Origin: Sphingomonas sp. ERG5
GTDB lineage: Bacteria > Pseudomonadota > Alphaproteobacteria > Sphingomonadales > Sphingomonadaceae
Direction of reading: 5' to 3'
NCBI RefSeq assembly: GCF_000803065.1
Contig: NZ_JSXI01000024.1
Location: forward strand, 248,001 to 312,000
DNA length: 64,000 nt
Notes under the pieces: generated by a model
What the model saw: only the letters and a program-made list of their open reading frames with translations
What the model was told of the DNA's origin: nothing
Database searches by the model: none
Position numbers and translations under genes: made by a program
In this document: in pieces, positions 1 to 64,000 of the stretch
How the letters are laid out: the number at the start of each line of letters is the position of its first letter
Numbering within the stretch: position 1 is the stretch's first letter

Positions 1-1
1 C

Positions 2-793
2 GGCCAGCCGGCCAGCCTCGCGACATTGCGCGAGCAAGCGCGCGCGTCACCGGACAATGTCGAGACATGGCAAGCGCTTGGCGCGGCGGCCTTCGAGCAG
101 CAGCAATTCCCGGAAGCGGCAATCGCATATGAACGCGGCACGAAGATCGCGCCACAGCGCGCCGATCTGTGGTCGGCGCTGGGCGAAGCGCGCGTGATGG
201 GCAGCCCGACCGACCCGATGCCCGCCGCCGCCCTCTCCGCATTCGAAAAGGCGATCGCGATCGACGCGAAGGACCCGCGCAGCCGCTATTTCCTGGCGGT
301 GAAGCGCGACCTGTCGGGCGATCATCAGGGCGCGATCGACGACTGGCTGGCGCTGCTGCGCGATACGCCGCCTGGGGCATCATGGGAAAGCGACTTGCGC
401 CGCACCATCGCGCAGGTCGGCAAGATCAACGGCATCGATGTCGCCGGTCGCCTTGCCGCGATCAGCCCTGGCGATGCGCATGCCGGCCTGACACCGGGCG
501 CGGGCGCCGGCAGCGCGATGCCGGGACCGACAGCGGCCGAGATCCGCGCCGCCGCCGCCCTGCCGCCCAGCGAGCAGAATAATATGGCGCGCGGCATGGT
601 CGCCAGCCTGGAGGCCAAGCTGAAGGCCAATCCCGCCAATGTTGACGGCTGGATGATGCTGATGCGCAGCCGGATGACACTGGGCGAACCGGCCAGCGCC
701 ACGGCGGCACGCAAGGCGGCGATCGCGGCGAACCCGGGGGCCAAGGCACGGATCGAAAGCGAGGCGAGTGCACTGGGCGTACCGACGGGATGA
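2..793 (+). CDS. ccmI: C-type cytochrome biogenesis TPR protein, CcmI-like (5' partial)
   Basis: The reading frame is open to the left edge, so the start lies outside the window; a TTG at 26 is in frame but is probably not the start. The visible part (about 263 residues) has tetratricopeptide-type helices: one near the start (VETWQALGAAAFEQQQFPEA), one around DLWSALGEARV, and one near the end (VDGWMMLMRSRMTLGEPASA). The proline/glycine-rich linker before the last repeat is typical of the C-terminal periplasmic domain of CcmI/CycH, which presents apocytochrome c to the haem lyase. No other ccm gene is visible, so this would be the last gene of a ccm operon running in from the left. Another TPR protein is possible; the family call rests on repeat pattern and architecture. 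Confidence 0.72.
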   Translation, partial: GQPASLATLREQARASPDNVETWQALGAAAFEQQQFPEAAIAYERGTKIAPQRADLWSALGEARVMGSPTDPMPAAALSAFEKAIAIDAKDPRSRYFLAVKRDLSGDHQGAIDDWLALLRDTPPGASWESDLRRTIAQVGKINGIDVAGRLAAISPGDAHAGLTPGAGAGSAMPGPTAAEIRAAAALPPSEQNNMARGMVASLEAKLKANPANVDGWMMLMRSRMTLGEPASATAARKAAIAANPGAKARIESEASALGVPTG

Positions 794-1008
794 TTCCAGC
801 CTGCCCTGTCGCGGATGGCCCGCCTGCTGTGTTACGATGGCTCAGCCAGCGGGAAAGGATATGGCGTCGGCCAGCCACGCGAACCAATCACTCCGACCAT
901 ATCGGGTGTGCAGAAGCGACCGCGCCCGAAGCCGATCAGGATGGCGGTATCGCACCTCTTTCAGATATTGCTGACTGTCGGGCGCCGTCATCATATTCAA
1001 GGTCTCTC

Positions 1009-1296
1009 ATGGCAAGGAAGAAACAGTATCTGACGGCAACCCTACCGGACGGCTATGTCAAGACGATCGGCCCCACCGCGGTGGAATTCTCGCATTATTG
1101 GCGGATCGTCGCCCATCTCTCAAAAGGCGGAACCGAAGTGTTCTGGGGACATACCAAGTCGCTGGCCGAGGCGAAGAAAAAGCGGAATGCTGCGATCGAG
1201 GCGGTCGCCCGGCGCGGATGGACATCTTATGATTTCGATGTGGTCGAGCTGGTAAAGACATCCGAGCAGCCCGATCGGATGCTCAACGACTGCTGA
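1009..1296 (+). CDS. Small hypothetical protein, 95 residues
   Basis: I do not recognise this protein. The start is set at ATG 1009, preceded by AAGG six bases upstream; an in-frame start at 790 would add a low-complexity leader and overlap the previous gene, so it is less likely. The product is soluble and mixed-charge, opens with MARKKQYLTATLPDGYVKT, and has a lysine-rich helix (SLAEAKKKRNAAIEAVARRG) followed by an acidic strand. There is no signal peptide or membrane segment. It stands alone between the ccmI-like gene and a convergent citrate synthase-like gene. The good ribosome site and plausible composition suggest a real gene. Confidence 0.55.
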   Translation: MARKKQYLTATLPDGYVKTIGPTAVEFSHYWRIVAHLSKGGTEVFWGHTKSLAEAKKKRNAAIEAVARRGWTSYDFDVVELVKTSEQPDRMLNDC

Positions 1297-1375
1297 ACGC
1301 CGGCTCGACCCGGATTCCGTCCTGGCGCGCTGGTCAGCGCGTGTCGGGAAGCGGCAGGATCGGCGTGGGGTCCAT

Positions 1376-2500
1376 TCAGGCAATGCCCGGCACAGAACCG
1401 CTATAGGTCGCCCGCGGCCGGATGATGGTGCCGCCCGCATATTGCTCGATCGCATGCGCTGCCCAGCCGACGCTCCGTGCGACGGCAAAGAGCCGGAAGC
1501 CGGCATCGATGGGAAGCCCCGCTGTACGGATGACCGCGAGGAGACCGAAGTCGATGTTCGGCAACGCGCCCGTCATCTCGGCAGCCGCATCGCGCAGGAG
1601 CGTCAGCGCCGGATCGAGCGTGAGGTTCGCCAACAAGGCGGCACTGCGCGGGTCGCCGTGCGGATAAAGCGGATGGCCGAAACCGGGCAGTCCGTGCCCG
1701 GTCGCCAACCAGCGTGCGACCGCAGCCTCCGCACCGACATGTTCCGCCTCCGTCAACAATGCGGCAAGCGCAGCCCCTGCCCCGCCATGCTTCGGTCCGG
1801 ACAAGGTGCACAGGCCGGCCAGCAGGGCGGCGGGAACCGACGCGCCGGTCGAGGCGGCAACACGGACGGCAAAGGTCGATGGATTGAGTTCGTGATCGGC
1901 AAGCAGCACCAGCGCGCGGCGGATCAGATCCTCACCCGCGCGATCCACTGACCACCCGCCTGCCAACCGGCGATGGATCGGCGCGTCGCCATGACCGCCC
2001 ACGGCACCGGTAAGGACGGCAACCGCCGATCCGGCATCCAGTGCCAGCTTTGCGCGCGGACGTCCGATGATCGAACGCCCGCCAGCGACTTCACCGGCAA
2101 GCGCGACGAATGGGTCGCCGGCCATGCCCGAGTGGGGAAAAGCGACGCCGCCGGGCTGTTCCCAGAGCAGTGCCGCCATCTCTTCCAGCGTTGCCGATTC
2201 CGCCAGCGAGACAACATCCTGTCCGCGAAAGATCAATCGGCCATGAATCACCGTGGAGATTGACGTCTCGATCACGGGTTCCCCCCAAGCGATCGCGCTG
2301 GCGGCGATCGCGGCGGGACGGCGCCCTCGTGCGCGGCGCTGCGTCAGCTGCAGAATATCCTCGGCGCGATACAGGCTCTTGCGTGGATCTCCGGCATCTG
2401 GGCGGCGTTCGACCAGACCGCGGCTGACATAAGCGTAAAGAGTTTGCGCCCGGACTCCGAGCCGGTTCAATGCCTCGTCGCGGGCCAGCCATTCCTGCAT
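1376..2500 (-). CDS. Citrate synthase family protein with N-terminal helix-turn-helix
   Basis: This 374-residue protein starts with a MerR-like DNA-binding segment (residues about 1-55: ARDEALNRLGVRAQTLYAYV, then YRAEDILQL). A shortened citrate synthase fold follows. Citrate synthase signatures are visible: HELNPSTFAVRVAAST, then GPKHGGAGAAL, then GFGHPLYPHGDPRS, then a degenerate NIDFGLLAV where active enzymes have an N-V-D-F-Y/E stretch with the catalytic Asp. The family condenses acetyl-CoA or propionyl-CoA with oxaloacetate, but the HTH fusion suggests a sensory or regulatory role or a regulated side enzyme. It is divergent from a second citrate synthase-like gene at 2581, with an 80-base gap carrying TTGAT repeats. 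The product is recognised as a family; its substrate is not known. Confidence 0.82.
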   Translation of the reverse strand: MQEWLARDEALNRLGVRAQTLYAYVSRGLVERRPDAGDPRKSLYRAEDILQLTQRRARGRRPAAIAASAIAWGEPVIETSISTVIHGRLIFRGQDVVSLAESATLEEMAALLWEQPGGVAFPHSGMAGDPFVALAGEVAGGRSIIGRPRAKLALDAGSAVAVLTGAVGGHGDAPIHRRLAGGWSVDRAGEDLIRRALVLLADHELNPSTFAVRVAASTGASVPAALLAGLCTLSGPKHGGAGAALAALLTEAEHVGAEAAVARWLATGHGLPGFGHPLYPHGDPRSAALLANLTLDPALTLLRDAAAEMTGALPNIDFGLLAVIRTAGLPIDAGFRLFAVARSVGWAAHAIEQYAGGTIIRPRATYSGSVPGIA

Positions 2501-2529
2501 GATTGATTCACTTGATCAAGATTGATTGA
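2499..2529. promoter_or_regulatory. Candidate operator between divergent citrate synthase-like genes
   Basis: The 80-base divergent gap contains a perfect 10-bp palindrome CTTGATCAAG (2511-2520) and three TTGAT words at 2503, 2512 and 2522, about one helical turn apart. The flanking gene at 2500 encodes a MerR-like HTH, so autoregulation through this site is a reasonable inference. No core promoter can be assigned with confidence. Confidence 0.4.
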
Positions 2530-2580
2530 AGCCCGGGATGCCATCATTTTCCCGGCCAGAGATCAAGAAGGAACTGGCAG

Positions 2581-3675
2581 ATGAAAAACAAGCTGGTGAG
2601 CAGCGGGCTGGAAGACGTGGTCGCGGCGGAAACCATATTGTCGGATGTGGACGGCATCGGAGGACGCTTGATCATCCGCGGCTTCCCGCTCGATGCACTG
2701 GCGGGCAGGAAGCGCTTCGAGGATGTCGTCCATCTGTTGTTCGATGGCTTTTTCGAGCCACTGCCCGAGCCGGCGCGCTTTGCCGCGATGCTGGGTGAGG
2801 CAAGGCTGGAAGCGTATCGGATCATTGCCCCCTTCCTTGACCGCCTTGCCGAACGGCCGGTCTATGACGCGATGCGGATCGGGGTGGCATACATGCCTGA
2901 TGGGGCAGGCCTCGCCGACGCGCTGCGCCTGATCGCCGCACCGGCAGTTCTGCTTCCCGCGCTGATCCGGCGGGCGGCGGGCTTGACGCCAATCGCACCC
3001 GCCCCCTTGCGTGGTCATGCGGAGGATATTCTGCGGATGCTCGGCCGTTCGAAGGGAGCCGCCGCGCTGGACGCTTATCTGGTGACGGTTTGCGACCATG
3101 GCCTGAACGCTTCGACATTTGCGGCGCGAGTCGTCGCCTCGACTCAGGCAGGCCTGACGTCCGCCGTGCTGGCGGGCCTCGGCGCGCTCAAGGGACCATT
3201 GCACGGCGGCGCACCGGGTCCGGTGATCGAGATGCTCGACGCGATTGCCGAAGCGGGACCCGATGCGGATCATGCCCGCCGATGGTTGACCCGCGCCGTG
3301 GCGGACGGTCAGCGCCTGATGGGGTTCGGGCATCGCATCTATCGCACCCGCGATCCACGTGCCGACGCGTTGAAGGCCGCGCTGCGCGATCTCGACCGGA
3401 ATGCCGGGCGGCTGATCCAGGCCGAGGCGGTCGAACGCATCGCGCTTGAGGTTTTGCGCGCGCACAAGCCGGATCGGGTGCTGGAAACCAATGTCGAATT
3501 CTACACCGCATTGCTGCTGGAAGCGGTCGGCTTTCCGACCGACGCCTTTACCGGCGTGTTCGCCATGGGGCGCGTCGCCGGGTGGATCGCCCATGCGCGT
3601 GAGCAAGCGATGACTGGCCGGCTGATCCGCCCGCAATCCCGCTACATCGCACCATCCGGCGAACTGGCCGCCTGA
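2581..3675 (+). CDS. Citrate synthase/methylcitrate synthase family protein
   Basis: A 364-residue citrate synthase-fold protein without the HTH of its divergent neighbour. Family motifs are present: HGLNASTFAARVVAST, then GPLHGGAPGPVIEML, then GFGHRIYRTRDPRADALKAA, and a C-terminal LETNVEFYTALLLEAVGFP that retains the N-V-E-F-Y-T form. These cover the oxaloacetate/acetyl-CoA histidines and the C-terminal acidic catalytic region, so this member looks more likely to be catalytically competent than the paralogue at 1376-2500. It is shorter than standard GltA (about 430 residues), so it is probably not the main TCA enzyme; methylcitrate synthase or a specialised condensing enzyme is possible. 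The ATG at 2581 follows a GGAACTGGCAG stretch acting as a modest ribosome site. Confidence 0.82.
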   Translation: MKNKLVSSGLEDVVAAETILSDVDGIGGRLIIRGFPLDALAGRKRFEDVVHLLFDGFFEPLPEPARFAAMLGEARLEAYRIIAPFLDRLAERPVYDAMRIGVAYMPDGAGLADALRLIAAPAVLLPALIRRAAGLTPIAPAPLRGHAEDILRMLGRSKGAAALDAYLVTVCDHGLNASTFAARVVASTQAGLTSAVLAGLGALKGPLHGGAPGPVIEMLDAIAEAGPDADHARRWLTRAVADGQRLMGFGHRIYRTRDPRADALKAALRDLDRNAGRLIQAEAVERIALEVLRAHKPDRVLETNVEFYTALLLEAVGFPTDAFTGVFAMGRVAGWIAHAREQAMTGRLIRPQSRYIAPSGELAA

Positions 3676-3842
3676 GCGCTCGCGCGCTTGAAAGGCGCGG
3701 ATATCGCAGCGGTTGGGGTTCCGACCGTTCCGCGCAGCACCATTTCCCTGCATGTGATGCCGGCCACCACTGGAATATGCCGGGAAGCGATTGCGCAGGA
3801 CGCGGCGGCGCGCGACAAGCGCGTCACATATAGGAGATTCCG

Positions 3843-5654
3843 ATGCGTTCAGCCGTTGCCTTGCTCTTGCTACCGATCGTCCCGCTCATCCAGGCAAGCG
3901 CTCCCGCGCCGGCCCCGGTGGCGCAAGCGGCCACGCAGGATAAGGCCTTGCTCGAGTTCCTGGACAAGGCATTCGATGAACAGACCAGCCTGAGCCCGGA
4001 AACCCAGACGCAGCTCGGATTCAAGACCAGCTATGATCGGCTGGACGATTATACCGACGCCGCGGCGATACGCGCGCGCGATCTGGCCGAGCGGCAACTC
4101 AAGGAAATGCATGCCCGGTTCCGGCCCGATCAGCTGGGGCAGAGTGCGCGCGTAAGTTATCGTCTGTTCGAATATGAAGTGACGCGCGGTCGTGAATCAT
4201 TCCAGTTCCGCAAACTGCGCTTTCCGGTCTCCACCAATGGCAGCCCGGCGGGCGAAATTCCGGTCCTGCTGATCAACAATCACAAGGTCGACACGGTTGA
4301 GGACGCCCAAGCCTATATCGCGCGCCTGCGCGACACCGAACGCGTCATGCGGGAAACCGCCGCGCTGATGCGGGAGCAGGCGGCGGCGGGAATCATACCC
4401 AACAAGGTCAATTTCGCGCCGGCCCGCGCCGACGCGCGCAAGATCATCGCCGGCGCGCCGTTCGACAATGGCCCGGATTCGACGCTGATGGCCGACTTCA
4501 GCAAGAAAGTGGCCGCGCTGAACGCACCGGCGGCGACCAGGGAAAAATTGCTGAGCGACGCGCGCGCGGCGCTGGCCGGTCCGTTCCGGCGTGGCTATGA
4601 CCTGCTGGGCGCGGCGCTGGATGAAATCGAGCCCAAGTCCAAGGGCAATTTCGGGGCCTGGAGCTTGCCGGACGGGGCGGCCTATTATGCCGACCGGCTG
4701 AAAAGCTCGACCACCACCAACCTGACCGCCGACGAGATCCACCAGCTGGGTCTCAGGCAAGTCGCCGCGATCCGCCAGGAAATGGAAGCGATCAAGCAGG
4801 AGGTTGGCTTCAAGGGGACGCTGGAGCAGTTCTTCGACCATATCCGGACCGACCCCCAGTTCAAATATCCGAACACCGAAGCCGGCCGTGAGGAGTATCT
4901 TCGCGACGCACGCGGGGTGATCGCGTCAGTGATGGCGGTGGCGCCGCGTTACTTCCACACGCTGCCCAAGGCGCCGCTGGAAGTACGCGCCGTGGAAAAA
5001 TGGCGCGAAGGGACCGCGCCGACGGCATTCTACAATCCGCCCTCGGCCGACGGATCCCGGCCCGGCATCTATTATGTCAATCTGGTCGACATGAACCAGA
5101 CGCAAAAGGTGCAGGTGGCCGGCATCGCCGCGCATGAAGGTGCGCCGGGGCACCATTTTCAGATCGCGCGGCAGCAGGAGCTGACCGGCATCCCCAAGTT
5201 CCGCAAATTCGGCGGCTATGGCGCTTACACCGAGGGTTGGGGGCTCTATTCGGAGCGCCTTGCCAATGAGATGGGCGTGTACAAGGACCCTTATGCCCGA
5301 CTGGGCATGTTGTCGCTCCAGGTGTGGCGGGCGATCCGACTGGTGCTCGACACGGGCATCCATTCCAAGCGCTGGACGCGCGAACAGGCGATCGCCTATT
5401 TCAAATCGAACAGTTCGATATCGGAGAAGGATATCGAGCGCGAGGTGGATCGCTATTTCAACTGGCCGGGCCAGGCGACCAGCTACATGGTAGGGCAACT
5501 CAAGATCGCCGAATTGCGGGCACGGGCCGAGAAGGAATTGGGGCCCCGCTTCGACATCCGGGACTTTCATGAGGCGGTGCTGAGCCAGGGCGCGCTGCCG
5601 CTTGACGTGCTCGAGGAGCAGGTTGACCGCTACATCGCGGCACATCGTCAATAA
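3843..5654 (+). CDS. DUF885 family exported protein, metallopeptidase-like
   Basis: A 603-residue protein with a signal peptide (MRSAVALLLLPIVPLIQASA) and ribosome site AGGAG six bases before ATG 3843. The family hallmark is an H-E-x-x-x-G-H-H motif, seen as AAHEGAPGHHFQIARQQE around residue 436, followed by TEGWGLYSERLANEMG (second acidic cluster). Both are the zinc-site signatures of DUF885, a probable periplasmic carboxypeptidase/dipeptidase-like family. Length is standard for the family. It stands alone, with its own promoter region of about 165 bases after the citrate synthase-like gene. The exact substrate is unknown; peptides are an inference from fold similarity to thermolysin-like and M32/M2 peptidases. 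Confidence 0.88.
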   Translation: MRSAVALLLLPIVPLIQASAPAPAPVAQAATQDKALLEFLDKAFDEQTSLSPETQTQLGFKTSYDRLDDYTDAAAIRARDLAERQLKEMHARFRPDQLGQSARVSYRLFEYEVTRGRESFQFRKLRFPVSTNGSPAGEIPVLLINNHKVDTVEDAQAYIARLRDTERVMRETAALMREQAAAGIIPNKVNFAPARADARKIIAGAPFDNGPDSTLMADFSKKVAALNAPAATREKLLSDARAALAGPFRRGYDLLGAALDEIEPKSKGNFGAWSLPDGAAYYADRLKSSTTTNLTADEIHQLGLRQVAAIRQEMEAIKQEVGFKGTLEQFFDHIRTDPQFKYPNTEAGREEYLRDARGVIASVMAVAPRYFHTLPKAPLEVRAVEKWREGTAPTAFYNPPSADGSRPGIYYVNLVDMNQTQKVQVAGIAAHEGAPGHHFQIARQQELTGIPKFRKFGGYGAYTEGWGLYSERLANEMGVYKDPYARLGMLSLQVWRAIRLVLDTGIHSKRWTREQAIAYFKSNSSISEKDIEREVDRYFNWPGQATSYMVGQLKIAELRARAEKELGPRFDIRDFHEAVLSQGALPLDVLEEQVDRYIAAHRQ

Positions 5655-5744
5655 TTGCCGCGGGATTGACCGGTTGCCGCCGCGCCAGATGATGGTGCGG
5701 CGGCGACTGGCCTTCCGACGGGGTTGGTCAATCCGCAAATACCA

Positions 5745-7991
5745 TTATTTCTCGGTCGCCTCGAACACCCCGTCCCAATCGCCGATCGGCGGGCTGGCCC
5801 GAAATCGCTCGATCCTGTCGCGCATCAATGCATAATGCTTCGCCATCCCATGGCTGGCCGCTGCCTCTTTTCCCGCGTCCAGCAAGGCTTGTGCCGCCAC
5901 CCAATCCTGCGCCCAATAGGAGTCGAGCATCCGTGCATGCCGTTCGGCAAACGCCCGATAGTCGGGCCGCGCCGCCAATGTCTCGTCACCCAGCAGCGCA
6001 GACACCGTCTCCGGCGCGTCGCGCCCGACCACCCGCACCCGATCCAGCGTCACGATCGCGAACCCGGGCAAATGCCGCGCCAGCGCCGCGCCCATCGCGA
6101 TGCGCACGCCATAATATTTGGTCAGCCCCTCGATCCGCGACGCCAGGTTTACCGTGTCGCCGATCAATGAATAGGACAGGCGCTGCGCCGATCCCATATT
6201 GCCGACACAGCAGGGCCCCGCATTGAGGCCGATGCCGATATTGACCTCGCCCGGCCAGGGTTCGGTTCCTTGCGCGGGCATGTCGATATTGAGCTGTTCG
6301 AGCCGCGCGACCATCGCCAGCGCACCGCGCGCTGCATTGGCATATTGATCGGGATCGTCGAGCGGCGCGTTCCAGAAAGCGAGAATCGCGTCGCCGATGA
6401 ACTTGTCGATCGTCGCCTTGCGGTCGAGCAATATGTCGCACATCGGCGTCAGGAACGCGATCAGGAAGCGGATGATCTGCTTTGGGCTGAGCGTCTCCGA
6501 AATGCGCGAAAAGCTGCGGATGTCGCAGAACAGCACGGTCATCTCGCGTTCTTCCCCGCCCAGCTCGAGCTGGCCGGGGTCATCGACGATGCGCTTGACC
6601 AGGGTCGGCGAAAGATAACGGTCGAACGCGTGATGGATATAGGCGCGCTCCCGCTCCTCGCGATAATAGGTGAAGCCCGTGCTGCAGATATAGACCAGGA
6701 CCAGCGCCAGCACCGGATAAGTCGGGTCGAGCAGGTAATGCTGGCGCGAATAGGCGAACCAGCTGCCCGCCAGCATGCCCCCGACCAGCGCCAGCCCGAG
6801 GATCGCGCCCCGCGTCGCGCCAAGCCGCGGCAGCGACAGCGCCATCAGCAAGCCGAAGACGAGCAGCAAAGCGCGCTCCAGCCCCAGCGCCCAGTCGGGC
6901 CGGACGACGAACTTGCCGAGAATCATCTGCTCGACCGCCTGGGCATGGACCATCACGCCCAGGTCCCGGTCCTGCATTGGCGTCGACACCAGGTCGCGCA
7001 GCCCGACCGCACCCGCCCCGACGAACACGATCCGGCCCGAAAACTCTTTTTCCATCTCCGCCGGCGACAGGGCGTCGGTGAGGATCTTCCATGCCGGCAC
7101 CACACGCTCGGGACGCGACTGGGTGTAATGCATCCATAATTCACCAGCGGGGGTGGTCGGCACTTCGAACGCGCCGATCTTGAGCGAGACGATTTCCGCC
7201 CCCGACCCGCCAAGCTCGCCGCTGGCGTCGCTCGACTTGACGATCACTGACCCCGCGCCCTGTGCGGTCCGCAACGCCTCGACCGCCAGCGAGGGAAGCA
7301 ATTGCCCATTCTGCGCTGCGATCAGCGGCGCCTTGCGCAGGATGCCGTCGCTGTCGCCGGTCAGGCTGACGAAACCCAGGCCCCGGGCGGCGGTCCGCAG
7401 CGGGGCCAGCGGCTGGAGCGCATTGGTGTAGCGCGTGACTCCCGCATCGGGGGACGATCCGGCGACCGCCATTCCCGCCTTGGGCTCGACCGTTGGCCCC
7501 TTGCCGCTGCGAGTCAGGAAATAACCGAGCGTGACCGGCGACCGGCCAATGGCTTCGGCAAATGCGGCGTCATTGTCGGGCAGCGACCGCAATGCCGCGA
7601 GAACCGCCGGCGCGCCATGCTCGCGCTGCAACCGTTCGGCGAGCCGCGTCGGCGAGGTCCGGTCAGGTTCGGAAAAGACGATGTCGAAGGCGATCGCCGA
7701 AGCCCCCGCATCGGTCAGCCGCTGTGTGAGTTTCGCGACATCGGTGCGCGGCCAGGGCCATTGCCCGAGCCGCCGGACCGTCTCGTCATCGATATCGACG
7801 ATCCGGACCGGCGCGTCCTCATAGGCCCGCGGCGCGGCACGTTGATAGCTGTCGAACAACAGCAAACCGACCCGGTCGAGCGGGGCAAAACCGATGAATT
7901 GCAACAGCGCGATGATCAGCAGCGCCGCCAGGCCAGGCAGCACCAGCACGCCCTTGCCGCGCAACAGTTTCCGCAAGGACATGCCCGCCAT
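5745..7991 (-). CDS. CHASE2 domain adenylate/guanylate cyclase
   Basis: A 748-residue membrane signalling enzyme. An N-terminal transmembrane helix (VLVLPGLAALLIIALLQFIG) is followed by a long extracytoplasmic CHASE2 sensor (about residues 45-335; DIDDETVRRLGQWPWPRTDV is typical). Then come three closely spaced membrane helices (about 355-440) and a class III cyclase domain (about 480-660). Catalytic-domain motifs are FCDIRSFSRI (metal Asp), KFIGDAILAFWNAP (second metal Asp, substrate Lys) and SLIGDTVNLASRIEGL. The product should be cyclic AMP or GMP made in response to an external signal. A downstream start at 7982 (MSLRK) is equally possible. It is divergent from the lipoprotein gene at 8210. 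Confidence 0.93.
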   Translation of the reverse strand: MAGMSLRKLLRGKGVLVLPGLAALLIIALLQFIGFAPLDRVGLLLFDSYQRAAPRAYEDAPVRIVDIDDETVRRLGQWPWPRTDVAKLTQRLTDAGASAIAFDIVFSEPDRTSPTRLAERLQREHGAPAVLAALRSLPDNDAAFAEAIGRSPVTLGYFLTRSGKGPTVEPKAGMAVAGSSPDAGVTRYTNALQPLAPLRTAARGLGFVSLTGDSDGILRKAPLIAAQNGQLLPSLAVEALRTAQGAGSVIVKSSDASGELGGSGAEIVSLKIGAFEVPTTPAGELWMHYTQSRPERVVPAWKILTDALSPAEMEKEFSGRIVFVGAGAVGLRDLVSTPMQDRDLGVMVHAQAVEQMILGKFVVRPDWALGLERALLLVFGLLMALSLPRLGATRGAILGLALVGGMLAGSWFAYSRQHYLLDPTYPVLALVLVYICSTGFTYYREERERAYIHHAFDRYLSPTLVKRIVDDPGQLELGGEEREMTVLFCDIRSFSRISETLSPKQIIRFLIAFLTPMCDILLDRKATIDKFIGDAILAFWNAPLDDPDQYANAARGALAMVARLEQLNIDMPAQGTEPWPGEVNIGIGLNAGPCCVGNMGSAQRLSYSLIGDTVNLASRIEGLTKYYGVRIAMGAALARHLPGFAIVTLDRVRVVGRDAPETVSALLGDETLAARPDYRAFAERHARMLDSYWAQDWVAAQALLDAGKEAAASHGMAKHYALMRDRIERFRASPPIGDWDGVFEATEK

Positions 7992-8105
7992 TCCGCCCCG
8001 TCACCATTTCGTCGCATTTCCGACGATTTGGGTACCCTAACACAGAGAATAACGCTTGCGAAACGACCCCGTTAAGCCGTTAGTCAGGTCCGGGAAAACA
8101 AAGTG

Positions 8106-8142
8106 AAGCCGTAAAAATCCTCACCGGAAACTTACGGCTTTT
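8106..8142 (+). other. Stem-loop in the leader of the lipoprotein gene
   Basis: A perfect 9-bp inverted repeat (AAGCCGTAA at 8106-8114, TTACGGCTT at 8132-8140) with a 17-base loop is followed by TT. It lies in the divergent gap between the cyclase and the lipoprotein gene and would sit in the leader of the latter. It could be an attenuator or an operator; no function can be read from sequence alone. Confidence 0.35.
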
Positions 8143-8209
8143 GGATCGTTCCACCGTTAACGGCATATGCGGCTCGTTCAATCGCATCTTGCCGTATTGG
8201 AGAAATCGA

Positions 8210-8791
8210 ATGTCTGCCTCCCCGCTCCGCCGTCGCCTCGCCACCGCCGCCCTTGCTTCCGCCCTGCTGGCTGTTGCCGGCTGTGCGACTGAATCCACCT
8301 ATCGACCCGCCACCGGGTCGGGCTTTTCCCGCCAGGGTTATAGCGACCGCCAGGTCGAGCCGAACCGTTATCTCATCAGCTTTTCGGGCAATAGCTATAC
8401 CTCGCGCGACACGGTCGAGCGCTACTTGCTGTTCCGCGCCGCCGAGTTGACGGTGCAGAGCGGCAATGACTATTTCATCCTGACGGAGCGCGATGTCGAT
8501 CGCCAGTCGCGCACTTATACCACGCCATCGTTCGGCGGCGGTTTCGGTGCTTATGGCGGCTGGGGCCCAAGCTGGCGCTATTTCGGCCGGGGCTATGGCT
8601 GGCGCAGCTGGAGCCCGTTCTGGGGCGACCCCTTCTTCGACCGCGACATCGACGTGCGCACGATCGACCGGTTCGAGGCAACCGCCGAGATCATCACCGG
8701 CAAGGGCCCCAAGCCGCGCGACAATGTCCGCGCCTTCGATGCCCGCGCCGTGATGGACTCGATCGGGCCGAGCGTCGTTACGCCGAAATAA
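8210..8791 (+). CDS. CC0125/CC1285-family lipoprotein
   Basis: A 193-residue lipoprotein. The start is ATG 8210, preceded by GGAGAAATCGA; an in-frame ATG at 8141 would add 23 residues before the signal peptide and is less likely. The signal peptide ends in a lipobox, LLAVAGC, with the lipidated Cys at about residue 24. The mature part has the family motif NRYLISFSGNSYTSRDTVER followed by YLLFRAAELTVQSGNDYF. A glycine/tryptophan/phenylalanine-rich stretch (FGGGFGAYGGWGPSW) follows. The family is widespread in alphaproteobacteria and its function is unknown; it should sit in the cell envelope. A strong terminator follows at 8805. Confidence 0.85.
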   Translation: MSASPLRRRLATAALASALLAVAGCATESTYRPATGSGFSRQGYSDRQVEPNRYLISFSGNSYTSRDTVERYLLFRAAELTVQSGNDYFILTERDVDRQSRTYTTPSFGGGFGAYGGWGPSWRYFGRGYGWRSWSPFWGDPFFDRDIDVRTIDRFEATAEIITGKGPKPRDNVRAFDARAVMDSIGPSVVTPK

Positions 8792-8804
8792 GCGCCGATC
8801 GTAC

Positions 8805-8844
8805 AAAAAGGGCCGCGCCGACCGAGGTTGGCGTGGCCCTTTTT
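8805..8844. terminator. Bidirectional rho-independent terminator
   Basis: A hairpin with a 15-base stem (AAAAAGGGCCGCGCC paired with GGCGTGGCCCTTTTT, one G-T pair) and a 10-base loop. It has A and T tracts on both sides, so it can end the lipoprotein transcript on the plus strand and the secA transcript on the minus strand. Confidence 0.85.
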
Positions 8845-8881
8845 CGTGTCCGGTAAACGGGCGTGAGGCACTTTCCCCTCC

Positions 8882-8970
8882 CCGTTCGTGCTGAGCTTGT
8901 CGAATCACCGCTTTCTCATTCTCTATCGTCGAGAAGAAGAACGGCCCTTCGACAGGCTCAGGGCGAACGG
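8882..8970. repeat. Sphingomonad-type dispersed inverted repeat
   Basis: Two arms of about 23 bases (CGTTCGTGCTGAGCTTGTCG within 8882-8904; CGACAGGCTCAGGGCGAACG within 8947-8970) form an imperfect inverted repeat around about 42 bases. The word pair resembles repeats that occur many times between genes in Sphingomonas and relatives. It lies downstream of both flanking genes, which is where such elements usually sit. Confidence 0.65.
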
Positions 8971-8996
8971 CTTTTCGGGGAGCGGCAGAGCCGTCC

Positions 8997-11732
<2,736 letters not shown>

Positions 11733-11830
11733 AGGGAATTCCTGTAAGTCTGGAGATACCGCGGCGGGGCGCACCCCTGCCGTCGAAATGGAGAATGATG
11801 AGATACGGCGCGATCAGGCGCCGACGCGTC

Positions 11831-12109
11831 TCACTCGCGAAGTTTGCTCAGATACAGTGGGACCGGCGCGAAAAGCACCAGATCCGGCGCTGCGACCCGT
11901 ACCATTGCGGTGGTGGCGAGCCGAGGTTCGACCACCAGCGCCAGCCAGGCGCGGGCTTGCCGTACGGCCGCGACACGTGACACGGACAAAGCCTGCACAC
12001 CGGCAACCGCGCCGGCGCTCTGGTGAAACTGCGCTTCCGGTGCGCGCACGCCCGAAATCGCGCCGGTTAGCGCGCTCAGCAGAGCGGAAAGGAAAAGCAG
12101 CAATTGCAT
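11831..12109 (-). CDS. Small exported or membrane-anchored hypothetical protein
   Basis: I do not recognise this 92-residue protein. The start at ATG 12109 gives a clean signal/anchor helix ([20 protein letters not shown]), whereas upstream starts add a non-hydrophobic leader. The rest is alanine- and valine-rich ([20 protein letters not shown]). No catalytic motif is visible. It lies upstream of secA on the same strand with a 98-base gap, and just downstream of a TonB C-terminal-like protein, so it may be co-transcribed with either. Coding potential is moderate: the composition is plausible, but no family supports it. Confidence 0.5.
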
Positions 12110-12164
12110 AGCCGTGACCGCATGTAGTGCGCCGGACGCCGGTCGTCCATCCGTTACGCGCGGA

Positions 12165-13040
12165 TCACGGCTGTACCGCTTCAACGCTCGAACTGACCAA
12201 CATAGCCCCCGATCTCGGCCTCGAGCCGGAGGCCTCGGCAATGGGTGCGAACGGGCCGATGAAAGACAGGCAAAGTCGCGTAGGACCGATTCCGTCCAGC
12301 GTTTCGCTTTCGGTGATGCGGCAATTGATCACCGTGCCGTCGGGGGCAATGTCGAAGGTCGCTCGCGCCACGGACACCGTCGTGCGCCCTTTGACCCGAT
12401 GCTCTTCAAGCACCGGTGGATCGCCGTCCATTCGCAACGACATCTGAGTCGTCACGATCGCATGCCGATCAGCGAACGGTCCCTTCATGCGCCGCAATCC
12501 CTCCGCATCATCGAAAATCGTGCACGGCGCGCCAACCTGCTTTGCTGGATCGCCTTGGCTCTGAGACGTGCAGGACAGCCGTGTGCCATCTGCCGCGACG
12601 TCAATCCGCTCAACGATCGAAAAGGATAGGGCGGGCAACCGGCCCTCATCCTGGATCGCCCATTTAATCGCCTTCGACCAGGTCGAACTGACCGGCTTTC
12701 CGTCCCGGCCTATCGCCGGCTTGAAGTGAGCGTTGGCCCGCGCGAGATCGCAGGTCACGGTATCGAGCGCCACCGATCCGCTCGACCCCACCACCGCGCA
12801 TGCGATGACGGCGCCGGTTGCGTCGATATCGAGTCGAAACATGACCCTGCCTTCCTCGTGCATACGGCGCGCCGCAGCGGGATAGGCATCGAGGGGAAAC
12901 CAGTCACCGACATTGCCGATCGGCTGCGGCGCGATACCGAGTTCCGCCGCTCCATCGGGGCGGACCGCTCCGGCGACTGCTACGCCCGATGACGCTGCAA
13001 AAAACACTGTGACGGCAAGCGCCGGGAAACTGACTCTCAT
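12165..13040 (-). CDS. Exported protein with TonB C-terminal-like domain
   Basis: A 291-residue protein with a signal peptide ([20 protein letters not shown]). Residues about 45-125 read like an energy-transducer TonB C-terminal fold. They show [20 protein letters not shown], then [22 protein letters not shown], then [12 protein letters not shown], ending in a tryptophan strand. A second, weaker copy of the same pattern lies in the C-terminal half ([20 protein letters not shown]). It lacks the N-terminal membrane helix and proline linker of a true TonB, so it probably binds a partner or ligand in the periplasm rather than transducing energy. A related gene lies upstream at 13134 on the same strand, suggesting a local duplication. 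Confidence 0.7.
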
Positions 13041-13133
13041 TGCCCGATTCTTCCCTTCTCGCCCATGTCGCCGAACGGTCGACCCAGAGCAGCGGCACTA
13101 CGCGCGCCATTTCCCGTAACCGCTATGGAGCGA

Positions 13134-13736
13134 TCATCTCGTAACGAACGTCAGCGTCATGTACCGAACCGCGCGAGCGGCAACCCGTGATCCGGATTTT
13201 GGCGGCGCGATGACCGTTTCCCGTATGGATTGGCGACACCCGATCTGATCGAGCGCTGCGCTGCCGCTTGATTCGGTGACATGGCAGGCATCGTTATGGC
13301 CCATCGCATCGAATTCGAGCCTCAGCTTGACCGGGCGGCTATAGTCCGACGGCAGCTTGAGGACCGCCAGGGTCGATGCGAAACCGACGGGATATTCCGC
13401 GTCGCCGAGCGACCAGCTCAGCACGGTTCGGAACATGCCCGAAACCGGTGTCCCGGCTGCATCGCGCGCTGGTTTGAATCGCAGGCGCTGCATCGCCAGC
13501 TTGCACGAAGTGGCATCGAGCCCGAAAGATCGGCTGGTCTCCGTCACGGTACAGCTTGTTGGCGCCCCCCGAGCGGACACTTGCAGTTCTATCGAGACAA
13601 TGCCCGACTCACCCTTTTGCAGGGCGAACGCCGGATAGTCCCCGGGTCCAATGAGATTGAGCAAACCCAGCGGCTCGGGCTCGCTGGCCGGCGCTACCGG
13701 TGCCAGCAATGCCATCATGATCGCAAATGACATCAT
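13134..13736 (-). CDS. Exported protein with TonB C-terminal-like domain (paralogue)
   Basis: A 200-residue protein with a short signal peptide (MMSFAIMMALLAPVAPASEP). The first half shows the same pattern as the gene at 12165: YPAFALQKGESGIVSIELQV, then GAPTSCTVTETSRSFGLDAT, then LRFKPARDAAGTPVSGMFRT and a final tryptophan. A second degenerate repeat follows (RLEFDAMGHNDACHVTESSG). The conserved Cys pair (SCT ... TSCK) could form a disulfide. It is upstream of and co-directional with the 12165 gene, 93 bases apart. Function is unknown; a periplasmic role is inferred from the signal peptide. Confidence 0.68.
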   Translation of the reverse strand: MMSFAIMMALLAPVAPASEPEPLGLLNLIGPGDYPAFALQKGESGIVSIELQVSARGAPTSCTVTETSRSFGLDATSCKLAMQRLRFKPARDAAGTPVSGMFRTVLSWSLGDAEYPVGFASTLAVLKLPSDYSRPVKLRLEFDAMGHNDACHVTESSGSAALDQIGCRQSIRETVIAPPKSGSRVAARAVRYMTLTFVTR

Positions 13737-13905
13737 CGATGCCTCCCCCCGTGCCCTCTTCGCCAGCTTTCTATGGGCTGGATACCGCGTCGTCCATCTC
13801 CTCTGTACTTCTTCCGCCCAGGCTGAGTCTTGCCCCGGTGGCGGCAGGTCACACAGCTGTCACAGCCATCCGCCAGTGAGGAGGTCCACGATATGGACAC
13901 TCATC

Positions 13906-14856
13906 ATGGCGTTCACGTTCGATCCCCGCTCCTCGGCCGAAATGGACCGTATCAAGCAGGAGATCGCCGACAGTTTCGATGAGGAACTGGAGATGGAGAT
14001 CGACGAAAGCCGGCTCGAGACATTGCTCGCCGACCTGTCGGATCACCCCGATCGCGAACAGGTCGAACGGCAGGTTTATTTCCGCGAGCTGTTCCGCCTC
14101 CAGCATGAACTGGTCCGGCTGCAGGACTGGGTCCAGCACAAGGGCCTGAAGGTCGTGATCATTTTCGAGGGCCGCGATTCCGCCGGCAAGGGCGGCGCGA
14201 TCAAACGCATCACTCAGCGGCTCAACCCGCGCGTCTGCCGCGTGGCGGCGCTGCCCGCCCCCAATGAACGCGAGCGGAGCCAATGGTATTTCCAGCGTTA
14301 CGCCGCGCACCTTCCGGCAGCGGGCGAGATCGTGCTGTTCGACCGCAGCTGGTACAATCGCGCCGGGGTCGAACGCGTGATGGGCTTCTGCACCGAGGAG
14401 GAATGCGAGGAGTTCTTCCGTTCGGTGCCCGAATTCGAACGGATGCTGGTGCGCTCCGGCATCATCCTGCTGAAATACTGGTTCTCGATCACTGACGAAG
14501 AACAGCAGTTTCGCTTCAACATGCGCATCCATGATCCGCTCAAACAGTGGAAACTCTCGCCGATGGACGTCGAATCGCGCCGTCGCTGGGAGGATTATAC
14601 CCGCGCCAAGGAAGCGATGCTGGAACGCACGCATATCGCCGAAGCGCCATGGTGGGTGGTGGAAGCGGTCGACAAGAAAAAGGCCCGGCTGAACTGCATC
14701 GCGCATCTGCTCGATCAAATTCCCTATGGCGATGTTCCCAAGGCGCCCGTCACCCTGCCCGACCGGGTGCGGCACGACGATTATATCCGCCACCCGGTGC
14801 CGGCCGAACTGCACGTGCCGGATCGGTATCAGGGCGGATCGGGCGCGACGGGCTGA
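13906..14856 (+). CDS. ppk2: Polyphosphate kinase 2 (PPK2 class I)
   Basis: A 316-residue PPK2, which transfers phosphate between polyphosphate and nucleoside diphosphates. Key motifs are Walker A GRDSAGKGGAIKRITQRLNP and Walker B FDRSWYNRAGVERVMGFCT, with the lid arginines in between (PNERERSQWYFQRY). The C-terminal LLKYWFSITDEEQQFRF and WWVVEAVDKKKARLN stretches are family-typical. One PPK2 domain is present, so it is the single-domain form. The start at ATG 13906 fits the family length; a GTG at 13876 in the same frame is possible, and a GAGGAGG lies at 13877-13884, which is far from the ATG. Class and direction (NTP-making or polyP-making) cannot be fixed from sequence. Confidence 0.95.
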   Translation: MAFTFDPRSSAEMDRIKQEIADSFDEELEMEIDESRLETLLADLSDHPDREQVERQVYFRELFRLQHELVRLQDWVQHKGLKVVIIFEGRDSAGKGGAIKRITQRLNPRVCRVAALPAPNERERSQWYFQRYAAHLPAAGEIVLFDRSWYNRAGVERVMGFCTEEECEEFFRSVPEFERMLVRSGIILLKYWFSITDEEQQFRFNMRIHDPLKQWKLSPMDVESRRRWEDYTRAKEAMLERTHIAEAPWWVVEAVDKKKARLNCIAHLLDQIPYGDVPKAPVTLPDRVRHDDYIRHPVPAELHVPDRYQGGSGATG

Positions 14857-14883
14857 CCGTCTCCACGGCGTTGCGCGCGCCCA

Positions 14884-14922
14884 GTCTCCGTTGAATGCCT
14901 CCGTTGAATGTCTCCGCTGAAC
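14884..14922 (+). repeat. 13-bp tandem repeat, three units
   Basis: Three adjacent 13-base units read GTCTCCGTTGAAT, GCCTCCGTTGAAT and GTCTCCGCTGAAC. They lie just after the ppk2 stop codon. Slippage-type tandem duplication is the simplest explanation. Confidence 0.7.
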
Positions 14923-15082
14923 TTCGGGCGAATCCGCATGTCGGCCCGATTCAACTCGCCCTCTGATGTCGTCATGCCGGTTCTCCGACGCAGCGTTGCG
15001 CGTCACGGATAAAACCCATTCGACCGGCGATTTGAATCAGCCGAACCGGAAAGCGCTCAGACGATGACACCCACCCCGGATC

Positions 15083-15228
15083 TTTCCCGATTTTCCCGCA
15101 AGGACCTCGAAAAACTCCCGTGCGGATCCATCAAAACTCCCGCAGCTTTTCCCGCAGACTCCCGCAGAACCCTCAAAAAGCATTTTCCCCCAGAAACTCC
15201 CGCAACAACTCCCGCAGCTGCGGGAGTT
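15083..15228. repeat. Cluster of CTCCCGCA repeats ending in a 22-bp palindrome
   Basis: The words TTTTCCCGCA, ACTCCCGCAG or close variants recur at about 15091, 15114, 15137, 15147, 15158, 15196 and 15207. They are separated by A- or T-rich spacers, and CCCGCA is always on the plus strand. The last copy, AACTCCCGCAG at 15207-15217, is followed directly by its exact reverse complement (15218-15228), giving a perfect 22-bp palindrome. Sequence alone does not show whether this is a protein-binding array, a replication-related element or a terminator region. Confidence 0.75.
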
Positions 15229-15445
15229 TGACCGCCGACGGCGGCGCACCGGAAGTCGCATTGCTTCGGATCCGGCATGACCTCATCGATTCAACCCCGC
15301 CGATCGATCCGTTAGCAACACTCCCGGACAGCGCCTCGCCATCGCCGTCCCGCTCTTTCACATGACGAACACCATAATCACGTGCCCGTTCCAGCGGAAC
15401 AAAGGGCATCCGATCCCCATGCTCCGCCCCTGTGTCGAGCGCCCC

Positions 15446-16414
15446 TTATCGCCGCATGAAGCCCAGCCAGCGCAGCAGCAGATACGTCGCCACCGCCGCG
15501 CCGAGCGCCAGCGCGGTGGCCCCTGCCGTCCCGATCGGCGATGCCAGCGGCATGCCGCCGGTATTCATCCCGAAAATGCCGGTGACCAGCGTCGCGGGCA
15601 GCATCAGGGCGGTCATGATCGACAGGATGTAGAGATTCTGGTTGGTGCGCTGCGCCGCCTGAATATCCAGCTCTTCGCGCAACAGGCGTAATTGCCCTTG
15701 CACGGCAATGACATCGCCATCGAGCGATTGCAGCCGCTGGACCAGCTTTTCTACCGTGGGGAGCAAGGCTTCGGGCAATTCCTCATCCTCCTCCAGCCGG
15801 TGGAAGACGTCGCGCATGCCGCCGAGCAGCCGGTGAAGCTGCGCGATGCGCCGGCGGATACCGATCAGGTCGCGCGGGGTCGGCGGATGATGCCCGTCGA
15901 GCAGCGCGTCCTCCGCGACCCGCACATCGTCGCTCAGGGTGCGGCTGATCCCCGAGACATTCTCGGTGATCGCGCCGACCAGCAGATCAAGCGCCGCCGC
16001 CGGGCCACCCAGCGCCGGAAGCCGCTCCAGGCGCTGGCGCACGATATCCGCCGACCGGATCGGGTGCGACCGGGTGGTGAGGATCAGCGTCGGGGTCAGC
16101 GCGATGCGCAATGCGCCGATCCGGGCCGTGTCGGCGACGTCGAAATCGCGCTCGAAATCATGCAGCACGCAGCCGACCGTATCGCCATCGACCAGTGCGC
16201 GCTGATGCGTGTCGGGCGACAGCAGTAATTCGCGGACATCGACCGGCAGCGGCGCGCCGTCGATCCAGGTGCGCGTGCCGTGATCGGCAAGATTGAGGTG
16301 AAGCCAGCGCAATGCCCCGGGCTGCGGGGCGTCGCATGTCTCGACCGCAAGGCTGCCCGATGGCGTGAAATCCAGCCCCCAGATCAGCCCCGGCCGCATG
16401 CCGCCAAAGGGCAT
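15446..16414 (-). CDS. CorA/ZntB family divalent metal transporter
   Basis: A 322-residue CorA-superfamily protein. A soluble N-terminal funnel domain (about 1-255) with long helices is followed by two C-terminal membrane helices (about 262-283 and 295-315). The signature GMN motif ends the first helix (LVTGIFGMNTGGMP, about residue 281). The residues after GMN are TGGMP rather than the CorA-type PE/EFMP, and the N-terminus (GLIWGLDFTPSG) resembles ZntB. This favours the zinc-transporting ZntB branch over magnesium CorA. The protein acts as a homopentamer in the inner membrane. It is downstream of, and co-directional with, the PiT gene at 16465 (50-base gap), so co-transcription is possible. 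Confidence 0.88.
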   Translation of the reverse strand: MPFGGMRPGLIWGLDFTPSGSLAVETCDAPQPGALRWLHLNLADHGTRTWIDGAPLPVDVRELLLSPDTHQRALVDGDTVGCVLHDFERDFDVADTARIGALRIALTPTLILTTRSHPIRSADIVRQRLERLPALGGPAAALDLLVGAITENVSGISRTLSDDVRVAEDALLDGHHPPTPRDLIGIRRRIAQLHRLLGGMRDVFHRLEEDEELPEALLPTVEKLVQRLQSLDGDVIAVQGQLRLLREELDIQAAQRTNQNLYILSIMTALMLPATLVTGIFGMNTGGMPLASPIGTAGATALALGAAVATYLLLRWLGFMRR

Positions 16415-16464
16415 GAAACCGGGAATGAGCGTCTCGCGCGTGTCGGGCGTGGCCCTGCCCTCCC

Positions 16465-18066
16465 CTATAATATCTGCGAGAAGAGCATGTAGAGGCCGCC
16501 AGCGAGCGCGATCGAGACCGGCAGCGTCAGGACCCAGGCCATCAGCATGTTGCGGATCGTGCTCATCTGCAGCCCCGATCCGTTCGCCGCCATCGTGCCC
16601 GCGACGCCCGACGACAGCACGTGCGTGGTCGACACGGGCAGGCCGAGATGGTCGGCGCCGAAGATCGTGCCCATTGCGACCAGCTCGGCCGACGCGCCCT
16701 GCGCATAGGTCAAATGGGTCTTGCCGATCTTTTCACCCACCGTGACGACGATCCGCTTCCAGCCAACCATCGTGCCGAGGCCGAGCGCGAAGGCGACGGC
16801 GATCTTGACCCAGATCGGAATGAAGCGCGTGCCGGCATCGAGCGACGCCTTGTAACTGGTCAGGGTCTGGCGGTTCGCCTCGGACAGCGTGCCCGCCTTA
16901 TCCTTGTTGAGCCGCTTGATCGCCTCGGACGCGAGATACATGTCGTTGCGGATATTGCCCACCGCCGCCGCCGGGACCTTGGTGAACGAGCCATATTCCG
17001 CGACCTGCCGGTCGACATCGCCGATCAGCGTGGCGAGCGCCGGGACCGTGGCAGGGGTGAATTTCTTGTCGGCAATATAGACGGTCACGACCTTGCGCGC
17101 CGCCCCGGGCGACGCGCTCGTCGGACGCCCGCCCAGCGCATCGGTCGCGACGACTGAATTGGTGTGGAAATCGGCCGAATATTTGGCCGGCACCGCGCGG
17201 TTCAGCGCGTAAGCGGTCGGCACCGTGCCGATCAGGATCAGCATGATCAGGCCCATGCCCTTTTGCCCATCGTTCGAGCCATGCGCGAAACTGACGCCGG
17301 TGCAGGTGAAGATCAGCAAGCTGCGAATCCACAAGGGCGGCGGCACGCCGGGCTGCGGCTCCTGATACAGCGCCTTGTTGCGGATCAGCAGCTTCATCGC
17401 GAGGAACAGCAGCGCCGCGATGCCAAAGCCGACCAGCGGCGAGATCAGCAACGCCTGGCCGATCTCGGCCGCCTTGGACCAATCGACGCCCGATGTGCCG
17501 CTCTTGCCGTGCATCATCGCATTGGCGACGCCGACGCCGATGATCGATCCGATCAGGGTGTGCGACGAGGAGGACGGGATGCCCAGCCACCAGGTCGCCA
17601 GGTTCCACGCGATCGCCGCGATCAGCAGCGCGAAGACCATGGCGAACCCGGCATTGGAGCCGACTTGCAGAATCAGTTCGACCGGCAGCAGCGAAACGAT
17701 GCCGAACGCCACCGCGCCGGTCGACAACAGGACGCCGAGGAAATTGAAGAAGCCCGACCACACCACCGCCACATTGGCCGGCATCGCGTTGGTATAGATG
17801 ACCGTCGCGACCGCATTGGCGGTGTCGTGAAACCCGTTCACGAATTCGAAGCCGAGCGCGATCAGCAGCGCGATGAACAACAGGATGAAGGGCAGATAGG
17901 TCGTCGCCTCGACCCCGACCGCGCTGGCATCGGCGTAAACGCTGTATGCGACATAAAGCAGCGCGGCGAGGACAGCGGCGCCAAAGCCCAGTTTTCCGGC
18001 GATCCCCAGCCCCTTGTCGAGGTCGGGCCGTGCCTGGGGCGGTTCTGCGGCGATCGTTGCGTTCAT
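16465..18066 (-). CDS. pit: Inorganic phosphate transporter, PiT family
   Basis: A 533-residue membrane protein with many helices and the two PiT signature repeats: N-terminal FVNGFHDTANAVATVIYT and C-terminal FAHGSNDGQKGMG. A hydrophilic loop of about 130 residues in the middle (from HTNSVVATDALGG to the helix starting WVKIAVAFALGLG) separates the two halves, as in bacterial PitA-like proteins. It couples phosphate (usually as a metal-phosphate complex) uptake to protons. It shares strand with the CorA/ZntB gene and lies back to back with argJ. Start is ATG 18066 (MNATIAAEPPQ). Confidence 0.95.
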   Translation of the reverse strand: MNATIAAEPPQARPDLDKGLGIAGKLGFGAAVLAALLYVAYSVYADASAVGVEATTYLPFILLFIALLIALGFEFVNGFHDTANAVATVIYTNAMPANVAVVWSGFFNFLGVLLSTGAVAFGIVSLLPVELILQVGSNAGFAMVFALLIAAIAWNLATWWLGIPSSSSHTLIGSIIGVGVANAMMHGKSGTSGVDWSKAAEIGQALLISPLVGFGIAALLFLAMKLLIRNKALYQEPQPGVPPPLWIRSLLIFTCTGVSFAHGSNDGQKGMGLIMLILIGTVPTAYALNRAVPAKYSADFHTNSVVATDALGGRPTSASPGAARKVVTVYIADKKFTPATVPALATLIGDVDRQVAEYGSFTKVPAAAVGNIRNDMYLASEAIKRLNKDKAGTLSEANRQTLTSYKASLDAGTRFIPIWVKIAVAFALGLGTMVGWKRIVVTVGEKIGKTHLTYAQGASAELVAMGTIFGADHLGLPVSTTHVLSSGVAGTMAANGSGLQMSTIRNMLMAWVLTLPVSIALAGGLYMLFSQIL

Positions 18067-18217
18067 GGGAGCGCGGCCTTTATCGTTCGGCTTTTGGGGT
18101 ACAATCGGGTTGTGACACGCACATGTCGGTCGGATGCGCGGGCCGGGTGACCATCATAAATGCGATGGCGACGAAACCTGCGGTGACCTCTTTGGTAATC
18201 ATGGTTATGGGGTGCGC

Positions 18218-19447
18218 ATGACGTCCCCTGTCTCCCCGCTCGCCCCGGCCGGATTCCCCGCGCTCCCCGTCATCCCCGGCGTCACGCTGCGCATCGCACG
18301 CGCGCGCTACAAGACCTGGGACCGCTGCGACCTGACTTATGTCACGCTTGACCCGGGCACGGCCGTGGCCGGCGTGCTGACGCAGAGCCGCTGCCCCTCA
18401 CCCGAGGTGGAATGGTGCCGCAAGGCGCTCACCTTGGGCCAGGCGCGTGCACTGGTGGTCAATGCGGGCAATTCGAATGCCTTCACCGGCGATCGCGGAC
18501 GCGCCGCGGTGGAGAATCTCGCCGCGCGCGCCGCGCAACACCTCGGGTGCCAGCCCTCGGACGTGTTTCTCGCCTCGACTGGGGTGATCGGCGTCCCGCT
18601 GCCGATCGACAAGTCGGAGGCCGGGCTTGCCGCCGCCTTCACCGCCGAACCGTGCGGCTGGGAAGACGCCGCCGCGACGATCATGACCACCGACACCTTC
18701 GCCAAGGCGGCGGTCACCACCGCGATCGTCGATGGCCGCACGGTCAGCCTGGTCGGCATCATCAAGGGGTCGGGCATGATCATGCCCGACATGGCGACGA
18801 TGCTTGGTTTCATCTTCACCGACGCCGCGGTCGATCCGGCGTTCCTGCAAGCCGCGCTGAGCGATGCCAATCGCGCGACCTTTTCCTGCATCACGGTCGA
18901 TAGCGACACCTCGACCAGCGATACGGTGCTGGCCTTTGCCACCGGCGCGGCGGGCAATGCCGCGCTGGCCAGCGATGAGGATGCGGGCGCCGACGCCTTC
19001 CGCGCCGCGCTGGCCGATCTATGCCGTCAGCTGGCGCATCTCGTGGTGCGCGATGGTGAAGGCGCGTCGAAGTTCATCACCATCGACGTGACCGGCGCGG
19101 AGAGCGATGCCAGCGCACACCGCATCGCCTTGTCGATCGCCAACTCGCCGCTGGTGAAGACCGCCATCGCCGGCGAGGACGCCAATTGGGGCCGCGTGGT
19201 CATGGCGGTCGGCAAGGCCGGCGAACCGGCCGAACGCGACAGGCTCGCGATCCGCTTCGGCGAAACCCAGGTCGCGCGCGATGGACTGGCCGTCACTGGC
19301 TATGACGAAGCGCCGGTCGCGGCGCATCTGAAGGGCAGCGACATCGATATCGGCGTTGACCTTGGCCTTGGCGAAGGCCGCGCAACGGTTTGGACGTGCG
19401 ACCTGACGCACGGCTATATCTCGATCAACGGCGATTATCGGAGCTGA
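18218..19447 (+). CDS. argJ: Bifunctional ornithine acetyltransferase/N-acetylglutamate synthase
   Basis: A 409-residue ArgJ, which recycles the acetyl group from N-acetylornithine to glutamate in arginine synthesis. The autocleavage site is visible: KGSGMIMPDMATMLGF, where the Thr of A-T-M-L becomes the N-terminal nucleophile of the beta chain. Other family motifs are NAGNSNAFTGDRG near the N-terminus and INSEDANWGR-like AIAGEDANWGRVVMAVGKAG near the C-terminus. The start at ATG 18218 fits the family; the in-frame ATG at 18134 would add an atypical leader. Its stop codon overlaps the start of the next GST gene by one base (TGATG), so the two are translationally coupled. Confidence 0.96.
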   Translation: MTSPVSPLAPAGFPALPVIPGVTLRIARARYKTWDRCDLTYVTLDPGTAVAGVLTQSRCPSPEVEWCRKALTLGQARALVVNAGNSNAFTGDRGRAAVENLAARAAQHLGCQPSDVFLASTGVIGVPLPIDKSEAGLAAAFTAEPCGWEDAAATIMTTDTFAKAAVTTAIVDGRTVSLVGIIKGSGMIMPDMATMLGFIFTDAAVDPAFLQAALSDANRATFSCITVDSDTSTSDTVLAFATGAAGNAALASDEDAGADAFRAALADLCRQLAHLVVRDGEGASKFITIDVTGAESDASAHRIALSIANSPLVKTAIAGEDANWGRVVMAVGKAGEPAERDRLAIRFGETQVARDGLAVTGYDEAPVAAHLKGSDIDIGVDLGLGEGRATVWTCDLTHGYISINGDYRS

Positions 19448-20061
19448 TGCGGATGTTGACGATCTGGGGCCGGCTCAATTCGCACAATGTGAAAAAGGTC
19501 GCGTGGCTGGCGGCGGAAATCGGCATGCCGCACGTGCGCCACGATGTCGGCGGGCAATTCGGCATGGACGACGCCTATCGGGCGCTCAACCCCAATGCGC
19601 TGATCCCGACGATCGAGGATGACGGCGTGGTGCTCTGGGAATCGAATGCGATCCTGCGCTATCTTGCCGCCCGTTATGCACCCGATTTGTGGCCGCAGGA
19701 TCCGGTCGAACGAGCGCAAAGCGACAAATGGATGGACTGGCAGTTCACCTTTTCCAGCGCACAGCATCGGGCATTTCACGGGCTGATCCGCACCGCTCCG
19801 GCGGATCGGGATCAGGCGGCGATCGAACAATCGGCCGCCAAAGCCAATCAGCTGATCCCCATTCTGGAAACCACGCTCGGCAGGCAATCCTGGCTGTCGG
19901 GCGACCGGTTCGGCATCGGCGACGTGCCCATGGGCGTCTATATCCACTCATGGTTCGCGCTTGCGATCGACCGGCCGGATATGCCGAATGTCGCGGCCTG
20001 GTATGAGCGGCTCAAGGCGCGGCCGCACTATGCCGAAATCGTGATGATTCCGCTCACCTGA
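19447..20061 (+). CDS. Glutathione S-transferase family protein
   Basis: A 204-residue GST with the thioredoxin-like N-terminal domain (LTIWGRLNSHNVKKVAWLAA) and the conserved cis-Pro region (NPNALIPTIEDDGVVLWESN). The all-helical C-terminal domain includes WLSGDRFGIGDVPMGV, whose D is the usual N-capping residue. The N-terminal catalytic position carries Asn-Ser (LNSHN), so a serine-type enzyme is likely. It is coupled to argJ by a one-base overlap and followed 21 bases later by a second GST-like gene. Its substrate is unknown. Confidence 0.92.
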   Translation: MRMLTIWGRLNSHNVKKVAWLAAEIGMPHVRHDVGGQFGMDDAYRALNPNALIPTIEDDGVVLWESNAILRYLAARYAPDLWPQDPVERAQSDKWMDWQFTFSSAQHRAFHGLIRTAPADRDQAAIEQSAAKANQLIPILETTLGRQSWLSGDRFGIGDVPMGVYIHSWFALAIDRPDMPNVAAWYERLKARPHYAEIVMIPLT

Positions 20062-20082
20062 TCCTGCTCATCGGAGTTCCGC

Positions 20083-20988
20083 ATGGCCGACCTGATCCTG
20101 CATCACTATCAGACGTCACCCTATAGCGAGCTGCTCCGTCTCGCTCTCGGCATCAAGGGCCTGGCGTGGAAATCGGTGACGATCCCGAACATCGCGCCCA
20201 AGCCCGACCTGACGCCCCTGACCGGTGGCTATCGCAAGACCCCGGTGTTCCAGATCGGCGCGGACATCTATTGCGATTCGGCGATCGCGATCGACGCGAT
20301 CGAGGCAGTTCAGCCCGAGCCCAGCCTGTTCCCGGCACCGCTCGGTCAGCTTGGCGCGCTGGTCGCGCTGCAGGCGGGCGGCGCCACCTTCAGCCAGGCG
20401 GTCGGATCGGCGATGGCGCCGTTCATCGACCGGATCGACGATGAATTCTTCGAGGATCGCAAGAAGCTGTTCGGCTTCGACCGCGACCGGGTGAAGAAGG
20501 GGGCGCCGCATCTGACCGCGCAGTTCAATGGCTGGCTGGCGCGGATCGACGACGCGCTGTCCGATGGCCGCGCTTTCCTGGGTGGCGACGCGCCGGGCTA
20601 TGCCGATTGCGCGGCGGGGATGAATGTGTGGTTCCAGGGCAATTTCGGCCTGAAGGGATCGCGCACCGCGCCCTTCCCGCACGTTGCGGCATGGATCGCC
20701 CGGGTCGAGGCGATCGGCCATGGCTCACCCAGCGACATGACCGCGCAGGAAGCGCTCGATGTGGCGCGGGATGCCGAGCCGATGGTCGCCGAGCGGGTCG
20801 ATCAGGATAGCGGCTTCACCGCCGGTCAATCGGTCGTCGTGCGCACCGAAGACCCGGGCGCCGACCTGGTCGCCGGCACGTTGGTGCGGCTGACCGCGCG
20901 CGACGTGGTGGTGCTGCGCGACGATCCGCGCGTCGGCACCGTCGCGGTGCATTTCCCGCGTATCGGACAGATCGTGCTGCCCGGCTGA
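20083..20988 (+). CDS. Glutathione S-transferase-like protein, extended C-terminus
   Basis: A 301-residue protein. Residues 1-85 are a GST N-terminal thioredoxin fold (LILHHYQTSPYSELLRLALG, then GGYRKTPVFQIGADIYCDSAIAI with the SNAIL-like Ser at DSAIAID). A GST helical domain continues to about residue 225. The last 70 residues (from SGFTAGQSVVVRT) are extra, strand-rich, and not part of a standard GST. The ribosome site CGGAGTTCCGC precedes ATG 20083. It is the third gene of the argJ-GST-GST unit. The role of the extension is unknown. Confidence 0.88.
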   Translation: MADLILHHYQTSPYSELLRLALGIKGLAWKSVTIPNIAPKPDLTPLTGGYRKTPVFQIGADIYCDSAIAIDAIEAVQPEPSLFPAPLGQLGALVALQAGGATFSQAVGSAMAPFIDRIDDEFFEDRKKLFGFDRDRVKKGAPHLTAQFNGWLARIDDALSDGRAFLGGDAPGYADCAAGMNVWFQGNFGLKGSRTAPFPHVAAWIARVEAIGHGSPSDMTAQEALDVARDAEPMVAERVDQDSGFTAGQSVVVRTEDPGADLVAGTLVRLTARDVVVLRDDPRVGTVAVHFPRIGQIVLPG

Positions 20989-21060
20989 TCCTTTACCACA
21001 GCGGTGAAAACCGGCATGGCGACCGCGCGCCGGTCATGGCGCCAATCAAAGGAGGCCGAC

Positions 21061-21296
21061 ATGCCACGCATTACCAACGATCGCGCCGACCTGCCCTGCT
21101 TTCGAGATCATCAGCAAGCGGCGTAAGGGTTTCCCGTCCGAGACGAACGTCAAACGCGGCGTTCGTATCGTCCATGGCGACAAGCATCTGATTGAGAAAC
21201 TGGGCCGGAACGATCCGTGCCCGTGCGGCTCAGGCTTGCGGTTTCAAGCGCTGCTGCCTCGTCACGGGGCGCTTTCGATGGGGCCGGGCGCCATGA
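21061..21296 (+). pseudogene. SEC-C motif mini-protein gene with two frameshifts
   Basis: An excellent ribosome site (AAAGGAGG, 21050-21057) precedes ATG 21061, but the frame stops after 21 codons. In the next frame a clear product continues: [20 protein letters not shown], then [17 protein letters not shown] second shift then restores [16 protein letters not shown] and a stop at 21294-21296. Both shifts fall in TTT runs (21100-21102 and 21242-21244), where deleting one T restores the frame. The repaired protein would have about 77 residues with a SecA-type C-P-C-G-S-G zinc motif. Either it is a decayed gene, or the run lengths are sequencing errors. Confidence 0.72.
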
Positions 21297-21319
21297 TTAT
21301 TGGCGCGACTAGATGATCG

Positions 21320-21343
21320 TCCCCGGGCCGCGAGGCCCGGGGA
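21320..21343 (-). terminator. Terminator hairpin after trxA
   Basis: TCCCCGGGCC (21320-21329) and GGCCCGGGGA (21334-21343) form a perfect 10-bp stem with a four-base GCGA loop, 8 bases past the trxA stop codon. The stem is very stable, but no T tract follows on the minus strand, so termination may be only partly factor-independent. Confidence 0.65.
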
Positions 21344-21351
21344 AATCCGGA

Positions 21352-21675
21352 TCAGTCGAGTTCGTTCTCGAGCCAGGCCTTGAGCTGGCTCTTCGGACGC
21401 GCGCCAAGCAGTTCGGCGACCGGTGCGCCGCCCTTGAACAGCTTGAGCATCGGGATGCTGCGAATGCCCATTTGCGCGGCGATGTCGGGATTGTCGTCGA
21501 TGTTGAGCTTGGCGATCGTCACTTGCCCGCCCAGCTCATCGGAAATCTCCTCCAGGCTCGGCCCGATCTGCTTGCACGGTCCGCACCATTCCGCCCAGAA
21601 ATCGACGAGCACGGGCCCGTCGGCCTTGAGGACGTCCGCGTCCCAGCTCGAATCGGTAATCTGTTTGGTGGCCAT
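21352..21675 (-). CDS. trxA: Thioredoxin
   Basis: A 107-residue classical thioredoxin, the cytoplasmic disulfide reductase. The active site is WCGPCK ([20 protein letters not shown]), followed by the cis-Pro region [14 protein letters not shown]. Length is standard. The ribosome site AAGGAGA lies nine bases before ATG 21675. It follows addA on the same strand by 48 bases, the usual order in sphingomonads and related alphaproteobacteria, and is probably the last gene of the divL-addA train. Confidence 0.97.
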
Positions 21676-21723
21676 GATGGTATCTCCTTGTTGTCACTAA
21701 TTTAGGGAAGGCGTTGGGTCCGC

Positions 21724-24700
21724 TCAAGCACCCTGGATCAAGCTTTGCTCCGGCGCGGCATAGCCCGGCTTGTGCGTTTCGAGCAGGTTCGGCGGCAAAT
21801 CGAACAGCACAGGGCCTGCCGTGTAGAGCAAGGCCATGTCGATCGTACGATCCGGAAAGATCGCCGCGAGCGCCGCGCCATAGGCTGCCATCTGGCGCAG
21901 ATGATATGGTGGAATGTCCGCCAGCGTTGCCGGCGCATGCCGCCCGGTCTTGAAATCGATCACCCGCACGCTGTCACCGGTGACCAACAGCCGATCGACC
22001 GTGCCCGACACCACCACGCCATCGGCCACGACCGCGGCAATCGGCGCTTCGGCAAGCGAGTCCGGGCCGAACAGATCGGCGAAGCGCGGGTCGTCGAGCA
22101 CCGCGAGCACGATCCTGGTGATGGCGGCGCGATCGGCGGCAGACTCGACGCCACCAGCGCCCTCCAGCCAGCGCTCGGCCACCGTTGCGCGCTGCTCCGC
22201 CGCCACGGCCGGCAAACGCTCGAACAAGGCATGGATCAGCCGCCCGCGCTCCGCCGCCAGACGCATGACCGGCGATGGCGGCGGATCGGCGACGACGTCC
22301 TCACCCAGTGACGAGGGGGCGAGTGGCCGTGGCGGTCGTGCCTCGATCGGCGCTTTTCGCCTCGTCCAGCCGGGCAAGTCGACCGCCGACGCACGGCCTT
22401 CGGCAGCCCTTTTGTCCAAAGCGACGGGGCGTTGCGGCACACGCCCGGCATAGCTGCGCGCCTCCTCCGACGCTTCGATGCCGAGCGCGGTAAAGGCGCG
22501 ATGCGACGCGGCGTACCAGCTCGCCTCGGGCGGCACGCCCTTGGCCATCGGCCCGAGCGCCCCCGCCACGATCAATCGCTCCTCGGCACGGGTCGCAGCG
22601 ACGTAGAAGAGCCGCCAATGCTCCTCCAGCTCGCGCCGCGACGTCCGCTCGACCAGCTCGGTCAGCGGCCCACCAATCTCGGCGGCGCGCGGCCGGAAGA
22701 TCGGAAAGGCATCCCCACCACTTGGGCCGCCATCGGGCGCCCATTTCAGCACCCGCGCCGGCGTACGCGACGGATCAGCGGTCGCATCGGCGAGGATGAC
22801 CAGCGGCGCCTGCAACCCCTTGGCGCCATGCGCGGTCATCACCCGCACCGCGTCGAGCGGCGCCGACGGATCGCGCACGATCTCGACATCGCCGCGATCG
22901 AACCAGTCGAGGAAGCGCTGCAGCGACGGCGTGGATTGCGTCTCGAAATCGAGCGCGGCGTTGAGCAACTCCTCGATCGGATCGCGCGCTTCCTGCCCCA
23001 GCCGGCGCAGCATCTTGCGCCGTCCATCGAGCGGACCCGAGAGCAATTCCTCCAGGAAGCGATAAGGCGTGGCAATGTCCGCCCGCGCCAGCATCGCGAG
23101 CAGCGGCGTCAGTCGCCCGACCGGCTGAGTGCGGCGCAAATGCGCCCACAAACTGCCCGAACCACGCGGCGCGGCGGTCATCAGATCGTCCTGGCTCCAC
23201 CCAATCAGCGGCGAGACGAGCAGGCTAGCCAGCGACAGGTCGTCGCCCGGTTGCAGCACGAAGCGGATCGCCGCGAGCAGATCCTGCACGCTGAGCGGCG
23301 CATTGAGGCGCAAGCGGTCGACCCCGGCGACCGGCACGCCCTCGGCATAAAGCCGCGCGACGATCAGCGATGCGAGCTCGCCGCGCCGCTTGACCAGGAT
23401 CATCACATCCTCGGGCCTGAGCGCGCGCCCCTTGCTTTCCAGCATCAGCGGGACCGGGCCGTAGAGCCAGTCCTTCACCGCACGCGCGATCTGCGCGGCG
23501 AGCGCACGGGTCGCGTCGGGAATCCACCCCTCGGCATCCTCCTCGCTGCCGCCCGTCACGACCGGCGGCCACAAGGTCACGGTGCCGGGGCCGGCTACTT
23601 CACTCGCATGGAGTTCACGATCGGCAATCTCGCCCAGCCCCGGGTCACCAATCGCATCGATCGCGGCATCGACGAACTCCAGCACCGGCCGGGTCGAGCG
23701 GAACGAAGCGGTGAGCGACAGCCGCTCGAACGGCACGCCATCGTCACCGACCGCCTCCGCCTTGGTCAGAAAACGCTGTTCGGCGGCGCGGAAGAAGATC
23801 GGGTCGGTGCCCTGAAAGCCGAAGATCGCCTGTTTGTAATCGCCGACCGTGAACAGCGTGCGGACTCGCTCGCCATGCACGCCAAGGCCGGCAAAGAACT
23901 CCTCGGCCAGCGCCGCGACGATCGCCCATTGCCGCGGATTGGTGTCCTGCGCTTCGTCGATCAGGATATGCTCGGTGACCTGGTCGAGCTTGTAACGCAC
24001 CCATTCGCCCATGCCCGGCTGCGCGAGCAGTTCGACCACCGAATGGATCAGATCGTCGAAATCGACCGCGCCGACGCGGCGCTTGGCCAGCGCATAGGCA
24101 TTGGCATAATCGCGCCCGACGCTCAGCGCATCAGCGAGCAAATCGGCATAAGCGCCGCGCACGCGCATCTGCAGCAGGCTGGCGCAATAGTCGTACATGC
24201 CGGTCGCGAGATCGGCATAATCGGGATCCTGCGGCGCCTGCCCTTTGCCAAACGAGCGGATGTCGAGATCGGCCTTGGCCCAGATCTTGTTGAGCTCGCC
24301 CAGCGTCGCGGCGCGCTGGACCGGCGAACGATCGAGCCAGGCCGAGACCAATCCAGCGCGCTCCAGCCCGCTCTTGGTGGCCCAGCTGGCGTTGAAGCCG
24401 CCGATCGCATCGAGCGTTTCATGATCGAACACGCTGTCGTCGCACGCCTCGGCGATCGCCAACTCGATATCGCCTTCGGGCAAGTCCAGCTCGCGGCGCA
24501 GGAACGATTGCAGATCGATCGGCAATTGCTGCAACGCGGCCAGCGACCGGGCGCAATCGCGCAGGAAATTCTCCGCCTCGCCTTCGCCCAGCCTGAGGCT
24601 CAGCGCGCCGACGGTATCGATCGCGTGCTGGCTCGCATCGACCAGCATCTCGGCCAGCGCCTCGCGCGCCAGCACCGATTCCTCGCGCGCCTCGAGCGGG

Positions 24701-25152
24701 CGGAAACCTGGCACCAATCCGGCCTCGATCGGAAAGGCCGCGAGCAAGCTTTGGCAAAAGCCGTGGATGGTCTGGATGCGGATGCCGCCACCCGGCGCAT
24801 CGAGCACCTTGGCGAACAAGGTCCGCGCCCGTTCGGCCAGCGCATCGTCGGGCTTCTCGCCCAGCGCGTTCAAATCGCTGAACAAGGCCGATTTCGGCAT
24901 GCGCACCCAGGCGGCGAGCCGCTGGCTGATCCGCCCGGCCATCTCCGCCGCCCCGGCCTTGGTGAAGGTCAGGCACAGGATCGCGCCGGGATCGACCCCT
25001 TGCAGCAACAGCCGGAACACGCGCGCGGCGAGAACCTGGGTCTTGCCCGTGCCCGCCGACGCCGACAGCCAGACATGCGCGCGCGGGTCGCTCGCCCGCG
25101 CCTGATTGTCCTTGAGGACTGGAAGCGGGCGGTTATCCGCGCTCACGGCCAT
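21724..25152 (-). CDS. addA: Double-strand break repair helicase-nuclease AddA
   Basis: A 1142-residue AddA. With AddB it forms the AddAB complex, the alphaproteobacterial counterpart of RecBCD, which resects double-strand ends for RecA. Motifs are Walker A (WLSASAGTGKTQVLAARVFR), helicase motif II (ILIDEAQDTNPRQW), and UvrD-like motifs in between (GDYKQAIFGFQGT). A C-terminal RecB-type nuclease domain (ERGRLIHALFERLPAV, then GTVDRLLVTGDSVRVIDFKT, then YHLRQMAAYGAAL) completes it. Its start overlaps the addB stop by 20 bases, so translation is coupled. All key motifs appear intact. Confidence 0.97.
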   Translation of the reverse strand: MAVSADNRPLPVLKDNQARASDPRAHVWLSASAGTGKTQVLAARVFRLLLQGVDPGAILCLTFTKAGAAEMAGRISQRLAAWVRMPKSALFSDLNALGEKPDDALAERARTLFAKVLDAPGGGIRIQTIHGFCQSLLAAFPIEAGLVPGFRPLEAREESVLAREALAEMLVDASQHAIDTVGALSLRLGEGEAENFLRDCARSLAALQQLPIDLQSFLRRELDLPEGDIELAIAEACDDSVFDHETLDAIGGFNASWATKSGLERAGLVSAWLDRSPVQRAATLGELNKIWAKADLDIRSFGKGQAPQDPDYADLATGMYDYCASLLQMRVRGAYADLLADALSVGRDYANAYALAKRRVGAVDFDDLIHSVVELLAQPGMGEWVRYKLDQVTEHILIDEAQDTNPRQWAIVAALAEEFFAGLGVHGERVRTLFTVGDYKQAIFGFQGTDPIFFRAAEQRFLTKAEAVGDDGVPFERLSLTASFRSTRPVLEFVDAAIDAIGDPGLGEIADRELHASEVAGPGTVTLWPPVVTGGSEEDAEGWIPDATRALAAQIARAVKDWLYGPVPLMLESKGRALRPEDVMILVKRRGELASLIVARLYAEGVPVAGVDRLRLNAPLSVQDLLAAIRFVLQPGDDLSLASLLVSPLIGWSQDDLMTAAPRGSGSLWAHLRRTQPVGRLTPLLAMLARADIATPYRFLEELLSGPLDGRRKMLRRLGQEARDPIEELLNAALDFETQSTPSLQRFLDWFDRGDVEIVRDPSAPLDAVRVMTAHGAKGLQAPLVILADATADPSRTPARVLKWAPDGGPSGGDAFPIFRPRAAEIGGPLTELVERTSRRELEEHWRLFYVAATRAEERLIVAGALGPMAKGVPPEASWYAASHRAFTALGIEASEEARSYAGRVPQRPVALDKRAAEGRASAVDLPGWTRRKAPIEARPPRPLAPSSLGEDVVADPPPSPVMRLAAERGRLIHALFERLPAVAAEQRATVAERWLEGAGGVESAADRAAITRIVLAVLDDPRFADLFGPDSLAEAPIAAVVADGVVVSGTVDRLLVTGDSVRVIDFKTGRHAPATLADIPPYHLRQMAAYGAALAAIFPDRTIDMALLYTAGPVLFDLPPNLLETHKPGYAAPEQSLIQGA

Positions 25153-28102
25153 ACCATTCGTCGCGGCGCATCAGCTGATCATAATCGGCGTATGGCGCAT
25201 ATTCGGGATGAAGCTTGGCGGTGAACGGCGCGTCGCCGGTCAGCCATTCGCGCACCGCCTCGGTAAAATTGCGCGCGGCGACGGTGGTGAAGTCGGCCGT
25301 GACGATGCGGTTACGCTTGCCGTCAGGATCGACCGGGCTTTCGATATAGCCGAACTTGCCGTTCTTGCGCGACAGCGACCAATATTCGAACGCGTCCGCC
25401 CTGCCCTTCGCATCGGGGAAACCGCCGCGTTCCGCGATCAGCCCAAGCAAGCCAAGCTGCAAGCTATAGCCTTCCGCGACCGCCGCCGCCGAGGGCGGCT
25501 TGCCGGTCTTATAATCGATGATCGCCAGACCACCCGCCGCGAGCCGGTCGACCCGGTCGAACTTGCCGGTCAGCTCGACCCCGGCAATCTCGCATTTGCC
25601 ATCCTGTTCGACCGCGACCAGCATCCGGCCATCGGCGACATGGCGCGCGGTTTCCTCGACGATCCAGTCGATCGCTTCCATCAACCGCGGTTGCCACAGC
25701 GCCTGCATCAAAGGGTGCGCATCGGCGAGCATGGTCAGCGCGCGGGCGTGGAGCTTCGCCGGATCGCATTGATCTTCGCGCGCCCACATCTCCAGCACTT
25801 CGTGCACCGCACTGCCACGCCACGCCGCGCTCGGATCGGCATCAACCGGATCGAGCGGCATCAGCCGCAGGATACGCTTGGCGTAAAAGGCGTAAGGGTC
25901 GGCCTTCAACCGGTCGACATCCGTCACAGCGATGCGTTTGGGGCGCAGTTCGGCGGGCGGCGATGGCGCGGGCTGCGTCTCGGGCACGTGCTCGCCCGGA
26001 TCATCGAGTGCGCGAGTCCAGCCTTCCAGCGCGACGGCGCGCTCGAACCGCTCACCCGCCAGTGCCTGTAGCCGCAACCAGAAACGCGACGCGATCGCAG
26101 GCGACTTGGCGTCACGGCGGGCACGGGTCAGCAAAGCGGCCGGCGCACCCAATGCTCCAGCCAGATCATGCGCGGAAATGCCGACACGCCGTTCCAGGCC
26201 CGGCAAGCCAAGTTCGCTCCTGATGCGCGGCGCAAGCCAGGGATCGGGCGCGGGCTGCCCCGGCCAGGTGCCTTCGTTCAGGCCGCCCAGGATCATCAGA
26301 TCGGCGGTCTGCAAGCGCGCTTCGATCAAACCATAGATCGCCAGACGTGGATGCCCGCCCTGTGGCGGCCGCACCGCGACTTCGTCCATCAGGGTCTTGA
26401 GCAAGGGCGCGAGACTCTCCGGCTCGACCATCGCCGGGCCTGATCCCGCCTGCGCTTCCAGTTCGGCAAGCAGCTCCGCGGCGGCGCGCCCCGCGGGACC
26501 GCCCCATAGTGCGTCACCACACAGCGCCTGCGCCGTTTCGCGCAACGCTGCGATCATCATCGGCAGCGGCTGGGCTCCACCACCGAACAGCCCCTCGATC
26601 GGCGCGAGCAACGCGCGCGCTTGCGGCCACCAGACGGCGGCTTCGGCACGCCGTTTCGCTTCGCGATCGGGTGCGTCGGCCAGATGCGTATCGATTCCCG
26701 CCAGCCCCGCCGCCGGCCGGGGACCGCGCAGCACCCGGTCGAGACTGCGCGCGCCATCCAGCCATGCCGTCCGTCCTTCGCCGAAGCGCACCAACGGGTG
26801 CTTGAGCAAAGCCAGCAACGCGAGTGGCGCAAAACGCTGCACCGCCGCCTCGGCCAGCGCGGTGAGCAAGGTCCCCGATGGCAGGATCGACAAAGGCCGC
26901 CCGGCGGTATCGTCGATCTCGATTCCCCAGCGGTCGAGATGCGCGGCCACCCGGCGCGCCAGGGCGCGGTCGGGTGTGACCAGCGCGGCGGTCTTGCCAT
27001 CGGTCTCCAGGACTTCTCGCAGCGCCAGGGCCACCGCCTGGGCTTCCTCGGCGGGCGTCGCCAGTTCAGCCGCCACGATCCCCGTCAGCCGTCGCTGATC
27101 GGCGTCGAGCGTGGTCCATTTGCCGGTGAATTCAGCTGGAGCCAGCGCATTGGCGATGGCGCGGCCGCGCGCAATGGTTGCGTCATGCCCCCCGCCTTCG
27201 CGCCACAACGTGAATTCGCTCCGGTTGACGCTCATCCGCTCGAGCAGCAGCTTCAGATGGAATTGCGGATGCGTCTCGATCGACCGGCGGCGCAGGCCAG
27301 TCACCGGATCGGGGGCATGCGGCCCCAGCGCCAGCCATTCGCGCTCATCCATATCGAGCGCGAGGTCGGCAAGTACGACCATGCCATGCGGTAATTCCGA
27401 GACGCAGCGCATCAGCCCGGCCACGGCGGGCGCGCTGTCGGTGATGCCGGCGGCACAGACGAACCCCGCAGGCGGGGTGTGTCGCCACCGATCGGCCAGT
27501 CGCCCTAGCAACCGCGACCGGCGGTCGGCAAGATCGATCCGCTTGAGTTTTTCAAGTTCTCCCGGCCAGCGGTCGAGCACGGTACCGAACAGCGACAGCG
27601 CCTTTTGCCAATGGTCCGACAGTTCCTGCGTCAGTTCCAGCTCGCGCAGCTTGCGCGGGTCGACTTGCTCGACCAGCAACTGATCGAGCGTCCGTGCCAG
27701 CTCACCGGCCAGCCGCACCGCCTCGGCCGCGTCGACCGGCTGTCCGGCGCGCACGCGTTCTTCCGACACCAGCCGGGCAAGGATCATGCGCCGCTGCAAC
27801 GGCGCAACCGCAGGGGATACCGGCTCCGGTACGTCGGCCGGGTCGATCGCGGCGCCCGCGGCTTCGTCGAGCGACGGATCGCCGATCGCCACCAGCCTTG
27901 GCAGCAACAGCCCGCCGCCGCTGGCGCGCACGAACGCATCGGTCAGTGCGCGCCTGGCGCGATTGTTGGGCAGCAGGACCAGGCCACGGGCAAGCCCCAT
28001 GGTCTCCCCGCCGAAACGCCGGATCAGGCCTGCTGCCAGTGCATCGGCAAAGGCCCGGTGCGCCGGGATCGTGTAGAGCGTGGGCTGAGGATGCAGACCC
28101 AT
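25133..28102 (-). CDS. addB: Double-strand break repair nuclease subunit AddB
   Basis: A 989-residue AddB. The N-terminal half is a degenerate helicase-like region (LARGLVLLPNNRARRALTDA). The C-terminal domain is the nuclease: DVDRLKADPYAFYAKRILRL, then GKFDRVDRLAAGGLAIIDYK with the D-Y-K catalytic motif and a following glutamine (YSLQLGLLGLIAE). No Walker A loop is obvious near the N-terminus, which fits alphaproteobacterial AddB. The start codon at 28102 lies inside one arm of a perfect 26-bp inverted repeat, so initiation may be structure-dependent. It overlaps addA by 20 bases. Confidence 0.95.
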   Translation of the reverse strand: MGLHPQPTLYTIPAHRAFADALAAGLIRRFGGETMGLARGLVLLPNNRARRALTDAFVRASGGGLLLPRLVAIGDPSLDEAAGAAIDPADVPEPVSPAVAPLQRRMILARLVSEERVRAGQPVDAAEAVRLAGELARTLDQLLVEQVDPRKLRELELTQELSDHWQKALSLFGTVLDRWPGELEKLKRIDLADRRSRLLGRLADRWRHTPPAGFVCAAGITDSAPAVAGLMRCVSELPHGMVVLADLALDMDEREWLALGPHAPDPVTGLRRRSIETHPQFHLKLLLERMSVNRSEFTLWREGGGHDATIARGRAIANALAPAEFTGKWTTLDADQRRLTGIVAAELATPAEEAQAVALALREVLETDGKTAALVTPDRALARRVAAHLDRWGIEIDDTAGRPLSILPSGTLLTALAEAAVQRFAPLALLALLKHPLVRFGEGRTAWLDGARSLDRVLRGPRPAAGLAGIDTHLADAPDREAKRRAEAAVWWPQARALLAPIEGLFGGGAQPLPMMIAALRETAQALCGDALWGGPAGRAAAELLAELEAQAGSGPAMVEPESLAPLLKTLMDEVAVRPPQGGHPRLAIYGLIEARLQTADLMILGGLNEGTWPGQPAPDPWLAPRIRSELGLPGLERRVGISAHDLAGALGAPAALLTRARRDAKSPAIASRFWLRLQALAGERFERAVALEGWTRALDDPGEHVPETQPAPSPPAELRPKRIAVTDVDRLKADPYAFYAKRILRLMPLDPVDADPSAAWRGSAVHEVLEMWAREDQCDPAKLHARALTMLADAHPLMQALWQPRLMEAIDWIVEETARHVADGRMLVAVEQDGKCEIAGVELTGKFDRVDRLAAGGLAIIDYKTGKPPSAAAVAEGYSLQLGLLGLIAERGGFPDAKGRADAFEYWSLSRKNGKFGYIESPVDPDGKRNRIVTADFTTVAARNFTEAVREWLTGDAPFTAKLHPEYAPYADYDQLMRRDEWYGRERG

Positions 28103-28267
28103 GCTCTACGAGGATCGAGACAGGTTGATCCGGGATGCCGTGGAAGGAGAGCCGTGAAAACCGGGGCTTGTCCCCCGGTTGAACGGCTCGACGTACCACC
28201 GCGCCTGGATCAACCTGCCCTTCGGGTGGGGTGAATATCGACCTCGTAGAGCATGGGTCTGCATCCT
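28088..28267. repeat. Nested palindromic element at the murU/addB junction
   Basis: Outer arms 28088-28113 and 28242-28267 are exact reverse complements over 26 bases (first arm begins AGGATGCAGACCCATGCTC). Inside are further inverted pairs: CAGGTTGATCC (28121-28131) with GGATCAACCTG (28207-28217), GAGCCGT (28149-28155) with ACGGCTC (28183-28189), and AACCGGGG (28159-28166) with CCCCGGTT (28173-28180). The three inner pairs share a centre near 28169. The right outer arm ends 8 bases before the murU stop, and the left arm covers the addB start codon. Such a structure could act as an intercistronic terminator/attenuator, or be a small non-coding mobile element. Confidence 0.8.
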
Positions 28268-28274
28268 ATCGCCC

Positions 28275-29039
28275 TCACCCATCGGCGAGCATGGCTTCGG
28301 TCTTGGCGATCGCCCCGGGCGTGCCGACATCGAACCATAGCCCCTGATGCACCAGCCCATATGCACGCCCTGCGGCGATGGCGCGTTCCCAGAAGACCAT
28401 GGTCGAGAACGGCCCTTCCGGCCAATCCGCGATGATGCGCGGCGAGAGGATTTGCACGCCGGTATAAACGAACGGTGCGATCTTGCCCGGCTGACGCCGG
28501 CCGATGATCCGCCCATCGGGCGCGACACGGAAGTCGCCTTGCCCCGTATGGCAATGCGCGCGCGCCTGCGGCACGAGCAGCAGCAGCGCATCCATCTTGT
28601 CATCGTCCCAGCGCGCGGCGAGCGCGCGGATCGCATCGGTCGGTCCATCAATCCACAGATTGTCGGAATTGATCACCAGGAAGGGCTTGTCGCCGATCAG
28701 TTCGCGCGCCTGGACGATGCCGCCGCCGGTTTCCATCAACTGCTTGCGTTCGTCGGACACGACGATCTCGATGCCCTTCACGCGATTGTCGAGATGCGCC
28801 TGCAACGCGTCGGCGAGATAATGGACGTTGACCACCGCCCGTTTCACCCCGGCGGCGCGCAGCTTGTCGAACACATGATCGAGCAGCGCCTTGCCCCCGA
28901 CCTCGACCAAGGGCTTGGGCCGGGTCGCGGTAAGTGGGCGCATGCGCTTGCCCAATCCCGCCGCCATCAGCATGGCCGTTTCGGGCACCTCGCCACCCGG
29001 ATCGGGACGGATCGCGAGCGTTCGCTTTTTCAGGCTCAT
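28275..29039 (-). CDS. murU: Nucleotidyltransferase, N-acetylmuramate-1-phosphate uridylyltransferase
   Basis: A 254-residue sugar-phosphate nucleotidyltransferase. The nucleotide-binding signature is LMAAGLGKRMRPLTATRPKP, and the metal-binding Asp region is VINSDNLWIDG. With AmgK, MurU recycles cell-wall MurNAc: AmgK phosphorylates it and MurU makes UDP-MurNAc, bypassing de novo synthesis. The assignment over other nucleotidyltransferases rests mainly on its partner amgK, whose 3' end it overlaps by four bases. It has about 17 extra N-terminal residues (MSLKKRTLAIRPDPGGEVPE) before the conserved core, so the true start may be slightly downstream. Confidence 0.88.
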   Translation of the reverse strand: MSLKKRTLAIRPDPGGEVPETAMLMAAGLGKRMRPLTATRPKPLVEVGGKALLDHVFDKLRAAGVKRAVVNVHYLADALQAHLDNRVKGIEIVVSDERKQLMETGGGIVQARELIGDKPFLVINSDNLWIDGPTDAIRALAARWDDDKMDALLLLVPQARAHCHTGQGDFRVAPDGRIIGRRQPGKIAPFVYTGVQILSPRIIADWPEGPFSTMVFWERAIAAGRAYGLVHQGLWFDVGTPGAIAKTEAMLADG

Positions 29040-30046
29040 TGCCCAAGTGCCTTGAGGCTCAGCGTCATCGGATCACCACGCAATGCGGCAGGGATATTGG
29101 TATCGAACCAGGCTGCCACCGGTGCCAGCGCCGGATGTGCCAGATCATGTTCGAGATAGCGCCAGACGCGTGGGCACATGCCGGGATAACGCGGCTTGCC
29201 GTCGCGCTTCCACAGCCGCGTGAAAATGCCGACGATCTTCGCGTTCCGCTGCGCGCCAAGCACATGATAGGCGGTGTCGAAATCGTCGCCCACACCGGTG
29301 ATGCGGCGATAACGATCGAGCATCGCGGCCTCGAGCGCGGGCGGCACGTCGCGCCGCGCATCCTGCAAGAGCGAGACAAGGTCATAGGCCGGGTGCCCCG
29401 CCAGCGCATCCTGGAAATCGAGCAGGCCCAGCGTCTCGCTGCCGCCCTCGACAGCGGCGCCGATCAGCATCAGATTCTCGGCATGATAGTCACGCAGCAC
29501 GGTTACGCGCGGGCCGGTCAGCGTTGCGCCGAACACTGCGTCCCAGGCGTCGCGATATCCCTGCAGATCGGCCTCGATGCCAACCGCCGGGCAATACCAT
29601 TCGGTCAGCAAGCCGACCTCGCGGTGCAATTCGCTGAGATTATAATCCGGCAGCGGTCCCGCTTCGTGATCGCGAAGCCGGATCAGGATGTTGATCGCCG
29701 CCTCATACAGCCGCAACTCGCTTTCCGGCGCCGCATCGACGGTCTCGCGCATGCGGGCGTCACCAAAATCCTCGATCAGGACGAGACCATTGTCGAGATC
29801 GATGCCATGGATCGTCGGCGCGGCGAACCCGCGTTCGCCAAGCCAGCGCGCGATATCGATGAACGGGCGTGGATCCTCGTGCGGCGGCGGCGCGTCCATC
29901 AGCACCGCGCTGCGATCATGATCGACGACGCGGAAGTAACGCCGGAACGACGCATCGCCCGCCAGCGGCAGGATCGATGCCTCCGCCCAACCGATGCCGC
30001 GAAGAAAGTCGGCCGCGGCGGCCGGGGGATTCATATCTGGTGCCAT
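29036..30046 (-). CDS. amgK: Anomeric MurNAc/GlcNAc kinase AmgK
   Basis: A 336-residue aminoglycoside-phosphotransferase-fold kinase. Motifs are the glycine-rich region LAGDASFRRYFRV, the catalytic loop VLRDYHAENLMLIG, and LLDFQDALAGHPAYDLVSLL with the metal-binding Asp. It phosphorylates recovered MurNAc and GlcNAc at the anomeric position. The start is placed at ATG 30046 (MAPDMNPPAAAADFL), five bases after GGAGG; an ATG at 30034 overlapping the tsaE stop codon (ATGA) is an alternative. It sits between tsaE and murU, the conserved alphaproteobacterial order. Confidence 0.93.
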   Translation of the reverse strand: MAPDMNPPAAAADFLRGIGWAEASILPLAGDASFRRYFRVVDHDRSAVLMDAPPPHEDPRPFIDIARWLGERGFAAPTIHGIDLDNGLVLIEDFGDARMRETVDAAPESELRLYEAAINILIRLRDHEAGPLPDYNLSELHREVGLLTEWYCPAVGIEADLQGYRDAWDAVFGATLTGPRVTVLRDYHAENLMLIGAAVEGGSETLGLLDFQDALAGHPAYDLVSLLQDARRDVPPALEAAMLDRYRRITGVGDDFDTAYHVLGAQRNAKIVGIFTRLWKRDGKPRYPGMCPRVWRYLEHDLAHPALAPVAAWFDTNIPAALRGDPMTLSLKALGQ

Positions 30047-30474
30047 CGCGCCCTCCATGCCGCCGGGACCCGCGCTGTCAAGGCGCGCGCGCCATCGGGC
30101 ATGATCTGCAGGGTGAGCGCCAGCGCATCGGGCCAGAATCCCGGAGCGCGTTCGGGCCATTCGACGATCAGCAGCGAATCGGACGCGGCATCGTCGAGCC
30201 CCAGTTCCTCCATCTCGTTCGGGTCGTCGATGCGATAGAGATCGACATGCAGCACCGGCATGCGCACCTCGGGCGGAGCATAGGGCTGAACGATCGCAAA
30301 GCTTGGGCTCGGCGCTTCACCCGCCAGACCAAGCGCGGCAAGCAACCCCCGCGCGATGCTGGTCTTGCCCGCGCCGAGTGGTCCTTCGAGCGTGATGACA
30401 TCACCCGGCTGCACCAGCTCTGCCAGACGCTCACCAAATGAATGGCTTTCGTCGGGTCCGTTCAGCGGCAGCAT
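30031..30474 (-). CDS. tsaE: tRNA threonylcarbamoyladenosine synthesis ATPase TsaE
   Basis: A 147-residue TsaE, the small P-loop ATPase that supports TsaB/TsaD in making t6A at position 37 of ANN-decoding tRNAs. Walker A is LEGPLGAGKTSIARGLL, followed by SPSFAIVQPY and VDLYRIDDPNEMEELGL, ending in LLIVEWPERAPGFWP, all family-typical. The gene begins three bases after the stop of the ccdA-like mini-gene and overlaps amgK, so the whole region is tightly coupled. Standard length. Confidence 0.96.
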   Translation of the reverse strand: MLPLNGPDESHSFGERLAELVQPGDVITLEGPLGAGKTSIARGLLAALGLAGEAPSPSFAIVQPYAPPEVRMPVLHVDLYRIDDPNEMEELGLDDAASDSLLIVEWPERAPGFWPDALALTLQIMPDGARALTARVPAAWRARWHQI

Positions 30475-30477
30475 CCG

Positions 30478-30630
30478 TCAGCGTCCCGCCAGCAGCATAT
30501 CGATCGCGTCCCTGCACGCGCGGGAAACGTTTATTCCCAGCTCTTTTGCTTCACCGATCAACGCAGCATCCAGCGAGACATTGGTCGGTCGGCGAAAGAC
30601 AGGCGTTTCGCGAACCGTCGACTTGCTCAT
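30478..30630 (-). CDS. Short CcdA-like antitoxin domain protein, 50 residues
   Basis: The product (opening MSKSTVRETPVFRRP) contains TNVSLDAALIGEAKELGINV followed by SRACRDAI, which matches the ribbon-helix-helix DNA-binding half of CcdA antitoxins. Typical CcdA proteins are 70-80 residues and end in a toxin-binding tail with a W-x-x-E-N-type motif; here the frame stops at AIDMLLAGR, so that tail is missing. A strong ribosome site (AGGGAGGG) precedes ATG 30630. No ccdB-like frame is visible next to it; tsaE starts three bases later. It could be a relic antitoxin retained as an operon regulator. The family call is from sequence reading only. Confidence 0.72.
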   Translation of the reverse strand: MSKSTVRETPVFRRPTNVSLDAALIGEAKELGINVSRACRDAIDMLLAGR

Positions 30631-30683
30631 ATCCCTCCCTCTCATGCGCATATGACATGCGCATAACTCGGCACATTCAACTG

Positions 30684-33041
30684 CTAGCGCCGTGGCAATT
30701 CGACCGTGATGAAAGTCCCCTGCCCTGGCTCCGACACCAGGGAGATCGTCCCGCCATGCGCCTCGACGAACTGCTTGGCGAGCGGCAGCCCCAGGCCAAG
30801 TGCCCGCTCGCCGCCGCGCGTCACGCCGGGCTGGGCGAAACGGTCAAAGGCATGCTTGACCGCTTCCTTGCTCATCCCCGCGCCATCGTCGGACACGACG
30901 ATCCGCGCGGCCACCGCGGTGCCATCGGCATGAAGCAGGATGCGCCCGCCCTCGGGTGTTCCGTTGACCGCGTGACGCAGGAGATGCTCGATCACTTGCC
31001 GCAAGCGGTTCGCATCGCCCTTGGTGCTGCCGATCGACGGCAACACTTCGACCGCGAAATCGAGCTTCTTGCGCTTGGCGAGCGGCCCGATCTCGTCCGC
31101 CGCCGCCCGCGCCGCCTGTTCGAGGTCGACTTCGAGCATTTCCAGGGCAGGCGTCCTGCCATCATTCTGAGTCAGGTCGAGCACTTCGTCGACCAGCAGC
31201 CCAAGGCGCTCGACGGCTTCCATGATGGCATCGACATAGCCATCGGCCGCCTTGGTCAATTTACCGGCATAGCCTTCGCTCAACATCTCGGCGAAGCCGC
31301 TGATCGAGGTGAGCGGCGTGCGCAATTCATAGCTCATATTGGCGACGAACGCGGTCTTCACCTGGTCCGCCGCCTCCAGCGCCTCATTACGGTCGCGCAG
31401 CGCGCGCTCGATTCGGCGGCTGTCGGAAATGTCGAGCATGGTGAACAGGCCATTGCCGTCGGGCAGCGGCACCGCGGCGAATTCGAAATGCCGGCCGTCG
31501 GCAAAGGCGACCCGACCACCGCGTTGTTGCCGCTCGACGGTCGCTGCGCGCACCAGATCCGCGATCAATTGCGCGCGCGCCGGATTGGCGAGCTTCCCCG
31601 ACGCGGCCTCGGCCAGCACGTCGACACGTGGATGAGTCGAGAGAAACTCTTCGTCGAACCCCCACAAGGCGCGGAACTTGTTGTTCCAGATCTGCAGCCG
31701 TCCATCCGCCGCGAACACGCCGAGCGCCTCGTAGAGGTTGTCGAACGTCGCCGTACGCACCCGCAACAGAGTGTCGCGCGCGCTGGCCAGCTGGACTTGC
31801 TCGGTGCGGTCCTCGAAAATCAGCAACAGCCCGCCATCGGGCAAAGGCTGCGCCACGACGCGGAGATGCACGCCGCCGGGCAGATGCCAATTTTCCTCGA
31901 TCGCGCCACTCGTCGCGACAAACCAGTCGCGCCGCTCCGCTTTCCAGCCAGGGAAATCGCGCACTTCGGGCAAGCGGTTCGCCTCGCGCATGCGTTCCAG
32001 TACGCGATCGAATTCGGGCCGGTCGGACAACCATTCGCTGCGCATCGCGAACAACCGGCGGAACGGCTGGTTGCAGAAAACCAGTGTCCGGTCGGCAGCG
32101 AACTGCACCACCCCGGCCGATAGCCGGTCGAGCATCGCCCGCTGCGCATCGCCGAACCGCTTGATTCCCGAGCGCGCCTGTTCGAGTTCCTCGATGTCCA
32201 CGGCAAAGCCGGCGACACCGCCGGTCGGCAGCGGCACGTCATACACGCGGAGCATGCGCCGCGCGCCGCGAATGGTCGCCGGCATCGCCTGCATCTGCGG
32301 CATGTCGGTATCGCGCGCCAGCACCGCGCTGGCCAGCGGACCGCCGACTCCCGACCCTTCGACCAGTTCGACGCCGCGCCGCACGACGTCCTCCGCATCG
32401 GCGCCTTCGACGGCCTCGACATAAGCCGAATTGACCATCGCCAACCGGAGGTCGGCACCGCGATACCACATCGGCAATGGCGCGGCCTCGATCAGTCCGG
32501 TCAGCGCATCGAACGCCCCGCGAATGTCCGAGCCCTCTTCACCCAGCCGCGCGATCTCCGCCTGGCTTTCGGTCGCGTCGAACACCCACAACACAACGCC
32601 ACCCGGCGCCTGAAGGTCGCGCGGCGCACGCACCCCCTGGATCATCAAGGTGCGCGAAGACCCTTGCGCCCGCACCGTGCGCTTGAAATTCCGCCCCGCT
32701 TTCTGCGCCGCCGCGACATCCGTTGCCAGAGCGGCGGCATCGTCCGGCGTAAGGCCGACTTTCCCGCCGGCCAGATCGGCGAGATACCGTGGCGGCGAGG
32801 ACAGGCCGAACCAGTCGGCAAGGCGGTCCGGGAGTTCGAGTCGACCATCCGCGCGAACGACCATCGCCAGCGCCGGCGCGACGGCAAGCAGCGCTTCGAG
32901 GCGGGCGTTTGCGGCAAGCGTTGCGGCAGCGCCACGTTGGGCGCGAATGCCACGATACAGGAAGAAGCCGGCCACACCGATCAGGGTTGCCAGCAACACT
33001 CCGGCCCAAACACTTCCGAGCGTCGAAACCTCGATCACCAT
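30684..33041 (-). CDS. divL: DivL-like PAS-domain kinase with Tyr in place of His
   Basis: A 785-residue membrane-anchored sensor. One N-terminal helix (GVLLATLIGVAGFFLYRGIR) is followed by several PAS-type domains (about 45-545) and a HisKA/HATPase unit. The phosphoacceptor box reads ANMSYELRTPLTSISGFAEM: Tyr replaces the usual His (about residue 571). The ATPase lobe has VSDDGAGM and ALGLGLPLAKQFVEAHGG, but the N-box (LLRHAVNGTPEGG) lacks the usual Asn-Ala. Tyr-for-His is the hallmark of alphaproteobacterial DivL, which modulates CckA and so CtrA in the cell cycle. Upstream tsaE-type context also fits. Start is set at ATG 33041; a TTG at 33083 is in frame. Confidence 0.9.
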   Translation of the reverse strand: MVIEVSTLGSVWAGVLLATLIGVAGFFLYRGIRAQRGAAATLAANARLEALLAVAPALAMVVRADGRLELPDRLADWFGLSSPPRYLADLAGGKVGLTPDDAAALATDVAAAQKAGRNFKRTVRAQGSSRTLMIQGVRAPRDLQAPGGVVLWVFDATESQAEIARLGEEGSDIRGAFDALTGLIEAAPLPMWYRGADLRLAMVNSAYVEAVEGADAEDVVRRGVELVEGSGVGGPLASAVLARDTDMPQMQAMPATIRGARRMLRVYDVPLPTGGVAGFAVDIEELEQARSGIKRFGDAQRAMLDRLSAGVVQFAADRTLVFCNQPFRRLFAMRSEWLSDRPEFDRVLERMREANRLPEVRDFPGWKAERRDWFVATSGAIEENWHLPGGVHLRVVAQPLPDGGLLLIFEDRTEQVQLASARDTLLRVRTATFDNLYEALGVFAADGRLQIWNNKFRALWGFDEEFLSTHPRVDVLAEAASGKLANPARAQLIADLVRAATVERQQRGGRVAFADGRHFEFAAVPLPDGNGLFTMLDISDSRRIERALRDRNEALEAADQVKTAFVANMSYELRTPLTSISGFAEMLSEGYAGKLTKAADGYVDAIMEAVERLGLLVDEVLDLTQNDGRTPALEMLEVDLEQAARAAADEIGPLAKRKKLDFAVEVLPSIGSTKGDANRLRQVIEHLLRHAVNGTPEGGRILLHADGTAVAARIVVSDDGAGMSKEAVKHAFDRFAQPGVTRGGERALGLGLPLAKQFVEAHGGTISLVSEPGQGTFITVELPRR

Positions 33042-33286
33042 AGCCCCTTTAGGCGGACGCCACCGATACGACGCATCATCCAACTGTCTCTAGGCGATAG
33101 ATTGCCCGATTTCAAAACGCTCGATTTCTGAAATGGCCATGGCGCGCGATCAGGCGTTTTCACGATCGACCCGTGTGACATTTATGAAACAATATTGTCC
33201 GGTTTAACGCGTCAATGCCTCAAAGACTTGAACGAAATAAAAACGAGCGCAAGATCGCCATCCTAGCTTCGTCACAGGGGTGTGTA
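33042..33286. promoter_or_regulatory. Divergent promoter region, divL and TonB receptor
   Basis: This 245-base divergent gap is AT-richer than its surroundings, especially from 33160 on (TTTATGAAACAATATTG and ATAAAAACGAG). Promoters for divL and the receptor should lie here. I cannot assign -35/-10 elements or operators with confidence. Confidence 0.5.
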
Positions 33287-36200
33287 ATGAGCAAGAACCG
33301 TTTTAATGCGTCGAGTGCGCTTGGGTCAGTGATATTTATTGGAGCGTTAATGACAACGCCCGCTCTAGCTCAGGATGCTGCATCGCCAGTATCTGAGAAA
33401 GCGACAACCACCGCCAAGGAAACCGACGATGTGGATATCGTCGTCACTGGTTCGCGCATCCGCCGTCCCAACCTCGAATCGACCGTCCCGATCACAAGCA
33501 TCAGCGGTGACGAATTCTTTCAGACCGGCAAGACCTCCATCGGCGATACGCTGAACGAGCTCCCCGCTTTACGCAGCACATTCAGCCAGTCGAATTCCAC
33601 GCGCTTCCTCGGCACTGCCGGTCTTAACCTGCTCGATTTGCGTGGCCTGGGGACACAGCGGACACTGGTTCTCGTCAACGGCCGCCGCCATGTCGCGGGC
33701 GACATCCTGAGTAACGCCGTGTCACCGGATACGAATACTTTCCCGACCGACCTAATCGAGCGGGTCGATATCGTCACCGGCGGCAACTCCGCCATCTACG
33801 GATCGGACGCGATTGCGGGCGTGGTCAATTTCGTCCTCAAGGATCACTATCAGGGGGTGCAGATTCGGGGACAAGGCGGCATCAGCCAGGAAGGCGATGC
33901 CGGATCCTATTATATAAGCGCGCTCGCCGGCACGAACTTCGCCGAAGGGCGGGGAAATGTCGCAATCAATTTCGAATATGCCCGCCAGAACGACTTTTAC
34001 GCATCAGGCCGTAAGAATCTTCGCAACAATCAGGGCTTCGTCACTGTAGATTCTGATCCGCCCGGCGCTGTGAACGGCAGTGATGGTGTCTTCGATACAC
34101 GATTCGTGACCGACATTCGCAGCGGTCTGTACAGCAACGGCGGCACATTCCTCTCGTCGCTAAGCGATGGAGCCTACACACCGTATCTGTTCACGCCATC
34201 CGGAGATCTTGTCCGGCAGACCGGAACCCGGGTTGGGCTTGGGCGGTTTCCAAGCTATATCGGCGGCAACGGCGACAATTTCCGCGGCGGCACGCAATTT
34301 GGCCTGTCTCCGAAGCTCGAACGCTACAGCGCCAATCTGATCGCTCATTATGAAATCAGCGAAGCGTTCGTTCCGTTTATCGAAGCCAAATATGTCCGTA
34401 CGGATTCGCTCGGCAACTCAAGCGGGCCGTTCTTCTTCTCGGGCGGCACCACCGGCTCGCCGCGCGAGCGCTTCCGCACTGACAATCCTTACCTTAGCCC
34501 GCAAGCCGCCGGCGTGATCCGTGATTATTACGGCCTTACTCCAGACCAGAACACGTCTTTCACATTTCTCAAAAATGCCGTCGAGCTAACGAATCGCGAA
34601 GAGAAGGCACGTCGCGAAACCTATCGCGCGGTTGGCGGCGTGCGTGGCACATTCAATGACGATTGGAACTATGAGGTCAGCGCCAATTATGGTGAGTTCC
34701 GCGAGAACACCCGCCTATTGGGTAACGTCAATCTGCAGCGCTTTCTTCTTGCCATCGATGCAGTGGATTCTGGCCTTGCGGCCGGCGGCGCTGCGACCGG
34801 CAATATCGTTTGCCGCTCCAAGGTTGTGCCCAGCGCTCGCATTGCGCTCGAAGGGCTTACGGGAGCGGCTGCGGCCTATGCGCAGGGTCAATTAGCCAAC
34901 GACGTGGCTTCATGCGTTCCGATCAACCTTTTCGGGCAAGGCAAGATCACGGACGCGGCGCGCAACTATCTCCTCCAGGATTCGGTCGCCCGGGGCAAAA
35001 TCACTCAGTTCGTCGGCTCCGCATTTCTTAGCGGCGACACGAGCCAATGGTTCAGCTTGCCGGGTGGACCTGTGGGTTTTGCGGTCGGCGCCGAATATCG
35101 GCGTGAAACCGCATCTTACGATCAGGATGCAGCCACGGCAGCAGGACTCACATTCTATAACTCCATTCCGCCGTTCAACCCGCCGGCGTTCGAAGTGAAA
35201 GAGGCCTATGCAGAGCTTAGACTGCCCTTGATCAAGGACAGTTTCATCAATGAACTGACGCTCAGCGGCGCAGGTCGTGTGGCAGATTATAAAGGGTCGG
35301 CTGGGACGGTTTATTCTTACAATGCCGGTGTCGACTTCGCCCCAGTCCGTGACCTTCGGTTCCGCGCAAATTATTCTCGCGCGGTACGGGCGCCGAATTT
35401 GGTCGATCTGTTTACCCCTTTGGGTCAGAATTATGCTCCCGGATTTAGCGACCCCTGCTCCTCCGATAATATAGGAAAGGGCTCTTCTACACGCGCAGCG
35501 AACTGCGGAGCGGCCGGCGTTCCTACGACTTATAACTTCGAGTACCAGCAATCTCTGGCCTTCTTGTCGGGTGGCAATAACGCACTCAAATCGGAAAAGT
35601 CTGACTCCTACACTGTGGGTGGCGTGTTCCAGCCGCGCTTCGTGCCTGGCTTCTCGCTATCGGTCGATTATTACGACATCACTGTCAATAATGTAATCAC
35701 CGCGCCATCGGCGCAGGATATTGTTGACGCCTGTTTCGATGCGGCATCACTCAACAATCAGTTCTGCAAGCTTTTCTCGCGCGCGGGAGCGGGCGGTGGA
35801 CCTCGTGGAGAAGAGCCAAATCAGATACTTGAGAATAGCCTGAACGTCATACCGCTGAATTATGCAAAATTGAAGGTACGCGGCATCGATTTCGAAGCAA
35901 ATTACCGGCGCAAGCTTGGCTTCGGTGAATTTAACTTCCGCGCCATTTACACCCTCGCGCTCCAGAACGACTCTTTCTTGAATCCGGTCGATCCCAATCG
36001 CGCCGATCAAATCTTGGAAGAACTGGGCGATCCCAAACACTCGTTCAATATCAACACCAGCCTGAAGATGGGTGCGTTCACCATTGGCCATAAATTGCGC
36101 TATATCGGCAAGATGGTTCCCAACCAGTATGAGGATGCCCACAGCAAACAGGGCCGTGCACCGCAAAATGCCGACGCGTTCCCGATCGTCTACTATCCGG

Positions 36201-36382
36201 AACGTTGGTACAATGACGTGCGCCTCGATATCGATGCCACCGAGAAGTTCAATTTCTATCTCGGCATCGACAACGTTGCGAACGAGATCCCGCCCTATGG
36301 TTTGACGGGCGTCGGTGGCGGCAGCGCGATCTATAATAATATCGGTCGCTTCTTCTATTTCGGCGCTGTCGCGAAGTTCTGA
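33287..36382 (+). CDS. TonB-dependent receptor (plug and beta-barrel)
   Basis: A 1031-residue outer-membrane transporter. It has a signal peptide (SALGSVIFIGALMTTPALAQ) and a TonB box-like stretch before the plug (DDVDIVVTGSRIRRPNLEST). The plug (about 60-190) contains LDLRGLGTQRTLVLVNGRRH and RVDIVTGGNSAIYGSDAIAG, and a 22-strand barrel ends in the outer-membrane C-terminal aromatic FFYFGAVAKF. Its substrate is unknown. It is paralogous to the receptor at 38392: the two share most plug motifs. The start at ATG 33287 has AGGGG seven bases upstream. Sampled lines of this gene are clearly less GC-rich than neighbouring genes, which may mean recent acquisition. Confidence 0.93.
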   Translation: MSKNRFNASSALGSVIFIGALMTTPALAQDAASPVSEKATTTAKETDDVDIVVTGSRIRRPNLESTVPITSISGDEFFQTGKTSIGDTLNELPALRSTFSQSNSTRFLGTAGLNLLDLRGLGTQRTLVLVNGRRHVAGDILSNAVSPDTNTFPTDLIERVDIVTGGNSAIYGSDAIAGVVNFVLKDHYQGVQIRGQGGISQEGDAGSYYISALAGTNFAEGRGNVAINFEYARQNDFYASGRKNLRNNQGFVTVDSDPPGAVNGSDGVFDTRFVTDIRSGLYSNGGTFLSSLSDGAYTPYLFTPSGDLVRQTGTRVGLGRFPSYIGGNGDNFRGGTQFGLSPKLERYSANLIAHYEISEAFVPFIEAKYVRTDSLGNSSGPFFFSGGTTGSPRERFRTDNPYLSPQAAGVIRDYYGLTPDQNTSFTFLKNAVELTNREEKARRETYRAVGGVRGTFNDDWNYEVSANYGEFRENTRLLGNVNLQRFLLAIDAVDSGLAAGGAATGNIVCRSKVVPSARIALEGLTGAAAAYAQGQLANDVASCVPINLFGQGKITDAARNYLLQDSVARGKITQFVGSAFLSGDTSQWFSLPGGPVGFAVGAEYRRETASYDQDAATAAGLTFYNSIPPFNPPAFEVKEAYAELRLPLIKDSFINELTLSGAGRVADYKGSAGTVYSYNAGVDFAPVRDLRFRANYSRAVRAPNLVDLFTPLGQNYAPGFSDPCSSDNIGKGSSTRAANCGAAGVPTTYNFEYQQSLAFLSGGNNALKSEKSDSYTVGGVFQPRFVPGFSLSVDYYDITVNNVITAPSAQDIVDACFDAASLNNQFCKLFSRAGAGGGPRGEEPNQILENSLNVIPLNYAKLKVRGIDFEANYRRKLGFGEFNFRAIYTLALQNDSFLNPVDPNRADQILEELGDPKHSFNINTSLKMGAFTIGHKLRYIGKMVPNQYEDAHSKQGRAPQNADAFPIVYYPERWYNDVRLDIDATEKFNFYLGIDNVANEIPPYGLTGVGGGSAIYNNIGRFFYFGAVAKF

Positions 36383-36403
36383 TCTCGCGACCATGTCCTC
36401 TTG

Positions 36404-36441
36404 ACGGGGTCGGTTGCCATATGGCAGCCGACCCCGTTTCC
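36404..36441 (+). terminator. Rho-independent terminator after the TonB receptor
   Basis: ACGGGGTCGGTTGCC (36404-36418) pairs with GGCAGCCGACCCCGT (36423-36437), with one G-T pair and a four-base ATAT loop, followed by TTCC. It separates the receptor from the sulfotransferase gene, so the latter probably relies on read-through or its own promoter. Confidence 0.8.
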
Positions 36442-36479
36442 TTGACTACCCGCACCCGATCGCAACAAGGACCCAAGGT

Positions 36480-38246
36480 GTGACATTCCCGGCGATCGAC
36501 GACATCGAAACCCTGTTGCGCACCGACCCCGAGCCGGATCAGGCCCGTCCGGCTATCGAGCGCTTCCTCGCCGCCTGGCCGACCCGCCACGCCAATCTTC
36601 GATTGCTCGCGCGCGCGTTGCGCAAGGATGGCCTGCGCGCGCAGGCAGCTCTCATCGACCAGGCAATATTACTCGCGGCAAGTCGAACGCCCCTCGTGTC
36701 GACCGCCATTCGCGCATTCGCCGCTGGACGACATGGCGACGCCGAACATCTGGTCCGCGACGCGTTGGCGCATGGTCGCGAGAATATGGCCGCGACGCTG
36801 CTGTTGGCGGAAATCGCGGCAGCCGCCGGGCTGGACGAGGAAGCGGTCAAACTCTACCGCACCGGCCTCTCGGCAATGCCCGACGATCACGAGATCAAAT
36901 TCAAGCTGGCCAACGCCCTGTTTCGCCTGAATCAGGTCACCGCCGCGATCGCCATCGTCGACGATATCGTCGCGACACGCCCTGACGATATGTCGGCCGC
37001 ACTTCTCCGGCTGACCATGCTCGGACAAATCGGCGAATATGACGAAGCGGAGCGCGGCTATGGTGAAAGCCTGAGCCGTTGTGAGGATTTCGCAATGCTG
37101 TGGGTCGGCTATGCCCATTTGCTCAAGACTTCCGGCAAGATCTCCGACAGCATCGCCGCCTATCGCCGTGCGCTGATGCTCGAACCGGGACTTGGTGAAG
37201 CATGGTGGGGTCTCGCCGACCTTAAATCGGGGGTTCTGGGCGAGGCCGACATCGTGACGATAGAAGAGGAATTACGCCACAGCGGCGATAATGCCTATCA
37301 GGCGCTGCATCTGCACTTTGCTGCGGGCAAGGCGCTTGAGGACGCCCGTCAATATCCGGCATCTTTCAAACATTATGCACGCGGCAATGCCATTGTTGCG
37401 GCAGGGGCAAACCACGACGCAGCCGCTCAATCCGACGAGACCGACCGCACGATCAGGCTGTTCGATCAACCTTTCCTTGCCGATCGCAAGGGTGCCGGCC
37501 ACCCGTCGCGCGCACCGATCTTCATTCTCGGCATGCCCAGGGCCGGCTCGACTCTGATCGAGCAGATTCTCTCCAGCCACAGCCTGATCGAAGGCACCGC
37601 CGAACTGCCCTATATCTCCCTTCTGGCGCACAGGCTGGTCGCCGAACGCTGGTCAAGCGGGTCGGTGCGTTATCCGGATGTCGTCGCCGGGGTGGATCCA
37701 GCCGCGCTGGCCGCCTTGGGCGAACTCTATCTCGAAGCGGCTGCCGTGCATCGCAAGACGGACCGCCCTTATTTCATCGACAAATTACCGGAAAACTGGC
37801 TGCATATCGGACTGATCCATCTCATCCTGCCGAATGCGATCATCATCGATGCGCGGCGCGATCCGATGGCGTGCGGCTTTTCCAATTTCAAACAGCATTA
37901 CGCCAAAGGACGGTCATTCGCGTCGTCGTTAGGCGATATCGGCCGATACTACAGCGACTATGTGCGCTTGCTCGATCATATCGATACGGTCCTGCCGGGC
38001 CGCGTGCATCGCGTCGAGCATGAGACGCTGGTGACCAATACCGAAAGCGAAGTCCGGCGATTGCTGACGCATATCGGCGTCGAGTTCGAAGCTTCCTGCC
38101 TGCGCTTTTACGAAAATGCGCGTCCAGTACGCACCGCCAGCGCATCCCAGGTCAGGCGACCGATCGATCCGACCAGCGGCCAGGCCTGGCAACCCTATAG
38201 CCAATGGCTTTCACCACTGGCCGACGCCCTTCCCCAAAGAGCCTGA
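36480..38246 (+). CDS. TPR-containing sulfotransferase
   Basis: A 588-residue protein with N-terminal TPR-type helices (about 20-250; repeats such as ATLLLAEIAAAAGLDEEAVK and WVGYAHLLKTSGKISDSIAA). A C-terminal sulfotransferase domain follows. The PAPS 5'-phosphosulfate loop is FILGMPRAGSTLIEQILSSH (about residue 351), and a later DARRDPMACGFSNFKQHY is the 3'-phosphate-binding region. It transfers sulfate from PAPS to an unknown acceptor. The start is GTG 36480 with AAGGA eight bases before it; an in-frame TTG at 36414 falls inside the terminator, so it is unlikely. Such proteins commonly neighbour TonB receptors in sphingomonads, as here on both sides. Confidence 0.9.
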   Translation: MTFPAIDDIETLLRTDPEPDQARPAIERFLAAWPTRHANLRLLARALRKDGLRAQAALIDQAILLAASRTPLVSTAIRAFAAGRHGDAEHLVRDALAHGRENMAATLLLAEIAAAAGLDEEAVKLYRTGLSAMPDDHEIKFKLANALFRLNQVTAAIAIVDDIVATRPDDMSAALLRLTMLGQIGEYDEAERGYGESLSRCEDFAMLWVGYAHLLKTSGKISDSIAAYRRALMLEPGLGEAWWGLADLKSGVLGEADIVTIEEELRHSGDNAYQALHLHFAAGKALEDARQYPASFKHYARGNAIVAAGANHDAAAQSDETDRTIRLFDQPFLADRKGAGHPSRAPIFILGMPRAGSTLIEQILSSHSLIEGTAELPYISLLAHRLVAERWSSGSVRYPDVVAGVDPAALAALGELYLEAAAVHRKTDRPYFIDKLPENWLHIGLIHLILPNAIIIDARRDPMACGFSNFKQHYAKGRSFASSLGDIGRYYSDYVRLLDHIDTVLPGRVHRVEHETLVTNTESEVRRLLTHIGVEFEASCLRFYENARPVRTASASQVRRPIDPTSGQAWQPYSQWLSPLADALPQRA

Positions 38247-38320
38247 ACCGGCACCCGGCCGAGCCGGACATCCACTGGTGAGATCGCCTGCGCCACCATG
38301 ATGTGCCGCGCGAACAAGAA

Positions 38321-38354
38321 AAGGGCGGGCTCGACCATGCCGAACCCGCCCCTT
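38321..38354. terminator. Convergent terminator hairpin
   Basis: AAGGGCGGGCTCG (38321-38333) pairs with CGAACCCGCCCCTT (38341-38354) with small mismatches around a short loop, flanked by A-rich and T-rich ends. It lies between the convergent sulfotransferase and TonB receptor genes and can serve both. Confidence 0.75.
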
Positions 38355-38391
38355 CCTTCATCAGACGCCCCTTAACGAGACGCGAGCACGC

Positions 38392-41300
38392 TTAGAACTT
38401 GGCGGAAACACCAACATACATGAAGCGGCCGATGTTATCATAAATGCCGTCATTGCCGGAGGCGTTACCACCGACGCCGAGCAACCCGTAAGGCGGCTTC
38501 TTGTCAGTCAGATTGTCCACGCCGCCATAGAGCGTGAAACGCTTGTCGACATCCACCGACGCGCGAACCGCATGATAGATAACCTTCGGATAATAGACGA
38601 CATCGGCGTAGTTCGGGTTGAGCGCTGGCACGCCATTGGTGTCGTGCTGCGCTTCCCAATCAGTGATCGATTGCCGTCCGATATAGCGAACCTGATACCC
38701 CAGAGTGAAATTCTTGTGGGTCAGATCGATCGATGCGTTGACGTTCCAGACCGGATCACCAAGCTCGCCCTTGACCCGATCCGGCTGATCCGGGTTATCG
38801 AGATAAGGGTAATCGGTACGGTTACGGACCCAGGTTCCGATGACCCGGAACACAGCTTTGGTATCAGGGCCGAACCGGCGATTGTAGGAGGCATCGAAAT
38901 CGATGCCCTTGGCACGCAGCGCGGAGAAATTGACCGTGCTTTGCAACAGCGCGGGGCGGGCGAAATTACTGTCGGATTGCCGTGGGTTGATGAGCTTGCA
39001 GAAATCGTTGTTGAGCGATGCTCCGTCATAACAAGCATCGAGGATCGTCTGGGCATCGACCGGGCTGATCACCTTGTTGATCTTGATGTCGTAATAATCG
39101 ACCGTGATCGCCAGGCCGGGAACGAAGCGGGGCTGGAAGATGGCGCCATAAGTCCAGCTTCGTGACTGTTCCGCCTGAAGGTTTGGATTACCACCCGACA
39201 GGAATTCGGTGCTGCCGGCACGCGCAACGCCATTCTGGAACCCGACCGGCACGCCCGCCGCCGCACAGTTCGCAACTCGGGTCGATTTGCCGGTGTTAAT
39301 GTAGTCAACATCGCAAGGGTCGTTCAACTGATCGAAGTTCTGCGACGGCGGCGAATAGAGATCGCCCAATGTGGGCGCCCGCACCGACTTCGAATAGTTG
39401 ACGCGGAATTTCAGGTCGCGGACCGGCGCATACAGACCGCCGACATTATAGGCCCAGACCGTACCGGTCGATCCCTTGTAATCCGCGACTCTGCCGGCTG
39501 CGCTGATCGACAGTTCATGGGCGAACGACAGATCCTTCAACAGCGGGAGTTCAAGCTCGCCATAGGCTTCCTTGACCGAGAATGACGGCGGGCGGAAATC
39601 CGGGATGGCGTTGAAGAACGTATCGCCGCTCTTGATGGTATCGTCATAGGCATAGGAAGCCGTCTCGCGACGATATTCCCCGCCGATCGCGAACTTCACC
39701 GGTCCACCGGGAAGTTCGAACAGTTGCGAGCTGTCGCCGACCACGTTCGCCGTGACGTCGAACTCGGTCGCCTTGCCCCGACGAGTCGACGTCGTGTTGA
39801 TGTAATTGAGCGCAGCCTGGCTCGGCGCACCATTGCCGAACAGGTTCAGCGGCACGCAAGCGGCGTCGGTAACCGTGACCTGATTGACGCGGCAGACAAT
39901 CTGGCCGCTCGCGTTGCGCACGGCATCCGCCGCCTTTTGGAAACGCGACTCGATCCGGTTGTTGTAGAATTTGGACCGGCTCTGGAATTCTCCATAGTTG
40001 ACCGAGAAATCATATTTCCAGTCGTCGTTGAAGGTTCCTTCCGCGCCCACCACGATCCGATAGGTATCGCGACGATCGAATTCATCGCGGGTCCCAAGAT
40101 CGGCATTGCTGCGATTCAGGCGAAAATATTGCGAACCGGCCGGCAGAAGCGACCGAATAGTGGCAGCGGCTTCAGGTCTGAGAAAGGCGTTGTCGAAGTA
40201 GATCGGCACGCCGGAGCCAAGATACGTCTCTCCTTTAGCAGGGCCACCCTTGCCATCGCTTCCCTGCGTCCCGCCCTGACCGAAAGTAGGCGTGCCCTGG
40301 CTGAAGCTTTCGACGCGTACGAACTTAGCCTCGATAAATGGTTTGAAACCTTCCGAGACATCGTAATGCGCGATGAAATTGGCCACGTAGCGCTTCAGCG
40401 ACGGATCCAGCGTGCCGCTGTCGGTCAGCGTGCCGCCATCGCCATTCTGGTTGTTGTTCGATCCCGCCGGACGGAAATCGGTACCGTAATTATACTCCGA
40501 CAGCGATCCATCCCGCTTGAAACCGAAAACGCGCGCATAGCCATTGGCACGACAAGAGGCAACGAGAGGGCTGCATGGTGTCAGCAAGGTGTTGCCATTG
40601 TAGGCGATGAAATTGCCGCCATTATCGTAACCGAAGCTGCGGATCCCGGAAAGAAATGTGCGCCTCGGCAACGGGCTCGCCGAGCTGTTAACGGCCTGGA
40701 ACTGATTGCGGCCCGAGAATGCGCCGGTCAATTCATCGCGATCGGCATTGGTCAGCAGATTGGCCCGGTTATATTCGAGGCTCAGCGCGACATTGCCGCG
40801 TCCTTCGGCGAAGTTCTTCCCGAAGGTACCGGAAACGCGATACGTACCCCGGTCGTGTTTATCCGAAATGCCGCCCTGGGCATTGAGCGTCACCCCTTCG
40901 AAGTTCCGCTTCATGACGAAATTGACGACACCCGCCATTGCGTCTGAACCGTAAACGGCGGAGCTGCCGCCGGTCACGATATCCACCCGCTCGATCAGAT
41001 CGGTCGGGATCGTGTTGGTGTCGACCTGGAATTCACCCTCTTGCGACGTGATATGCCGGCGACCGTTGACCAGCACGAGCGTGCGCGGAACACCCAGACC
41101 GCGAAGGTCGAGCAAGTTTAGACCGGACGTGCCGAGAAACTGAGTCGAATTCGCCTGGCTGAAGGTCGAGCGCAGCGACGGCAGGTCGTTCAGCACGTCA
41201 CCGACGACAATGCCGCCGGTTCGCGTCAGATCCGCCCCGGTGAGCGTCGTGGCGGGCTGGATGGAATTGAGCGAAGGACGCGCAATGCGCGATCCCGTTA

Positions 41301-41481
41301 CAATGATGTCTTCGCTTGCGACTTGCTCAGCCTGCGCGTCCGCCGGTTCGACGGAAGCGGCCTGATCGGCGCTCGTCGGCGCGGCGGTTTGCGCCATCGC
41401 CGGCGCCGTGGCGGCGATAACGAACGCTACGGTGGAAGTGGTGATAAAAAGTCCTGACTTCAGGACCGTCGATCCAACCAT
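38392..41481 (-). CDS. TonB-dependent receptor (second copy)
   Basis: A 1029-residue TonB-dependent receptor closely related to the gene at 33287. It has a signal peptide (GLFITTSTVAFVIAATAPAM) and a pre-plug stretch EDIIVTGSRIARPSLNSIQP. Plug motifs are LDLRGLGVPRTLVLVNGRRH and RVDIVTGGSSAVYGSDAMAG, and the C-terminus is FMYVGVSAKF. The start is ATG 41481, with AAAGGG seven bases upstream. Both receptors share the same plug architecture and C-terminus, consistent with duplication or repeated recruitment of the same family. Its ligand cannot be predicted. It is convergent with the sulfotransferase. Confidence 0.93.
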   Translation of the reverse strand: MVGSTVLKSGLFITTSTVAFVIAATAPAMAQTAAPTSADQAASVEPADAQAEQVASEDIIVTGSRIARPSLNSIQPATTLTGADLTRTGGIVVGDVLNDLPSLRSTFSQANSTQFLGTSGLNLLDLRGLGVPRTLVLVNGRRHITSQEGEFQVDTNTIPTDLIERVDIVTGGSSAVYGSDAMAGVVNFVMKRNFEGVTLNAQGGISDKHDRGTYRVSGTFGKNFAEGRGNVALSLEYNRANLLTNADRDELTGAFSGRNQFQAVNSSASPLPRRTFLSGIRSFGYDNGGNFIAYNGNTLLTPCSPLVASCRANGYARVFGFKRDGSLSEYNYGTDFRPAGSNNNQNGDGGTLTDSGTLDPSLKRYVANFIAHYDVSEGFKPFIEAKFVRVESFSQGTPTFGQGGTQGSDGKGGPAKGETYLGSGVPIYFDNAFLRPEAAATIRSLLPAGSQYFRLNRSNADLGTRDEFDRRDTYRIVVGAEGTFNDDWKYDFSVNYGEFQSRSKFYNNRIESRFQKAADAVRNASGQIVCRVNQVTVTDAACVPLNLFGNGAPSQAALNYINTTSTRRGKATEFDVTANVVGDSSQLFELPGGPVKFAIGGEYRRETASYAYDDTIKSGDTFFNAIPDFRPPSFSVKEAYGELELPLLKDLSFAHELSISAAGRVADYKGSTGTVWAYNVGGLYAPVRDLKFRVNYSKSVRAPTLGDLYSPPSQNFDQLNDPCDVDYINTGKSTRVANCAAAGVPVGFQNGVARAGSTEFLSGGNPNLQAEQSRSWTYGAIFQPRFVPGLAITVDYYDIKINKVISPVDAQTILDACYDGASLNNDFCKLINPRQSDSNFARPALLQSTVNFSALRAKGIDFDASYNRRFGPDTKAVFRVIGTWVRNRTDYPYLDNPDQPDRVKGELGDPVWNVNASIDLTHKNFTLGYQVRYIGRQSITDWEAQHDTNGVPALNPNYADVVYYPKVIYHAVRASVDVDKRFTLYGGVDNLTDKKPPYGLLGVGGNASGNDGIYDNIGRFMYVGVSAKF

Positions 41482-41627
41482 GATATGACCCTTTGATACT
41501 CGTTGCACTCAGGCATTGCCGCCCGGAGGAGGCGCGGAAAGCGCCCTTTCTCGTAACGAAGCAATCCCTTGCCACGGATTTTTGATGAGTTGTTGCGATC
41601 CGGCAACACGGATGCGCAACGACTTTT

Positions 41628-41652
41628 GCAGGCGCGACAAAACCGCGCCTGC
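41628..41652. other. Perfect hairpin between ahcY and the TonB receptor
   Basis: GCAGGCGCG (41628-41636) and CGCGCCTGC (41644-41652) form a perfect 9-bp stem with a seven-base loop, 54 bases past the ahcY stop. It may stop the ahcY transcript, but no T tract follows on the minus strand. The rest of the gap must hold the receptor's promoter; I see no other clear signal. Confidence 0.5.
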
Positions 41653-41706
41653 CCAACGGCAGACGCGGCTCAAGTCTCTGTCAAACTGACGAAGGTTTTG
41701 ACTGGT

Positions 41707-43128
41707 TTAGTAGCGGTAATGATCCGGCTTGAACGGCCCCTCGACCGGTACGCCGATGTAACCGGCCTGCTTCGGGGTCAGCTTCGACAGATGCACGCCG
41801 AGCTTTTCAAGGTGCAGCGCCGCGACCTTTTCGTCGAGATGCTTGGGCAGGACATACACGTCGTTCTTGTAATTCTCACCCTTGGTCCACAGCTCGATCT
41901 GCGCCAGCGTCTGGTTGGTGAAGCTGGCCGACATCACGAACGACGGATGGCCCGTCGCGCAGCCGAGATTCACCAGGCGGCCCCTGGCGAGGATGATGAT
42001 CTGCTTGCCGTCCGGGAACTTCACCAGGTCGGTGCCCGGCTTCACTTCGGTCCACTCATAGTTGGACAGCGCGGCAATCTGGATCTCGGAGTCGAAGTGG
42101 CCGATGTTGCAGACGATCGCCATCGGCTTCATCGCCTTCATGTGATCCGCGGTGATGACGTCGGCATTGCCGGTCGCAGTGCAGAAGATGTCCGCGCGAG
42201 TCACGGCCTCTTCCATGGTCACGACTTCAAAGCCTTCCATCGCCGCCTGCAGCGCGCAGATCGGATCGACTTCGGTGACCATCACGCGTGCGCCGCCGTT
42301 GCGGAGCGACTGGGCCGACCCCTTGCCGACATCACCGAAACCGGCGACGCAGGCGACCTTGCCGGCGAGCATCACGTCGGTGGCGCGACGGATCGCGTCG
42401 ACCAGCGATTCCTTGCAGCCATAGAGGTTGTCGAACTTCGACTTGGTCACGCTGTCGTTGACGTTGATCGCCGGGAACGGCAGCTCGCCCTTCTTGGCGA
42501 TCTCGTACAGGCGATGCACGCCAGTGGTCGTTTCTTCGCTGACGCCCTTCAGGTTCTTGACCGTCTGGGTCAGGTAACCCGGATACTTGGCGATGAACGC
42601 CTTCAGCGCGCGCTGGAATTCGACTTCCTCGTCATTCTCCGGCTCGCCCAGCGTCGCGCCGGCTTCAAGCTTCGCGCCCCACAGCGCGAACATCGTCGCG
42701 TCGCCGCCGTCATCGAGGATGATGTTGGCGGTCGTGCCGTCGGTGTCCGCACCCCAGTTGAAGATGTCGCCGACATAGTCCCAATATTCGGCTAGGCTCT
42801 CGCCCTTCACCGCGAACACCGGCACACCGGTCGCGGCGATCGCGGCGGCGGCATGATCCTGAGTCGAGAAGATGTTGCAGGTTGCCCAACGCACATCGGC
42901 GCCAAGTGCGGTCAGCGTCTCGATCAGCACCGCGGTCTGGATCGTCATGTGCAGCGAGCCGGTGATGCGCGCGCCCTTCAGCGGCTGTGACGCGCCGAAT
43001 TCGCTGCGCAGCGACATCAGGCCGGGCATTTCGGTCTCGGCGATGTTGATCTCGGCGCGACCGAAATCGGCGAGGCTGATGTCCTTGACGACATAGTCAT
43101 GCGCGTCGAGCGCGGGTGCGGTGGCCAC
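41707..43128 (-). CDS. ahcY: Adenosylhomocysteinase
   Basis: A 473-residue S-adenosylhomocysteine hydrolase, which splits SAH to adenosine and homocysteine and keeps methylation running. Visible regions are [20 protein letters not shown] at the N-terminus, the NAD-binding [14 protein letters not shown], and the C-terminal KPDHYRY. The internal insertion around [20 protein letters not shown] is the usual bacterial form. A GTG start at 43128 ([10 protein letters not shown] follows) has GGAG eight bases upstream; longer frames running far to the right are shadows of the opposite gene. A palindromic operator-like site lies 64 bases upstream. Confidence 0.97.
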
Positions 43129-43191
43129 GGGGGAATCTCCGAATAAACGATTGGATGCGGCGCACATAGAGGCGGACGGCGTCCAAATCAA

Positions 43192-43211
43192 ATATAAAGA
43201 TGTCTTTATAT
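43192..43211. promoter_or_regulatory. Operator-like palindrome upstream of ahcY
   Basis: ATATAAAGA (43192-43200), TG, TCTTTATAT (43203-43211) is a 20-base inverted repeat in an otherwise GC-rich gap, 64 bases before the ahcY start. Similar AT-rich inverted repeats serve ArsR-family regulators of the methionine/SAH cycle (SahR-type), so an ahcY operator is a reasonable inference. No regulator gene is in the window. Confidence 0.6.
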
Positions 43212-43467
43212 GTCCGATGACCCGAGGCGCGCGCTGGACGGCGCTCGAGCCCCCCGCCCCCTCACGGCTTGCCCTCACCCCGCTCCGATACCTTTCCAGA
43301 CGCCTTGCCGAACGCGGCGAATCACTTGGCGATGGAGACGAGATCGCGGCGGCTGCCGCTGTCGGTTGCCGCGCCTCTCCCAGCCGGTGCAATGGATCGA
43401 CCAGACGATTGCGGTGCCCCGCGAACTCAGGCACTTCGCCGCCTCCAGCCCGAGCAACGGTGAAAAC

Positions 43468-46221
43468 ATGATATCGGAAATGGCATTTCAGGGGCGCTGG
43501 CGCGATTATCAGCATCAGGTCCTGACCGACCTCGACGCGCATCTTGCCGACGGGAAGCTGCACGTCGTTGCTGCACCGGGATCGGGCAAGACCGTGCTGG
43601 GCCTCGAAGTGATGCGTCGTATCGGCCAGCCCGCACTGATCCTCGCGCCGACGATCGCGGTGCGCAACCAATGGGTCGACCGCTTGTGCCGGATGTTCCT
43701 GCCGGCACCGCACGATCAGCCCGACTGGATTTCGACCACGCTCGCCGCACCCGCGCTGGTCACAGTGCTCACCTATCAGGCGCTTCATGCCGCCCTGGGC
43801 GAGGCTGCCGACCAGGCCGAGGCGGAAATCATCGAAGACGAAACGATCGAAGAAGCGGTGGGGATCGATCCAGCGCGGATCGAGACATTGCTTGCCTATT
43901 ACCGGGCGCTGGGGCCGACCACGATCATACTCGACGAAGCCCATCATCTGCGGCGCGAATGGTGGCGCGCGCTCAGCACGCTTCATGCTGCATTGCCCGA
44001 TGCCCGCCTCGTGTCGCTGACCGCCACGCCGCCCTATGACGTCGAATATGCCGAGTGGATCCGCTACGAAACCCTGTGCGGTCCGGTCGACGCCGAAATC
44101 CCGGTGCCCGAACTGGTCCGCAACGGCGATCTGTGCCCGCATCAGGATCATGTCCATGTCTCGCGGCCGACCGGCGCGGAGAATGCGCTGCTCGCGGCGC
44201 GGCGCGACGGCCTTTACACATTCGTGACGACGCTGCTCGCCGATCAAGCCGTGCGCGATCTCATCCTCGCGCATCCTTATCTGACCCTCACCGCCAACCA
44301 TGAAGAAGAGATTCTGGCGGCGCCCGAATTCTTCTCCTCAATGCTGATCTTCGCTTTTTCCGCCGACGCGCCACCACCCCGCACCGCACTTCGCCTGCTC
44401 GGCGCAAGCAGGAACGATATGCCACCCATCTCGCTTGGCTGGCTGGAAATCCTGCTCACCGGCCTGTTATTCTCCGACCCTCATCTGGCAGAACAGGGAA
44501 AGGACCGCCTAACGAACATGAAGGCCGCCCTGCGGCAACTCGGCGCGATCGACGGGCGCCGCGTGCGCCTGGTCGATCAGAACGAACTTCATTCGACCAT
44601 TGCCGGCAGCATCGCCAAGCTCGGCAGTGTGATCGAGATCGCGCGCTGCGAGGTTGCGGCTCTGGGCGAGGATCTGCGCATGGTCGTGCTCGCCGATCAT
44701 GTCCGTGCCGGGGACATGCCACGCCGCGCCGACGATCCGTTCCTGCCGGTCAAACTCGGTGTCGTGCCGATTTTCGAAACCCTGCGGCGTCAGGAAATCG
44801 GTGCAGCTCGGCTCGGCGTGCTTACCGGTTCATTGGTGATCGTGCCGGTGACGGCACTGGCCGCGCTGGAGCGGCAAACGCGGGACATCGGCATAGGCCG
44901 CGATCATCTGCGCATCGTGTCGCTCGGCCACGACCCCCGCTACGCCCGCATCGAAATCGGCGGTGAGAGCGGCCACCGCATCGTTCAGCTCATCACCGCC
45001 CTGTTCAATCACGGCGACGTGACGCTGCTGGTCGGCACTCAGGCGCTGCTCGGCGAAGGCTGGGACGCGCCGACCGTCAATACGCTGGTGCTGGCCAATT
45101 ATGTCGGGTCGTACATGCTGTCCAACCAGATGCGTGGCCGCGCGATCCGCACCGATCCGCAGCGCCCCGACAAGGCGGCCAATGTCTGGCATCTCGCGAC
45201 AGTCGTGCCGGAATCGCTCGGCAGTGCGCTGGCGAAGGGATTGGGCTGGCGCTCGGCGGTCGATCCATCGGATCCGATTGGCCGCCCGCTCGGCGCCGAT
45301 ATGGAAATGCTGAAGCGCCGTTTCCGAGCATTCGAAGGCGTCAGCGAAACTGGATCGGTACGGATCGAAAACGGCCTTGGACGGCTTGGCCTGGCCGGGC
45401 GCGACTGGGACGCCGAGGCGATTGGAAGCTTGAATCAAGACACGCTTGCCCGGTCAAACCAGCGGGCAAGCCTCGCGGCTCGCTGGCGTTTAGCGCTCGA
45501 CGGGACAACCGTCCGGCCGAGAATGCGGCAAATCACCCGCATCAATCATGCGCCCCGCCTGCTGCCGCTTGCCGACACGCTGCACTATCTCGCTATCACC
45601 GGTGTCCTTGGCGGACTGTTTTCGGCCGCCAATGCGCTGCGCGGCCGTGGCTTGCCGACGAACTTGGGCGTGGCGGCAATGATCTTCTTCGGGCTGGCAT
45701 TGCTTTACGCGCTGCCGAAGCTGGGCAAGGCACTCTACCTGCTCGTGCGCAACGGCACGCTCGAGGGCAGCCTCACGCAAGTCGGCCGGGTGGTGATCGA
45801 CTCGCTGGCCCATGCCAGCCTGATCACCAGCGATCCCGACTCGATTCAGGTCGAGGCGCGCGCCAGTGCGATGGGCAAATCCCTCGTCCATGTCGAAGGC
45901 GCAACGCGAGTCGAGGAACGCCTGATCCTTGACTCGATTGAGGAAATCGTCGGTCCGGTGCGCAATCCGCGCTACCTGCTCAAGCGCAATTCGCCGCTCG
46001 GTCGCTGGCTCAGGATCGATTACCATGCCGTGCCGACCGCCTTGGGCCAGCATAAGGACGTCGCCGAATTCTTCGCGCAACGCTGGATCCGGGACGTCGG
46101 TGCGGGGAAGCTGGTCTATCTGCGCAATGCCGAGGGACGACGCCTGCTGCTCCGGGCCCGCGCACGATCGATGGCGGCCGGCTTCCAGCGCGCGGTCGAC
46201 CGGCTCAGCGTCTGGCAGTGA
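43468..46221 (+). CDS. SF2 DEAD/DEAH-box helicase with C-terminal membrane segments
   Basis: A 917-residue helicase. Motifs are I ([15 protein letters not shown], about residue 36), Ia ([13 protein letters not shown]), II ([14 protein letters not shown], about 155), III (SLTATPPYD), V ([20 protein letters not shown], about 531) and VI ([15 protein letters not shown], about 554). Unusually, two hydrophobic segments follow ([19 protein letters not shown], about 707; [18 protein letters not shown], about 733), then a soluble tail of about 155 residues. It is divergent from ahcY. The start is uncertain: ATG 43468 has only a weak ribosome site, and the frame stays open upstream to 43210, but that extension is low-complexity and overlaps the operator. 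Substrate and role are unknown. Confidence 0.86.
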
Positions 46222-46224
46222 AGG

Positions 46225-46797
46225 TCAAGCTGTCCCCGCCTCGCTCACCAGCAGCCGCGCATCGATGCCCGCCATGGCAAAACCGCGTGCCCAGCGCGCC
46301 TCGGCGGGTGTATCGTACAGCAATGCCAGGTCACCCGGCACGCTGAACCAGCCATGCCGCGTCATCTCTTCATCGAGCTGTCCCTCGCTCCATCCGGCAT
46401 AACCGAGCGCGACCACCCAATGGCTCGGCCCCGTCCCCGCGGCGATCGCGCGCAGCACGTCGATCGTCCCACTCAAGGCCCAGCGCCCGGCGACATGGAT
46501 CGTGTCCTGGCCACCCCAATCGTTCGAGTGAATCACGAAACCGCGGCGCGGTTCGACCGGACCGCCGAAATGGACCGGCGCGTCCGGTGCTTCACCGGGA
46601 TCGATCTTGAACTGGTCGAGCACCGTATGCAGCCCAAGCCCTTCGATCGTCGCGCCGAGCCCGATGCCGATCGCCCCTTCCCCGTCATGCGCGCAGATCG
46701 CGATGACCGCGTGATCGAAGCGCGGATCGCCGATTCCCGGCATGGCGAGGAGAAATTGTCCGGTCAGATACGCTGCACTTTCCATCGCTTCGCCCAT
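46225..46797 (-). CDS. YqgE/AlgH family protein (UPF0301)
   Basis: A 190-residue UPF0301 protein. The family signature is clear: ESAAYLTGQFLLAMPGIGDP, then FDHAVIAICAHDGEGAIGIG, then PVHFGGPVEPRRGFVIHSND, and the closing ALGYAGWSEGQLDEEM. Function is not established; the family is cytosolic and linked in places to regulation of virulence or alginate genes. The start may be ATG 46797 (MGEAMES) or ATG 46785. It is convergent with the helicase gene, three bases apart, and divergent from the peroxiredoxin gene at 46934. Confidence 0.92.
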   Translation of the reverse strand: MGEAMESAAYLTGQFLLAMPGIGDPRFDHAVIAICAHDGEGAIGIGLGATIEGLGLHTVLDQFKIDPGEAPDAPVHFGGPVEPRRGFVIHSNDWGGQDTIHVAGRWALSGTIDVLRAIAAGTGPSHWVVALGYAGWSEGQLDEEMTRHGWFSVPGDLALLYDTPAEARWARGFAMAGIDARLLVSEAGTA

Positions 46798-46933
46798 AGC
46801 CCGGCAGTGATGATGTCGCCAACGCTTGAAATCCCAATGCTTGAAATTTGGGCGAAGCTGCACGAGTTAGGCACGGCCGCGTCCACGCGGCCATCACGCG
46901 CCGCAAACAAGCGGCCACAGGAGGATTTCAGCA

Positions 46934-47413
46934 ATGACCATCAGCGTCGGCGATCGCGTACCCAGCCTCACTCTCACCAAGGCAACCGCCAGCGGCCCGG
47001 ACCAGGTCAGCTCGGACGATTTCTTCAAGGGCCGCAAGGTCGCCGTGGTCGCCGTACCCGGCGCCTTCACCCCGACCTGCTCGGCCCGCCATTTGCCCGG
47101 CTTCGTCGACAAGGCCGGCGAGATCAAGGCCAAGGGCGTGGACGAGATCGCCTTCACATCGGTCAATGACGCGTTCGTGATGGGTGCCTGGGGCAAGGCC
47201 AGCGACGCCGGCGACATCACCATGCTTGCCGACGGCAATGCCGATTTCGCCAAGGCGCTGGGCCTGACCTTCGATGGGTCGAAATTCGGCATGGGTGAGC
47301 GCAGCCAGCGTTACTCGATGATCGTCAATGACGGCGTGGTCGAACAGCTCAATGTCGAGGCACCCGGCGAATTCAACGTCAGCTCGGCCGAATATCTGCT
47401 CGGCGAACTCTAA
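46934..47413 (+). CDS. Peroxiredoxin, Prx5-type
   Basis: A 159-residue peroxiredoxin of the Prx5/AhpE-like class. The peroxidatic Cys is in AVPGAFTPTCSARHLPGFVD (P-G-A-F-T-P-T-C). Another family segment is EIAFTSVNDAFVMGAWGKAS. No second, resolving Cys is obvious, so it is probably reduced by glutathione or glutaredoxin. The ribosome site AGGAGG stands 8 bases before ATG 46934. It probably detoxifies peroxides in the cytosol and has its own promoter. Confidence 0.94.
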   Translation: MTISVGDRVPSLTLTKATASGPDQVSSDDFFKGRKVAVVAVPGAFTPTCSARHLPGFVDKAGEIKAKGVDEIAFTSVNDAFVMGAWGKASDAGDITMLADGNADFAKALGLTFDGSKFGMGERSQRYSMIVNDGVVEQLNVEAPGEFNVSSAEYLLGEL

Positions 47414-47515
47414 GGTCGTCTCAGCCGCCCCGCGTTTGCGTCCAGCTGCTTTCGGGCAGGGAACGACGCGCGTGGGGCGGTGTTGTTCATACGGATACCG
47501 AGAAGGGAATTTGTG

Positions 47516-47785
47516 ATGAGCGACATCAAGCAGGACACAGCAACGGCGGTCGTTGATTCGGTGAAAAAGGCAGCGGGCGAGAAATCGTTTTTCGATCAGG
47601 CCCGTGAAGCGGTCGGATCTGCCTTCGACTCGACCGTTGAAGCGGTCGGGTCCGCGGTCGAATCGACGATCGAGGCAGCGAAGGAAAATCCGGTTGCGGC
47701 GGCAGCGATCGCCACTGGCGCCGCCGCGGCGGTTGCCGGCGCGGCATTCGGCATCAGCAAATTGCTTGACGACGACAAGGATTGA
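47516..47785 (+). CDS. Small amphipathic membrane-anchored protein
   Basis: An 89-residue hypothetical protein; start ATG 47516 with AAGGGAA eight bases upstream. The middle carries two near-repeats (AVGSAFDSTVEAVGSAVEST), amphipathic helix-like, followed by an alanine-rich hydrophobic segment (AAAAIATGAAAAVAGAAFGI) and an acidic tail KLLDDDKD. This architecture resembles small stress-associated membrane-bound proteins of the ElaB/YqjD kind, but I cannot assign a family. Followed at 47797 by a GC-rich stem-loop. Confidence 0.75.
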   Translation: MSDIKQDTATAVVDSVKKAAGEKSFFDQAREAVGSAFDSTVEAVGSAVESTIEAAKENPVAAAAIATGAAAAVAGAAFGISKLLDDDKD

Positions 47786-47796
47786 CCTGCCCTCCT

Positions 47797-47819
47797 CCCC
47801 TCTCTCGATGAGGGAGGGG
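47797..47819 (+). terminator. Possible terminator hairpin
   Basis: CCCCTCTCTC (47797-47806) pairs with GAGGGAGGGG (47810-47819) with one mismatch and a three-base loop, 12 bases past the stop of the small membrane protein gene. There is no T tract, so this is tentative. Confidence 0.45.
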
Positions 47820-47890
47820 AAGTGGCCGCAATGGCCCTATAACCGGCCCGATGACTTGCCAGCGTAACGAAGCTGCCTTAGCGACAGCAG

Positions 47891-49321
47891 ATGACACGTG
47901 CAGCAATCATCGTCGCAGAGCTCGACAGGCTCTACACCGCTTCGGTCAAGCGGCTCCAGGGCGCCCTGACCGCCTATATCACCGACGGTACGACGCCCGA
48001 TCCGAAAAGCCGGACTGACGGATCGTTCGCCTATCCCGAAATCCACTTGCGATATCTCGGCCTGGATGATCGTCCCGCGCCGATCCGCTCGTTCGGCCGA
48101 TTGGTGACCCCGGGCGAATATCGCATCAGCGTGACCAAGCCGGCGATCTTCGCCGACTATCTGACCGAACAGCTGACTCTGTTGATCGAGGACTACGACG
48201 TTGAGGTCGAGGCGGTCGAGGGGCGGCAGGAAATCCCCTTCCCCTATGTGCTCGATGCCGGAAACGCGGTGAGCCTCGACGAAGTGTCGGCATCGGAGCT
48301 GGCGCGGCATTTTCCAGCCACCGAACTCGCCTATATCGGCGACGAGATCGCTGACGGACTGTACGACGCGGCGATCCGCCCGCTCGCCCTGTTCGACGGA
48401 CTGCGCACCGATTTCTCGCTCGCCCGGCTGCGCCACTATACCGGCACGCCGACCGAACATGTCCAGCGCTACATCCTGTTCACCAACTATCACCGCTATG
48501 TCGATGAATTCGTCCGCTGGGCGGCATCGCAGCTCGGTGAAGGCAGCCGCTACACCGGCCTGTCCGGTGCGGGCGGGGTGATGATCCATGCCGGCGACGA
48601 TGCCGACAAGATCGTCAGCGACAGCGCATGGCGGCGCCACCAGATGCCCGCCTATCATTTGATGGCGGAGGACGGCACCGGCATCACCCTGGTCAATATC
48701 GGCGTCGGCCCGTCCAATGCGAAGACGATCTGCGATCATCTCGCGGTGATGCGGCCCGAGGCATGGCTGATGATCGGCCATTGCGGCGGCCTGCGCCCCA
48801 GCCAGCGCATCGGCGACTATGTCCTGGCCCATGCCTATCTGCGTGACGACCATGTGCTCGACGATGTGTTGCCGCCGGAAATCCCGGTTCCGGCGATCGC
48901 TGAAGTGCAAGTCGCGATGGCACGTGCGGCGGAAACCATTTCGGGCCAGTCGGGCGAGGAATTGAAGCGCCGCCTGCGCACCGGCACGATCGTCACCACC
49001 GACGATCGCAACTGGGAATTGCGCTATTCGAAATCGGCGCTGCGCTTCTCGCTGTCGCGCGCGGTCGGCATCGACATGGAATCGGCGACCATCGCCGCGC
49101 AAGGATATCGCTTCCGCGTTCCCTATGGCACCTTGCTGTGCGTCTCGGACAAGCCCTTGCACGGCGAACTGAAATTGCCCGGCCAGGCCAATCGTTTCTA
49201 CGAACGCGCGATCAGCGAACATATGCGCATCGGTATCGAAACGTGCGAGGAGCTGCGTCGCGAAGGCGCCAAGCTTCACAGCCGCAAACTGCGCGCGTTC
49301 AACGAGCCGCCCTTCCGCTAA
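47891..49321 (+). CDS. amn: AMP nucleosidase
   Basis: A 476-residue AMP nucleosidase, which splits AMP to adenine and ribose 5-phosphate and so controls adenine nucleotide levels. The N-terminal domain (RLYTASVKRLQGALTAYITD) and the C-terminal nucleoside-phosphorylase fold (VNIGVGPSNAKTICDHLAVM, then WLMIGHCGGLRPSQRIGDYV, then GIDMESATIAAQGYRFRVPY) are clear. Length is standard. The start at ATG 47891 is in a GC-rich context with only a weak ribosome site. It is not in an obvious operon. Confidence 0.96.
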   Translation: MTRAAIIVAELDRLYTASVKRLQGALTAYITDGTTPDPKSRTDGSFAYPEIHLRYLGLDDRPAPIRSFGRLVTPGEYRISVTKPAIFADYLTEQLTLLIEDYDVEVEAVEGRQEIPFPYVLDAGNAVSLDEVSASELARHFPATELAYIGDEIADGLYDAAIRPLALFDGLRTDFSLARLRHYTGTPTEHVQRYILFTNYHRYVDEFVRWAASQLGEGSRYTGLSGAGGVMIHAGDDADKIVSDSAWRRHQMPAYHLMAEDGTGITLVNIGVGPSNAKTICDHLAVMRPEAWLMIGHCGGLRPSQRIGDYVLAHAYLRDDHVLDDVLPPEIPVPAIAEVQVAMARAAETISGQSGEELKRRLRTGTIVTTDDRNWELRYSKSALRFSLSRAVGIDMESATIAAQGYRFRVPYGTLLCVSDKPLHGELKLPGQANRFYERAISEHMRIGIETCEELRREGAKLHSRKLRAFNEPPFR

Positions 49322-49378
49322 AAGGAAACCAACCAGCCCCGGTTGCGTTACGCAAGCTCAACGACTCAGGAATCTCTC

Positions 49379-49819
49379 ATGGCAACGCCCCCGAAGAAGC
49401 CGGCTCCCCGTCGCAAGCCCGCCATCACGCGCAAGCCCGCCGCCGCGCGCAAACCCAATGTGGCGCCGCTGGCAGCAGCGGCAGCGACGCCGGCACCGGT
49501 CGAGGCCCAGGTGAGCGCCACCAAGCCAAAGACACCGGCCAAGCCGCGCGCTAAAGCGCCGGCTCGGCCAAAGACAACCACGCGCCCCAGCGTCGCGGCA
49601 GCCACCATCGCGGCGCGCAATGCCGCCGTAACCACTCTCGACAAGGCGCGTCAGGCCGTGGTCGACGCGTCGCCCGCGAAGAAATGGACCGCCGCCGCGA
49701 TTCTGGGTGGCATCGGCGCTGCCGTGACCGCCACTTTGCTCACCCTGCGCGGCAGCACGCCCAAGGCCAGACCAGTCAAGAAGACGCCGTCGGCCAAGGG
49801 CTCAGATTCCTCAAAATAG
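49379..49819 (+). CDS. Lys/Ala/Pro-rich histone H1-like membrane protein
   Basis: A 146-residue protein; start ATG 49379 with AGGA eight bases upstream. The N-terminal two thirds are rich in Lys, Arg, Pro and Ala with repeated motifs (PRRKPAITRKPAAARKP; KPKTPAKPRAKAPARPK), like bacterial histone H1-type nucleoid proteins. Near residues 104-123 there is a hydrophobic segment (WTAAAILGGIGAAVTATLLT) followed by a short basic tail. DNA or polyanion binding at the membrane is an inference. The frame is highly biased, so low-complexity composition calls for caution. Preceded by amn (57-base gap) and followed by a strong terminator. Confidence 0.68.
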   Translation: MATPPKKPAPRRKPAITRKPAAARKPNVAPLAAAAATPAPVEAQVSATKPKTPAKPRAKAPARPKTTTRPSVAAATIAARNAAVTTLDKARQAVVDASPAKKWTAAAILGGIGAAVTATLLTLRGSTPKARPVKKTPSAKGSDSSK

Positions 49820-49885
49820 AGCGGAACCGGGCGCCCATGACAGGGCGTCCGCCCGATTCAACCGCACGGCGGATTACGGCACAGT

Positions 49886-49925
49886 AAGAGCCGGCCAGGT
49901 GCATCAGGCACCCGGCCGGCTCTTT
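49886..49925 (+). terminator. Strong rho-independent terminator
   Basis: AAGAGCCGGCCAGGTGC (49886-49902) pairs with GCACCCGGCCGGCTCTT (49908-49924) with one mismatch, a five-base loop and a following T. It ends the histone-like gene transcript and is flanked by A and T runs on both sides, so it could also work in reverse. Confidence 0.85.
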
Positions 49926-49953
49926 GACATGACCATCAAAGGAACGGATCCCC

Positions 49954-50122
49954 GATGCTGTTATCGGGGGAGTCCGATGCTGTTATTGCGCTGGTTCCAT
50001 GCTGTTATCGATAACAGCATGGATGACAATCAAGCGATTGATAACGAAGGATAATTCTTCCGGGAATTTCCAACTTAACAGCATCGGAAAAATTTCACGC
50101 CGGAAACAGCACATAACAGCAG
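49954..50122. repeat. GCTGTTAT repeat cluster with 26-bp palindrome
   Basis: GATGCTGTTATC (49954-49965) and GATGCTGTTATT (49976-49987) are direct copies. A perfect 26-bp palindrome at 49997-50022 consists of CCATGCTGTTATC followed by its reverse complement. Inverted copies follow as TTAACAGCATCGG (50075-50087) and ATAACAGCAG near 50113-50122. The region is AT-richer than its surroundings. This could be a binding-site array for a dimeric regulator, or a recombination or replication-linked element; no protein partner is visible nearby. Confidence 0.78.
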
Positions 50123-50234
50123 CGTCTTGTTGTCCGATCCGCGACCGGAAACCTCGTCTCTCGGCACAGGTCGCAGCGGCTCGATTCAAAAAACCGCGGT
50201 CGCCCCCGCGCCGCGACACGAGGGCGGAACGCGC

Positions 50235-52085
50235 TTACCAGCCGGTCGGCTTGCCCTTGTTCTGCTCGTCGAGCCAAGTCTTGAGCGGTGCGAAATATTC
50301 GACCATCGCCGCACCCGACATTTCCTTCGTGCCGGTGAACGCTTCGAGCGCTTCGGGCCAGGGCTTGGACTGGCCCATCTTCAGCATTGCGTCGAGCTTC
50401 GCGCCGACCTCCTTGTTACCATAGAAGGAGCAGCGATGCAGCGGGCCCTTCCAGCCGGACTGGTCGCACGCCGCCTTGTAGAACTGGAACTGCAGCAGCC
50501 GTGCGAGGAAGTAGCGCGTGTACGGCACACTCGCCGGGACATGATATTTCGCGCCTGCATCGAACCTGGTCTCGTCCCGCTCGACCGGCGGCGTGATGCC
50601 CTGATATTGCAGGCGCAGCGCATTCCATGACGCTTCATAACCCTTCGGCTTGATCGTGCCGGAAAACACACCCCAGCGCCATTTGTCGATCAGCAGCCCG
50701 AACGGCAGGAACGCAACCTTGTCCATCGCCTGTTTGAGGAGCAGGCCGGTGTCCTTGTCCGCGCTCGGCACCTTGGCCTTGTCGAGCAGGCCGATCTGCA
50801 CGAGATAATCGGGCGTGATCGACAAGGCGACGAAATCGCCGATCGCTTCATGGAAGCCGTCATTCGCGCCGTTCAGATACAGCATGGGCTGGTTCTGATA
50901 GGCGCGCTGGTAATAATTATGCCCAAGTTCGTGATGGATGGTGACGAAATCGTCGCCATTGACCTTGGTGCACATCTTGATGCGCACGTCATTCTTGTTG
51001 TCGAGATCCCAGGCCGAAGCATGGCAGATCACTTCGCGATCGGCCGGCTTGGTGATCTGCGAGCGAGTCCAGAAAGTGTCGGGCAGCGGTGCGAAGCCGA
51101 GCGAGGAATAGAAGCCCTCGCCAGTCTTGACCATCTTGACCGGGTCATAGCCCTTGGCCTTCAACAGCTCGCCGGTATCGAAGCCGAGATCGCCGGCGCC
51201 CTTGGGCGCGACCAGGTCATAGATGTTACCCCATTCCTGCGCCCACATATTGCCGAGCAGGTCGGCGCGGATCGGGCCGGTCTTGGACTGGACCGCATCG
51301 CCATATTTCTCGTTAAGCTTCCAGCGAACATAGGTGTGGAGCGACTGATAGAGCGGCTCGACTTCCTTCCACAGCTTGTCGGTGAGCTTGGCGAATTCCT
51401 CCGGGCTCATGTCATAGCCCGAGCGCCACAGCGACCCGACATCCTTGTAGCCCAGCTCGACCGCGCCCTGATTGCCGATCTCGACCATGCGCGCATAATC
51501 CTCGCGCATCGGCGCACCGACATTGTCGTGCCAGCTGACCCACATTTCCTTGAGCTTGGCCGGGTCACGCTCCGTGCCCATCGCCGCTTCGATATCGCTG
51601 CCGTTGATCGGCTTGCCGGCGAGCGTGCCCTTGCCCTTGCCGTACGAGGACGACATGCGCGTCACGATCGTCGACAGCTCGGTCGCGGCGCCTTCCTTGG
51701 TCGGTGCCGGCAAGGTCAGGCCGCCGCGCAGCAGGTCGAGCTTGCGCCGCGTATCGGGCGACAGGCCGGCGACCTTGTCATATCTCGCCGCCTCGAGCGC
51801 GAACTTGACCGACAATTCGGTACCGGTGGCGTTGATCCGCGCCGCCATCGCATCGGTGTCTTCGGTGATATAGGTCGCGTTGACCCAATTGACCTGGCTC
51901 GACTCGATCGAGAAATCGAACAGCTTCTTCTCCGCCACCGCGACAAAGGCGTCGGCATCGGCGGCGGTCGGTGTGGCTGCGGACGCCTTCGTCGCAGCAG
52001 GTTTGTCCTGCTTGTCCTTGGCAAGCGTCGGCGTGGCGGCGATCGCGCAAGCGAGCGCCACGAACGAAATTCCGGTGCGGATCAT
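50235..52085 (-). CDS. M2 family metallopeptidase (peptidyl-dipeptidase A type)
   Basis: A 616-residue exported zinc peptidase of the angiotensin-converting-enzyme family. Signal peptide is IRTGISFVALACAIAATPTLA. The zinc motif is H-E-x-x-H, in FVTIHHELGHNYYQRAYQ, with the third ligand in NDGFHEAIGDFVALS 24 residues on. Length matches bacterial M2 enzymes. It probably removes dipeptides from peptide C-termini in the periplasm. The gene is convergent with the preceding ones and has an 83-base gap to the alpha/beta hydrolase gene on its right. Confidence 0.95.
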   Translation of the reverse strand: MIRTGISFVALACAIAATPTLAKDKQDKPAATKASAATPTAADADAFVAVAEKKLFDFSIESSQVNWVNATYITEDTDAMAARINATGTELSVKFALEAARYDKVAGLSPDTRRKLDLLRGGLTLPAPTKEGAATELSTIVTRMSSSYGKGKGTLAGKPINGSDIEAAMGTERDPAKLKEMWVSWHDNVGAPMREDYARMVEIGNQGAVELGYKDVGSLWRSGYDMSPEEFAKLTDKLWKEVEPLYQSLHTYVRWKLNEKYGDAVQSKTGPIRADLLGNMWAQEWGNIYDLVAPKGAGDLGFDTGELLKAKGYDPVKMVKTGEGFYSSLGFAPLPDTFWTRSQITKPADREVICHASAWDLDNKNDVRIKMCTKVNGDDFVTIHHELGHNYYQRAYQNQPMLYLNGANDGFHEAIGDFVALSITPDYLVQIGLLDKAKVPSADKDTGLLLKQAMDKVAFLPFGLLIDKWRWGVFSGTIKPKGYEASWNALRLQYQGITPPVERDETRFDAGAKYHVPASVPYTRYFLARLLQFQFYKAACDQSGWKGPLHRCSFYGNKEVGAKLDAMLKMGQSKPWPEALEAFTGTKEMSGAAMVEYFAPLKTWLDEQNKGKPTGW

Positions 52086-52136
52086 TGGTAACCCCTGAAA
52101 CTTGTTGATCGCGCAACCTGTCCGCCACCGCGCTTC

Positions 52137-52175
52137 CGGTCAAGCCGGGGCGGTCAAGCTGGGGGCGGTCAAGCC
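52137..52175. repeat. Short GGTCAAGC direct repeats
   Basis: Three imperfect copies of CGGTCAAGCYGGGG lie in tandem at about 52137-52175, overlapping the last codons of the alpha/beta hydrolase gene. Each copy carries a stop codon in the minus frame. Probably slippage. Confidence 0.5.
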
Positions 52176-52930
52176 GCGAGAAAGTCCGCGATCGCCTGCC
52201 CCAGTTCAGGCTTCACCACCGCGCTCATATGGCCACCCGGAACGGTGCGGTAGAGGGCGTCGGGCAAGGTATCGGCCAGTTGCTCGGCGGATCCATTGTC
52301 ATCGTCTTCCTCGCCCGACAATATGAGCGCCGGCTGGACGATCGCGCGGATCGCCTCGACCGGCGTGTCGACGAACGTGTCGAGGATCCGCAGCAGCGCT
52401 TCCGGGTCGCCTTTGCTGGTCTTCAGGAACGCCTCGGCCAGCCATTCCGCCGTGCCGCGCTCAAACGTCCCGAGATTGGTCAGGATATTGCGGAAATGCC
52501 CGCCACGGCCGGCGGTATGCATCAGCCCCTGCAGGCCCATGCCAGACACGATGATGCGGCGCGGCGTGGCTCCTTGGACCATCATCCGCACCACGGTGCG
52601 CGCGCCGAGCGAATAGCCGCCAAGGTCATAGTCGCTGAGACCGAGATGCTCGATCAGCGCGAAGCCGTCCTTCGCAAGCACATCGGGCGGATAGGACCCG
52701 GCGTCATGCGGCTTCGCGCTCGATCCATGCGCGCGCAGGTCGGGCATGATCACGCGGAAGCCGCGCGCGGCGATCGCCGCGGCATGGCCATAGCGAATCC
52801 AGTTGGTCTGCGCGTCGGAGAAGAAACCGTGCAGCAGGACCACAACCCTGCCCTCACCAAGCTCGCGCCAGGCGATCCGCGCGCCATCGAAGCTGTCGAA
52901 AAATTCCGGCTCAATCGGGGAGTTTGCCAA
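52169..52930 (-). CDS. Alpha/beta hydrolase
   Basis: A 253-residue alpha/beta hydrolase. HGFFSDAQTNWIRYG gives the oxyanion region, and YDLGGYSLGARTVVRMM the nucleophile elbow (G-x-S-x-G as G-Y-S-L-G). The catalytic Asp and His regions are SGEEDDDNGSAEQLADTL and TVPGGHMSAVV. Cytosolic (no signal peptide) and of standard size. Its stop lies just inside the repeat at 52137, and its 5' end overlaps the 3' end of the GFA gene by 20 bases. Substrate unknown. Confidence 0.9.
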   Translation of the reverse strand: MANSPIEPEFFDSFDGARIAWRELGEGRVVVLLHGFFSDAQTNWIRYGHAAAIAARGFRVIMPDLRAHGSSAKPHDAGSYPPDVLAKDGFALIEHLGLSDYDLGGYSLGARTVVRMMVQGATPRRIIVSGMGLQGLMHTAGRGGHFRNILTNLGTFERGTAEWLAEAFLKTSKGDPEALLRILDTFVDTPVEAIRAIVQPALILSGEEDDDNGSAEQLADTLPDALYRTVPGGHMSAVVKPELGQAIADFLAA

Positions 52931-53390
52931 GGGTTTTCATCCAGCGATCGACAAGGGGTTTGTATTGATCGGCGCGATAGTCGGGCAAATGCCGGGTGTC
53001 GAGCCACGCGTCGTGGCGGCTCTCCACCCCGAAATGATGCAGCGGCCGAAAACGCTCCGGTGCATCGAAACTGGCGACGGTCAGGTCGATCTGATCGCCA
53101 TCGGGAAATTCGAAGGTCAGCGATGTCCCGCAACTGGCGCAAAAGCCCCGGCTGGCGATCGGTGACGACGCATGGCGCTCCGGCTCGCGCGACCAGATCA
53201 GCCCCGCGCGCTTCACATTCTTATACGCGACCGAGACATTCCCGACCGCACGCTGGCACATGCGGCAATGACAGAGATAGGCATCATCATCGGCAATCCG
53301 CACGGTGTAGCGAATTCGACCACACAGGCATCCGCCCGTTACCTGTTCGTTGATCCGCGCGACACTGTCAGCGGTGGCCTGATCGGTCAT
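52911..53390 (-). CDS. GFA family protein (CENP-V/GFA zinc fold)
   Basis: A 159-residue protein of the glutathione-dependent formaldehyde-activating (GFA) superfamily. Zinc-binding cysteines are in VTGGCLCGRIRYTVRIADDD, LCHCRMCQRAV and GFCASCGTSL, the usual three-part motif. The start is set at ATG 53390, after GGAGAGATGGG, rather than the upstream in-frame ATG at 53450. It overlaps the downstream hydrolase by 20 bases, so they may be translationally coupled. The enzymatic function of most GFA members is unknown. Confidence 0.92.
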   Translation of the reverse strand: MTDQATADSVARINEQVTGGCLCGRIRYTVRIADDDAYLCHCRMCQRAVGNVSVAYKNVKRAGLIWSREPERHASSPIASRGFCASCGTSLTFEFPDGDQIDLTVASFDAPERFRPLHHFGVESRHDAWLDTRHLPDYRADQYKPLVDRWMKTLGKLPD

Positions 53391-53466
53391 CCCATCTCTC
53401 CTTTCGGACCATTCTCGCCAACCTGCGCTGCGCTGCAATATTTTTCTCACACCGGCATTGGATTAT

Positions 53467-53480
53467 ATAAGCAAGCTTAT
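53467..53480. promoter_or_regulatory. MarR-type operator palindrome
   Basis: ATAAGC AA GCTTAT (53467-53480) is a perfect inverted repeat with two-base spacer, inside an AT-rich stretch 13 bases before the marR start. It lies in the divergent promoter gap to the GFA gene (53390), so MarR may control itself, emrAB and perhaps GFA. Confidence 0.6.
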
Positions 53481-53493
53481 TATATGCGCACAC

Positions 53494-53940
53494 ATGAGCG
53501 ACTCACTTGGCTTCCTGATCAGCGACGTCTCGCGCCTGATGCGCCGGCGTTTCGACGAGCGCGCCCGGTTGATCGGCGTGACGCGCGCGCAATGGCGCAC
53601 CCTGTTCGTGGTGTCGCGCAACGAAGGCGCCAACCAGGGCGGCCTCGCCGATATCCTGGAAGTCGAACCGATCACCTTGTGCCGCATGGTCGACCGGCTG
53701 GAGGAATCCGGCCTGCTCGAACGCCGCCGCGATCCGGCCGACCGCCGCGCCTGGCAGATCTTCCTCACGCCCAAGGCGCGCCCGCTGCTCGATCAGCTCC
53801 GCACGATCGGCGAAGACATGTTCGAGCACGCCCTCGATGGCGTGACTCAGGCGGCGCGCGACGAACTGGTCGCCGCCTTGACGCTGATCCAGACCAATTT
53901 GAACGACGCCCCCAAGGGCAAGGAGGCCAGTCATGGCTGA
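53494..53940 (+). CDS. MarR family transcriptional regulator
   Basis: A 148-residue MarR-family regulator. The winged-helix region is visible: TRAQWRTLFVVSRNEGANQG, then LADILEVEPITLCRMVDRLE, then the wing ERRRDPADRRAWQIFLT. The start at ATG 53494 fits the family length; an in-frame start at 53458 would place the operator inside the coding sequence. The gene overlaps emrA by eight bases, so it is the first gene of a marR-emrA-emrB operon and probably represses it via the palindrome at 53467. Ligand unknown. Confidence 0.93.
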   Translation: MSDSLGFLISDVSRLMRRRFDERARLIGVTRAQWRTLFVVSRNEGANQGGLADILEVEPITLCRMVDRLEESGLLERRRDPADRRAWQIFLTPKARPLLDQLRTIGEDMFEHALDGVTQAARDELVAALTLIQTNLNDAPKGKEASHG

Positions 53941-55009
53941 TGCAGACCCCAAGATCGATCGCGGCCAGGTCATCGAGATTCCCGCCACCGCGGCGCCTCC
54001 CGCCAAGCGTCGCGCTTGGTTGCGCCCATTGCTGATGTTCAGCGTCCCGCTGTTGATCCTCGCGGTCGGCGGCTATTTCTGGCTGACCTCGGGCCGCTAT
54101 GTTTCGACCGACAATGCCTATGTGAAGCAGGACATGGTGTCGATCAGCCCGGACGTGTCGGGCCGCATCGTGCAGGTCGCGGTGGGGGAGAACCAGCGCG
54201 TCAAAGCCGGCGACCTGTTGTTCCGCATCGATCCGGAGCCCTATCGCATCGCGCTGGCGCAGGCCGACGCGGCGATCGCCAATGCCCGGGTCCAGGTCAG
54301 CACCATGTCGACCGATGTCGGCGGCGCCGATGCTGACATTGAAAGCGCCCGCGCGGACATCATCCTCGCCCAGGGCACATATGATCGCCAAGTTGCGCTG
54401 ATGAAGCAGGGCTTCACGACGCGCGCCAGCTTTGACGCGGCCTCGCACGAGCTTGCCGCGAGCAAGGCCAAGCTGGCCACGGCTCAGGCCGCCGTCGCCC
54501 GTGCGCGCAGCCAGCTCGGCAGCGGCACCGCCGCGACCGGCGCGCCGGCGGCGATCCAGGCCGCCATGGCGCAGCGTGAACAGGCCGCGCTCAACCTCGC
54601 CCGAACCGAAGTCCGCGCGCCGAGCGACGGCATCGTCAGCCAGACCGGCCGCCTGCAGGTCGGCAACATCACGCCGAGCGGCGTACCGGCGCTCAGTATC
54701 GTAGTCAGCCAAGGCACCTGGGTCGAGGCGAACTACAAGGAAACCGACCTCAACCATATGGCCGTGGGCCAGCCTGCCGAGATCCGCCTCGACGCCTATC
54801 CCGGCCTCAAGGTCAAAGGCCATGTCGCCAGCATTGGCGCGGGCACCGGATCGCAATTCTCGGTCCTCCCGGCACAGAATGCGACCGGCAACTGGGTCAA
54901 GGTGACTCAGCGCGTGCCGGTGCGCGTCGCGATTGACGGCAATCCGGCCCGGGCGATGATCGCCGGCCTCAGCGCCGACGTGTCGATCGACACCAAACCC
55001 CATGGCTGA
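53933..55009 (+). CDS. emrA: HlyD-family membrane fusion protein, EmrA-like
   Basis: A 358-residue periplasmic adaptor. After a cytosolic N-terminus comes one membrane helix (LLMFSVPLLILAVGGYFWLT). The first half of the lipoyl/hairpin region follows (GRYVSTDNAYVKQDMVSISP, then VGENQRVKAGDLLFRIDPEP), then a long coiled-coil hairpin (about 95-210). RAPSDGIVSQTGRLQVGN starts the second half of the barrel-sandwich. It couples the EmrB pump to an outer-membrane channel. It overlaps marR (8 bases) and emrB (8 bases), showing a tight operon. No TolC gene is in the window. Confidence 0.94.
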   Translation: MADADPKIDRGQVIEIPATAAPPAKRRAWLRPLLMFSVPLLILAVGGYFWLTSGRYVSTDNAYVKQDMVSISPDVSGRIVQVAVGENQRVKAGDLLFRIDPEPYRIALAQADAAIANARVQVSTMSTDVGGADADIESARADIILAQGTYDRQVALMKQGFTTRASFDAASHELAASKAKLATAQAAVARARSQLGSGTAATGAPAAIQAAMAQREQAALNLARTEVRAPSDGIVSQTGRLQVGNITPSGVPALSIVVSQGTWVEANYKETDLNHMAVGQPAEIRLDAYPGLKVKGHVASIGAGTGSQFSVLPAQNATGNWVKVTQRVPVRVAIDGNPARAMIAGLSADVSIDTKPHG

Positions 55010-56537
55010 AGCCGTCCCCGGCACGCCACTGCTGCCCGTCCGGCAGCGCGGCTTGCTGACCATCGGCGTGATGGGTGCGATGATCATGCAGATCCTCGAC
55101 ACCACCATCGCCAATGTCGCCCTGCCGAAGATGACCACGGCCCTCGGCGCGACCGCCGATACGATCACCTGGGTCCTGACCAGCTATATCGTCGCCTCGG
55201 CGATCGCCATCCCGGCGACCGGCTGGCTCTCCGGCCGGTTCGGGTCGCGCAACCTGTTCCTGTTCGCGGTCGGCGGCTTCATCGTCGCATCGATGCTGTG
55301 CGGCACCGCCGTCAGCCTCGAAGAGATGGTCGCGTTCCGCATCTTCCAGGGTATCGCCGCCGCGTTCATCGGCCCGCTGTCACAGACCGCCATGCTCGAC
55401 ATCAACGCGCCGGAGAATCAGGCAAAGGCGATGTCGGTCTGGGGCATGGGGCTGATGGTCGGGCCTATCATGGGCCCGGTGATCGGCGGCTGGCTGACCG
55501 AAAGCTATAACTGGCGCTGGGTCTTCTACGTCAATCTGCCGGTCGGTCTGGCGACCTTCGCGATCCTGTGGTTCCTCCTTCCCTCACGGCCGCGCGAGAA
55601 GCGCGCCTTCGACGTCACCGGCTTCGCGCTGATCGGGCTTGCTGTCGCCAGCTTTCAGCTGATGCTCGATCGCGGGCAGCAGCAGGACTGGTTCTCAAGC
55701 TGGGAAATCATCATCGAGGGCGGCGTCGCCCTGGCGGCACTCTGGATGGGCATCGTGCATCTCGCGACCGCGCAGAAGCCATTGTTCGACCGCGCCTTGT
55801 TCACCAACCGCAACCTGGTCGTCGGCATGTTCTTCATGGTCGTGATCGGCATTTCCACCATGGCGCCCATGGCCTTGCTGCCGCCGATGCTGCAATCGCT
55901 GTTCGGTTATCCGGTGGTCGATACCGGCATCATGCTCGCGCCGCGCGGCGTCGGCGTGCTCATCTCGATGGCGCTTGCCGCGCGGCTGATGGGCAAGGTC
56001 GATACGCGAATCGTGATTGCGGCCGGGCTGGTCATCTTCGCCTATTCGCTGCGGCAAATGGCGGGCTGGTCGCTGGAAATGGATTTCTGGCCGGTGATCA
56101 CCAGCGGCTTCATCCAGGGCATCGGCATGGGCCTGGTCTTCATGCCGCTCAACTCGCTCGCTTTCGCGACCCTCAGCGGCGCGTACCGGACCGACGGCGC
56201 CAGCCTGCTCAACCTGATGCGCAGCATCGGCCAGTCGGCGGGCATTTCGATGGTCACCACGCTGCTCGCGCGCAATATCCAGCAGAACCATGCGGACATG
56301 GCCAGCCATGTCACCGCGACGACGATCCCGGCGCTCGATCTCGGCGCACTGGACCGTTTCGGCAGCCTGTCCGATGCCGTGTTCGGTTTCGCCGACGGCA
56401 TGATCAACCAGCAGGCGGCGATGATCTCCTATATCGACGATTTCTACCTGATGGCGTGGATCTCGATCGCGGTGGTGCCGCTCGTCTTCCTGCTGTCGAA
56501 GCCGAAGGGCAAGATGGAAGCGGTTCACGCCGAATAG
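55002..56537 (+). CDS. emrB: DHA2-family MFS drug exporter, EmrB-like
   Basis: A 511-residue major facilitator superfamily pump with 14 predicted helices. MFS/DHA2 motifs are MIMQILDTTIANVALPKMTT (motif D1) and GWLSGRFGSRNLFLF (motif A), followed by MGLMVGPIMGPVIGGWLTES (antiporter motif C region). It works with EmrA as a proton-driven multidrug exporter. Length is standard. The gene overlaps emrA by eight bases. Substrate not predictable. Confidence 0.95.
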   Translation: MAEAVPGTPLLPVRQRGLLTIGVMGAMIMQILDTTIANVALPKMTTALGATADTITWVLTSYIVASAIAIPATGWLSGRFGSRNLFLFAVGGFIVASMLCGTAVSLEEMVAFRIFQGIAAAFIGPLSQTAMLDINAPENQAKAMSVWGMGLMVGPIMGPVIGGWLTESYNWRWVFYVNLPVGLATFAILWFLLPSRPREKRAFDVTGFALIGLAVASFQLMLDRGQQQDWFSSWEIIIEGGVALAALWMGIVHLATAQKPLFDRALFTNRNLVVGMFFMVVIGISTMAPMALLPPMLQSLFGYPVVDTGIMLAPRGVGVLISMALAARLMGKVDTRIVIAAGLVIFAYSLRQMAGWSLEMDFWPVITSGFIQGIGMGLVFMPLNSLAFATLSGAYRTDGASLLNLMRSIGQSAGISMVTTLLARNIQQNHADMASHVTATTIPALDLGALDRFGSLSDAVFGFADGMINQQAAMISYIDDFYLMAWISIAVVPLVFLLSKPKGKMEAVHAE

Positions 56538-56568
56538 GGGGTGGGACGGGCGCGCTTGCCTTCTCCCG

Positions 56569-56653
56569 CGTCATTCCCGCGAACGCGGGAATCCCGCTAC
56601 CTTGCCCCGCACTCAGAAGAAGAAGCGGGATCCCCGCTTTCGCGGGGATGACG
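56569..56653. repeat. Sphingomonad-type dispersed inverted repeat
   Basis: CGTCATTCCCGCGAACGCGG (start of 56569-56597) and CCGCTTTCGCGGGGATGACG (end of 56625-56653) form a long inverted repeat around a 27-base loop, and each arm is itself palindromic. Similar repeats occur between many genes in sphingomonads. Here it follows the emrB stop and precedes the GFA gene end. Confidence 0.7.
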
Positions 56654-56776
56654 TGGAATAATATCCTCCCCCGGCCACGATTCAACCATGGCCCGAGATC
56701 AAGCATGTCATCCCTCGCCAGCCCCGAACCGGCGCGCTCTTTCTCACTGTCGGAACCAGCATGCAGCGCGGCGAGC

Positions 56777-57214
56777 TCAGCCCAGCATCGTCGCGATGAA
56801 CTCCGCGATCGGCGGCGTTTCCTCGAAGGTCAGCATGTCGTCGGCGATCACCACCCAGGGCTGTTTGCGCTTGACCCACATATGCAGGCGCGGGCTCTGC
56901 TGATGGCTCTCGTCCAGCGTTCCGGCGCGCAGCACCACAAGCCCCGGCCGCGCGCTGTTGGTGTTGAAGATGCGGGTGTGACAAATGCCGCACAGGCGCT
57001 GATGCGATTCATGCCCGCTCGGATTGATGAAACGATATTCGACCACTGGCCCGGTGACGCTGATCGCGCCTTCCGGCAACAGCGCGCTCTGGCTGAACGC
57101 GCTCCCCGCCCAGCTCTGGCAGGTCAGGCAATGACAGCAATACATCGCCGGCGCCTGCTCGAGCGCCAGCAGGTAGCGGACAGCGCCGCAATGACATCCA
57201 CCCTCCACCGTCAT
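56777..57214 (-). CDS. GFA family protein (second copy)
   Basis: A 145-residue GFA-superfamily protein. Zinc motif cysteines are in VEGGCHCGAVRY, CCHCLTCQSWAGSA and LCGICHTRIFNTNS. The start at ATG 57214 has GGGACGAG upstream; longer starts add an arginine-rich leader shared with the neighbouring membrane protein gene. It lies 22 bases downstream of the YjdF-like gene on the same strand. The last 25 residues (ADDMLTFEETPPIAEFIATM) are typical of GFA proteins. Substrate unknown. Confidence 0.9.
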   Translation of the reverse strand: MTVEGGCHCGAVRYLLALEQAPAMYCCHCLTCQSWAGSAFSQSALLPEGAISVTGPVVEYRFINPSGHESHQRLCGICHTRIFNTNSARPGLVVLRAGTLDESHQQSPRLHMWVKRKQPWVVIADDMLTFEETPPIAEFIATMLG

Positions 57215-57236
57215 CTCGTCCCGCCCTCTCCTGTCG

Positions 57237-57890
57237 TCACCGCCCTGCTTGTTTGCCCGGCTCGGCGCGCCATTGCCAGACCATCGCCAGGACCGAACCA
57301 AATAGCGCGATCGCCATATCCTTCTGAGCGTCCCACATATCGCCCTGCTGGCCATTATATTCGTTGGCGAGATTGGATGCGACGACAATGGTCAGCAACC
57401 ATTCGAAAATCTCGTATAACGCACTGACCGCGCCGACGAACAGGAATGCATTCCACAGCGCCGCCCGCCAGCGCGCGCCGGTATAGCGCCAGCTCACTTC
57501 GGCATAGAGCGGGACAGCGCAGACGCCGAACGTCAGATGCACCAGCCGGTCGAAATTGTTGCGCGTCATCCCGAACGCGTCGCTGACACTATGCCCGGTC
57601 AGTGCCATCGACCAGCGATCATAAGGGACGTTCGAATAGGCGTACCGGCCGGCCAAGGTGTGCAGCAGGAAGAATGCGACCACGGCCAGCACCGCACGGT
57701 TGGACAGCGGCCAGCGCGACAGCAGCATCGGCGCGGCAAGGATCAGCACCACGGTCGGAATGTGCTGCAGCGGCGCGATCCCCGGATAGGGCTGGCTGAT
57801 ATTCGCCAGCACGACCGCCGCCGCCAACACCAGCACCATGCGAAGCTGTGGTCGCGGCAACGACCGCCAGCGCGTCACATAGCCCGGCAA
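57237..57890 (-). CDS. YjdF-like inner membrane protein (DUF2238)
   Basis: A 217-residue protein with several predicted membrane helices (LRMVLVLAAAVVLANISQPY and others). Conserved DUF2238 segments are VPYDRW, RNNFDRLVHLTFGVC, SALYEIFEWL and QQGDMWDAQKDMAIALFG. The function is unknown. It is three bases downstream of asd on the same strand and upstream of the GFA gene, so the three may form an operon: asd, yjdF-like, gfa. Confidence 0.85.
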   Translation of the reverse strand: MPGYVTRWRSLPRPQLRMVLVLAAAVVLANISQPYPGIAPLQHIPTVVLILAAPMLLSRWPLSNRAVLAVVAFFLLHTLAGRYAYSNVPYDRWSMALTGHSVSDAFGMTRNNFDRLVHLTFGVCAVPLYAEVSWRYTGARWRAALWNAFLFVGAVSALYEIFEWLLTIVVASNLANEYNGQQGDMWDAQKDMAIALFGSVLAMVWQWRAEPGKQAGR

Positions 57891-57892
57891 TA

Positions 57893-58921
57893 TCAGGCCG
57901 CCTTTTTCAGATGCCGCCGGCCAAGGAGTTCAGCGATCTGCACCGCGTTGAGTGCCGCCCCTTTGCGCAGATTGTCGCTCACGCACCACAGGGTCAGGCC
58001 GTTCTCGACAGTGGAATCCTCACGCACCCGGCTGACGAAGGTGGCGAATTCGCCGACGCACTCGATCGGCGTGATATAGCCGCCATCTTCGCGCTTATCG
58101 ATCAGCATCACACCCGGCGCCTCGCGCAGGATCGACTGCGCCTGCTCGGCCGAAATCTCGTCCTCGAACTCGATATTGATCGCTTCGCTATGCCCGACGA
58201 ACACCGGCACGCGCACGCACGTCGCGACCAGCTTGATCTTCGGGTCGAGGATCTTCTTGGTCTCGACCACCATCTTCCACTCCTCCTTGGTCGACCCGTC
58301 GTCGAGGAAGCTGTCGATGTGCGGGATCACGTTGAACGCGATCTGCTTGGTGAATTTATGCGGCTCTGCCGGATCGCCGACGAAGATGTTGCGGCTTTGC
58401 TCGAACAGCTCGTCCATGCCCTGCTTGCCCGCGCCCGACACCGACTGATAGGTCGCGACGACGACGCGCTTGATCTTCGCCACGTCGTGCAGCGGCTTCA
58501 GCACCACGACCATCTGCGCGGTCGAGCAATTCGGGTTGGCGATGATGTTCTTGGCGCGGAAGCCATCGATCGCTTCCGGATTCACTTCGGGCACGATCAG
58601 CGGCACGTCCGGGTCCATGCGATAGAGCGACGAATTGTCGATCACCGTGCAGCCGGCCCTGGCGGCAATCGGCGCATAGATGGCGGTCGCTTCGGACCCG
58701 ATTGCGAACAAGGCCATGTCCCAGCCGTTCCAGTCGAAATGCTCGATATTCTGGACCTTGAACTGTTTGCCGGTGTCGCCGTAATCGACCATCAGTCCCT
58801 GACTGCGCGACGACGCCACAACGGCGATCTCGTCCGCCGGAAACTCGCGCTCCGCAAGGATGTTGAGCATTTCGCGCCCGACATTCCCCGTCGCGCCTGC
58901 GACCACGACCCGATACCCCAT
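57893..58921 (-). CDS. asd: Aspartate-semialdehyde dehydrogenase
   Basis: A 342-residue Asd, which reduces aspartyl phosphate to aspartate semialdehyde for lysine, threonine, methionine and diaminopimelate synthesis. Motifs are the NADP-binding GATGNVGREML, the catalytic Cys in IIANPNCSTAQMVVVLKPL, VATYQSVSGAGKQGMDELFE, and RVPVFVGHSEAINIEFE with the active-site His. The start is ATG 58921 (MGYRVV), with GGAG six bases upstream; another ATG immediately before it is equally possible. Length is standard. Confidence 0.96.
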   Translation of the reverse strand: MGYRVVVAGATGNVGREMLNILAEREFPADEIAVVASSRSQGLMVDYGDTGKQFKVQNIEHFDWNGWDMALFAIGSEATAIYAPIAARAGCTVIDNSSLYRMDPDVPLIVPEVNPEAIDGFRAKNIIANPNCSTAQMVVVLKPLHDVAKIKRVVVATYQSVSGAGKQGMDELFEQSRNIFVGDPAEPHKFTKQIAFNVIPHIDSFLDDGSTKEEWKMVVETKKILDPKIKLVATCVRVPVFVGHSEAINIEFEDEISAEQAQSILREAPGVMLIDKREDGGYITPIECVGEFATFVSRVREDSTVENGLTLWCVSDNLRKGAALNAVQIAELLGRRHLKKAA

Positions 58922-59018
58922 CATCAACTCCAGTTCCGAAAGTTGCGCCGCCGGTACGCCCCGCGCGCCGCACACGCAAGCAAGCGCTGCTTGCCCGCGC
59001 CTCAAACCGGCTTGTGCC

Positions 59019-61277
59019 CTATTTGGCCGGCTTGTTCTTAACCTCGCGATCGAGGAAATTCAGGATCGTCGTCCAGACATGAATGTCGCGCCCCGCGCTA
59101 TGCGTCTTGCCGGGATAGAGCATCATTTCGAACGGGACATTCTCCGCCTGCATCCTGGCAGCGAATGCCGTGGTGTTGTCGAGCACGACATTGTCGTCGG
59201 CCATGCCGTGAATGACCATCAGCGGATCGGCGATCTTCACCGCATCGTCGATCGCGTCGGCAGTGGCATAGGCTTTGGCGTCCTTCCGCGGATCGCCCAT
59301 ATAACGTTCGGTATAATGGGTGTCGTACAATTCCCATTTGGTCACCGGAGCGCCCGAAACGCCCGCCGCATAGACGCCGGGGTTCGCCTCGAGCATCTTC
59401 AGTGTCATATATCCGCCATAGGACCAGCCATATGTCGCGATCCTGCTCGCATCGACAAAGGGCTGCTGCTTGAGCCACTGCGCGCCGGTCAGCTGGTCCT
59501 CGACCTCGACCGAACCCATCGCGCGGAAGATATGGTCCTCGAACGCGGTGCCGCGATTGGCCGAGCCGCGATTGTCGAGCATGAACACGATCCAGCCCTG
59601 CGACACCAGATATTGATGCAGCGCGCTGCCCCATTTGCGGCTGACGGTCTGCGCATGCGGACCGCCATAATGTTCGAAGAATACAGGGTATTTCCGGCCC
59701 GGCTCGATCACCGGCGTCAGCATCTGATACTGCAGCGTCGTGCCGTCCGCCGCCGTCAATTCCCCATAGATCGGCGTACGGTGACTTTGCACGAACGGGA
59801 AATAGGGATGGCCGGGCTGCAGCGCATTCTCATTAACCCATGACAGCCGCAAACCCGCTGCATCGGCGAGATAGATCTGGGCCGGCTGGGTCGGGCTGGA
59901 GCGCGAGACGATGATCCGCGACGCCGACGCATCCATCGTCGCCTCGTTCCACCAGCCCGGACTGGTCCGTCGCGTCACGACATCGGGATGCGCAATATCA
60001 ACCGAATAGAGCTGCTGTTCGAGCACCCCATCCTTGTTGCCGGTAAAAAAGATCCGCCCCTTCGCTTCGTCGACCCCGACCATGCCGGTAACCACCCACA
60101 GCCCCTTGGTCAGTTGAGTCCATTTGCCATTCCTGAAATGATAGAGATGGGCATAACCGTCGCGCTCCGACGTCCAGATGATGCTCCCGTCCCGCAGCGC
60201 ACGATAGCCGTCGTTGAGATTGATCCAGCTCTTCGGGCCCGATCTTTCACTGAACAATATCGTCGATTTTCCCGTCGCGGGATCGACTTTCAGCATATCG
60301 AGCACGGTCTGGTCGCGGTTCTCACGCTGGACGAGCAGCGACCGCCCATCGGGCGTCCAGTCGACACGCGCGAGATAGATGTCGGTTTCGGCGCCGAGAT
60401 CGACCTTCACGCGCCCCGATCCGTCGGCATTCATCACATGCAACTCGGCCAGCACGTTGGGCGTGCCCGCCGCGGGGTAGCGCTGATCATACACTCTGGT
60501 GCCATTCGCGCCGATCGCCGCTCGCGTGACCACCCCGACCGGCGCTTCGTCGAATTTCTCGACCGCGAGGCGCTTGTCGTCCGGCGACCACCAGTAGCCG
60601 GTCTTGCGGCCGATTTCCTCCTGGGAGACGAACTCCGCCTCCCCCCAATGCACCGTCCCCGCACCATCATTGGTCAACGCGATTGCTCTGCCGTTCGCCG
60701 AGCCGCCCAGCGGCTGTACATACAGATTCTGGTCGCGCACGAAGCCGACGAAACCACCCCGCGGGCTGATCGTCGGATTCAACTCGCCACCCTTGGTCTC
60801 GGTCAGGCGCGAGACTTTACCGTCGAGCCCGGCGAGATAGAGATCGCCATCGAGCGGCACGAGGATCGACTTGCCGTCCGGCGACCATTCATAGGCGACG
60901 ATCCCCTTGGCACTGCCGATGCGGGCGCGTTCGCGTTGCATCTTCTCGGCCTCGGACAGTTCCGCGCCGGTGCCGAGCTTCTTCGAATCGACCAGCATCC
61001 ACTCCTTGTGGGTCCGCGTATCGAGCGCCCACAGATCGAGCCGATCCTTCTCCTCGGCACGCGGGCGAAGCGAGGTCAGCAAGGAGCCATCGGGCGACAG
61101 CTTGAGCTTGCGCGGCTGCGAACCCGCAAGGTCGGGCGATGCAAAGACGCGCTCCAGGGTCAGCTTTTGCGCGGTGGCGACCTCGGTCGCGACGGGGGCT
61201 GCGGGCTCAGCAGCCATGACAGGGATAGCCGTCGCGGCGAGCAGAATGCCCGCGAGCGTCCAAGATTTCGGCATCAT
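59019..61277 (-). CDS. S9 family peptidase, DPP IV-like
   Basis: A 752-residue exported serine peptidase. Signal peptide SWTLAGILLAATAIPVMAAE follows the start at 61277 (or the adjacent ATG at 61274, with GGAG upstream). The N-terminal half is a DPPIV-type beta-propeller. The C-terminal alpha/beta-hydrolase part has the nucleophile in TYGWSYGGYMTLKML (about residue 617), the Asp in LMVIHGMADDNVVLD, and the His in YPGKTHSAG. It should release dipeptides or oligopeptides in the periplasm. It lies 97 bases upstream of asd on the same strand and downstream of the DUF418 gene. Confidence 0.94.
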   Translation of the reverse strand: MMPKSWTLAGILLAATAIPVMAAEPAAPVATEVATAQKLTLERVFASPDLAGSQPRKLKLSPDGSLLTSLRPRAEEKDRLDLWALDTRTHKEWMLVDSKKLGTGAELSEAEKMQRERARIGSAKGIVAYEWSPDGKSILVPLDGDLYLAGLDGKVSRLTETKGGELNPTISPRGGFVGFVRDQNLYVQPLGGSANGRAIALTNDGAGTVHWGEAEFVSQEEIGRKTGYWWSPDDKRLAVEKFDEAPVGVVTRAAIGANGTRVYDQRYPAAGTPNVLAELHVMNADGSGRVKVDLGAETDIYLARVDWTPDGRSLLVQRENRDQTVLDMLKVDPATGKSTILFSERSGPKSWINLNDGYRALRDGSIIWTSERDGYAHLYHFRNGKWTQLTKGLWVVTGMVGVDEAKGRIFFTGNKDGVLEQQLYSVDIAHPDVVTRRTSPGWWNEATMDASASRIIVSRSSPTQPAQIYLADAAGLRLSWVNENALQPGHPYFPFVQSHRTPIYGELTAADGTTLQYQMLTPVIEPGRKYPVFFEHYGGPHAQTVSRKWGSALHQYLVSQGWIVFMLDNRGSANRGTAFEDHIFRAMGSVEVEDQLTGAQWLKQQPFVDASRIATYGWSYGGYMTLKMLEANPGVYAAGVSGAPVTKWELYDTHYTERYMGDPRKDAKAYATADAIDDAVKIADPLMVIHGMADDNVVLDNTTAFAARMQAENVPFEMMLYPGKTHSAGRDIHVWTTILNFLDREVKNKPAK

Positions 61278-61467
61278 CCATCTCCAGTCCCGACTTGTCT
61301 GCGCCGGCACCGATGGCGGCGGATGCGGCGTTATTACGGGCGGCGGGGAAGACGTAAAGTGGCCAGCGAAGATCAATGCCATGGCGGGCGGCAAGCGCAT
61401 GGAGTTGCGCCGCAAATGGCTATGCGAAGGGCCGCCCGCGCCGGCTGATCCATCAGGCGATCGCCGG

Positions 61468-62883
61468 CTACCCGCGCGGTTGGCGGCGTAGCGGCAGCAC
61501 GCGCCAGGAAATGATCGACCGCCACGCCCATTCGACCGGCGCGATGGCATAGTGGTGCAGATACCAATTGGCCGCCCAGAGCAGCACGGCGTTCACCGCC
61601 AGCGCGGTCAGCATCAGTGCCATCCAGCCTTGCTTTCCATACAAGCCCAACGCGAACGGCGGATAAAGCACCCATAGGCAAATCAGCGTCTGCAGGATGT
61701 AGATCGTCAACGCCGTCCGCCCCGCCGCCTCGAACGGCCTGAGCAATTTCGTACCGCTCGCGGTCCCGAGCAGCACATGGATCAACCCGATATGACCCAG
61801 CGTCGTCGCCAGCCGGGTCACTTCGCTGGCGGCGATAATCACGTGCGGGAAATCATCGAACTGGATCGTCCAATACGCCGCGATCGCGCGGCCGGTCAGG
61901 CCGATGGCGTAGGCGACCAGCATGGTCACCATGTAGAAGCGACGTGACCTCTGCCCCTGGATGATTCCCCATTTGAACAATGCGGCACCGATCAGCATCG
62001 TGCCCGCCGCTTCCCAGACGAACCCCGGCTCCACGAAACTGCCCTGACCGACCTCGTCGGCCCCTCCCAACAAGAAGTACACCGTGCCCCAGGCGTTGGT
62101 CGCCCAACTCAGGAATGTCCCCGTCGCATCGGTACGCCTTTTGTCCTCGATCGCAACGCGCGCACGCTCATCCGCCTTGCTCTTCGCCACGGCGGCATCG
62201 TTACTTTCCTGCGTGGCGATCTTCTTCCTTTGCTCGGCCGTCAGCGGCTGCCCGGCATCGCGCCGGCTCTCCAACTGGGCGACTTCCGCCCGTAATTGCT
62301 GCGCCTCGAGCTGACCAAGAGTCCCGAAAAAGAGCAGCCCGATCGCCATGGTCAGCCCGAACCCCAATAATGCGCCCGGCCCCAGCCGGCGGAACAGGAA
62401 AGCGACCATCGCGGCAATGCCATAGGTATGGAGAATATCTCCCGGCCAGAGCAGGATGAAGATGTGCACCAGGCCGAACAGGAACAGCACGGCATTGCGA
62501 AGATAATAGCTGCGCATCACCGCGCCGTCGCCGAACAAGGCGCGCACGGCTGTGCGAAAGACACCTTCGGACCCGTCGGGAGCCGGGTCGAGCGCGCGCG
62601 CGGCGCGGTCGGTCAGGATCACCATGCCGACCCCGAACAGCATTTCCAGCAGGCAGCGTGCCGTCCCGTCGGCGAAGATTTCACGCAGCCACCAGGCGAC
62701 CTGATCGGCGCTGCTCCAGCCGAGATGCCGGACATCGCCAAACGATGCCCAAAGCGACCCGCCCATATCGTTGATGTTCATGAACAGGATGCCGAGGATC
62801 GCGACCCCACGCAGGATGTCGAGGCTCGCGACGCGCGGCGCGCCATCCGGTTCGGCGACGGTGGTCATCGTTGTCTCGCTCAT
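61468..62883 (-). CDS. DUF418 family membrane protein (YeiB-like)
   Basis: A 471-residue polytopic membrane protein. The N-terminal ASLDILRGVAILGILFMNIN matches YeiB/DUF418 proteins, and the C-terminal half (AAGRTALTIYILQTLICLW, then APVEWAWRSIISW) is also typical. A charged insertion of about 75 residues (QLEAQQLRAEVAQLESRRDA onward to VAIEDKRRTDATG) between helices is unusual and could form a soluble coiled coil. The start at ATG 62883 follows GGGGGAAATCG. Function is unknown for the family; transport or acyl modification are proposed. Confidence 0.86.
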   Translation of the reverse strand: MSETTMTTVAEPDGAPRVASLDILRGVAILGILFMNINDMGGSLWASFGDVRHLGWSSADQVAWWLREIFADGTARCLLEMLFGVGMVILTDRAARALDPAPDGSEGVFRTAVRALFGDGAVMRSYYLRNAVLFLFGLVHIFILLWPGDILHTYGIAAMVAFLFRRLGPGALLGFGLTMAIGLLFFGTLGQLEAQQLRAEVAQLESRRDAGQPLTAEQRKKIATQESNDAAVAKSKADERARVAIEDKRRTDATGTFLSWATNAWGTVYFLLGGADEVGQGSFVEPGFVWEAAGTMLIGAALFKWGIIQGQRSRRFYMVTMLVAYAIGLTGRAIAAYWTIQFDDFPHVIIAASEVTRLATTLGHIGLIHVLLGTASGTKLLRPFEAAGRTALTIYILQTLICLWVLYPPFALGLYGKQGWMALMLTALAVNAVLLWAANWYLHHYAIAPVEWAWRSIISWRVLPLRRQPRG

Positions 62884-62998
62884 CGATTTCCCCCGCCACA
62901 TTCGCTGGTCGGATAGGCCATGCCGATGGTGTATTGCAATTATGGAGCGGCATTGCCCACGAGGTTTGAAACCCGCGCCGCCCACGTTAAGGTCGGCG

Positions 62999-63133
62999 AT
63001 GGACTATCCCGAAGAACCCGAAAACCGCACCTGGATCGATACGGTGAAGGAGAAATCGATCTACGGTTTCGGCATCCTCTTCCTGTTCACCTGGTTCGCG
63101 CTGCTTTATTTCATGTTCCACGACGTGATGTAG
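62999..63133 (+). CDS. Small single-span membrane protein, 44 residues
   Basis: A 44-residue protein beginning MDYPEEPENRTWIDTVKEKS, then a transmembrane helix (IYGFGILFLFTWFALLYFMF) and a short tail HDVM. The start is ATG 62999, with AAGGTCGGCG upstream. It stands between the divergent DUF418 gene and the convergent tag gene. No family is recognised; a clear TM helix after an acidic, charged N-terminus supports a genuine micro-protein. Confidence 0.6.
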   Translation: MDYPEEPENRTWIDTVKEKSIYGFGILFLFTWFALLYFMFHDVM

Positions 63134-63151
63134 CCGCGGCAAGCCCGCTCA

Positions 63152-63700
63152 TCAGCCGTGTCGGCGAAAGCAATCGGCGATATGATCGTCGGCGATACCG
63201 ACCGCCTGCATCCAGGCATAGACGATCACTGGCCCGACGAATTTGAAACCGCGCTTCTTGAGCGCTCTGGACATGTCCTCCGACAACGGCGTCTTGACTG
63301 GCACGTGCGCACCGTCGCCAACGATGGGTTCGCCGCCGGCCATGCCCCAGACGAATTCGGAAAAATCCTCGCCCACCTCGCGCATCGCCAGATAGGCGCG
63401 CGCATTGCCGATCGTCGCGACGATCTTGGCGCGCGAGCGGATGATACGGAGATCAAGCATGAGGCGCTCGATATCCGCCTCATCGAACCGCGCGACCACC
63501 GCAGGGTCAAAGCCCTGGAACAGTTCGCGAAATGCGTCGCGCTTGCGCAGGATGATGCTCCACGAAAGCCCCGCTTGGAACCCGTCGAGCATCAGCTTCT
63601 CCCACAATGCCCGGCTGTCGCGTTCCGGGACGCCCCATTCCTCATCATGATAGGCGCGCATCATCGGGTCGTTACCGGCCCAGGGGCAGCGATGAATCAT
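63152..63700 (-). CDS. tag: DNA-3-methyladenine glycosylase I
   Basis: A 182-residue Tag, which removes 3-methyladenine from DNA in the first step of base excision repair. Signatures are IHRCPWAGNDPMMRAYHDEE (Cys and His zinc ligands) at the start, then FQAGLSWSIILRKRDAFREL, and the C-terminal DDHIADCFRRH with the remaining ligands. The start at ATG 63700 is conserved; an in-frame start at 63772 would add an unsupported leader. It is divergent from the partial gene at 63791. Confidence 0.95.
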   Translation of the reverse strand: MIHRCPWAGNDPMMRAYHDEEWGVPERDSRALWEKLMLDGFQAGLSWSIILRKRDAFRELFQGFDPAVVARFDEADIERLMLDLRIIRSRAKIVATIGNARAYLAMREVGEDFSEFVWGMAGGEPIVGDGAHVPVKTPLSEDMSRALKKRGFKFVGPVIVYAWMQAVGIADDHIADCFRRHG

Positions 63701-63790
63701 GGGCGATCCTGACCGGGTTAGGAGTGGTGTGGCTTGACGACTGCCCTTACTGAGCCGAGCAACACCCAGCAATATTGACGAGGAAAGTCC

Positions 63791-64000
63791 GTGACGTCGT
63801 GGTTCCGACGCGAAGCGCTGTCAGCCATATCGCCCGCCCTCCTCATGTTGATGGGCGCGACGGCGACTGCGCTGGCCTATTGGCCCGGATTGATGACGTG
63901 GGACGCGATCCGCCAATATGATCAGGCGACGAGCGGCGCGTTCGACGATTGGCATCCGCCGGCCATGGAATGGTTATGGCGACAACTCGTGCCGATTCAT
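63791..64000 (+). CDS. Membrane protein, start only (3' partial)
   Basis: Seventy codons are visible, starting at GTG 63791, with GAGGAAA upstream. The product opens MTSWFRREALSAISPALLML, continues with a hydrophobic helix (LMLMGATATALAYWPGLMT), then the motif WDAIRQYDQATSGAFDDWHP leading to PPAMEWLWRQLVP. This D-W-H-P-P type loop after the first membrane helix is typical of polytopic glycosyltransferase-like membrane proteins. The gene runs past the end of the window, so a family call is only tentative. Confidence 0.6.
   Translation, partial: MTSWFRREALSAISPALLMLMGATATALAYWPGLMTWDAIRQYDQATSGAFDDWHPPAMEWLWRQLVPIH

Follow-up and report, generated by a model that had tools for sequence, protein, structure and literature searches.

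In a gap between two convergent genes, the window (the whole stretch of 64,000 nucleotides analysed here) carries an array of short repeated words around a perfect palindrome, and the question is what such an array might serve at a place where both neighbouring genes end. The initial annotation had described two direct copies, a 26-bp palindrome and further inverted copies, and had proposed a site for a nucleoid, segregation or replication protein, or a site of recombination.

Structure of the array in the window

The array, at positions 49955-50120, represents a single copy of an intergenic, modular element about 300 bp long. All five occurrences of GCTGTTAT in the 64-kb window sit in it (49957, 49979 and 50001 forward, 50011 and 50113 reverse); shuffled versions of the window contain 0.57 on average and three at most, none of 100 shuffles reaching five, and the array of repeated motifs is accordingly real. 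The first description has to be corrected in its details. Three direct copies of the word ATGCTGTTAT follow each other in exact 22-bp steps (49955, 49977 and 49999), the first two standing free at 49955-49964 and 49977-49986 on the plus strand and the third serving as left palindrome arm. The palindrome, which is perfect, measures 28 bp (49996-50023), with word arms at 49999-50008 on the plus and 50011-50020 on the minus strand. It is followed by an IHF-like stretch, AATCAAGCGATTG (50028-50040, plus strand), which is a consensus match only, and by A/T tracts on the plus strand (50041-50098), phased at about 11-12 bp as a family-level result and possibly representing bent DNA. Three inverted words on the minus strand complete the array, namely TAACAGCAT (50076-50084), the degenerate AAACAGC (50104-50110) and ATAACAGC (50113-50120), at the family positions +63/64, +90 to +93 and +99 to +102, respectively; these further inverted copies had been noted correctly, as had the gene-free gap between convergent genes. 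Upstream lies a 5' module, GATTCAA ... CTCTTTGACA (49855-49929, plus strand), one of 58 such modules in the source genome, which includes a GC-rich hairpin predicted by single-strand folding (49886-49924, plus strand; 17-nt arms, 5-nt loop).

The left flank is formed by an Ala/Pro/Lys-rich ORF without Pfam match (49379-49819) and the right flank by the gene of an M2-family peptidase (50235-52085, minus strand); the second gene leftward is of the AMP nucleosidase type, and no replication initiator gene is found among these neighbours. A second, related element is present in the window at 15075-15362 (plus strand, start approximate), in which TTCCCGCAG-type words and a CCCGCAGCTGCGGG palindrome (15211-15224) precede a 5' module (15288-15362). 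It is one instance of a CCCGCAG word family that adjoins modules in the source genome. One of its probe patterns, TTTCCCGCAGATTCCCGCAG, is present in 14 exact copies there and absent from the other 294 genomes of the genus, and the 7-mer CCCGCAG is without enrichment in the 64-kb window (11 against 19.5 expected). A third 5' module at 56679-56746 (plus strand), matched only by a loosened pattern, has no word array and adjoins an inverted repeat, ATTCCCGCGAACGCGGGAAT, at about 56575.

Dispersal and gene context in the source genome

Over the 5.74 Mb and 86 contigs of the source genome, ATGCTGTTAT has 80 matches against 2 for the reversed control pattern, hence the genome-wide word count suggested in the initial annotation speaks against random expectation as an explanation. 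The palindrome TGTTATNNNATAACA is found exactly at 42 sites and nowhere in the control, the contrast becoming weaker when up to two mismatches are allowed (85 against 49). Altogether 46 elements were read, 45 of which have full flanks and could be scored, and the one at a contig end was left out of the profile counts. Decayed copies exist, as do 5' modules without arrays; the former are under-counted, because elements were gathered by palindrome or word pattern.

All 46 elements are intergenic when compared with approximate gene calls. The orientation of the neighbouring genes is likewise approximate, because the home-made codon score used for gene calling passes over some genes (for example the seemingly real ORF 3052-4494 at locus L040): 22 of the 45 elements lie between convergent genes, 12 run along both neighbours, 8 stand between divergent genes and 3 are opposed to both neighbours. 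In 34 of 45 cases, or in 30 of 39 when each of the six tandem pairs, which are counted twice among the 45, is taken once, the 5' neighbour is directed toward the element. A promoter regulon is disfavoured by this gene orientation, and the array is, in line with the initial annotation, unlikely to serve as operator DNA of its flanking genes.

Architecture of the element family

The typical order is a 5' module (GATTCAA, hairpin, GCTCTTTSNCAT), direct words, the palindrome, the IHF-like CAA-N4-TTGAAAA, A/T tracts and inverted words. Within the 5' module, GATTCAA is followed by about 55-65 bp, often with a GC hairpin, and then by GCTCTTTSNCAT. The module mostly faces the 3' end of a gene, and it is lacking in the second members of tandem pairs and in some other elements. 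The palindrome usually has three central bases (word-NNN-word'), and many elements show a weak CGAnTC motif at about +114, +124 or +136.

The geometry of these parts is rigid. Among the upstream CTGTT copies within 80 bp of the palindrome, 123 of 140 are placed within 1 bp of a multiple of 11, and 109 of 115 downstream AACAG copies are located at 63/64, 90-93 or 99-102. The A-tracts are phased at 10-12 bp with a power that none of 500 sequence shuffles reaches. A match to the IHF-like consensus with no more than one mismatch is present in 10 of 45 elements, compared with 0.9 expected by shuffling, and its place is nearly fixed; this match to the consensus hints that IHF itself might bind there.

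Word constraint and co-switching

The 45 scorable elements fall into two word families, 26 with GCTGTT (ATGCTGTTAT) and 19 with CCTGTT (CACCTGTTAT). Palindrome arms are 99% identical in the GCTGTT and 94% in the CCTGTT family, values that partly stem from the search pattern, which covered 12 of 20 arm bases; the other arm bases and the downstream copies were free of this selection. The adjoining spacers are 46% identical in ungapped comparison, against 26-27% after shuffling. The right arm ends in GCAT in all 26 GCTGTT elements, the first two of these bases having served to split the families. The satellite words follow the palindrome of their own element: 243 of 251 agree with its family, 3 carry the base of the other family and 5 neither. 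The six tandem pairs, with members 187-252 bp apart, all combine different families, and their satellites still follow their own palindrome; two of these loci are apparently near-copies, and a seventh possible pair (contig C3, with a degenerate second palindrome) was left out of the count. This change of words in nearly all copies together suggests a matching protein.

In the sister genome G068, the arms are of the TGC, GGC or CCC type, with one mixed case, and the satellites again mostly match the arms. Further words (CTCCCTGYT, ACCCCTGC and CCGCTGTTCC, read by eye) stand behind the same 5' module in other genomes. Locus L239 of genome G033 combines CACCTGTTAT and repeated GTGCTGTTATC in one array, which was possibly caught in transition between words. 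Locus L295 of G068 (2188-2319) holds twelve exact tandem copies of the 11-mer TAACAGCCAGC within one element and is possibly a fast-evolving locus. At the loci L230-L238 of G033, no word array comes after the 5' module and several have a CCCGCAG-type array before it; these modules look like a distinct subfamily.

Occupied and empty sites in related genomes

The genes flanking the array of the window are syntenic in six relatives, and the element is absent in all six. Neither the module nor the palindrome nor CTGTTAT was found in the six syntenic stretches. The inserted block, with an extent of approximately 49816-50195 on the plus strand, has approximate borders because short filler of a different kind stands in the relatives and the upstream gene varies in its tail, which also means that the locus does not represent a clean insertion. 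The upstream Ala/Pro/Lys-rich ORF of the window lacks a C-terminal tail that is present in G033 and, as judged by eye, in G144, G145, G266 and G293. The same tail is missing in the sister G068, which yet has no element at this locus, hence the loss of the tail need not stem from insertion. Absence from very close strains had been named in the initial annotation as an argument against the array; at the level of related species, such absence is true of this locus but untrue of the family.

A second locus, L046, is occupied in the source genome (G000) and in G068, and is without module, palindrome and word in the other seven of the eight genomes searched. Its genes stand almost end to end in G144, G145, G266, G271, G265 and G293, and in G033 they are separated by about 100 bp of unrelated filler. 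The two elements at this site have like ends and the same orientation, with an ATG word in the source genome and a CTGG word, in the form of the 12 exact tandem 11-mers, in G068. Presence/absence polymorphism, a trait of MITEs, is therefore found at two loci between species. Terminal inverted repeats or a target duplication were not evident by eye at these two loci, where the filler of the relatives blurs the borders, and the elements are too diverged for recent copies.

Nine loci have an element with recognisable 5' module in both the source genome and G068, with the same orientation in all nine. The word differs at six of them (L198/L062, L202/L075, L204/L058, L207/L055, L221/L077 and L295/L046) and is the same at three (L200/L045, L206/L067 and L226/L063, the last being flanked on either side by additional DNA in the source genome). 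For G068, 13 loci were taken in coordinate order and 9 were chosen for their likeness to the window element, and L295 was found via the locus in the source genome. Three syntenic pairs (L223/L080, L227/L054 and L228/L053) were excluded from this tally, as their members did not both show the module pattern, and pairs with G144 and G145 were compared and not counted because their matching flanks put the elements off the site of the source genome or with extra DNA between.

Between unrelated elements, the 5' modules share 65% identity (sd 5%, 36 modules). Same-word pairs reach 77-84% with G068, and 84% and 73% in two pairs with G033; different-word pairs show 59, 62, 67, 72 and 81%, L295/L046 not being included. 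At L221/L077, it looks from these sequences as if the module was inherited and the word array was changed. At the other different-word sites, the element may have been exchanged in full, or the same site may have been struck twice by insertion. Inherited module, replacement and double insertion are all compatible with arrays as exchangeable cassettes.

Range among genomes

Among 295 genomes of the genus, the 5' module pattern matches in ten, being multi-copy (10 to 94) in nine and a chance-like single match in one, with zero matches in controls and none in the other 285. G068 is the richest genome, with 94 modules. In a gene tree that did not include G265 and G271, seven of the nine multi-copy genomes form one clade (support 97/97). 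The palindrome pattern occurs in 19 of the 295 genomes, at least five times in seven of the nine module genomes and once each in twelve others, and these single matches for the most part look like chance. In the order-wide sample of 216 genomes, some of the same genus, the module was matched in five, namely the source genome and four with single matches that look like chance, and the controls gave one match.

No match to a 301-base query was obtained among plasmids. Viral contigs yielded one stretch, with a palindrome within sequence of 39% GC and without module. Named genomes yielded 11 stretches, three of them from Sphingomonas (NZ_CP098774.1 of Sphingomonas sp. QA11, and two from the MAG RYN_525), with the module in one of these three; the eight stretches from other organisms were without it. 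Among the matches listed for the open-access literature there is no description of the element, which is weak evidence of absence.

Search for a cognate protein or a mobile parent

A RAYT/REP link was considered and rejected: PF01797 matches, which occur in 33 of the 295 genomes, are not linked to the elements. Such a match is present in eight of the nine module-bearing genomes but not in G068, the richest in modules. The word palindrome was found in none of 18 stretches around Y1_Tnp matches and the 5' module, by a loosened pattern, in one; 15 of these stretches came from module-bearing genomes and a few were shortened by contig ends.

Clustering of 973 ORF translations of at least 80 aa around element loci gave no suspicious recurrent neighbour. 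Judged by eye from its first residues, the largest cluster (10 loci) resembles the start of a TonB-dependent receptor, and the other clusters with at least four loci look like common families or orthologous loci. An autonomous parent beside the odd gaps L040, L053, L054 and L056 was likewise rejected, as no transposase- or recombinase-like ORF was seen there by eye.

Discussion

In its build, the element is nearest to BOX and BIME-1, and as far as tested it appears to lie outside both definitions. The middle units of BOX elements are about 45 bp long, whereas the middle is here an 11-bp helical word. BOX elements of Streptococcus pneumoniae are modular dispersed repeats of the form boxA-boxB(n)-boxC with a variable tandem middle, and the present elements are like them in being modular and dispersed with a variable number of tandem middle units, as far as the consulted part of that source goes (PMC3049150). 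Of BOX-like fixed ends, the 5' module next to a variable copy number is present, and the 3' end bears only the weak CGAnTC motif. The same part of the BOX source describes no co-switching of words within an element, no inverted satellites and no word families at shared sites (PMC3049150). According to the part consulted on REP sequences, inter-REP DNA of BIME-1 interacts with IHF and REPs co-evolve with their cognate transposase; the likeness lies in dispersed extragenic palindromes around an IHF-interacting, here only IHF-like, stretch (PMC2817692). Unlike in REPs, no GTAG/CGTC head was noticed by eye beside the palindrome in the listed elements, and unlike in REP/RAYT systems, the genome with the most modules is without a Y1 transposase match, and the matches elsewhere lack flanking elements in the 18 stretches read.

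Iteron-type plasmid origins contain direct repeats in helical register and a palindromic rep operator of the same half-site, and the array resembles them in its helically phased direct repeats and a palindrome made from the same half-site. The dozens of scattered chromosomal copies, and neighbours of the window copy that are not replication genes, set it apart. The DNA uptake sequence dialects of Neisseriaceae, in the part of the source consulted, are short-word variants tied to a receptor protein; compared with that account, the word here stands in a fixed architecture of about 300 bp, in tens of copies and with at least two dialects in one genome. MITEs and Correia-type elements are short non-coding insertions that are absent in related genomes. 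The present elements share these properties, but inspection revealed no terminal inverted repeats accompanied by a clear target duplication, and the internal word geometry is kept fixed.

We consider it fairly probable that the array is a member of a clade-specific superfamily of inserted modular elements with words read by putative word-specific DNA-binding proteins. The elements are probably mobile and non-autonomous. The reading of words by such proteins is itself somewhat favoured over the contrary, and that the same proteins also move the arrays has slightly less than an even chance. In the mechanism we propose, a word-specific protein, recombinase-like or encoded by an element, would bind the word copies, and IHF or an IHF-like protein would bend the middle of the element. 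The bent DNA might then fold the bound copies into one nucleoprotein complex that could copy or exchange arrays. Different words would mark different protein specificities, and new word families would replace older ones at the same chromosomal sites.

It is less probable, and rather unlikely in our view, that the elements are relics of non-autonomous MITE- or REP-like repeats without present function, in which the likeness of words is due to slippage and gene conversion within elements and to shared descent between them. The dispersed, intergenic and patchy occurrence fits such relics, as do the decayed copies, the 5' modules without arrays and the tandem 11-mers of G068, which appear as if derived from slippage. 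However, spacers with 46% identity next to palindrome arms with 94-99%, and spacings mostly kept to 1-2 bp over 100 bp, argue against it, and conversion within elements leaves the same word in 26 elements unexplained.

Somewhat more doubtful is selection for an RNA or single-strand structure, in which upstream words pair with downstream inverted words and change by compensation. Folded as single-stranded DNA, the window element is far more stable than its shuffles (z -7.8), its words pairing in nested fashion, and the 5' module often has a terminator-like hairpin. Pairing, however, requires neither one word in dozens of elements nor the 11-bp phasing of the direct copies; moreover, the folding of the 5' module is weak on average (mean z -1.1, 30 modules), and the three Rfam matches in 49000-51000 are all far below the gathering score.

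Sites that serve the host chromosome in nucleoid structure, segregation or replication, with words following changes of a host protein, are quite improbable. The intergenic position, often between convergent genes (22 of 45), and the retention at shared sites for a time would be in line with them, but two or more word families coexist in one genome, related species differ by gain and loss of loci, and the module pattern has no match in most genomes of the genus (285 of 295). From the initial proposal of a nucleoid, segregation, replication or recombination site, a sequence-specific protein remains likely, whereas a unique site tied to this gap does not. Dozens of such insertions are scattered over the genome, the array being one of them, and with its locus empty in all six relatives a fixed role as terminus, origin or dif-like site is disfavoured here. 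A transcription regulon with the elements as operators, for example of a LacI-type repressor, whose operators we take the elements to resemble in their short perfect palindrome with helically phased copies, can practically be dismissed, because according to the approximate gene calls no more than 8 of 45 elements are placed between divergent genes, as against 22 between gene ends.

Returning to the superfamily with word-specific readers, a bolder version appears possible and is put forward tentatively. The elements and their proteins might form a new class with switchable dialects, in which one docking module is combined with interchangeable arrays and paralogous word readers, and turnover of the readers overwrites the words at fixed sites. 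PRDM9 and its hotspots are somewhat like such a dialect turnover, the dialect system instead being built on mobile DNA. If the reading of words by specific proteins is right, the family would provide a natural set of DNA words together with their readers, two or more within one cell. Sister species with different words at the same site would make it directly testable how DNA-binding specificity evolves and how a new specificity takes over a family of sites. It would furthermore add a modular family to the little-understood dispersed repeats of bacteria.
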